Assembly: GCA_021797575.1 (NCBI GenBank)
Contig: JAJZZN010000030.1
Location: 1-35,886 of the forward strand
Origin: Microcaldota archaeon
GTDB taxonomy: Archaea; Micrarchaeota; Micrarchaeia; Micrarchaeales; Micrarchaeaceae
DNA: 35,886 nucleotides
Direction: 5' to 3'
Below the pieces are notes generated by a model, which did not search any database, was not told the origin of the DNA, and saw only the letters and a list, made by a program, of their open reading frames with translations. The position numbers were made by a program, and so were the translations under genes. Below are positions 1 to 35,886 of this stretch, one piece after another (position 1 is the stretch's first letter; every line of letters begins with the position of its first letter).

Positions 1-1
1 T

Positions 2-652
2 GAGGAGGCATTGGCTTTCATGAAGGCGTTCAATGCCTCGCTCCCGGGGGCGATGGAGCTGGAGCTTGAGGACTTTTTCGTCAGGGCTGTGTTCGTAGGC
101 AAGAAACATGAAAAGGATACAGCAGGAGCAAAGAAGAAATACGCGATGCTGAGCACATCAGGCAGGATAAAGATACGGGGATTCGAGCTTGTGAGGAGGG
201 ACTGGTCTAAGATAGCCAGGGACACGCAGAGGAATGTGCTCGAAACGATACTCAAGGAGGGCAGCGCCGAGAAAGCCGCCAATATAGTGAAGGATGTTGT
301 GCAGCGCCTGAGGTCAGGCACAGTGCCGCTGAGCGAGCTCGCGATAAGCACGCAGCTCAGGAAAGGCATAGACAAGTACGACTCGAAATCGCCGGAGCTT
401 TCGGCTGCCAAGAAGGCCGTAGAAGCAGGAGTGAAGAGCAAGGACGAGGTCGAGCATGCTGTGATAAGCTACGTGATAACCTCGCATGGGAGCTCCGTAT
501 CGGACAAGGCGGAGCTGGAGGAGATGGCCAAGGATTACGATGCTGACTATTACATCAATAGCCAGGTGATGCCCGCAGTGATGAAGATACTTAAGGAGCT
601 TAACTACAACGAGGATGAACTGAAGAACCTTGGCAAGCAGAAGAAACTGTGA
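2..652 (+). CDS. polB: Family B DNA polymerase, C-terminal fragment (cut by window start)
   Basis: The frame is open from base 2, so this is the last 216 residues of a gene beginning outside the window. It matches the end of the palm and the thumb domain of archaeal replicative B-family polymerase. Visible family motifs are LPGAMELELEDFFVRAVFV, then KKKYAML, then RGFELVRRDWSKIARDTQ (the VRRDWS block), a helical thumb, and the closing YDADYYINSQVMPAVMKIL block. The palm catalytic aspartates and the exonuclease domain are upstream and not visible. No PIP box is obvious at the extreme C-terminus (KNLGKQKKL). The methionine aminopeptidase gene starts 40 bases downstream on the same strand, so the two may be cotranscribed. 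Confidence 0.93.
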   Translation, partial: EEALAFMKAFNASLPGAMELELEDFFVRAVFVGKKHEKDTAGAKKKYAMLSTSGRIKIRGFELVRRDWSKIARDTQRNVLETILKEGSAEKAANIVKDVVQRLRSGTVPLSELAISTQLRKGIDKYDSKSPELSAAKKAVEAGVKSKDEVEHAVISYVITSHGSSVSDKAELEEMAKDYDADYYINSQVMPAVMKILKELNYNEDELKNLGKQKKL

Positions 653-692
653 TGCAGCAATGCCGTGGGAAATAAAGATCAAAAGGGATAGA

Positions 693-1613
693 ATGGAAGG
701 AAAAGAAGAAGAAAGGCTGAACGATGAAGATATCAAGACCATAGAGGAGGTTGGAGCGCTCTCTTTCAAGGCGATAAACAAGGCAAAGGAAATGGCCAAG
801 CCCGGAATGAAGCTTATAGAGCTTGCCGATGGAGTGGAGAAGTTCATCAGGGACAGCGGCGTCGATATAGCTTTCCCGATAAACCTTTCGGTTAACGTCG
901 AGGCTGCGCACTACACGCCGTCGCTCATGGACGATAGGACCATAGGCGAGAAGGATATAATGAAGATAGACTTCGGCGCTGCCAGAGACGGCCTTTTGGG
1001 CGATTGCGCCCTCACAGTAGATTTCTCTGGGGAGAACCAGGACCTTGTAGAGGCTTCAAAGAGCGCCCTGGAAAATGCGGTGAGCATGGTAAAGGCTGGG
1101 GTGAAAGTTAGGGACATAGGGAAGGAGATAGAGAGGACCATAAAGTCCATGGGCTTCAGCCCAGTAATGAACTTGGGTGGACACGGAGTGGGGAGGCACG
1201 ACCTGCATGCCGACCTTTTCATACCAAACTATGATAACGGCAGCGATGACGAGCTCGAGGAGGGCAAGGTGATAGCTATAGAGCCGTTCGCCACCACGGG
1301 CAAGGGAATGATAACAGAAGGAGATACTTGCGAGATATACTCTTTCAACGGTGAGACTGGAGTGAGGTCGCAGGGGGCAAGGCAGGTGCTTGCTGAAATA
1401 TCCAGCAAATATCCGTCAGAGCCGTTCGCCGCGAGATGGCTGTCCAATATAATACCCTCAAAGTTTGGCCTATATGCGGCGATACAGGAGCTGGTCAGGA
1501 GCGGCGCGCTGGAGCCTTACCCGACATTGATAGAGGTGAGCAAGGGGCTGGTGTCGCAGGCCGAGGTATCCATGCTCGTAGAGAAGGACGGTTGCAAAGT
1601 GCTCACAAAATAG
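693..1613 (+). CDS. map: Methionine aminopeptidase, archaeal type II
   Basis: Cytosolic dinuclear metalloprotease that removes the initiator methionine from new proteins. Numbered from the chosen start (306 residues), the metal ligands expected for the family are present: D93 in KIDFG, D104 in GDCALTVDF, H164 in GGHGVGRHDLH, E197 in AIEPFAT and E291 in QAEVSML; H73 in AAHYTP is the usual substrate-side histidine. The type II insertion lies between the histidine and glutamate ligands. In-frame starts exist at 630 and 660, but they overlap or crowd polB and add a tail the family lacks. ATG at 693 puts the first helix where Pyrococcus MetAP begins and follows an AAAAGGG stretch. It converges with the next gene, 14 bases away. 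Confidence 0.93.
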   Translation: MEGKEEERLNDEDIKTIEEVGALSFKAINKAKEMAKPGMKLIELADGVEKFIRDSGVDIAFPINLSVNVEAAHYTPSLMDDRTIGEKDIMKIDFGAARDGLLGDCALTVDFSGENQDLVEASKSALENAVSMVKAGVKVRDIGKEIERTIKSMGFSPVMNLGGHGVGRHDLHADLFIPNYDNGSDDELEEGKVIAIEPFATTGKGMITEGDTCEIYSFNGETGVRSQGARQVLAEISSKYPSEPFAARWLSNIIPSKFGLYAAIQELVRSGALEPYPTLIEVSKGLVSQAEVSMLVEKDGCKVLTK

Positions 1614-1627
1614 GCTTTGGCAGTCTT

Positions 1628-2041
1628 TCAGGTTATGGACCTGGAGATCCTGGCAAGCTTATGCCCTTTGGCCTTCAGCTCTATCTCGTAGAACATTCCG
1701 AAGGCCAGCTTGTGTACAGTATATCCCCTGTCCTTCAGCTTGCCATACAGGTCGTTTAGCAGCATGCTTGCATCGCTTGGGCTGGCAAGCTCGCCGAAGA
1801 GATGAGCAAACGGATTCAGCACTATGGTAGATACCTTTATCTGCGCCGTTATGTTTGAAAGCTCTAGCACGGCCTTGTCTATTATGTCGACGCGCTTCGC
1901 CATGTCGCCCTTCTCAAAGCTTATGAACACAAGAAGCGATTCGCCCACATCGAGCGGCGAGCCTTTCTCAAGAAGAGGCGACCTCCCCTCATCCTTTGGT
2001 ACTGCCTTAAAATAGTCCACATGCCATGCCATGAATCTCAT
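1628..2041 (-). CDS. Freestanding archaeal ThrRS editing-domain homologue (D-aminoacyl-tRNA deacylase-like fold)
   Basis: 137 residues corresponding only to the N-terminal editing domain of archaeal threonyl-tRNA synthetase, which hydrolyses Ser-tRNA(Thr). No catalytic or anticodon-binding domain follows. Matches to the family: HVDY (7-10) near the start, LVFISFEKGD (37-46), NPFAHL with H80, ELASPSDA (84-91), AFGMF (113-117), KGHKLARISRSI (125-136). Compared from memory with the Pyrococcus abyssi domain, the histidine equivalent to H83 is kept, but Y120, K121 and E134 align with F117, Y118 and R131. It may therefore have changed specificity or be non-catalytic. ATG 2041 follows GGTGAG. It sits 27 bases after the ABC permease and is probably in that operon. 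Confidence 0.85.
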   Translation of the reverse strand: MRFMAWHVDYFKAVPKDEGRSPLLEKGSPLDVGESLLVFISFEKGDMAKRVDIIDKAVLELSNITAQIKVSTIVLNPFAHLFGELASPSDASMLLNDLYGKLKDRGYTVHKLAFGMFYEIELKAKGHKLARISRSIT

Positions 2042-2068
2042 TATCTCACCATCATATATGCAATCTAA

Positions 2069-2863
2069 TCATAATATGGCTTCCTTCCTGAAGCTCTTTA
2101 TGCTGAGCGCTATCACAGCTATGTCTATCAGCACCAGAGCAAGTATCAAGTACTTGAAGAAAGATACGTTTATGTCAGCGAAGCCCGTTATTGCTGCGAA
2201 TGGCAGCAGTATTACCGGGAGCACAAGCAGCGAGCTTATCTGCTGTGCCTCCTTCACGCCGCGCACATGCGCAGATATTATTACTACCACGCCTATTGCC
2301 GCAGCGGCGAAGAACGGCGATGATGCCAGCATGAGAAGCCACTCAGCATTTGGCAGTATGTATACGCCGAACGAGCCGTGCGACAGTATGTCTATTATGG
2401 AGCCGTATATCGCGAACACTCCCACCGTAAGAAGTATAGTAGGTATCAGAGACGCGAGTATTTTCCCGGTCAGCAGCTCGGACTTGCTTATTGGTGTGGA
2501 AAGGAGGGCTTCTGATGTCTTTCTCTCCTTCTCGCCTGAAAAGCTGTCTGCTGCTATCACCGTTGCGGTAAGTATAGGTATCGTGAGGAATATCGGCCCC
2601 AGGACATTTAGGGAGAAGAAGCTCATGAATGAGACCTTGTTAAGGGTGTTTGCGGGCAGGTTGGCTACAGGGAGCAGTGCAAGCTTGACCGCTATGGAGG
2701 GGGCAGCATACATGGTAACGTATATTGTCAGTATCGGGAGCACTATGGAGAAGAACAGAGGTATGCCCATCATTGGGCCGTATATTGATATGCTGCTGAA
2801 TGTTTCCTTTATGTCCTTGGCTGCTACTGCAAACACGTTTCTGCTATCCAATGCGACCACCAT
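2069..2863 (-). CDS. ABC-2 type transporter permease
   Basis: Integral membrane subunit of an ABC exporter, 264 residues. About six hydrophobic segments are visible (around 30-60, 95-112, 140-160, 178-200, 210-225, 235-255). The cytoplasmic signature GEKERKTSEALLSTPISKSE just after the second membrane region is typical of ABC-2/NatB-like permeases. The start at 2863 lies 20 bases inside the 3' end of the ATPase gene, a classic translational coupling for ABC pairs. Substrate is unknown; NatAB-like sodium export and drug or peptide export are family precedents, and nothing in the sequence decides between them. The freestanding tRNA-editing domain gene follows on the same strand. Confidence 0.85.
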   Translation of the reverse strand: MVVALDSRNVFAVAAKDIKETFSSISIYGPMMGIPLFFSIVLPILTIYVTMYAAPSIAVKLALLPVANLPANTLNKVSFMSFFSLNVLGPIFLTIPILTATVIAADSFSGEKERKTSEALLSTPISKSELLTGKILASLIPTILLTVGVFAIYGSIIDILSHGSFGVYILPNAEWLLMLASSPFFAAAAIGVVVIISAHVRGVKEAQQISSLLVLPVILLPFAAITGFADINVSFFKYLILALVLIDIAVIALSIKSFRKEAIL

Positions 2864-3749
2864 TCATGAAATCCTCTACAGTGGGCTCCTCGTATGAAAC
2901 ACTTATTATGGCTGCGCCCCTGTCTATTAGAAGCTTGAGTGTAGAATTTATGTCCTTGTAGCTTTTTACCTTCATGCTTATGCTCTGCGCGTTGGCGGAA
3001 TCGACCCTTATGCCCTTCATCCCTGACAGCAGTTCTTGGCTTACGGGCTTCGCGAACTTGACCCTGACTGTCATCCCGGGGAACACGCTCTTGTATATGT
3101 TTTCCAGGCTCGTGCTGCCGGCTATCCTGCCTTTCCTAAGGACGGTTATGCTGCCCTGCATCCGCTCTATCTCGTCTATCTTCTGCGTCACGTATATTAT
3201 TGCAGTGGTGCTTGCCATCCTGCGCAGCATGCCGCGCAGCTCTTCTGCAGAAGCGGCATCGAGGAATGCAGTGGGTTCGTCAAGAAGCATCACTTCTGGA
3301 CTGCTGAGCATAGCCCTGCATATTGCAACCTTCTGCTTTGTTCCGCGGCTGAGCGTGTAAACCTTCCTGCCTGCATATTCATATGCGTCGAACTCCTTCA
3401 GCAGCCGCGCGGCGTGAGAGCCTATCTCGCTGTCACTGAGGCCATACAGCCTGCCGAAGAATTTGAGGTTGTCGAGAACGCTCAGGTAATCGTAGAGGCC
3501 ATAGTTGTCGGATATTAGCGATACGCCCTTCCTTACCGCATCATCATAATAGGGGTTGCTGCCAAGAACGCTTATGCTGCCTTCATCTGGCTTGTACAAG
3601 CCGGCTATGCATCTGAGAAGCGTGCTTTTGCCGGCGCCGTTCGGGCCCAGAACCATGTTTATGCCCCTGCCTGCTTTCATGCTGACCTTGTACAGTGCGG
3701 TTACCTTGCCGAAGCGCTTCACTATGTTTTTTACCTCTATTTCAGCCAT
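2844..3749 (-). CDS. ABC transporter ATP-binding protein
   Basis: Cytoplasmic ATPase (301 residues) that pairs with the overlapping ABC-2 permease. The order of motifs is complete: Walker A GPNGAGKST, Q-loop region ISDNYGLYDYLSV (the usual Q is replaced by D or N here), signature LSRGTKQKV in place of LSGGQ, Walker B VMLLDEP, and a D-loop. The switch histidine region reads IIYVTQK, where most families have TH; T-Q replaces it. A C-terminal extension of about 85 residues resembles the regulatory tail of DrrA/NatA-type ATPases. ATG 3749 gives the standard MAEIEVKNIVKRFGK beginning; in-frame ATGs at 3755, 3770 and 3785 are possible, the last lying close to the predicted transcription start. Confidence 0.88.
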   Translation of the reverse strand: MAEIEVKNIVKRFGKVTALYKVSMKAGRGINMVLGPNGAGKSTLLRCIAGLYKPDEGSISVLGSNPYYDDAVRKGVSLISDNYGLYDYLSVLDNLKFFGRLYGLSDSEIGSHAARLLKEFDAYEYAGRKVYTLSRGTKQKVAICRAMLSSPEVMLLDEPTAFLDAASAEELRGMLRRMASTTAIIYVTQKIDEIERMQGSITVLRKGRIAGSTSLENIYKSVFPGMTVRVKFAKPVSQELLSGMKGIRVDSANAQSISMKVKSYKDINSTLKLLIDRGAAIISVSYEEPTVEDFMNGGRIG

Positions 3750-3804
3750 TATCATCGCCCTGGGCCGCATCCGATGGATCCACATGTGACATGAACCGTA
3801 TCGC

Positions 3805-3840
3805 TCACCTATAAATATTTGGAAATATAGGTATATATGT
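3805..3840. promoter_or_regulatory. Divergent promoter pair between the ABC operon and the unknown four-gene operon
   Basis: Two TATA-like boxes lie back to back. On the minus strand ATTTATAG (about 3809-3816) predicts initiation near 3787 for the ABC ATPase. On the plus strand GTATATATG (3831-3839) predicts initiation near 3858-3862, which coincides with the ATG at 3858 and leaves no room for a ribosome binding site. The plus-strand message would then be leaderless. Positions are read by eye with the usual 25-27 base TATA-to-start distance. Confidence 0.5.
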
Positions 3841-3857
3841 GCTTTTTCGGCCCATAG

Positions 3858-4550
3858 ATGACTATTATGGCAAAATCTGAACGTAAATCCAATGGGATTG
3901 GCACCACGAAAAGCCATGACCCAATCGAAGTAGTAGCAATAGATTCGGCACTCAACATGTTCCGCGATATGCTTCTTGACGAATATACGCGGCGCTTCAA
4001 GGCTGGCGACAAGCCTGGAGAAATAAAGGCCGTACTGTCTAGGACGGGGATCAGATTTGAGGTGCTCTTTAAGGACATGCCCAAGGATAAAGAGCTGCTG
4101 GTTGATAGGGTCAACAATGAGCTGTCCTATATATCGAGGAACTATTATGAGCTATTCGCTTTGTACAAAGAGCTGTCCGCAACACTGAATATTGTATATA
4201 CCTATTCTGGGCCCATATCCGGTGAGCAGTATAAGGACAAGGCGCGAAAATACTTAGATGCCATCTCCGGGCTAAAGCCAGACAAGCAGTACGATGAGCA
4301 AATGGGCCTCCAGAGGGCAGCAATTGACGCCCTGAAAAGCGTGAATGATTGCCCGGATATTATTAGGATAGGCAGGAGGGATGAGAAGGAGCTTGACACG
4401 CGCAATGTTCTATTGAATATCTCGCTGATAGAGCTGGACAGGCTCGAGCAGGAGCTAAGTCTCACAACAGGCTATATAGACACGTATAAGGAGATACTTA
4501 CCAAAACGCTTACTGCCCTCAATCTGTCTTTGAAAAAGAGGGCAGTATGA
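3858..4550 (+). CDS. Uncharacterised helical protein, 230 aa
   Basis: I do not recognise a family. The protein is soluble, highly charged and predicted almost entirely alpha-helical, with no membrane segment or signal peptide and only one cysteine (in NDCPDII). Two stretches look able to form coiled coils: the middle (VDRVNNELSYISRNYYELF onward) and the C-terminal third (NVLLNISLIELDRLEQELS). The start at 3858 fits a leaderless transcript from the TATA box at 3831-3839; a second ATG at 3867 is the alternative. It heads a same-strand run of four genes with a second unknown protein, a PAP2-like membrane protein and proline dehydrogenase, with gaps of 27, 16 and 13 bases, so a common transcript is likely. 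Confidence 0.7.
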   Translation: MTIMAKSERKSNGIGTTKSHDPIEVVAIDSALNMFRDMLLDEYTRRFKAGDKPGEIKAVLSRTGIRFEVLFKDMPKDKELLVDRVNNELSYISRNYYELFALYKELSATLNIVYTYSGPISGEQYKDKARKYLDAISGLKPDKQYDEQMGLQRAAIDALKSVNDCPDIIRIGRRDEKELDTRNVLLNISLIELDRLEQELSLTTGYIDTYKEILTKTLTALNLSLKKRAV

Positions 4551-4577
4551 ATAGGTAATGATGCATAGGTGTATAAC

Positions 4578-5036
4578 ATGGAGATTGAGCAGAAAGCTGA
4601 AAAGTCAGAAGCAGATATTTCCGCAGCCTTTGATTGCATAAAGATGCAGAAGAAGCTTGCACCGCTGTTGCGGAGCACTACTCCCACAGGTGATAAAAGG
4701 ATACAGATACTAAGGAGGCTCTCAGAGGACTTGGAGAGTATTGCCAAAGACGAAAGTGTAGCGCTGGAGTTCGTCGGGTTCCTTAATAAAAGCAGGTTTA
4801 TGCGGGCATTTGGCATTGCCCCGGAAGAATTCTCCGATGCATATGCAGGAATTACTTTCAAGCAGATAGTCGACGACCGTTATACCCTATTGTTTGAACC
4901 GCCAAATAATCCCGGAAATGCAGTAATGTTTAACTGGCCGAAATGCACAAAGGAAAATGGCGAAAGGGCAAAAGCCTTCGTCACTGAGCTGCTCTACCAC
5001 GTGAATGCGCTCATTGCTGAACAAGACAATAAGTGA
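4578..5036 (+). CDS. Uncharacterised protein, 152 aa
   Basis: No family recognised. Soluble, mostly helical, with an acidic N-terminus (MEIEQKAEKSEADISAAFD), a central helix-rich part and a mixed C-terminal part with PPNNPGNAVMFNWPKC. The segment LLRSTTPTGDKRIQILRRL and later LEFVGFLNKSRFMRAFGI look like amphipathic helices. ATG 4578 is chosen because ATAGGTG ends six bases before it; a GTG nine bases upstream overlaps that ribosome binding site. It lies second in a four-gene run and is 16 bases ahead of the PAP2-like membrane gene. Base composition is a little richer in A+T than the core genes around it. Confidence 0.7.
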   Translation: MEIEQKAEKSEADISAAFDCIKMQKKLAPLLRSTTPTGDKRIQILRRLSEDLESIAKDESVALEFVGFLNKSRFMRAFGIAPEEFSDAYAGITFKQIVDDRYTLLFEPPNNPGNAVMFNWPKCTKENGERAKAFVTELLYHVNALIAEQDNK

Positions 5037-5052
5037 GGGGCAGAACATAGCG

Positions 5053-5706
5053 ATGAAAACTTTCACAAAAGTCTATAGTTTTGTATCGCTAATAATGGTG
5101 CCGCAAGTATCTCCGCTCTACTTCTTCCTTGCCCTTTTTGCATACGTAAAGGGCATGACAATCGCTGAACTCGCCGTGTCAATACTCTTCGCTGCAGTTG
5201 TAGAGATTGCATACAGTGCTGCGTACATAAGGAAGGCAGGGGCAGACATATTTGTCACGCAGAGGAGGAAGAGGGATTCAATATTCTATGTAAGCATAGC
5301 CTCGTTCCTGATAGGGTTTCTAGCTCTCAGAGCGCTTGGCGCCCCGTATATAATAAGCACGCTAATGCTCGCGTACTTCGTCAATGCCATAGCGGCTTTC
5401 CTGATTAATACTTTTTTCGATAAGGTCAGTATACATGTGTGGAACATAAGCGGGCCTAGCATTGCAATACTGTACGTGCTGGGCGCTGTGCCTTTTGCGG
5501 TTACGCTCATAGCCGCTGCTTTTGTGGGATACTCCAGGATAATGCTCAAACACCATACGATCAGGCAGGTCGCACTTGCCTTCCTGGTATCGCTGCCCCT
5601 GACGTATCTTATAGTGTTCTACCTGCCTATTCTCTCTCATGCGCTTTTCGGCATCTGGCGCTTTTTAGAAAAGGTATTATTCCTTGTCTCCGATACCACA
5701 TTGTGA
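5053..5706 (+). CDS. Divergent PAP2-superfamily integral membrane protein
   Basis: 217 residues with about six hydrophobic segments (8-30, 38-58, 78-93, 98-118, 134-157, 172-196). Two sites resemble the membrane lipid phosphatase (PAP2) active site: SIHVWNISG (126-134) in place of the SGH motif, and SRIMLKHH (161-168), which fits the SRxxxxxH spacing of the third motif. RRKRDS (71-76) may be what remains of the first motif. The family dephosphorylates lipid or isoprenoid pyrophosphates; a role in recycling polyprenyl phosphate carriers is possible but unproven here. ATG 5053 is chosen over an upstream start that overlaps the previous gene. Proline dehydrogenase follows 13 bases later. Confidence 0.65.
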   Translation: MKTFTKVYSFVSLIMVPQVSPLYFFLALFAYVKGMTIAELAVSILFAAVVEIAYSAAYIRKAGADIFVTQRRKRDSIFYVSIASFLIGFLALRALGAPYIISTLMLAYFVNAIAAFLINTFFDKVSIHVWNISGPSIAILYVLGAVPFAVTLIAAAFVGYSRIMLKHHTIRQVALAFLVSLPLTYLIVFYLPILSHALFGIWRFLEKVLFLVSDTTL

Positions 5707-5719
5707 GAGATTGAACAGA

Positions 5720-6577
5720 ATGCTGAGCGGGGCTGCGGCAAGACTTGTGGCAGGCAGATGGATTGCGGGCACACGCGCTGACGATGCGCTCAAAGATGCA
5801 AAGTCTTTCAACAGCAGAGGCATAAGGGTTCTCCTGAACAATTTGGGCGAAGCCTACAGGTCCAAGGCAAAGATAAACAGCACCATATCCAACTATATGT
5901 ACCTTATCAGCAATATCTCGAAAATGAAGCTAAACGCTGCGCTTTCTGTGAAGCCGTCGCAGCTAGGCCTGCTCGTGAGCGAGAAGGAATTGGAACGCAA
6001 CTACTTAGGAATCGTCAGGGCTGCCAGGAATAATGGCATATTCGTATGGCTGGATATGGAGGAGCATGATACCGTAGACAGCACAATAGAGCTCTACAGG
6101 CGCTCCATCAAATATGGCAATACTGGCATATGCATACAATCATACCTCAGGAGGAGCATGGATGATGAGAAGCAGATCGTCGGAGACGGGGGCACCATAA
6201 GGTTGGTTAAAGGCGCATACACAGAACCGCGAGATATAGCGTTCCAGTCGCGTGCCGAGGTCACAAAGCAGTATAGCGGCATGATGGACTACCTTTTTAG
6301 GCATGCAAGCGCTTTCATGATTGCAACACATGACATTGACATGGTAAGCAAAGCGATGCGCCTTGAGAAAAGAAGCAAGAAGCGTGCAATGCTTGGCATG
6401 CTGAAAGGCATAATGAACAGGAAAGCTGTGGAATTGGCCGAGTCAGGCGAAGACATGAATATCTACGTGCCTTTCGGCCCGGATTGGATTGCGTATTCGT
6501 ACAGGAGGCTGACTGAGGCCGGCCACACGTCCCTGATACTAAGGTCGCTGATGAAGAGGCAGAGCATCAATGCCTAG
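5720..6577 (+). CDS. Proline dehydrogenase (FAD-dependent, monofunctional)
   Basis: Oxidises L-proline to delta-1-pyrroline-5-carboxylate, passing electrons through FAD. All family blocks are present in order along the 285-residue TIM barrel: ALSVKPSQLGL, then VWLDMEEHDTVDSTIELY, GICIQSYLRR, RLVKGAYTEPRDIA, FMIATHD, and YVPFGPDWIAYSYRRLTE, where the closing arginine pair binds the substrate carboxylate. There is no pyrroline-5-carboxylate dehydrogenase domain. ATG 5720 is chosen; an in-frame TTG at 5711 is possible. It ends the plus-strand run that starts at 3858 and converges with an aminotransferase gene, 20 bases away, that could act on the same intermediate through glutamate semialdehyde. 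Confidence 0.88.
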   Translation: MLSGAAARLVAGRWIAGTRADDALKDAKSFNSRGIRVLLNNLGEAYRSKAKINSTISNYMYLISNISKMKLNAALSVKPSQLGLLVSEKELERNYLGIVRAARNNGIFVWLDMEEHDTVDSTIELYRRSIKYGNTGICIQSYLRRSMDDEKQIVGDGGTIRLVKGAYTEPRDIAFQSRAEVTKQYSGMMDYLFRHASAFMIATHDIDMVSKAMRLEKRSKKRAMLGMLKGIMNRKAVELAESGEDMNIYVPFGPDWIAYSYRRLTEAGHTSLILRSLMKRQSINA

Positions 6578-6597
6578 TTGGCATGTTGCTGGCGCAT

Positions 6598-7926
6598 TCA
6601 GCGCGACCTGCCGTTACGCTTTGATGCTTTCGCAATCGCGCTTTCGAACAGGTCCATTCCTTTTTCCAGGTTCTCGTAGCTTATCGTCAATGGAGGTATA
6701 AGGCGTATCGATGATTCACCTGCGGGGAGAACTAGCATTCCGCTCTGGAACAGGTCGTTAAGTATGCCTTCGCGCTCTTTCACTGCAGGCACCTTTGACT
6801 TCTTGTCCTTTACGAGCTCCACGCCAATCATCAGCCCTATGCCCCTGACGTCGCCGACCATCTCGTAATCCTCCTTCATCTGTATGAGCCTCTTCATCAT
6901 GAGCGCACCCTTCTGCACCACTTCCCTGCTGAGCTTCTGCTTGTTGCTGAGTATGTACTTTATAGAAGCGTTAGCCGCAGCTATTGACACCAGGTTGCCG
7001 CCGAATGTCGTGGCGTGGCTGCCAGACGGTATGTCGCCAAGCGATGTGCTCGCAACCGTAACGCCCAGCGGCAGGCCTCCTCCAACCGCCTTTGCCATCG
7101 TGTATATGTCGGCTTTTATGCCGAAGTTGTCAAGCGCGAGGAACTTGCCGGTGCGCATATAGCCGGCCTGCACCTCGTCGTCTATGAGCAGCATGCCATA
7201 ATCATCAGCAAGCTTCTTTATCTCCTTGAAGTAGTCCATGGGCGGCACCACATACCCTCCTTCGCCCTGTATCGGCTCAAAGACAAATGCGGCGATTTCC
7301 CTCCCGGATACCTCTTTGCTCAGGGGATATTTCTTTATGTAATCTATGCATGCAAATCCGCAATCGGGGTATGTCTGCTTCAGCGGGCAACGGTAGCAGT
7401 AGGCGTATGGCACATGAACGGTATCGGAAAACGGGCCGAAGTGCTCGCGCTGCACGGTCTTCGACGCGGTCAGTGCAAGGGATCCCGTGCTCCTCCCGTG
7501 GAAGGAATTATAGAAAGCCATCAAGTACTGCCTGTTCGTGAAGAGCTTTGAGAATTTTATTGCAGCTTCATTAGCCTCGGTCCCTGAATTGGAGAGGAAC
7601 ATCTTCCCGAAGCCCGAAGGCATTAGCTTCAGAAGGTTTTCGGCGAACTCTACAGGCAGCTCGGCGTAATAATCTGTGAAAGCTGAATGCATGAGCTTGC
7701 CTGCCTGCTCTATTACAGCCTTCCTGATCCCGGGAGTGCCGTTCACGCCCAGGTTGTACACAGATATGAAGCTAGAGAAATCAAGGAACTTGTTGCCTTC
7801 TAGGTCGTAAACGAAATCCCCGTTTCCGTGATCAGCAACGAACGGATAAACCTCCCTTGTGGTTGTAAGAAATACCTTCCTATCCCTGGCGATTACGCGC
7901 CTAGTCCTGCCCCCTATCTTTACCAT
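6598..7926 (-). CDS. Class III PLP aminotransferase (GabT/ornithine aminotransferase/racemase group)
   Basis: Fold-type I PLP enzyme of 442 residues. Visible motifs: SNSGTEANEAAIK (112-124) for phosphate binding, the cofactor aspartate D250 in LIDDEVQAGYMRTG, and Schiff-base lysine K279 in YTMAKAVGGGLPLG. A four-cysteine insert, C177-x2-C180-x8-C189-x3-C193, recalls the Thermococcus/Pyrococcus branch that includes ornithine aminotransferase and broad amino-acid racemases, so the substrate cannot be fixed from sequence alone. ATG 7926 lies one base after the acyl-CoA synthetase alpha stop, indicating tight coupling. With proline dehydrogenase opposite, an ornithine/glutamate-semialdehyde role is attractive but inferred. 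Confidence 0.85.
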   Translation of the reverse strand: MVKIGGRTRRVIARDRKVFLTTTREVYPFVADHGNGDFVYDLEGNKFLDFSSFISVYNLGVNGTPGIRKAVIEQAGKLMHSAFTDYYAELPVEFAENLLKLMPSGFGKMFLSNSGTEANEAAIKFSKLFTNRQYLMAFYNSFHGRSTGSLALTASKTVQREHFGPFSDTVHVPYAYCYRCPLKQTYPDCGFACIDYIKKYPLSKEVSGREIAAFVFEPIQGEGGYVVPPMDYFKEIKKLADDYGMLLIDDEVQAGYMRTGKFLALDNFGIKADIYTMAKAVGGGLPLGVTVASTSLGDIPSGSHATTFGGNLVSIAAANASIKYILSNKQKLSREVVQKGALMMKRLIQMKEDYEMVGDVRGIGLMIGVELVKDKKSKVPAVKEREGILNDLFQSGMLVLPAGESSIRLIPPLTISYENLEKGMDLFESAIAKASKRNGRSR

Positions 7927-7927
7927 T

Positions 7928-9337
7928 TCATCTACCCTTCGCAAGTTTATATTTAGAATATTTGACCAGCGCATCGAGCGCCCTTGCAGCACTCTCGGGC
8001 GACGTATATACAGGTATGCCAGAGCTCTCCATCATGTTCACGTGTGCCTGCGTATAGTTGCCTCCGGGGCTGACCACCACCATGGGCTTGTTTATCGTAG
8101 CGCTGTGGTGCATTATACTTGCCGCCACCCTCGAGTCGGCTCCTGGCGTCTGGAAAAGCACTATCGCCATTATGGCATCGACATTCGGGTCGTTGCCTAT
8201 CACATCTAGGGCTACATTGAACCTCTTGTCGTCCGCATCTCCAGCCATATCCAGCGGCAGGCGTATGTTGACTATCGGTGGCATCGCTGCGCGCAGCTTG
8301 GTGCTTGAGTCCTTTGAAAGCTGCGGCAGGACCAGGTTGTTGTTGTATAGGGAGTCCGTTGCCAGCACTCCGGTGCCTCCTCCATTGGTTATTATCGCGA
8401 CGCGGTTGCCCTTGGCAAGCGGCTGCGTGTCGAATATCTTAGAGAAGTTAAGCAGGTCGTCCAGGCTCTCTGCTTTGATTATGCCGAACTGCTTAAACAC
8501 CGCTTCATAGGCTTCATAGTTGCCGGCAAGCGATGCAGTGTGCGAATGCGCAGCGGTTGCACCCGCCTCTGTAGTGCCTCCCTTTATCACTATGACTGGT
8601 TTCTCCCTGGTAGCCCGCTTTGCAACCTCTATGAAATCCTTGCCGCGCTTCACGCCCTCCATGTAGAACACTATGACCTTTGTGTCCTTGTCCCTTGCGA
8701 GATAATCGAGTATATCCACTTCATCAAGGTCGATTGCATTGCCATAGGATATGAATTTTGAGAGGCCAAATCCCTCATGTGCTATCATGTCGAGTACAGA
8801 GCTGCCGACTGCGCCGCTCTGCGACGCGAAGCTCACTCCCCCTATCCTGGGCCTGTCTATCTTATATGTGGGCAGGAACAGAGTATCGACGCGCGACTTG
8901 GGGTCCATGACGCCGAGGCAGTTGGGGCCCAGTATGGTGAACTTGTATCTTTTGGCTATCTCCAGGAGCTTATACTGCAGATCGACTTCACCGACCTCTG
9001 CGAACCCGCCGCTCACTATTATCGTGGTCTTTACCTTCGCCCTGCCGCATTCTTCGAGTGCCTTTGGCACGAGCTGCGCAGGTATCGCGACTACGGCAAG
9101 GTCTATGTTGCTCTTGACATCCAGGACGCTCTTGTACGCCTTGAGCCCCATTATGCTGCCGCTTGCATTTATATTTATCGGGTAGAGCTTCCCGGAATAG
9201 CCTACATCTAGGTAGTTCTGCAGTATCACGTGGCCGACCTTGTCGGGGTTGTTTGACGCGCCGATTATCGCAACGCTCTTCGGGTGCATCATGTACTCGA
9301 AGCTTTTCACTTTGTAAGATTCGTTCTTCTTATCCAA
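7928..9337 (-). CDS. acdA: ADP-forming acyl-CoA synthetase, alpha subunit
   Basis: Converts acyl-CoA, ADP and phosphate to acid, CoA and ATP together with the beta subunit; this is the archaeal substrate-level phosphorylation step of peptide and pyruvate fermentation. The 469 residues show a CoA-binding Rossmann domain (SVAIIGASNNPDKVG at 21-35, ILGPNCLGV), the ligase domain with SFASQSGAVGSS, and the phosphohistidine loop HSHTASLAG with H266. The start is TTG at 9337, preceded by GGTGAT at the right distance; no ATG fits better. The gene begins eight bases after the beta subunit ends and is followed one base later by the aminotransferase. Confidence 0.92.
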   Translation of the reverse strand: MDKKNESYKVKSFEYMMHPKSVAIIGASNNPDKVGHVILQNYLDVGYSGKLYPININASGSIMGLKAYKSVLDVKSNIDLAVVAIPAQLVPKALEECGRAKVKTTIIVSGGFAEVGEVDLQYKLLEIAKRYKFTILGPNCLGVMDPKSRVDTLFLPTYKIDRPRIGGVSFASQSGAVGSSVLDMIAHEGFGLSKFISYGNAIDLDEVDILDYLARDKDTKVIVFYMEGVKRGKDFIEVAKRATREKPVIVIKGGTTEAGATAAHSHTASLAGNYEAYEAVFKQFGIIKAESLDDLLNFSKIFDTQPLAKGNRVAIITNGGGTGVLATDSLYNNNLVLPQLSKDSSTKLRAAMPPIVNIRLPLDMAGDADDKRFNVALDVIGNDPNVDAIMAIVLFQTPGADSRVAASIMHHSATINKPMVVVSPGGNYTQAHVNMMESSGIPVYTSPESAARALDALVKYSKYKLAKGR

Positions 9338-9345
9338 TAAATCAC

Positions 9346-9963
9346 CTATTTCAGGATTCTCAGGTCCACGGCATCGTATGTGCCGTCGTGCAGTATAAGC
9401 GGATTCAGGTCCAACTCCTTTATGTCATTCTCTATGAGCATCCTTGATACTTTCATCAGCAGCTCTTCGAGCATCGAAGCGCTCTTAGCATCCTTCGCTA
9501 TTATGCTCTTTGACTTGAGGTCGTCAAGCATGGACTGGGCATCGGTCTTCCTTATCGGGCATACCCGTATTGATACATCTTTGAATGTCTCTACATATAT
9601 GCCGCCCAAGCCGAACAGTATCAGTTTGCCGAACTGCGCGTCCTCCCTTCCGCCCATAATCACTTCTATGCCTTGGGGCACCATGTGCTGCGCCAGTATC
9701 TTATACGGCTTGTACTTTTCTGCAGCCTTCTTCAAGTGTGTGAAAGCTGCCGATATCTGGCTATCCCCTGTGAGGTTCAGTTCTACAAGACCGCTCTTGG
9801 TCTTGTGTAGTGCCTTGCCTGATATCGCCTTGAGCACTATCGGCTTGCCTGCTGCAAACTTGACTGCCTGTGCTGCGCTCGAAACGTACGCACTCTGCAC
9901 TGTTTTTATACCGTATTTTTTCATTAGCCTGTAGGCTTCCATATATTCTACCAATCCCGCCAT
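9346..9963 (-). CDS. acdB: ADP-forming acyl-CoA synthetase, beta subunit (ATP-grasp)
   Basis: 205-residue ATP-grasp subunit that binds ADP/ATP and completes the acyl-CoA synthetase with the next gene. Seen: AYRLMKKYGIKT at the start, KPIVLKAISGKALHKTKSG (nucleotide-binding lysine region, including the conserved HK), QHMVPQGIEVIMGGREDAQFG and LILFGLGGIYVE (the GxGG loop), then ELDLNPLIL near the end, which carries metal-ligand type residues. Slightly shorter than typical archaeal beta subunits (about 230) but with no missing block. ATG 9963 follows TAGGGA. Only 17 bases separate it from the upstream membrane-anchored helix-turn-helix gene, so that protein may be transcribed with it. Confidence 0.9.
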   Translation of the reverse strand: MAGLVEYMEAYRLMKKYGIKTVQSAYVSSAAQAVKFAAGKPIVLKAISGKALHKTKSGLVELNLTGDSQISAAFTHLKKAAEKYKPYKILAQHMVPQGIEVIMGGREDAQFGKLILFGLGGIYVETFKDVSIRVCPIRKTDAQSMLDDLKSKSIIAKDAKSASMLEELLMKVSRMLIENDIKELDLNPLILHDGTYDAVDLRILK

Positions 9964-9980
9964 TCAATCCCTATGTGTAC

Positions 9981-10754
9981 TTATATGAACTTTAACACGT
10001 AAAGCAGCAGCACCACTATGATCACTATTATGATCGCTACAGCAGCGATAATGCCTTTGTGGCTTTTCTTGGGCTGCTGCAGCTGCTGCGCCATCTCCTC
10101 CACATTGCCCTGAGGTTGCTGCTGCATTGCAGTTGCCTGAGCATGTGGCGGCGGAGTAGCTGCATGTTGGACATTCTGCTGAGGCACAGCATAAACGGGC
10201 TGTGACGGCGGGGGTGTAGTTGCCTGGTTTTGAACATTTGCTGCTTGTGCTACCTGCTGCGCACCTGATTGAGTAGCTGGCTGCGGCTGCGCTGCTGGAA
10301 GGCCGGCCTTGGCCTGCATGAAGCCCTTTTCAGACAGCATGAGGTTCAATACTCCGTTTCTGAATTCTGCAGAAAGGAATCCCTGCTGCATCATCTTATA
10401 GAGGTGCATCGAAAGGTCCTTTGGCATGATGTTTAACGTGTTTGTCAGGTCGTTGAGCGACCTCTTGCCTCCTGAAAGCTGCACGAGTATAGCTATGTCC
10501 AGATGATCTAGGGGAAGGTTCACTTTTGTCGCTGCCTCGTCGAGAAGCTTGTGCCCTAGGTCTGTTATTGCAATCGAGTTCTGGCCGCCGAACACAGTAG
10601 TAAAATCTATCAGCCCCTTTATCTTAAGGCCTCCCAGTATATTTGATGCATCGAAAAACGACGAGTTTATCGACGTGCCGAATTTCTCCACCACCGTCTG
10701 CGGGGTTATCTTTGTCAATGCAAAAAGGTCTATGAAATTTGGTTCGTCAGCCAT
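9981..10754 (-). CDS. Tail-anchored winged-helix protein with Q/P/A-rich linker
   Basis: 257 residues in three parts. The first 150 look like two winged-helix units (around 15-75 and 85-150; for example RSLNDLTNTLNIMPKDLSM as helix-turn-helix and ITDLGHKLL and LSEKGFMQA as wing ends). Then a low-complexity linker rich in Gln, Pro and Ala (about 155-225). Then KKSHKG and one long hydrophobic segment (about 232-254) at the extreme C-terminus, which should anchor the protein with its DNA-binding part in the cytoplasm. ATG 10754 follows GGTG at five bases. TATA-like sequence at 10788-10800 predicts a 10-15 base leader. I do not know a named family; membrane-bound regulator is an inference. Confidence 0.75.
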   Translation of the reverse strand: MADEPNFIDLFALTKITPQTVVEKFGTSINSSFFDASNILGGLKIKGLIDFTTVFGGQNSIAITDLGHKLLDEAATKVNLPLDHLDIAILVQLSGGKRSLNDLTNTLNIMPKDLSMHLYKMMQQGFLSAEFRNGVLNLMLSEKGFMQAKAGLPAAQPQPATQSGAQQVAQAANVQNQATTPPPSQPVYAVPQQNVQHAATPPPHAQATAMQQQPQGNVEEMAQQLQQPKKSHKGIIAAVAIIIVIIVVLLLYVLKFI

Positions 10755-10787
10755 GCAAGCACCGCATAAAATGATATCGATAAGAAT

Positions 10788-10800
10788 GTTTATATATATT
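10788..10800 (-). promoter_or_regulatory. TATA box for the tail-anchored regulator/acd operon
   Basis: On the minus strand AATATATATAAAC lies about 38 bases before the ATG at 10754, giving an expected transcript start about 12 bases upstream of the gene, with the GGTG ribosome binding site inside that short leader. Confidence 0.5.
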
Positions 10801-10870
10801 GTCAAAAAAACTTATTATGAGACATATGCAACCATGTACATGATCTCTTTTTACGCACAGAGGAAAATGC

Positions 10871-12127
10871 ATGCAGCTTAAATTCTTTGGAGGAGCCAGG
10901 GAAGTCGGAAGGTCCTCCATACTGATGAAGGATGAGAGGTCGGTAATGTTCGACTACGGCATAAAGATAGACCACAAGAACGAGTACCCGGTCGGAATGC
11001 CGAAGATAGACGCGCTGGTGCTAAGCCATGCCCACCTTGACCACAGCGGATATGCCCCAGCGCTATACGAGAGCATGCATGTGCCTGCGTTTGGTACTGA
11101 ACCTACGCTAGAGCTTGCCACGCTGCTGCTTGACGATGCGATAAATGTGGCGAAGAAACAGCATGCAAATCTGGGTTATTACAAGCGGCAGATCAATACG
11201 TTCAACAACAAGTATGTGCCGTCGAAATACCATAAGAGGTTTGCATTCGGCAACTACGACATCGAACTGTTCGATGCGGGGCACATATGCGGCAGCGCGA
11301 TAACGCTCCTCGAAAGGAACAAGGCAAAAGATTACAGGAGGGTAGTATATACAGGCGACTTCAAGCTCGGCCCGCAAACCCTCCACAAAGGCGCAGAGAT
11401 AGTAAAGAGCGACCTTCTCATAATGGAGTCCACGTATGAATCAAAAGAGCACCCAGACAGGGATGCCCTGATAAAACGCTTCATAGATGAGATACGGAGC
11501 GTGCTTGACGATGGCGGCACAGCGCTCATACCGTCCTTCGCGGTTGGCAGAAGCCAGGAGCTGCTGTCAATACTCTACAAGAACGGCCTTGCTGACATCA
11601 CATATGTGGATGGCATGTGCAGGGCGGCTACGAAAATAGTGGCAAAGCATAAGGACTTCATAAGTAACCCTGAACTGCTTTCTGAGGGCATCAGGGCGGC
11701 GAATTGGATAGACGATGTAAGGGCGAGGAAAGAGGTGTTCAACAGCCCGTCAATAGTGCTCACAACCGCAGGGATGCTGAACGGTGGGCCTGTGCTCAGC
11801 TACCTGACCAGGCTCAACAACAATTCGAAGATATTCATAACGGGATACCAAGTCGAAGGCACCAACGGCAAGAACCTCGTCGATACAGGAATAGTCACTA
11901 TAGACAAGAAGAAGCTCAGGATAAGCACGCCAGTCAGCGTATACGACTTCTCTGCGCATGCGGGCAATTCTGACCTCCACAGGTTCGTGCGCGAAAGCTC
12001 ACCCAACGCAGTTGTATGCGTGCACGGCGATGCAGATAGGACACAGCAGCTCGCCGAAGAGCTGCGTGGCGAGGGGTTCGATGCTTACGCGCCGAAGATA
12101 GGAGACACCGTAGAGTTCAAGGGATAA
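10871..12127 (+). CDS. Beta-CASP metallo-beta-lactamase ribonuclease (aCPSF2-like)
   Basis: 418-residue zinc-dependent RNase of the archaeal CPSF group without N-terminal KH domains, i.e. aCPSF2-like rather than aCPSF1. Seen: HAHLDH (53-58, zinc motif 2), FDAGHICGSA (motif 3), VYTGDF (motif 4), ESTY (beta-CASP motif A), GTALIPSFAVGRSQELL, TTAGMLNGGP, FSAHAGNSDL (motif B histidine) and VCVHGD (motif C histidine). These enzymes act in RNA 3' end formation and turnover as endo- and/or exonucleases. ATG 10871 follows GAGGA by six bases. The gene is divergent from the tail-anchored regulator and converges with deoxyhypusine synthase, seven bases apart. Confidence 0.9.
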   Translation: MQLKFFGGAREVGRSSILMKDERSVMFDYGIKIDHKNEYPVGMPKIDALVLSHAHLDHSGYAPALYESMHVPAFGTEPTLELATLLLDDAINVAKKQHANLGYYKRQINTFNNKYVPSKYHKRFAFGNYDIELFDAGHICGSAITLLERNKAKDYRRVVYTGDFKLGPQTLHKGAEIVKSDLLIMESTYESKEHPDRDALIKRFIDEIRSVLDDGGTALIPSFAVGRSQELLSILYKNGLADITYVDGMCRAATKIVAKHKDFISNPELLSEGIRAANWIDDVRARKEVFNSPSIVLTTAGMLNGGPVLSYLTRLNNNSKIFITGYQVEGTNGKNLVDTGIVTIDKKKLRISTPVSVYDFSAHAGNSDLHRFVRESSPNAVVCVHGDADRTQQLAEELRGEGFDAYAPKIGDTVEFKG

Positions 12128-12134
12128 CTGATTA

Positions 12135-13100
12135 TCACGAAAGACCCAATGCTGCAGCCATAACAGGAAGAATTATGGTGACGTCGCCATCAATCGTCAC
12201 GTACTTTGCCTTCTCCTTTATCTTGCCCCATGATACCGCTTCAGTAAGCCTTGCTCCTGACAGACTGCCGTCAAACTGCGTCGCTGTCGTTATGTATACT
12301 GCGTAATCAAGGCCCCCTTTGAATTGGTTCCACCATATGACATGGTGCTTGCTTATCCCTCCCCCCATCATAAGAGCGCCTGTGACCTTGTGGTCGAATG
12401 ATATGTCACTGAGAAGAAGCTCGTCCTTTAGCAGGTTCATCTTGAAATCATGGTCTTGCGAAAAGATTGCAAGCTGCGTGCCGAATGCGCCGTCTACTAT
12501 GCCAGGCACGAACACTGGAACCTTGTGCAGGTACGCCTGGCGCAGTATCGAATTCTCATCAGCCATGTACTTGCCGAATTCGCTCAGCAGCTCCGTAGGG
12601 CTGTATTCCGTCTTGTGCCCCTTGACACTGTATATCTTGCCCATTATCTCTTTGAATGAATCCTCGAGCTTGAGGCCGTACTCCTTGTTCTCTATGAACA
12701 CGTTGCCTAGCCTGTATATGCCAAGCTGGTGCAGACGCGCATCGTCGGCTTCGAACGCCCCTACGCTGTACTTGCCCTTGAACGCGCGCGCTATGTCGTG
12801 GTCCAGTGTGCCGCACGTAGTTATTATTGCGTCAAAGTGCTTGACCATCCCAGCAAGAACGCCTCTGAGGCCCGTAGCGACTATGTCCGCAGGGAACGAG
12901 AGGAAGTTGAATGAACCCTTGTCCTTAAGCATGCTGTCCACTATGCTTATGCCGTTCACCATGTTCTGCCCGGAGAAGCCCCCCATCTTAGACATGGATT
13001 CTATGAGCTCTTCCACCTTCATGCCCTTCTTTATCCTTATGTCCTTGACGCCTTGCTTCAGCATCTTGTCCTTTATATTCTTCATGGATTGATCCGCCAT
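12135..13100 (-). CDS. dys: Deoxyhypusine synthase
   Basis: Transfers the aminobutyl group of spermidine to a lysine of aIF5A, the first step in hypusine formation. 321 residues with NAD-binding and active-site blocks: FPADIVATGLRGVLAGMVKH, ITTCGTLDHDIAR, the GGGISKHHV turn, and AVYITTATQFDGSLSG followed by EAVSWGKI, whose lysine forms the enzyme-imine intermediate. It is a single-domain archaeal/eukaryal form of ordinary length. ATG 13100 is preceded by AAGGTG six bases upstream; a TTG nine bases earlier overlaps it. The gene stands alone, back to back with ftsZ across a 199-base intergenic region. Confidence 0.93.
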   Translation of the reverse strand: MADQSMKNIKDKMLKQGVKDIRIKKGMKVEELIESMSKMGGFSGQNMVNGISIVDSMLKDKGSFNFLSFPADIVATGLRGVLAGMVKHFDAIITTCGTLDHDIARAFKGKYSVGAFEADDARLHQLGIYRLGNVFIENKEYGLKLEDSFKEIMGKIYSVKGHKTEYSPTELLSEFGKYMADENSILRQAYLHKVPVFVPGIVDGAFGTQLAIFSQDHDFKMNLLKDELLLSDISFDHKVTGALMMGGGISKHHVIWWNQFKGGLDYAVYITTATQFDGSLSGARLTEAVSWGKIKEKAKYVTIDGDVTIILPVMAAALGLS

Positions 13101-13299
13101 CGCTAACACCTTGTATTTAAATCACGAAGCATTCGAATGCATTATTGATTAAGACAGCTGTTTATCATATGCAGTTTTATTATGCCTTGCGCTCCAATAC
13201 TTTTATGTACAGTATTCGGGGATATTTTGACAAAGCTTAAAATTATTGAGTGAGCAATATTGAACTGGATATTTGAACGTATTTTGAAGTAGTGATTTG
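13101..13299. promoter_or_regulatory. Intergenic region between dys and ftsZ with a 12-bp palindrome
   Basis: 199 bases, richer in A+T than the flanking genes. It holds a perfect palindrome GCATTCGAATGC at 13129-13140, close upstream of a TATA-like ATTTAAATA (about 13114-13122) pointing toward dys. On the ftsZ side there are TATA-like stretches near 13200 (CTTTTATG) and 13235 (CTTAAAATTA); which one is used is not clear. The palindrome would suit a dimeric regulator, but no protein can be assigned to it. Confidence 0.4.
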
Positions 13300-14403
13300 A
13301 TGGAAAGCGTGCCTGATAATGCGTTGAGCGCGGACGATGAGGAGATACTTAGATTTATAGAAACCGCAAAGCCGAAGATATATGTTGTAGGCACAGGAGG
13401 CAGCGGCAGCAACACAATAAACAGGCTGAGCGAGATAAAGGTCGATGGAGCGATACTGACGGCCATGAACACTGATGCACCGCACCTGGTCAAGACTAAG
13501 GCGGAGCGCAAGCTCCTCCTGGGAAAGAAGATCACACGCGGGCTTGGAGCAGGCAGCGATGTGAAAGTCGGGGAAGAAGCGGCGCTCGAAAGCAAGGATG
13601 CAATAAGGCACATGCTCGGAGACGCCAACATGGTGTTTGTGACATGCGGATTGGGAGGAGGCACTGGCACCGGATCGATTGCAACGATAGCGCATGAAGC
13701 CAAGGAGGCCGGGGCGCTCACTGTCGCAATAGTAACGCTGCCGTTCTCTAGCGAGGGCACTACAAGGATGAGGAACGCACTCGAGGGCCTCGCAAAGATA
13801 AGAAAGGTAGCAGATACCACAATAATAATACATAACGACAAGCTGCTCACAGTTGCACCAGACCTTCCGCTCAACATGGCGTTCAGGGTATCAGATGAGA
13901 TTCTTGCAAATGCCACAAAGGGCATTGTGGAGATGGTAACCAAGCCAGGGCTGGTCAACATAGACTTCGCGGACCTAAAGACAGTTATAAAGGATTCTGG
14001 CTATGCAGTGATAGGCACAGGCGAAGGTTTCAACGCCACTGATGGCACTGGAAGGGCGATGGTCGCCCTTGAAAACGCGCTGAAGAGCCCGCTGCTCGAT
14101 GTAGATCTTTCAACAGCCAAGAAGGCGCTGGTCAACATTGTAGGCGGTGCAAACCTAACTCTGCGCGAGGCAGAAGGCATATTCCAGGAAGTCGCAAGCA
14201 GGATAAGCGAGGATGCGCTACTGAAATGGGGGGCGAGGATAGACGAAGAGCTGCAGAAGGATGCTGTAAGGATAATGCTCGTAGTGAGCGGAGTCGAATT
14301 CCCGGAGTACACAGAAGCGGGCCTCAAAAGGGATATCAAGAGCTTCGGCAGCAAATCGGACCTTGACCTCGATGACCTCTTCAGCAAGGACAAAGCCGAA
14401 TGA
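13300..14403 (+). CDS. ftsZ: Cell division protein FtsZ
   Basis: Tubulin-like GTPase that forms the division ring at midcell. 367 residues with a full GTPase domain: the first glycine loop VGTGGSGSNTINR (30-42), NTDA (57-60), the tubulin signature GGGTGTGS (119-126), LPFSSEG, and the T7 loop NIDFADLK, whose aspartates complete the catalytic site of the neighbouring subunit. The C-terminal tail after about 345 is acidic and short (SKSDLDLDDLFSKDKAE), with DLDDLF as a possible partner-binding peptide. ATG 13300 is chosen over the adjacent TTG 13297. The gene is alone on its strand and converges with the GH15 gene. Confidence 0.95.
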   Translation: MESVPDNALSADDEEILRFIETAKPKIYVVGTGGSGSNTINRLSEIKVDGAILTAMNTDAPHLVKTKAERKLLLGKKITRGLGAGSDVKVGEEAALESKDAIRHMLGDANMVFVTCGLGGGTGTGSIATIAHEAKEAGALTVAIVTLPFSSEGTTRMRNALEGLAKIRKVADTTIIIHNDKLLTVAPDLPLNMAFRVSDEILANATKGIVEMVTKPGLVNIDFADLKTVIKDSGYAVIGTGEGFNATDGTGRAMVALENALKSPLLDVDLSTAKKALVNIVGGANLTLREAEGIFQEVASRISEDALLKWGARIDEELQKDAVRIMLVVSGVEFPEYTEAGLKRDIKSFGSKSDLDLDDLFSKDKAE

Positions 14404-14408
14404 CCGCC

Positions 14409-14423
14409 TAATGCATCGCATTA
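14409..14423. terminator. Small hairpin between convergent ftsZ and GH15 genes
   Basis: TAATGC-ATC-GCATTA forms a perfect 6-bp stem with a 3-base loop, five bases after the ftsZ stop codon and six before the GH15 stop on the other strand. It reads the same on both strands and may help separate the two convergent transcripts. There is no long T-run, so a terminator role is tentative. Confidence 0.3.
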
Positions 14424-14429
14424 TGCCGG

Positions 14430-15764
14430 CTAGCTGTATCGCTTGAAGCGCCTGTATTTGCCGATAGTTGGGGAAGCTGCTGGGCATCCAAAAACATCGT
14501 TGAGTTCCACAACCGAATCTATCATCGATGCGTATGACCAGTTGAGTCTCTGTATGGGCCTGCCGCCGTTAAGGGCGAGGTAATTGCCTTCGTCTATCCC
14601 GGTTGCAGGATCTTCTATTACCTGCTCAGGCATGCCTTCGGAATATTTCTCATTGATCCTCTTAACCTTCTCCTCGGCGGCGTCATGTGCACCTAGCCTG
14701 TGCATGTATATCGCCATCTCGTAGCCGCTGATGAGCCAGCGGCCTCCGCAGAAATATGTATCGTGGAGATTCCTGACTGCTATGTCATGCCCGTTAAACA
14801 GCTTGCGCTCTATCTCTTCTATTGTCCTGCGCTCTACACCATCCCCAAGCTCCCTGTCGGTGATGCCAAACCTTGTGAATATGAACAGCTCCTCGAAATC
14901 GACGCCTGCCGCTACATCAGGGTCGGAGAAAGGCCGGCGCCTGCTGTAGAGCACTCCGCCCTTTACCATGTCCCTCATAGCCTGCTGCATGCCGCCATTG
15001 TACAGGGAATTGAATATGTGCTCTATATTTGCCGCGGTAATCCCTATCGTACCATCAGCACTGAATCCCTTGAGTATCTCCTTTGCTTTGTATATCGCAG
15101 CTATGTCGTATGAATGCAGGTATTCGGTATCGACTTCCCACGCGTCGCTGGATGGAGTGAGGTACGCTTTCCCCAAGTACCTTGCAATGTCTTCCGCATT
15201 CCTTGAGAGGAAATCCTTCTCGTTGATGTCGAGCCCGAACAGCATGCTTTTCCTCTCTAATGACAATAGTATAAGCGGAAGCGTATCGTACTGTATAAGC
15301 CACTTGTTCCAATCGTTGTTGGTGTCATCTATTTCCGTATTCCCGACCCGGCCCTTGAAAAGGTTGGCATTCGGATCCACCCTTGCAGGCATGTGGACGT
15401 CCATTGATTTAAAACGGTTTATATCTTCGAAAGGAATATCTAGGGAAGAACGCAATGATGACATATACTTTTCTGCCGCGCCGATATTGAACCTTATTAT
15501 GCGGTCTGCTGCGTCCTTTGCTGATGCAGCTGTTTCTGCGTCCTTGCTGCTCATAATTGATGATGCACCAAGCAATGACATGGCTATGAAGCTGGAGTCG
15601 CGGAACCAGTGCGGCTTGTACCAGCCATAGTCCGACGATGCTGAAATGAAGCCGTTGCCAGAGACCTGCGCAATCAGGTATTTTGCCGCTTCCTTCGCCT
15701 GCTCGGTCAGGCCCTCGCCATCCGTACGCAAACTTCTATAACCCCGCGATTTGTCATAGTACAT
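14430..15764 (-). CDS. GH15-family glycoside hydrolase (glucoamylase/glucodextranase/trehalase-like)
   Basis: 444 residues with the (alpha/alpha)6 barrel pattern of GH15. Diagnostic pieces: WFRDSSF (53-59) near the substrate site, WEVDTEYLHSYD (209-220) matching the WE..H.Y block with E210 as likely general acid, YFCGGRWLISGYEMAIY, and the C-terminal EQVIEDPATGIDEGN ... QRLNWSYASMI block, equivalent to the second catalytic glutamate region and the LxWSHA end. It would release glucose from alpha-glucans or trehalose; substrate is not decidable. No signal peptide, so probably cytosolic. ATG 15764 follows AGGTGG. It lies 66 bases downstream of the translin gene and closes a long minus-strand run. 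Confidence 0.8.
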   Translation of the reverse strand: MYYDKSRGYRSLRTDGEGLTEQAKEAAKYLIAQVSGNGFISASSDYGWYKPHWFRDSSFIAMSLLGASSIMSSKDAETAASAKDAADRIIRFNIGAAEKYMSSLRSSLDIPFEDINRFKSMDVHMPARVDPNANLFKGRVGNTEIDDTNNDWNKWLIQYDTLPLILLSLERKSMLFGLDINEKDFLSRNAEDIARYLGKAYLTPSSDAWEVDTEYLHSYDIAAIYKAKEILKGFSADGTIGITAANIEHIFNSLYNGGMQQAMRDMVKGGVLYSRRRPFSDPDVAAGVDFEELFIFTRFGITDRELGDGVERRTIEEIERKLFNGHDIAVRNLHDTYFCGGRWLISGYEMAIYMHRLGAHDAAEEKVKRINEKYSEGMPEQVIEDPATGIDEGNYLALNGGRPIQRLNWSYASMIDSVVELNDVFGCPAASPTIGKYRRFKRYS

Positions 15765-15830
15765 TTATCCACCTACAAGCGCAATACCTTAATCACCCTT
15801 GCACCCAGCAAATGCATTTTCCGCAACAAA

Positions 15831-16412
15831 TTATTTCGTGAACCGGAGTATGTCACTGCCTGCATTCTCTAGCTGTATCCTTGCAACGTCCTGCTTCTTC
15901 CTGAACCCAGGGAGCACTGATTCCGGGAAGCGTATTGCCCTCGTCGCATCATATATGTATTCCATGAGCGCCAGGTGCGACTTCGCCCTCTCGACCTCGC
16001 CAGCCCTCAGCGAATCGAGTATCTCCCTCTTGAGTTCGCCGACAACATCCATTATGCCAAGCAGGTACGCTTCCGGGCTTATCCCTAGCTCCCTGTAGCC
16101 CGGCATGCGCTGCTGCCCAGCATCGCCCGTGATACTGTAAAGCACGCTCGCTTCTGCGAATTCCTGCGAAGGCATCAATAGGAGGTAGCTGTCGCTCGTG
16201 ATATGCTTGAGCTCCGATATCAGCGCCTTTGACTGCGCAAGCAGTGATGCCGCTTCCTCAAATTTGCGATTGTGCATCATATTTATTGCCTTGGCGCAAT
16301 ACCTGACCGAATCCCTGGATAGCTCGTTGATCTTGTCGAGTTCCTTCTGCTTTTTCTCCAGCTCCGCCTCTATGGATTCAATCTCCTCCCTCATGTCTGT
16401 GCTCTCTTTCAT
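15831..16412 (-). CDS. Translin/Trax-family nuclease
   Basis: 193-residue all-helical protein of the translin superfamily. Family blocks: NRKFEEAASLLAQSK, QEFAEASVLYSI, the hallmark GISPEAYLLGIMDVVGELKR, and RKKQDVARIQLENAGSDI near the end. The residues that form the RNase site of Trax in the C3PO complex appear to be kept: E84 and E87 (three apart, in QEFAEA) and D175 in KKQDVAR. A homo-oligomeric RNase like the Archaeoglobus homologue is therefore expected. ATG 16412 overlaps the ogg stop by four bases, so translation is probably coupled. N-terminal residues 8-35 form a charged coiled coil. Confidence 0.85.
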   Translation of the reverse strand: MKESTDMREEIESIEAELEKKQKELDKINELSRDSVRYCAKAINMMHNRKFEEAASLLAQSKALISELKHITSDSYLLLMPSQEFAEASVLYSITGDAGQQRMPGYRELGISPEAYLLGIMDVVGELKREILDSLRAGEVERAKSHLALMEYIYDATRAIRFPESVLPGFRKKQDVARIQLENAGSDILRFTK

Positions 16413-17317
16413 CGTTTCGCCCTGCCAACAAGACTGCCCCTTCCGCTCCAGAAAAGGTATTGCTGCGCATATCCTGCATATCTGCCCCAGCGCCTCTCTG
16501 CGAACTCATGCAGCTTGCTTATATTCTGCTTCCTGCCTTTGAAATATACGTTCTCCAGTATGCGTTTCATCCACACGTCTATCGGGCATGCCTCTGTCTT
16601 GCCGTATCCCATGAGCGCTATGCAGTCCGCCACCTTGTCTCCGACTCCGCTTATCTCCATCAGGCTCTCCTTTATCTCTGGATAGCCCTTGGACTTCAGA
16701 GAATCTAGGTCTATGTTGTAGGTGCAGAACTCTGCCGCCTCTTTAAGGTACTTGTCCCTGAAGCCAGTGCCGCATGCGAACAAATCTGCCCTGTCAGCGC
16801 GCGCAATCTCTGCGCTCGTAGGGAAGGATTTGGCTATGACGTTATCCATGTCATCCCTTATAGGTGTGCCGAACCTCTCTATAATGTTCTTCGCTATGAG
16901 GCGTATCCGCTTTACATTGTTGAACTGCGATATAATGAATAGAGCTGTTGTCTCCCATGGGTCATTAACTGTAAGGCGCATGCCCCTGTATTTCGCTATC
17001 GATTCATGCATGAATTTGTCTGTATCGATTTCGCTGTATATCTTATCAAGGTTGTCGCTGATCCTGAACCGTTCCTTGAAATGCCTTTCGGCATATCCTA
17101 TGTCCTTGCTGGCTACGGCGATGCGGCTGCGCCTGCCTCTAGCATGCGCCTGCCTGTGCATCACGTTTATTATGTGCACGCCCTCTGTATAGACCAGGCT
17201 GTTCGTGCGCTCGTCATAGTCGCCGCAGAATGTTATCGGCTGCGCACTCTCGAAAGTATGCTTAAGGCTGAAGTCCTTGACTTCAAACTCGCGCACATGC
17301 ATGCTTTCAAGTGTCAC
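16409..17317 (-). CDS. ogg: 8-oxoguanine DNA glycosylase/AP lyase (archaeal OGG1 type)
   Basis: Removes 8-oxoguanine from DNA and can cleave the abasic site. 302 residues: an N-terminal OGG-type domain, DPWETTALFIISQFNNVKR (119-137), and a helix-hairpin-helix GPD module EISGVGDKVADCIALMGYG (221-239) with catalytic lysine K228, followed by CPIDVWMKR with aspartate D247 and YAGYAQQYLFWSGR at the end. The start is GTG 17317 overlapping the glyS stop by four bases (GTGA); ATG 17302 is the alternative. It stands between glyS and translin with overlaps on both sides, showing one operon of unrelated functions. Confidence 0.9.
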   Translation of the reverse strand: MTLESMHVREFEVKDFSLKHTFESAQPITFCGDYDERTNSLVYTEGVHIINVMHRQAHARGRRSRIAVASKDIGYAERHFKERFRISDNLDKIYSEIDTDKFMHESIAKYRGMRLTVNDPWETTALFIISQFNNVKRIRLIAKNIIERFGTPIRDDMDNVIAKSFPTSAEIARADRADLFACGTGFRDKYLKEAAEFCTYNIDLDSLKSKGYPEIKESLMEISGVGDKVADCIALMGYGKTEACPIDVWMKRILENVYFKGRKQNISKLHEFAERRWGRYAGYAQQYLFWSGRGSLVGRAKR

Positions 17318-18810
17318 TTTATATCGCCCACCTTAATCCTTATTTGGCTGGCATCATTTATATTCCTGACTGTCACAGTATCGTCTTCCAGCGTCTGGTA
17401 GTCGACGGTTATCGCTTTCGGTATGCCTATCTCATCGGCCCTTGCATACCTCTTGCCTATACTGCCGCTCTGGCCGAAAAATGTGGAGAGCTTCATCGAC
17501 TTGAGCCTTGAATCGATTTCCTTCGCCTTTGCCATTATCCTGTCGTCTTTCTGCAATGGGAACACTGCATAGTCGTATGGTGCTACCTTTTTGCTTAGCA
17601 GGAGAACATCCCAGCCGCGCTTATCGTCATTATATAGGGAGTTGCTCATCACGGCCCAGAACAGCCTGTCCAAGCCGAAACTCGCTTCTACGACATGCGG
17701 GACCACCTTGCTGTCGCCATTGACTATTGACATGTCCTCCTTTGAGTATTTCTGGTGATTCTGCAGGTCGAAATCCGTCCTGTATGCGTTGCCTATGACC
17801 TCTTCATAGTCGCTGCCTATCAGAACTTCTACGTCAATGTTGCCTTTTGAATAGTGAGGCAGCTCTTCCTTCATTGGCTGCCTGTACCTTATTTTGTCTT
17901 CGGGTATGCCCAAAGAGCTTAGGAAATCAGCCTCGTTCTGCATCAGATACCCCATCAATGTGTTTGGCACCAACCCCGAAGCTATGAGCTCGCCTATCTT
18001 CACCTTGCTGCAATCCTGGCTGCCGCCTTCCTGCACCTCGCGGGACAGGAAGTTTATCTCCTTTGACAGATTGGCATTTTTTATCTCTGAGCCGTCTATG
18101 TAAAGCGCCTTGTCCCCTGGGTCGAAGAAGAACTCAAGCTCCATCTGCGAGAACTCCCTCATGCGTATCAGTATCTTCCTCGGCGATATTTCGTTCCTAA
18201 ATGCCTTGCCCACCTGGCCTATGCCAATGGGGAGCTTTATGCCGTACGCCCTAGCGAGCTTCTTGAAGTCGGTGAATATGCCCTGCGCCGTCTCTGGCCT
18301 CAGGAAGCCCTTGACATTGCCCAACGGACCTATGTCTGTACTCATCATCAGGTTGAAGTTGACCGCGCGGCCAAGGTTGCCGCCGCATTTCTCGCATTTT
18401 ATCCCGCTCTCACTGAGGGCTTTGCCGAGCTCCTCTATGCCCATCTTCAGAACTTCGTTGGCCCTCTTTGTGTCGCCCTTGCCTTCAAAATATGCCTGCA
18501 GCAGCTTGTCCACTCTATAAGTAGTGCCGCATTTCTCGCATTTGGATATTGGATCGGTAAACGTGCTTAGATGGCCGCTCGCCTCGAACATAATGCTTGG
18601 CCCTATGATCGATGTGAACACCTCCATGTTGCCCATGCCAGTTATGAACATATCCCTCCAAAGACCCTCTATCCTGTGCCTTATGGAAACGCCTATAGGC
18701 CCGTAGTCGTAAAATCCAGCAAGCTCGCCGTATATCTCGTAAGACGGCAGCAGTATGCCGCGCCTGGAGCACAGGTTAACCAGTGCATCTATGCCTTCCT
18801 TCTTCATCAT
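17314..18810 (-). CDS. glyS: Glycyl-tRNA synthetase (dimeric, archaeal/eukaryal type)
   Basis: Class II synthetase of 498 residues charging tRNA(Gly). Visible: RGILLPSYEIYGELAGFYDYG at the N-terminus (18 of the motif-1 side), two CEKCG pairs around residues 91 and 138 that probably bind zinc, ETAQGIFTDFK, motif 2 FRNEISPRKILIRMREFSQ, AEASFGLDRLFWAV-like motif 3 (VEASFGLDRLF), and a C-terminal anticodon-binding domain (APYDYAVFPLQ ... DEIGIPKAITVDYQTLEDDTV). It is somewhat shorter than many archaeal enzymes and close to the compact Thermus form. ATG 18810 is chosen; the next codon is also ATG. The HTH gene ends 21 bases upstream. Confidence 0.94.
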   Translation of the reverse strand: MMKKEGIDALVNLCSRRGILLPSYEIYGELAGFYDYGPIGVSIRHRIEGLWRDMFITGMGNMEVFTSIIGPSIMFEASGHLSTFTDPISKCEKCGTTYRVDKLLQAYFEGKGDTKRANEVLKMGIEELGKALSESGIKCEKCGGNLGRAVNFNLMMSTDIGPLGNVKGFLRPETAQGIFTDFKKLARAYGIKLPIGIGQVGKAFRNEISPRKILIRMREFSQMELEFFFDPGDKALYIDGSEIKNANLSKEINFLSREVQEGGSQDCSKVKIGELIASGLVPNTLMGYLMQNEADFLSSLGIPEDKIRYRQPMKEELPHYSKGNIDVEVLIGSDYEEVIGNAYRTDFDLQNHQKYSKEDMSIVNGDSKVVPHVVEASFGLDRLFWAVMSNSLYNDDKRGWDVLLLSKKVAPYDYAVFPLQKDDRIMAKAKEIDSRLKSMKLSTFFGQSGSIGKRYARADEIGIPKAITVDYQTLEDDTVTVRNINDASQIRIKVGDIK

Positions 18811-18831
18811 ATGATTACCATATTATACTAT

Positions 18832-19185
18832 TCATGCAGGTAAAGCCACTTTCATGCCGAGCTTCTTGCCCACCAAGTCTATCATCGCCTTGCCAGAAGC
18901 TGCGCAGTCTATCATCCGGTTGAGCTTCTTCGTGTCTGCGCCTGAAGCCGCATCAAGCATGTCATCGCCAACTATGCCGCTGGCGTATGCAGCCTTGCCG
19001 AGCTTGGATATGCTAGCGGAGCATTTGTCCGAGAGGTACTTGTTCACCGCTGCCTGCGTTATACCTAGTGAAAGCGCTATGCGCGACTGGTCCATGCTGT
19101 ACTTTTCTGAGAGGCCTTTTGCGAGCGCATACCTGATGGCAGGTATCGATAGCTTCATCAGGTCGCTGCAGTTTGCAGTCTTCAT
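18832..19185 (-). CDS. Small helix-turn-helix regulator (ThiN-associated HTH type)
   Basis: 117 residues. The central segment SEKYSMDQSRIALSLGITQA (25-44), continuing AVNKYLSDK, is a clear helix-turn-helix, and the whole N-terminal half resembles the DNA-binding domain that in other archaea is fused to ThiN (COG2522-like): a short lead with a cysteine, IPAIRYALAKGL, then the HTH. No ThiN thiamine-phosphate synthase domain follows; the rest is a short helical tail. The start at 19185 is fixed by GGTGAT three bases upstream; longer frames lack this. Gaps of 33 bases upstream and 21 downstream (glyS) place it inside the long operon. Its target is unknown. Confidence 0.72.
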   Translation of the reverse strand: MKTANCSDLMKLSIPAIRYALAKGLSEKYSMDQSRIALSLGITQAAVNKYLSDKCSASISKLGKAAYASGIVGDDMLDAASGADTKKLNRMIDCAASGKAMIDLVGKKLGMKVALPA

Positions 19186-19218
19186 CTTATCACCACGCAT
19201 TGGCATGTAGGCCATTAA

Positions 19219-19770
19219 TCACTCGTCTATGCCCAGCGAGTCCTTGAGCTTGCCGAATATACCTTTCCCTTTCTGCTTTGCTTTCTCGTCGCCCTTGTAA
19301 TCGCCATCCTCCTCTTCCTCATCCTCGTCTTCTGCTGCTTTCTGTCTCTTCTGAGCCTTCTGGGGCTTGCGCTTCGATGACAAGCTGTCCTGCGACCCTC
19401 CTAGCTGCGGTATGTCCTTGCCGGTGCTCGCACTGATTATGCTGCCTATGTCCATCTTCTGGAACGAAGAATTCCTCAGCACGATGACATTTGCAAGCGC
19501 CTCCTTTGCCTCCTCCACATCTCGAGTATTGCTGCACACGGCTGCGCGCATCTTGTCCGACTTGTTAACTTCGGTGCAGGTATATATCGGCTTGTCCGTA
19601 ACGACGAATGCGAGCCTGAATGAATCCCTGTGCGACTCGAGCTCCGACACTATCTGCTGCGGCTCGCTCACATCGCTTTCGCTTATTATTCCTATGTTGC
19701 CGCTGGCATTCACCATGTTCGCAAGGGCTATCCCGTTCCTCTTGCTATCGCTTACTATAAACACCTTCAT
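19219..19770 (-). CDS. RpiB/LacAB-like domain protein with charged C-terminal tail
   Basis: 183 residues. The first 115 resemble the ribose-5-phosphate isomerase B fold: MKVFIVSDSKRNGIALANMV at the start and a block TEVNKSDKMRAAVCSNTRDV (67-84), EEAKEALANVIVLRN (86-100), where RpiB has NK..GIRAA.C......A..HN.ANV. The catalytic cysteine and HN of true RpiB are not clearly kept, so isomerase activity is doubtful. Residues 125-170 are low complexity, basic then very acidic (DEDEEEEDGD), and the last 14 (GIFGKLKDSLGIDE) could form an amphipathic helix. ATG 19770 lies about 23 bases from a TATA-like box and has no ribosome binding site, so it is probably leaderless. It heads the run toward glyS. 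Confidence 0.6.
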   Translation of the reverse strand: MKVFIVSDSKRNGIALANMVNASGNIGIISESDVSEPQQIVSELESHRDSFRLAFVVTDKPIYTCTEVNKSDKMRAAVCSNTRDVEEAKEALANVIVLRNSSFQKMDIGSIISASTGKDIPQLGGSQDSLSSKRKPQKAQKRQKAAEDEDEEEEDGDYKGDEKAKQKGKGIFGKLKDSLGIDE

Positions 19771-19785
19771 AGTGCGTAAATTGGC

Positions 19786-19800
19786 AGTTATAATTATTAA
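19786..19800. promoter_or_regulatory. Shared divergent TATA region (RpiB-like gene / eS26)
   Basis: AGTTATAATTATTAA reads as a TATA box on both strands. Leftward it lies about 23 bases from ATG 19770 (leaderless transcript). Rightward it predicts a start near 19818, leaving about 16 bases that contain GAGGTG before the TTG of eS26 at 19834. Confidence 0.45.
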
Positions 19801-19833
19801 TCCTTTTGATGTTAATAGATAAGAGGTGTTTAT

Positions 19834-20067
19834 TTGAGAGGAAAAGAGACCATAGTCATATGCGAATCGTGCGGCAGGAAGGTACCAAGGAACAAAGCAG
19901 TTGCCTTTGAAAAGGCGGTGAGGTTCAACACCGAGCTCAAGAATGCTAATGATGTTAGGTTCTTCGAGAAAATGAAGGTATACTATTGCGTAAGCTGCGC
20001 AAAGCACAGGGGCATATTCGAGCAGAAGAAGAGGCAAGCAATAGAGCGCTCCAAGAAGTTGGTCTGA
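19834..20067 (+). CDS. rps26e: Ribosomal protein eS26
   Basis: 77-residue zinc protein of the small ribosomal subunit. CESCGRKVPRNKAV (10-23) and YYCVSCAKHRGIF (50-62) give the two CxxC pairs (C10/C13 and C52/C55) and the VP.(D/N)KA and HYCVSCA-H signatures of eS26, here in a short archaeal form. The start is TTG at 19834, six bases after GAGGTG; no ATG is available. The stop overlaps the ATG of the next gene by one base (TGATG). To my knowledge eS26 in archaea is known mainly from TACK-type lineages and is missing in most Euryarchaeota, so its presence carries phylogenetic information. Confidence 0.85.
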   Translation: MRGKETIVICESCGRKVPRNKAVAFEKAVRFNTELKNANDVRFFEKMKVYYCVSCAKHRGIFEQKKRQAIERSKKLV

Positions 20068-21128
20068 TGACTATAAATCCCGATACGGATTTGCTCATAT
20101 TCAGGGAAAGGATAGAGAAGGGCGAGTTCAAGCCATCGGGATTTGTCAACGTGCAGCACGAGGCTGCGCCAGTACAGCCTGTCGAGAACAGGGCGGTAAC
20201 TGAGCCGCATGCAGAATCGGGCAATGAGTACAGGTACCAGCAGATAGGCGGGGCGCCTGCGGCTTCGGGAGGGGCTACACTGCAGCAGATGGGCAATGCG
20301 CAGCAAGCCGGCGCGGCGATAGAGGAGAACATAGGCGAAGTAGCAAAAGAGACCTACGTGCCGCCATCTGAGGGCTATACACAGGTAGAGGCAGCACTTG
20401 GTAACATACTCGGCGCTTCTGAAACCGAGAGCCTGATGGGCGACAAGGAGAAGAGGGTCACAAAGAGCGAGCGCGAGGAGAGGGAGGCAGCTGAGGGCAT
20501 GTACTGCGTATGGCACCCGTGGAGATCCGCGTATGCAATATGCCATTACTGCCATAGGCCGTTCTGCTTCGAGGACCTTGTTGAAAGCAACGGCAACTAC
20601 TACTGCCTTGAGGACATAGACAAGGCAGGGGCAGAGCAGGAATCGCTGAGTGGAATGAGGAAGCTGCCGCTCAACCTCAACATAGTTTCAGGCATGATAT
20701 TCATGGTGCCTATGGTCATAGTGCTACTGTTCAGCGGCAACGGCCTTGCGGAAGCGATAACATTCGCGCAGAGAGTGGGGTTCTTCACGTTCATATCAAA
20801 TGCGACATTCACATATGCAGCGGCTATGCTCGGCATACTTCTCGCTTTCTTCTGCTTCATAGCGGGAGTAATGATATTCGTTGGCTCGAAGAAGAGCACA
20901 TGGTTAGGGCTTTCATCCAATGTCCTCACGAGCATATTTTTCCTTTACGTTTTTGTTGATGCGCATGAAATATATGCGCTAGCTGGCGCGGCGATAATGC
21001 TTGCCGGGCTTGCGATACTTATATACTCGAGGATAACTTACCAGCCGAGCGCTGAGGAGCTGAGCAAGGAGCTGAAAGCAAACAATGCTGAGGCCCCTAT
21101 AGAATTTCCGAATGCTGGAAGGTTCTAG
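20067..21128 (+). CDS. B-box-like zinc-finger membrane protein
   Basis: 353 residues; no named family recognised. The first 145 are hydrophilic and poorly structured (Q-, A- and E-rich). A B-box-like finger follows: C147-x2-H150-x8-C159-x2-C162-x4-C167-x12-C180, with WHPWRSAYAICHYCHRPFC as core, which is the pattern of B-box/zinc-ribbon domains that precede membrane spans in many prokaryotic proteins. After it come about four membrane segments (203-223, 248-271, 281-298, 303-320) and a short charged tail. The ATG overlaps the eS26 stop by one base, so both are translated from one message. It converges with bud32, overlapping its end by four bases. Confidence 0.72.
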   Translation: MTINPDTDLLIFRERIEKGEFKPSGFVNVQHEAAPVQPVENRAVTEPHAESGNEYRYQQIGGAPAASGGATLQQMGNAQQAGAAIEENIGEVAKETYVPPSEGYTQVEAALGNILGASETESLMGDKEKRVTKSEREEREAAEGMYCVWHPWRSAYAICHYCHRPFCFEDLVESNGNYYCLEDIDKAGAEQESLSGMRKLPLNLNIVSGMIFMVPMVIVLLFSGNGLAEAITFAQRVGFFTFISNATFTYAAAMLGILLAFFCFIAGVMIFVGSKKSTWLGLSSNVLTSIFFLYVFVDAHEIYALAGAAIMLAGLAILIYSRITYQPSAEELSKELKANNAEAPIEFPNAGRF

Positions 21129-21730
21129 GACCGCTCGTTATACCTGCCTCTTTTCTCTATCCCCGACAGGCGCATGAGCACAATCTTGCACGCGCGGGCT
21201 TTGCTTGAATAGCCTTCGATGAAATAAGCGTAGCTTGCACTGTCTATTGACCTCTTCATCAGCAGGAGGTCGAGGGCCTTTTCCTCAATGGAGTCGGATA
21301 TGGAGGATAGGCCGAAGTCTATAATCCAAGGCTCGCCCTTGGAATCTATTAGTATGTTGGCAGGCGTGAAATCGCCGTGGGAAATGCCTGCATTGTGCAG
21401 CATGCCTAGGTACTTGCCAACTTGCACAAGCATGCCCTTGCTAATCCTCTTGCCCTGCTGCATCATGGTGCTCATCTGCGAGCCATCTATGTATGTTATG
21501 AACAGCTGGTAGCGCTTCGCAAAAAGGACATTGGGCACCCTGACTCCGGCTGAATCCGCAATGTATGTTATCTTCGCCTCGCTTCTGGTCCTTGCAGACC
21601 TTATGCTCTCGTCAAGCTCCTTTATCCTGTATGCCTTGGGTTTCCTGTCCTTTAGTATGGCATCTATGCCGAATGCACTTGTCCTGTAAACCTCTGCTTC
21701 CGAGCCTTTGGCCATGAGCTTCATTGCCAT
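21125..21730 (-). CDS. bud32: KEOPS subunit Bud32 (atypical small protein kinase/ATPase)
   Basis: 201-residue kinase of the KEOPS complex that supports formation of t6A37 in tRNA. Seen: glycine-loop GSEAEVY (8-14 region), the lysine in ILKDRKPKAYR, KARTRSEAKI-like helix (RSARTRSEAKITYIADSAGV), the catalytic loop HGDFTPANILID and the metal loop IDFGLSS. The activation segment and C-lobe are reduced, as is normal for Bud32. ATG 21730 follows GGTGA by four bases and lies four bases after the kae1 stop. Bud32 is fused to Kae1 in many Euryarchaeota; here they are separate adjacent genes in the order kae1-bud32. Confidence 0.93.
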   Translation of the reverse strand: MAMKLMAKGSEAEVYRTSAFGIDAILKDRKPKAYRIKELDESIRSARTRSEAKITYIADSAGVRVPNVLFAKRYQLFITYIDGSQMSTMMQQGKRISKGMLVQVGKYLGMLHNAGISHGDFTPANILIDSKGEPWIIDFGLSSISDSIEEKALDLLLMKRSIDSASYAYFIEGYSSKARACKIVLMRLSGIEKRGRYNERS

Positions 21731-21734
21731 TTGT

Positions 21735-22715
21735 TCACCATGTTATCTCGACGCTGTCAGCCCTGTAATCCTGCCTGACTCCGCAATCCTCGATGCCGTA
21801 GCTGTGCTTCCCCGATCCAAGCATCTTCTCGGCAACAAGCGCTATCATTGCCCCGTTGTCGGCGTTGTACTGGTCGGGGGCGAAGCCGAACTTGGCTCCG
21901 TGAGAGCCTGCGACATGCTGCAGCATTTCCTTGAGCCTCTGGCTCTGCGCAACCCCGCCGCAGACGAGCAGCGATTTCTTGCCGAGAAGGGCAAGGGCCC
22001 TTTCCGTTGCCTCGCAAAGCATTGAAAATGCTGTTTCCTGCAACGAGAACGCCACGTCACTCGGGCTGCTGCCTTTCAGCATGCCTACTGCCTTTGTCTG
22101 CAACCCAGTAAACGCGAAATCCATTCCCTTTACGGTGTAGGGCATCGGTATGTAATGCCCCCCTATGGCGAGCTTTGCTACGCTGGATCCCCACGCGGGC
22201 TTCAGACCTGCCGCCCTTGCGAAGTTGTCGAGCATGTTGCCTACGCCTATGTCGAACGTCTCCCCATATACGCGGTAATGCTTGAATGGTTCATCGGTAA
22301 TCCCCAATATCTGCGAGTTGCCGCCGCTCACATACAGGGCCAGCGGATCGCTGAATTTGTTGAGGTGCTTTGCTATTTCTATGTGCGCTACTGCATGGTT
22401 CACAGGATATATCTTGATATGGTACTTAGAAGCCAGCGTCTTTGCGGTTATGTTGCCTACGCTCAGGCACGGCCCTATCCCGGGGCCCATCGTATACCCT
22501 ATTGCCTCTATATCTTCTATGCCCATGCCTGCTGTTGAAAACGCCTCTCGCAGAAGCTTTCTGACTCCCCTGACGTGGAAATCTGCTACGCGCATGGGTA
22601 TCATGCCCTTGTCCGATATCGGATACATGCGCTTGACGTTGGCGAGGATTTTTCCATCCTCGATTATGCCTATGCCAAGGGTATGCGCACTGCTTTCTAT
22701 ACCTATCACTGCCAT
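21735..22715 (-). CDS. kae1: KEOPS subunit Kae1 (tRNA threonylcarbamoyladenosine transferase)
   Basis: 326-residue ASKHA-fold metalloenzyme that moves threonylcarbamoyl from its AMP adduct to A37 of ANN-decoding tRNAs. Seen: GIESSAHTLGIGI (5-17), the iron/zinc ligands H107 and H111 in NHAVAHIEI, nucleotide loop YVSGGNSQI, GETFDIGVGNMLD, PYTVKGMDFAFTGL, VCGGVAQSQRLKEML and the C-terminal aspartate in YNADNGAMIA. ATG 22715 follows GGTG by five bases; a much longer upstream frame is rejected because the family starts at this methionine. A TATA-like box at 22753-22760 fits a short leader. Divergent from the orphan gene at 22808. Confidence 0.95.
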   Translation of the reverse strand: MAVIGIESSAHTLGIGIIEDGKILANVKRMYPISDKGMIPMRVADFHVRGVRKLLREAFSTAGMGIEDIEAIGYTMGPGIGPCLSVGNITAKTLASKYHIKIYPVNHAVAHIEIAKHLNKFSDPLALYVSGGNSQILGITDEPFKHYRVYGETFDIGVGNMLDNFARAAGLKPAWGSSVAKLAIGGHYIPMPYTVKGMDFAFTGLQTKAVGMLKGSSPSDVAFSLQETAFSMLCEATERALALLGKKSLLVCGGVAQSQRLKEMLQHVAGSHGAKFGFAPDQYNADNGAMIALVAEKMLGSGKHSYGIEDCGVRQDYRADSVEITW

Positions 22716-22750
22716 AGCCGCACCATCTCCGTATCTATTGTGGTAGGAAA

Positions 22751-22761
22751 AGATTATATAG
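22751..22761. promoter_or_regulatory. Shared TATA box for kae1 and the AT-rich island
   Basis: AGATTATATAG is nearly symmetrical. Leftward it predicts a transcript start near 22730, 15 bases before the kae1 ATG with GGTG in between. Rightward it predicts a start near 22783, before the small gene at 22808. Confidence 0.45.
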
Positions 22762-22807
22762 AAGATTGGCTTGTAGAAGCCATGTAACTGGAGACACGAC
22801 AAATGCT

Positions 22808-22978
22808 ATGGATATATTGGATATAGAGAGAGATCTTGGTGTACATGGAGGACCCAACAATATGTTAGAGATACATAGAACATCAAATGATGAAATAGAA
22901 GAGCTTTTGCAGCTCTGCAAGAGCTGGAATAGGATAGAAGCAGATTTTCTAGCAGGCAATATGGAGTTGGGGGGGTAA
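22808..22978 (+). CDS. Small acidic orphan protein, 56 aa
   Basis: No family recognised. The 56 residues are acidic and helical (SNDEIEELLQLCKSWNRIEA) after a short N-terminal part with MDILDIERDLGVHGG. There is no strong ribosome binding site next to the ATG; the promoter at 22751-22761 would give a leader of about 25 bases. The frame ends at a run of seven G (22969-22975) directly before TAA. If one G were lost, reading would continue for another 28 codons to 23060 through a second ATG. The gene is in an AT-rich stretch with the larger orphan at 23072. Coding status is plausible, not certain. Confidence 0.45.
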   Translation: MDILDIERDLGVHGGPNNMLEIHRTSNDEIEELLQLCKSWNRIEADFLAGNMELGG

Positions 22979-23017
22979 AAACATGGTGATATCCATCCAT
23001 AATAATAATATGAATAC

Positions 23018-23049
23018 CGATAAAACAAGCATTTATCGACAGATATCTG
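23018..23049. repeat. Inverted repeat and palindrome upstream of orphan gene
   Basis: CGATAAA-7 bases-TTTATCG (23018-23038) is a perfect 7-bp inverted repeat, followed directly by the 10-bp palindrome CAGATATCTG (23040-23049). Both sit just ahead of the orphan gene at 23072 and could be operator sites or an RNA hairpin in its leader. Confidence 0.45.
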
Positions 23050-23071
23050 CGAACATTTAGATGGTGATTAT

Positions 23072-23656
23072 TTGAGGAGGGTGAAGAAAGAGGATAGGAT
23101 AGCAATAAATCTTGAAGAGATAGTATTAAAATTGGATGCTTCCGCAAAATATAATCCTTGCCCTGCATGTAAGCATGACACAGAGCAGTTATCAAAGTTT
23201 ATATCAAAAAAAGCAGAATCCATCAGAACTGGGGGCATGCTTGCCCCAGAGGACGTAAAGCCGCTTAAAGAGGTTGATTATGTTGGAGTTGTAGAGGATA
23301 TAGCTATATGGGTATCAAAAGCGATAAGGCCGTTTACGAGACTAAAAAGGGTGCCAGAGATATATAAAAAGGTGCTGCTCGAAGATACAGAAGGCAATAA
23401 GAGATCATTAGAATTCTTAATTGAGGCAAAAAAGCTCCTCAATAAACTTGACTCTGCAGATAATCAACTTAAACTCGTATCTGAGATACTGGATTCTTTT
23501 ATAAGAGCACTAAACTTTAAACTGAGTATTGATGAGTACTCTTTTTACATATTTGATAAAGTAATAAGATTTGGGTACAGAACCCATTTACTTAGTGCTA
23601 CAGGTAAAATTATTGTGTGGGTGAAGGAACTAATTAATCCATCAAGATACGCGTGA
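23072..23656 (+). CDS. AT-rich orphan protein, 194 aa
   Basis: No family recognised. Lysine-rich, largely helical soluble protein with one CPAC pair (NPCPACKHD, residues 28-36), a hydrophobic stretch VGVVEDIAIWVSKAI (72-86) and helical blocks toward the C-terminus (SLEFLIEAKKLLNKLDSADN, then LISEILD-like helices). A single CxxC without a second pair suggests a redox site or a zinc site shared between subunits. The start is TTG at 23072, four bases after GGTGAT. A+T content and use of AAA, GAA, ATA and TTA codons are clearly higher than in neighbouring core genes, which suggests recent acquisition. It separates kae1 from the uL29-aIF1 pair. Confidence 0.6.
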   Translation: MRRVKKEDRIAINLEEIVLKLDASAKYNPCPACKHDTEQLSKFISKKAESIRTGGMLAPEDVKPLKEVDYVGVVEDIAIWVSKAIRPFTRLKRVPEIYKKVLLEDTEGNKRSLEFLIEAKKLLNKLDSADNQLKLVSEILDSFIRALNFKLSIDEYSFYIFDKVIRFGYRTHLLSATGKIIVWVKELINPSRYA

Positions 23657-23736
23657 TACTCTTGAATGACATTTGTTAGCTTATTACAGGATAGATATAG
23701 AGACAAACATTTAGCAGTACTTGCGCCTTGAATGTT

Positions 23737-24042
23737 TCACTGCAGGTCTATGTTGTCCTCCTTGAAGCCCATCTTCACCAGGGCGCTCTTGACCTCGTTG
23801 ATGTGCTTGCCCTGCAGCTCTATTGTGCTGTCCTTGTACGTGCCTCCGCAGGCTAGCATCTTCTTGAGGTTCTTCGTTGCTTCCTCTATCTGGTCCGATC
23901 CTATACCGTCGACAACCGTCACCACTTTGTTGAACTTGGCCTTCTGCGTGAAGACCCTTATCTTCGTGGCGACTTCCTTGTCAAGAACAGAGCAAACGCA
24001 TATTTCTTTGGGCAGACCGCATCTTGGACATATCTCAGACAT
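23737..24042 (-). CDS. Translation initiation factor aIF1 (SUI1)
   Basis: 101-residue SUI1-domain protein that binds the small ribosomal subunit near the P site and helps select the start codon. N-terminal CPRCGLPKEICVC (5-17) gives four cysteines able to hold zinc, as in other archaeal aIF1. The SUI1 core follows: KVVTVVDGIGS, EATKNLKKMLACGGTYKD, STIELQGKHINEVKSAL and a C-terminal beta strand. The start codon overlaps the uL29 stop by one base (TAATG), and GAGGTG lies upstream. Adjacent uL29-aIF1 is a normal archaeal arrangement inside the S10/spc ribosomal operon, but the genes that usually follow are not here. Confidence 0.93.
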   Translation of the reverse strand: MSEICPRCGLPKEICVCSVLDKEVATKIRVFTQKAKFNKVVTVVDGIGSDQIEEATKNLKKMLACGGTYKDSTIELQGKHINEVKSALVKMGFKEDNIDLQ

Positions 24043-24233
24043 TACTCTTTCACACCTCTTTGGTTCAGGAGCGTGTTTATACGTGCTATTGTCTTGCGTA
24101 TCGACTTCAGCTTTATGACCTTGCTCGATACCCCCGTAGAGGCTATCTTGCGCCTTTCTATTGCCAGCTCAAGCTCCAGCTCCGCGTTCTTCTGCTTCAA
24201 CGCACTGTCTGAGAGTGCTTTGATTTCATTCAT
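24042..24233 (-). CDS. rpl29: Ribosomal protein uL29
   Basis: 63-residue two-helix protein near the exit tunnel of the large subunit. The pattern MNEIKALSDSALKQKNAELELEL and then KVIKLKSIRKTIARINTLLNQR is typical, with the usual (E/K)LRxx...IRR(x)IARIxTxL end. ATG 24233 is chosen; an in-frame GTG at 24248 overlaps an AAAGGTG site and would add MFYIK, close to the N-termini of some archaeal uL29, so it is a real alternative. A TATA-like GTTTAAATATC (about 24286-24297, minus strand) gives this pair its own promoter, although uL29 is normally inside the S10 operon after uS3. Confidence 0.88.
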   Translation of the reverse strand: MNEIKALSDSALKQKNAELELELAIERRKIASTGVSSKVIKLKSIRKTIARINTLLNQRGVKE

Positions 24234-24300
24234 CTTTATATAAAACACCTTTTTTAGGATATAGAGGTTATTGTGTATTAGAAGATATTTAAACCTTTAC

Positions 24301-24368
24301 GCAGGGGTGCGGCTTCAATCGCGCTGCGCGGGGCACACACACTATGCCGTTAATCCTGCAAAACAAAG
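24301..24368. ncRNA. GC-rich foldable segment in an AT-rich gap (candidate RNA, strand uncertain)
   Basis: A GC-rich stretch about 60 bases long stands out from the AT-rich intergenic region between uL29 and eS19. Its ends pair (GCAGGG at 24301-24306 with TCCTGC at 24354-24359) and inside there are GGCA/TGCC and GCG/CGC pairings. On the plus strand ACA lies three bases after the closing stem, as in H/ACA guide RNAs, but the stem is shorter than usual and no pseudouridylation pocket or K-turn can be confirmed. It could equally be a minus-strand RNA or a regulatory structure. Low confidence. Confidence 0.2.
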
Positions 24369-24444
24369 ATATTAATAAGTTTTCCGCCAAATAATAGGTA
24401 GTAAATAATCTTATTATCCAAGATTATCAAAGATTGTGGTTTCT

Positions 24445-24870
24445 ATGGCTAATGTATATGAAGTCAACCCGCAGGAGCTGGTAAAGGCCGCGGCTGCAAA
24501 GCTGAAGGAGGTCATAAAAGAGCCTCCAGAGTACATACATTTCGTCAAGTCTGGCGTGAGCAGGGAAAGGCCGCCGCAGGATGCCGATTTCTGGTATATA
24601 AGGAGCGCCTCTGTGCTAAGGCAGGTGTACCTGAACGGGCCTATAGGAGTATCGAGGCTCCGCGTCAGGTACGGCAGCAAGAAGGAGCACGTGGTGCACA
24701 GGAAGCATTTCATGCGCGCCGGAGGCAGCATAATAAGCGACTCGCTCAAGGCCCTCGAGGATGCAGGGCTGGTCAAGAAGGACCAGAAGGGAAGGGCAAT
24801 AACGCCGAAAGGCAAATCCTTTCTCGACAAGCTTAGCAACTCCATACTTACTTCGAAAGGTGGCCAATGA
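24445..24870 (+). CDS. rps19e: Ribosomal protein eS19
   Basis: 141-residue small-subunit protein. MANVYEVNPQELVKAAAAKL at the N-terminus, PPQDADFWYIRSASVLRQVY, GVSRLRVRYGSKK and the C-terminal winged-helix part (IISDSLKALEDAGLVKK, GRAITPKGKSFLDK) match archaeal eS19 throughout. ATG 24445 is preferred to the GTG nine bases upstream. It is the first gene of a conserved archaeal cluster and overlaps the PDCD5 gene start. Confidence 0.95.
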   Translation: MANVYEVNPQELVKAAAAKLKEVIKEPPEYIHFVKSGVSRERPPQDADFWYIRSASVLRQVYLNGPIGVSRLRVRYGSKKEHVVHRKHFMRAGGSIISDSLKALEDAGLVKKDQKGRAITPKGKSFLDKLSNSILTSKGGQ

Positions 24871-25175
24871 TGGCTGAGCAAGAAGATGATTACAGCAAGG
24901 TTTCAAGAAAGAGGCTCGAAGCAGCATACAGGAAGCTGCAGGAGGAGCAGCAGAAGAAGGAGATATTGCGCAAGTTCCTCGATGACGATGCTTACGAGAG
25001 GATGATGAACGTGCACATATCCAACCCAGACCTGTATGACCAGGTGGTAGGGCTGATAGTGCAGCTAGTCCAGTCGAGGCGCATAACCGGAAAGATGACT
25101 GATGCGCAGTTGCGCTCAATACTCGAAAGGGCAACTTACAGGCCCGAGCCGAAGATAGAATTCAAGCATAAATGA
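24870..25175 (+). CDS. PDCD5-family DNA-binding protein
   Basis: 101-residue helical protein of the PDCD5/TFAR19 family (DUF122), reported to bind double-stranded DNA in archaea; its cellular role is not settled. Typical features: an N-terminal charged helix (KRLEAAYRKLQEEQQKKEIL), ILRKFLDDDAYERMMNVHI in place of the family block ILR.(I/F)L.. .AR.RL..(V/I), DQVVGLIVQLVQSRRITGKM and the DEQL-like TDAQLRSILERA end. Two consecutive ATGs occur; 24870 gives the better six-base spacing from AAAGGTGG, 24867 is possible. It commonly follows eS19 in archaeal genomes, as here. Confidence 0.92.
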   Translation: MAEQEDDYSKVSRKRLEAAYRKLQEEQQKKEILRKFLDDDAYERMMNVHISNPDLYDQVVGLIVQLVQSRRITGKMTDAQLRSILERATYRPEPKIEFKHK

Positions 25176-25191
25176 TTATAAGTTGGTTTTT

Positions 25192-25353
25192 ATGTCCAAG
25201 AAAACACCGCGCAAGAAGGCGAGGCTGGGAAGGAAGATCAAGCAATCGAGGAGGATACCGCTCCTGGCTACCCTAAGGACCCACAGGAAAATAGAGTACA
25301 ACAGGAACAAGAGGGACTGGAGGAAGGACAAGCTTGAGATAAAGGATGAGTGA
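25192..25353 (+). CDS. rpl39e: Ribosomal protein eL39
   Basis: A 53-residue very basic protein that lines the exit tunnel. It starts MSKKTPRKKARLGRKIKQSR and continues RIPLLATLRTHRKIEYNRNK with a final RDWRKDKLEI, matching the eL39 order KK..LAK..KQNRR.P.W...KT.R...YN...R.WRR.KL. The acidic last residues (KDE) are an extension. It overlaps the beginning of the region before eL31 (its TGA ends at 25353, the eL31 ATG is at 25355) and lies 16 bases after PDCD5. Confidence 0.93.
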   Translation: MSKKTPRKKARLGRKIKQSRRIPLLATLRTHRKIEYNRNKRDWRKDKLEIKDE

Positions 25354-25354
25354 A

Positions 25355-25744
25355 ATGGCAGAGCGTTTAATCACGATAAGCATAAGGAGATACCTGGCGA
25401 TGCAGCCGCGCACAAAGAGGGTGAAGAGGGCCGCCAGGTATATAAGAGAGAGGGCGGCGCACTATATGAAGATGGACGAGGGCGACGTTGCAATAAGCAC
25501 GGAGCTCAACAATCGCATAGTCAAATACTATTCCAGGAAGATGGTGCCGATCAAGCTGAGCGCCAAGATAGACAACGGCAAGGCGGTGCTCAACGAATTT
25601 TCGGCGGCGAAGACTGCCGCAGAGCAGAAGCCTGCTGAGAAAGCATCTGCCGGCAAGAAGAAGGACAGCAAAGCTGCCCCAAGCAAGGGCGCAGCAGCCA
25701 CGGAGCAGAAGCAGAAGACTGCAGCGCCAGAGAAGAAGGGCTGA
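25355..25744 (+). CDS. rpl31e: Ribosomal protein eL31 with long basic tail
   Basis: 129 residues. The first 83 are eL31: RLITISIRRYLAMQPRTKRV, KRAARYIRERAAHYMKMDEG, DVAISTELNNRIVKYYSRK and PIKLSAKI. The remaining 45 or so are an Ala/Lys/Glu-rich low-complexity tail (repeated AAxxKxA, AEQKPAEKASAGKKK) not found in standard archaeal eL31, resembling the disordered tails of some eukaryotic ribosomal and histone proteins. ATG 25355 is chosen, with GGATGAG upstream; an in-frame ATG at 25346 overlaps eL39. It is followed by aIF6 after 39 bases containing a CTGCAG/CTGCAG inverted repeat (25750-25767). Confidence 0.92.
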   Translation: MAERLITISIRRYLAMQPRTKRVKRAARYIRERAAHYMKMDEGDVAISTELNNRIVKYYSRKMVPIKLSAKIDNGKAVLNEFSAAKTAAEQKPAEKASAGKKKDSKAAPSKGAAATEQKQKTAAPEKKG

Positions 25745-25783
25745 ACCGCCTGCAGTGCAAGCTGCAGCCGACCGGTGATTTTT

Positions 25784-26452
25784 ATGAACGCAGCAAAATA
25801 CGCTATAAACGGCAGTGACTGCGTAGGCGCTTTCGCACTCGCTACAGACAAGTACGTGTTCGTAGGCAGAAGTGCAACAGAAGGCAGCAAGAAATTCCTG
25901 TCGACTATGCTAGGCGTAGAGGCGATAGACATGTCCATAGGCGGCATGGACTTCATCGGCGTGCTTGCAAGGGCCAACTCCAACGGCATGCTGGTATCAA
26001 ACCTTGCTACGGACAGGGAGATAGATGCCATACGCAGCATGAAGCTCGGCATCAATATCGAGGTGCTCAGCAGCACGCTCAATGCGGTTGGCAACAATAT
26101 GATACTCAACGACAAGGTAGCGATAGTGAATCCGGAATACAGCAGGAAAGACATGGCGATAATTGAGGACGTGTTCGGCGTAGAAGTGATAGGGAGCTCA
26201 ATAGGCAGCTTCAAGACCGTCGGGGCCAATGACGTACTGACAAACAAGGGCCTTGTAATAAACAACCACGCATCTGATGAAGAGAAGGAGAAGCTCGACA
26301 AAGAGACAGGCTTCGATTCTGTGAGGAGCACTGCCAACATGGGATCGCTTGGAGTGGGCATTGCGGTGGTTGCAAACTCTAATGGCGCGCTCATAGGAGA
26401 TACCACAACAGGGTATGAATTCTCCAGGATAGTAGATGGATTGTATTTATAG
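25784..26452 (+). CDS. eif6: Translation initiation factor aIF6
   Basis: 222-residue anti-association factor that binds the 50S subunit at uL14 and blocks joining to the 30S. The fivefold pentein repeat is visible in the recurring pattern of short strands and glycines (VGAFALATDKYVFVG, IGGMDFIGVLARANSNGMLV, NAVGNNMILNDKVAIVNPEY, VGANDVLTNKGLVINNHA, LGVGIAVVANSNGALIGDTT). ATG 25784 lies five bases after GGTGAT, ruling out the GTG at 25775 as the main start. It sits in the order eL31-aIF6-LX-prefoldin alpha, an arrangement shared by many archaea. Confidence 0.95.
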   Translation: MNAAKYAINGSDCVGAFALATDKYVFVGRSATEGSKKFLSTMLGVEAIDMSIGGMDFIGVLARANSNGMLVSNLATDREIDAIRSMKLGINIEVLSSTLNAVGNNMILNDKVAIVNPEYSRKDMAIIEDVFGVEVIGSSIGSFKTVGANDVLTNKGLVINNHASDEEKEKLDKETGFDSVRSTANMGSLGVGIAVVANSNGALIGDTTTGYEFSRIVDGLYL

Positions 26453-26463
26453 GAGGTGATTGC

Positions 26464-26637
26464 ATGAAGTTCACAGTAGCAGGAAGGATAAGAAGGAGCA
26501 CCCAGTTCAGCATAGAAGTAGAAGCAGAGAGCGAGGGGCATGCGAGGGCCATGGCGCTGATAAAGCTGGGCAGCAGCCAGGGGATAAGCAAAAACAATAT
26601 AGTGATAGAAAGCATTGATAAGGCTGAGGGCAAATGA
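26464..26637 (+). CDS. rplX: Ribosomal protein eL20 (LX/L18a)
   Basis: 57-residue protein in the archaeal LX family. MKFTVAGRIRRSTQFSIEVE and then AESEGHARAMALIKLGSSQG and KNNIVIESI give the expected beta-alpha-beta fold and the [KR]F.V.G[RK] opening. It begins 11 bases after aIF6, with AGGAGGTGAT (26452-26461) as a full-length ribosome binding site just upstream, the strongest in the window. Its position between aIF6 and prefoldin alpha is standard. Confidence 0.92.
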   Translation: MKFTVAGRIRRSTQFSIEVEAESEGHARAMALIKLGSSQGISKNNIVIESIDKAEGK

Positions 26638-26648
26638 TATTGGTGTGA

Positions 26649-27104
26649 ATGATGGCAACTAATGATGCAGCTGGTAGCGGCGCGGGGCGAAGAGAGGAAT
26701 ACAGTGCAGGAGAGCTGCAGTACCTTCTGCAAGCCTACCAGGAGCAGTATTCGGTGCTCACGCGGGAGATGAAGGAAGCTTCTGACATGGTTATGGGCAT
26801 AAGCAGCGCGATGGAAGTCCTTGACAATAAGGACATTGTAGCAAAGAAGGAATCGCTGATGCCTGCCGGGGCTGGCTTGTACATGTATGCCAACACGGGA
26901 GAATCAAAGAGCGTTGTCGTGGGCATAGGAGGAGGACTAATGATAGAGATGGATGCCGCTGACGCCAAGGAGGTGCTCAACAAGAGGTTCGAGGCGCAGC
27001 GCGAGAACATGAACAGGATATCGCGCCAGATGAAGCAGGTCGAAGACACAATATATGATATATCCTACAAGCTTGAGGGATTGGCCGCTGATTTAAATGT
27101 TTGA
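26649..27104 (+). CDS. pfdA: Prefoldin alpha subunit
   Basis: 151-residue subunit of the hexameric chaperone that hands unfolded proteins to the thermosome. Two long coiled-coil helices (about 17-55 and 108-150) flank a beta-hairpin region rich in glycine (LMPAGAGLYMYANTGESKSV and VVGIGGGLMIEMDAADAKEV). ATG 26649 is taken; the next codon, also ATG, has better spacing from GGTG. The gene end overlaps the ftsY start by eight bases. Confidence 0.92.
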   Translation: MMATNDAAGSGAGRREEYSAGELQYLLQAYQEQYSVLTREMKEASDMVMGISSAMEVLDNKDIVAKKESLMPAGAGLYMYANTGESKSVVVGIGGGLMIEMDAADAKEVLNKRFEAQRENMNRISRQMKQVEDTIYDISYKLEGLAADLNV

Positions 27105-28221
27105 CAGCCTTAAGAAAAAATTATCCGATGCCATAAAGTCATTCTCCAAATCGGAAGAGCGCAAGGTTGCAGAGGAAGTCAAGGAAGAGGAAAGAGCCGA
27201 GGAGCGCGTTGAGAATGCGGACATGCAGGAGGGCAAAGAGCACGTGCCGCAGGCACATTTTGAGGGAAAGCGCGAGCCCCTGGAGAAAACCGAGAAAGTC
27301 GGCAATGGCATAAAGCTCTCTGTATCTACAAACATCAAGAAAGCAATATTCAGCAATGTAAAGCTGAGCGACTCTGACATAGACAAGTTCACAGATCAGC
27401 TGCGCGTATCGATGCTTGAATCCGACGTTTCATTCGAAGTGGTGGAGGATTTCTCTGAGCAGGTGAGGTCGCTGCTCGGAGGGCGCAGGCTGAGCTCAAA
27501 GAACTTGCATGAAGAGCTCGTGGGCACTGTGCGCGAAGCGCTGCTCGACATACTCAAGCCCTCAGCAAACGCCATAGACCTGATGTCATTCATACCAGAG
27601 AAGATAGCTTCGGGCAACGCACCGGTAAAGGTTCTCTTTCTCGGCCCGAACGGCACTGGCAAGACGACCACCATAGCGAAGATAGCGTATGCCCTGAAGA
27701 ACAAGGGCATGCATCCTCTGCTCTCTGCCAGTGATACCTTCAGGGCCGCGGCCATTGAGCAGACGGAGCACCATGGCAATGCAGTAGGCGTGCCCGTAAT
27801 AAAGAGCAGCTATGGAGCGGACCCGACCAGCGTTGCGTTCGATGCTGTGGCTTATGCCAAAGCGCATGGCAACGATGTGGTGCTCATAGACAGCGCAGGG
27901 AGGCAGGAGACAAACAAGAACCTCATAGGGGAGGTGCAGAAAATGCACAGGGTGATAAAGCCCGACCTTACCATATACGTAGGCGAAAGCGTATCCGGAG
28001 GGATGATAGCCGAGCAGATAGCCGAATTCAACAAGTTCATCAAGATTGACGGGATAATACTGACAAAGTTGGATTGCGACGCCAAGGGGGGCAACTCGAT
28101 ATCCATATCAAAGGTCACAGGCATTCCGGTGCTGTTCTTCGGCACTGGCGAGAAGTACACCGATTTAGTGCCGTACGACCCCGCAAAGGTAGTCGACATG
28201 ATACTGCCCGGCTCGGGCTGA
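27097..28221 (+). CDS. ftsY: Signal recognition particle receptor FtsY
   Basis: 374-residue SRP-family GTPase that docks SRP54 at the membrane. N-terminal residues 1-16 (MFDSLKKKLSDAIKSF) are amphipathic and may bind lipid, followed by a charged Glu/Lys region to about 70, the N domain, then the G domain with GPNGTGKTTT (183-192), DTFRAAAIEQ, DSAGR (G3; the usual DTAGR has Ser here), TKLDCDAKGG (G4) and VLFFGTGEKYTDL. Starting inside pfdA, it ends the eS19-to-ftsY cluster. Translocation machinery coupled to ribosomal genes is the usual archaeal arrangement. Confidence 0.95.
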   Translation: MFDSLKKKLSDAIKSFSKSEERKVAEEVKEEERAEERVENADMQEGKEHVPQAHFEGKREPLEKTEKVGNGIKLSVSTNIKKAIFSNVKLSDSDIDKFTDQLRVSMLESDVSFEVVEDFSEQVRSLLGGRRLSSKNLHEELVGTVREALLDILKPSANAIDLMSFIPEKIASGNAPVKVLFLGPNGTGKTTTIAKIAYALKNKGMHPLLSASDTFRAAAIEQTEHHGNAVGVPVIKSSYGADPTSVAFDAVAYAKAHGNDVVLIDSAGRQETNKNLIGEVQKMHRVIKPDLTIYVGESVSGGMIAEQIAEFNKFIKIDGIILTKLDCDAKGGNSISISKVTGIPVLFFGTGEKYTDLVPYDPAKVVDMILPGSG

Positions 28222-28250
28222 TTCCGATAACGGCTTGTGCGGTTACACCT

Positions 28251-28258
28251 TTTTATAT
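28251..28258 (+). promoter_or_regulatory. TATA box for the secretion-type ATPase gene
   Basis: TTTTATAT here predicts a transcript start near 28281, so the next gene would have its own promoter and a leader of about 17 bases. This separates it from the ftsY cluster and supports ATG 28298 over the longer upstream frame. Confidence 0.45.
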
Positions 28259-28297
28259 TTTGCACAGCAACTACTACTTGATAATGGCTGTGATTGC

Positions 28298-35886: not shown

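Follow-up and report, generated by a model that had tools for sequence, protein, structure and literature searches.

A conserved, freestanding paralog of the archaeal ThrRS editing domain with replaced residues at three active-site positions

The window, i.e. the whole stretch of DNA that was analysed (35,886 nucleotides, contig JAJZZN010000030.1 of assembly GCA_021797575.1), carries on its minus strand a complete open reading frame (1628..2041) that starts with ATG and encodes 137 amino acids without a fused partner. From the reading frame, the profile match and the fold, the product was assigned as a freestanding paralog of the ThrRS editing domain (PF08915). An ABC-2 type permease gene (2069..2863, minus strand) lies directly upstream after a gap of 27 bases, and the run of three begins with an ABC transporter ATPase gene (2844..3917, minus strand). 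The same order was found in G002, a genome of the same genus (locus L062); elsewhere the neighbours differ. Co-transcription of the permease and the free domain in the window's genus is a guess. A type II methionyl aminopeptidase gene (630..1613, plus strand) is the convergent neighbour and is mentioned for context only.

The window protein matched PF08915 over profile positions 1-137 with 92.5 bits (3.2e-26; curated cut-off 30.2), and phmmer matched it to P. abyssi editing domain (NTD) chains of the PDB at 3e-23 to 1.5e-21. Against NF011500 (ThrRS-2 / Ser-tRNA(Thr) hydrolase), 56.5 bits were obtained for the NTD part only, below a cut-off (362) that requires the part behind the NTD. A structural model was predicted with AlphaFold2 from 33 aligned family members (pLDDT 92.8, pTM 0.88). 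The best PDB matches to this model were the editing domains of P. abyssi, M. jannaschii and A. pernix (Foldseek TM 0.87-0.94, 0.92-0.93 and 0.85-0.89, respectively; 0.85-0.94 overall), to which it was aligned by VIA-align with Z 21.8-23.2 and an rmsd of 1.3-1.6 A over 133-137 residues. DTD chains (Z 14.5-15.9) and ATD (Z 13.5) were the next structural matches. The proposal of an earlier note, that a ThrRS editing domain of conserved fold stands alone here at 137 residues, was thus borne out.

Around the active site, the window protein and the P. abyssi domain were aligned without gaps: H80 corresponds to H83, F117 to Y120, Y118 to K121 and R131 to E134 (P. abyssi numbers second). On the minus strand, where the codons were read by eye, the H80 codon occupies 1802..1804, the F117-Y118 codons occupy 1688..1693 (F 1691-1693, Y 1688-1690) and the R131 codon occupies 1649..1651. 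Alignment and codons confirm the same note's reading of one kept and three replaced residues. Unless stated otherwise, P. abyssi numbers are used below for all positions.

Two sets of sequences were compared: a core of 34 free rows (the window and 33 named loci) and 94 fused rows, namely 42 from Micrarchaeota, 30 from Thermoplasmatota and 22 from the phylum of G308, a Bathyarchaeota-labelled MAG (by inference Thermoproteota). The label "fused" rests on the length of the frame; it takes in some shorter ones (L055 with 219 aa and L096 with 447 aa, at the least), and four of the 22 are ThrRS-ed-like by length. Positions 120, 121 and 134 were F, Y and R in 34/34 core members, and K121 and E134 were present in 94/94 fused rows. 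The FG-to-KGH spacing is 14 residues in all 128 rows (34/34 core free, 94/94 fused), therefore no realignment can return the lysine to position 121 and the register is firm. As the same residues recur in relatives, F117, Y118 and R131 (window numbering) are not sequencing errors.

According to PMC4491819, seven side chains lie within 6 A of the scissile bond: P80, F81, A82, H83, Y120, K121 and E134 of the partner subunit. The corresponding residues of the 34 core members were P (34), F (32) or Y (2), A (33) or V (1), H (34), F (34), Y (34) and R (34). The remaining pocket is kept in the free group (P80, F/Y81, A82, H83, F117, G118, K128, G129, H130), and further invariant or near-invariant residues, in window numbering, are W6-H7, G19-R20-S21, N76, E119, E121 and R134. 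A swap of R131 and E119 (also window numbering) as one coupled salt bridge was not supported: L080 has T at 119, with R131 kept. Two divergent short copies were placed outside the core: L122 (Thermoplasmatota, 131.6 bits, contains X; included in the trees) has N121 and R134, and L047 (genome G032, 59.8 bits; left out of the trees and of the core count) has K121 and V134. As a separate observation on the fused domains of Micrarchaeota (L004-L033, L049-L061), position 120 was Asn in 33 and Thr in 9, i.e. in 42/42; PMC4491819 calls this position, Tyr in P. abyssi, completely conserved.

A profile built from 14 members (A1) was used for a scan of 301 genomes of the phylum: 30 carried a frame of 137-181 aa at 186-235 bits, and the others reached at most 94 bits among the matches listed. 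The free copy was found in the window's family (24/30) and in a second family of the same order (6/30). As its presence is patchy (30/301 genomes), the function of the free domain is dispensable within the order. In a set of 60 genomes (own included), 14 carried the free copy. The earlier note had proposed a search of the genome for a full-length ThrRS: none was found in the window's own assembly (659 kb, 77% complete), where the best TIGR00418 matches scored 48 and 40 bits (cut-off 384) and the free domain was the single PF08915 match, but all 13 other free-bearing relatives also had a fused frame (566-634 aa) with the editing domain. The 5.5 kb around the ThrRS of G002 had no DNA match in the own assembly, in a search run without a positive control; on this basis, the ThrRS of the window genome most likely sits in an assembly gap.

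The 33 named loci come from 21 plain Micrarchaeota MAGs, from Ca. Micrarchaeum sp. A_DKE (genome complete), from one Ca. Mancarchaeum, from MAGs under the labels Marsarchaeota (two) and Bathyarchaeota (one), and from seven Thermoplasmata MAGs (L084, L087, L088, L089, L090, L092, L093), five of which also have a separate longer PF08915 frame (447-635 aa). Sampling of other phyla gave a free copy in 5/389 Thermoplasmatota genomes (four at 191-201 bits and the divergent one at 131.6) and in 1/300 genomes of the phylum of G308; this sole member (L081) may be a binning error. Carriage by viruses was not supported: no relative was found in viral_contigs.

A tree was built from 108 NTDs. Its free copies (35 rows, with L122 and without L047) formed one side of a branch (support 100/99) and were closer to canonical Thermoplasmata/Pyrococcus NTDs than to fused NTDs from the window's order, which formed a clade of their own (100/99). 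A second tree was built from a subset to which rows from the phylum of G308 were added (81 rows, including 20/36 free rows, 14/42 fused Micrarchaeota (micF) and 15/30 fused Thermoplasmatota (theF)), and the 20 free rows were again supported at 100/99. Because the domain is short (137-139 columns) and a long-branch warning applies, the attachment point of the free branch is uncertain. The Thermoplasmata free rows sit in two places among the Micrarchaeota rows, which suggests that the free gene passed between phyla. Close contact between acidophilic Micrarchaeota and Thermoplasmatales is described in PMC8975820 as a possible route of gene transfer. In five free-copy Thermoplasmata MAGs (L096, L097, L098, L100, L101), the editing domain of the longer ThrRS-like frame nested in the Micrarchaeota clade of the 108-NTD tree (three of the five again in the 81-row tree), as if ThrRS itself may have moved between Micrarchaeota and Thermoplasmata lineages.

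Estimates of dN/dS were 0.02-0.21 in the seven usable pairs of eight, and 0.063 for the window and its sister genome. The pair L083/L085 was out of register and was discarded; L085 is likewise shifted by two residues in alignment A2. The low dN/dS and the fixed residues argue against a relic and, judged from sequence, the free group is a real, conserved and rewired paralog group and no decaying fragment. The earlier note had offered three explanations: a new substrate or a regulatory binder is favoured by the fixed replacements at 120, 121 and 134, and both the dN/dS values and the conservation of the group in several genera and phyla speak against the redundant, decaying spare.

Further freestanding PF08915 copies were found in the phylum of G308 (L167, L168, L169, L171, L172, L173, L179). 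K121 and E134 are kept in L169, L171, L172 and L179; L167 and L173 have Q134, and L168 has D121 and K134, so that a change at 134 (Q, K) recurs outside the free branch. These seven fell outside the free branch in three places of the tree (L172; L167, L173 and the long-branched L168; L169, L171 and L179), and on that basis the freestanding state seems to have had more than one origin. The set from which they were taken (thpShort, 11 rows) includes L122 and one duplicate (L151/L179), which leaves nine distinct rows; two of these, L170 and L174, are truncated at contig ends. L168:111-647 (minus strand), the second and freestanding editing-domain copy of genome G745, adjoins a D-isomer 2-hydroxyacid dehydrogenase gene, and L167:965-1444 (plus strand) and L173:1039-1536 (minus strand), both with E120 and Q134, each lie near an AIR-carboxylase-domain gene (PF00731). 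The very divergent lone PF08915 protein of G032 is encoded at L047:4968-5399 (minus strand). No fused PF08915 frame was found in that genome (77% complete), which has a 625-aa frame with tRNA_SAD, possibly a bacterial-type ThrRS.

Compared with known systems, the free domain has the fold, the length, H83 and most of the pocket near the scissile bond in common with the archaeal ThrRS NTD (P. abyssi, M. jannaschii). It differs in that it is unfused, has F/Y/R for Y(N,T)/K/E at 120/121/134 and coexists with a fused copy: the His83 of the canonical Ser-tRNA(Thr) editing domain is present in 34/34 core members, and the Lys121 and Glu134 features are absent (Tyr, Arg). The editing domain of crenarchaeal ThrRS-ed/ThrRS-2 (A. 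pernix) shares the fold and also acts in trans; a report on trans editing by ThrRS-2 was reportedly given by Korencic et al. in 2004. The four ThrRS-ed-like frames of 383-414 aa, named by length alone, have K and E at 121 and 134, unlike the free group. ThrRS-2 has an anticodon-binding part (PMC4491819), whereas the free group consists of the domain alone. Standalone "tRNA-Thr-ED" proteins, linked to SepCysS, are in print (PMC5424206, PMC8762117); compared by published description only, they are likewise single freestanding PF08915 domains of archaea, including DPANN. The freestanding state inferred in the earlier note is therefore real but not new in itself, as the K121/E134 copies in the phylum of G308 also indicate. 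Freestanding PF08915 domains are already known, and the rewired F/Y/R group was not encountered in the literature searched: no paper on it was found among open-licence PMC papers, judged by title and abstract start.

Unlike the SepCysS-linked tRNA-Thr-ED proteins, the free group occurs in a lineage where no SepCysS over the TIGR02539 cut-off was found: 0/60 genomes, with no match in the own, incomplete genome and with 2/14 control genomes over the cut-off. Matches below the cut-off (17-56 bits) occurred in 56/60 genomes and were taken for other PLP enzymes. A SepCysS-linked role in the window's lineage was rejected accordingly. DTD2 (PF04414) was found in 52/60 genomes, own included, and in 12/14 free-bearing ones, so that replacement of DTD2 was also rejected as a general role; the only free-bearing genomes without DTD2 (G010 and G033) belong to one genus and are near-complete. 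AlaRS-sized frames (889-1012 aa) with tRNA_SAD were present in 44/60 genomes and in 12/14 free-bearing ones, and missing AlaRS editing was not supported. AlaX-like frames, assigned by frame length (236-344 aa), were found in 14/14 free-bearing genomes and 21/46 others (Fisher p about 1e-4, kinship ignored) when the fragments of G001 and G023 were left out, and in 23/46 others (p about 4e-4) when they were included. At its far end (35119-35865, plus strand), the window itself encodes an AlaX-like protein for Ala-tRNA editing that stands alone and matches PF07973 and the C-terminal part of PF01411.

No conserved operon was found overall across the 34 loci. A DJ-1/PfpI-like gene is next on the same strand in nine (L067, L068, L070, L071, L073, L076, L079, L083, L085; Pfam was run on two), and an Rpr2-like gene follows it in the same nine (Pfam was run on one). 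A GNAT acetyltransferase gene is next in three (L065, L075, L080; Pfam was run on two), and the other 22 loci, some near contig ends, have neither neighbour. In L086, the free gene lies behind an EF-2-like gene (sequence read by eye). Five Thermoplasmata loci (L087, L089, L090, L092, L093) have a gene of 130-145 aa nearby on the opposite strand; the one tested with Pfam (L087) is an iron-dependent repressor. Pfam was applied to 10 of these neighbours. The gene neighbours vary and name no substrate.

The effects that such replacements may have can be gauged from PMC4491819, where catalysis by three NTDs is reported to rest on the 2'-OH of A76. The double mutants Y120A/E134A of P. abyssi and A. 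pernix were slowed only about 1.5-1.7 fold and retained Ser/Thr discrimination; Ser-tRNA(Thr) deacylates spontaneously at 0.004 per min. H83 was ruled out as catalytic, though P. abyssi H83A is inactive on Ser-tRNA(Thr). K121M in three NTDs kept its affinity and was severely compromised in activity because the water is displaced; E135A abolished the activity of the M. jannaschii domain. In P. abyssi, E134 is a cross-subunit contact to the alpha-amino group. The same study reports that the NTDs remove Gly as well as Ser and deacylate Gly-tRNA(Gly). The phrase "altered catalytic residues" in the earlier note holds for the replacements, but "catalytic" is too strong for side chains that are near-dispensable (Y120, E134) or non-catalytic (H83), the severe effect of K121M and the fatal one of E135A notwithstanding. 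From the mutants and the RNA-based catalysis, Y121 and R134 do not by themselves make the domain dead, nor is it bound to be the same enzyme; it could also be a binder.

On balance, with confidence a little above even, we favour a trans-acting aminoacyl-tRNA deacylase paralog whose substrate has changed from that of the ThrRS NTD. The best reading of the alignments is that the A76 pocket is kept and the aminoacyl pocket is rewired. The protein would be a descendant of the editing domain of archaeal ThrRS, now tuned to a different charged tRNA, and would act in trans as a putative homodimer. The terminal adenosine A76 of the tRNA would still be bound in the kept pocket, and cleavage would be carried out by the 2'-OH of A76 and main-chain groups, as in the three NTDs. 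Tyr118, in place of Lys121, would position the attacking water, and Arg131 of the partner subunit would replace the Glu that holds the alpha-amino group, so that the accepted aminoacyl group would differ. As the lost Glu holds this group across the P. abyssi dimer, the accepted aminoacyl group is the likeliest change, and the fact that the replacements are invariant points to selection for something specific. The substrate is probably other than Ser-tRNA(Thr): most likely it would be either a tRNA other than tRNA(Thr) that carries a small amino acid, or an aminoacyl group with a modified alpha-nitrogen, and bulk Ser-tRNA(Thr) would be left to the fused domain. The co-occurrence of another freestanding editing factor, the AlaX-like frames, agrees with a deacylase. 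Against it, E135A kills the M. jannaschii domain, an arginine at the alpha-amino site is unfavourable for ordinary aminoacyl groups, and the free copy is patchy in its presence and has variable neighbours.

Since K121M is severely compromised yet binds substrate well, K121Y could also be an inactive binder. Such a non-catalytic protein would hold the 3' end of aminoacyl-tRNA uncleaved (to protect or sequester it) or would regulate the fused ThrRS, for example through mixed dimers, which are conceivable because two subunits form the site. Tyr at 121 in 34/34 core rows is in keeping with this explanation, as is the binding of a cognate Thr analogue by NTDs without cleavage, for which an ester-protecting role was suggested (PMC4491819). 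The natural Met of DTD at the position equal to 121 (PMC4491819) speaks against it, and mixed dimers with the resident ThrRS are made less likely by the position of the free group, nearer to canonical Thermoplasmata/Pyrococcus NTDs than to fused NTDs from the same order; we regard a binder as unlikely, though as the main rival of the deacylase. If the side chains are largely dispensable, the replacements might instead be neutral and the protein a plain trans-editing backup for Ser-tRNA(Thr), like crenarchaeal ThrRS-2. The small cost of Y120A/E134A, with discrimination intact, and the known standalone tRNA-Thr-ED proteins agree with a backup, but K121 matters in three NTDs and E135 in M. jannaschii, neutral positions would drift where F/Y/R are fixed, and the free-copy relatives already own a fused editing domain with K121 and E134, so that this role appears doubtful.

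A special case of the deacylase reading would be a remover of L-aminoacyl-tRNAs with a modified alpha-nitrogen (an aldehyde adduct, e.g. of methylglyoxal, or an N-acyl group), in which Arg131 would meet the altered nitrogen or its carboxylate. It would fit the charge reversal at the alpha-amino contact (Glu134 to Arg131), the DJ-1/PfpI-like and GNAT neighbours (9/34 and 3/34 loci), the two near-complete free-bearing genomes without DTD2 (G010, G033) and the reported inactivity of peptidyl-tRNA hydrolase on formaldehyde- and methylglyoxal-modified L- and D-aminoacyl-tRNA (PMC10942605). Against it, DTD2 is present in the other 12/14 free-bearing genomes, the PfpI loci share wider synteny (Rpr2 in the same nine) and may go back to a single event, what these DJ-1-like proteins do chemically is a guess, and 22/34 loci, some near contig ends, have neither neighbour; we rate this substrate as improbable. 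Stated in full, Micrarchaeota and some Thermoplasmata would share by gene transfer a neofunctionalised ThrRS editing domain that, with the cross-subunit Arg for Glu, has gone from proofreading Ser-tRNA(Thr) to an L counterpart of the aldehyde clean-up by DTD2, which we put forward as a long shot. The lack of a ThrRS in the own assembly might hint at an artefact, i.e. a truncated or misassembled ThrRS gene, or at a relic; given the low dN/dS, and given that many species, among them A_DKE with its complete genome, have the same stand-alone frame as well as a separate fused one, this is scarcely credible.

For a deacylase with a changed substrate, the closest precedent for the kind of event proposed is ATD: according to PMC5802732, this Animalia-specific paralog of DTD has changed signature motifs, has a conserved arginine at another place and acts on a new substrate. 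As proposed for the free domain, ATD acts in trans, and it too is the paralog of a proofreading domain whose fold is similar and whose signature residues have been altered. The two are related through the fold only (Z 13.5). The ranges of the structural alignment suggest that the arginine of ATD and Arg131 are not at equivalent places. The DTD-to-ATD parallel shows that this fold family can acquire a new substrate by such changes.

In 2015, PMC4491819 considered it conceivable that, with no part played by side chains, the active site was beyond rewiring and the fold had not spread to other jobs, and its authors left open why dispensable residues are strictly conserved. A natural group with other residues fixed at three of the seven scissile-bond positions makes both points testable on one small protein. 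The completely sequenced Ca. Micrarchaeum sp. A_DKE, which is kept in stable co-culture with its Thermoplasmatales host (PMC8975820), has a member of the free group.
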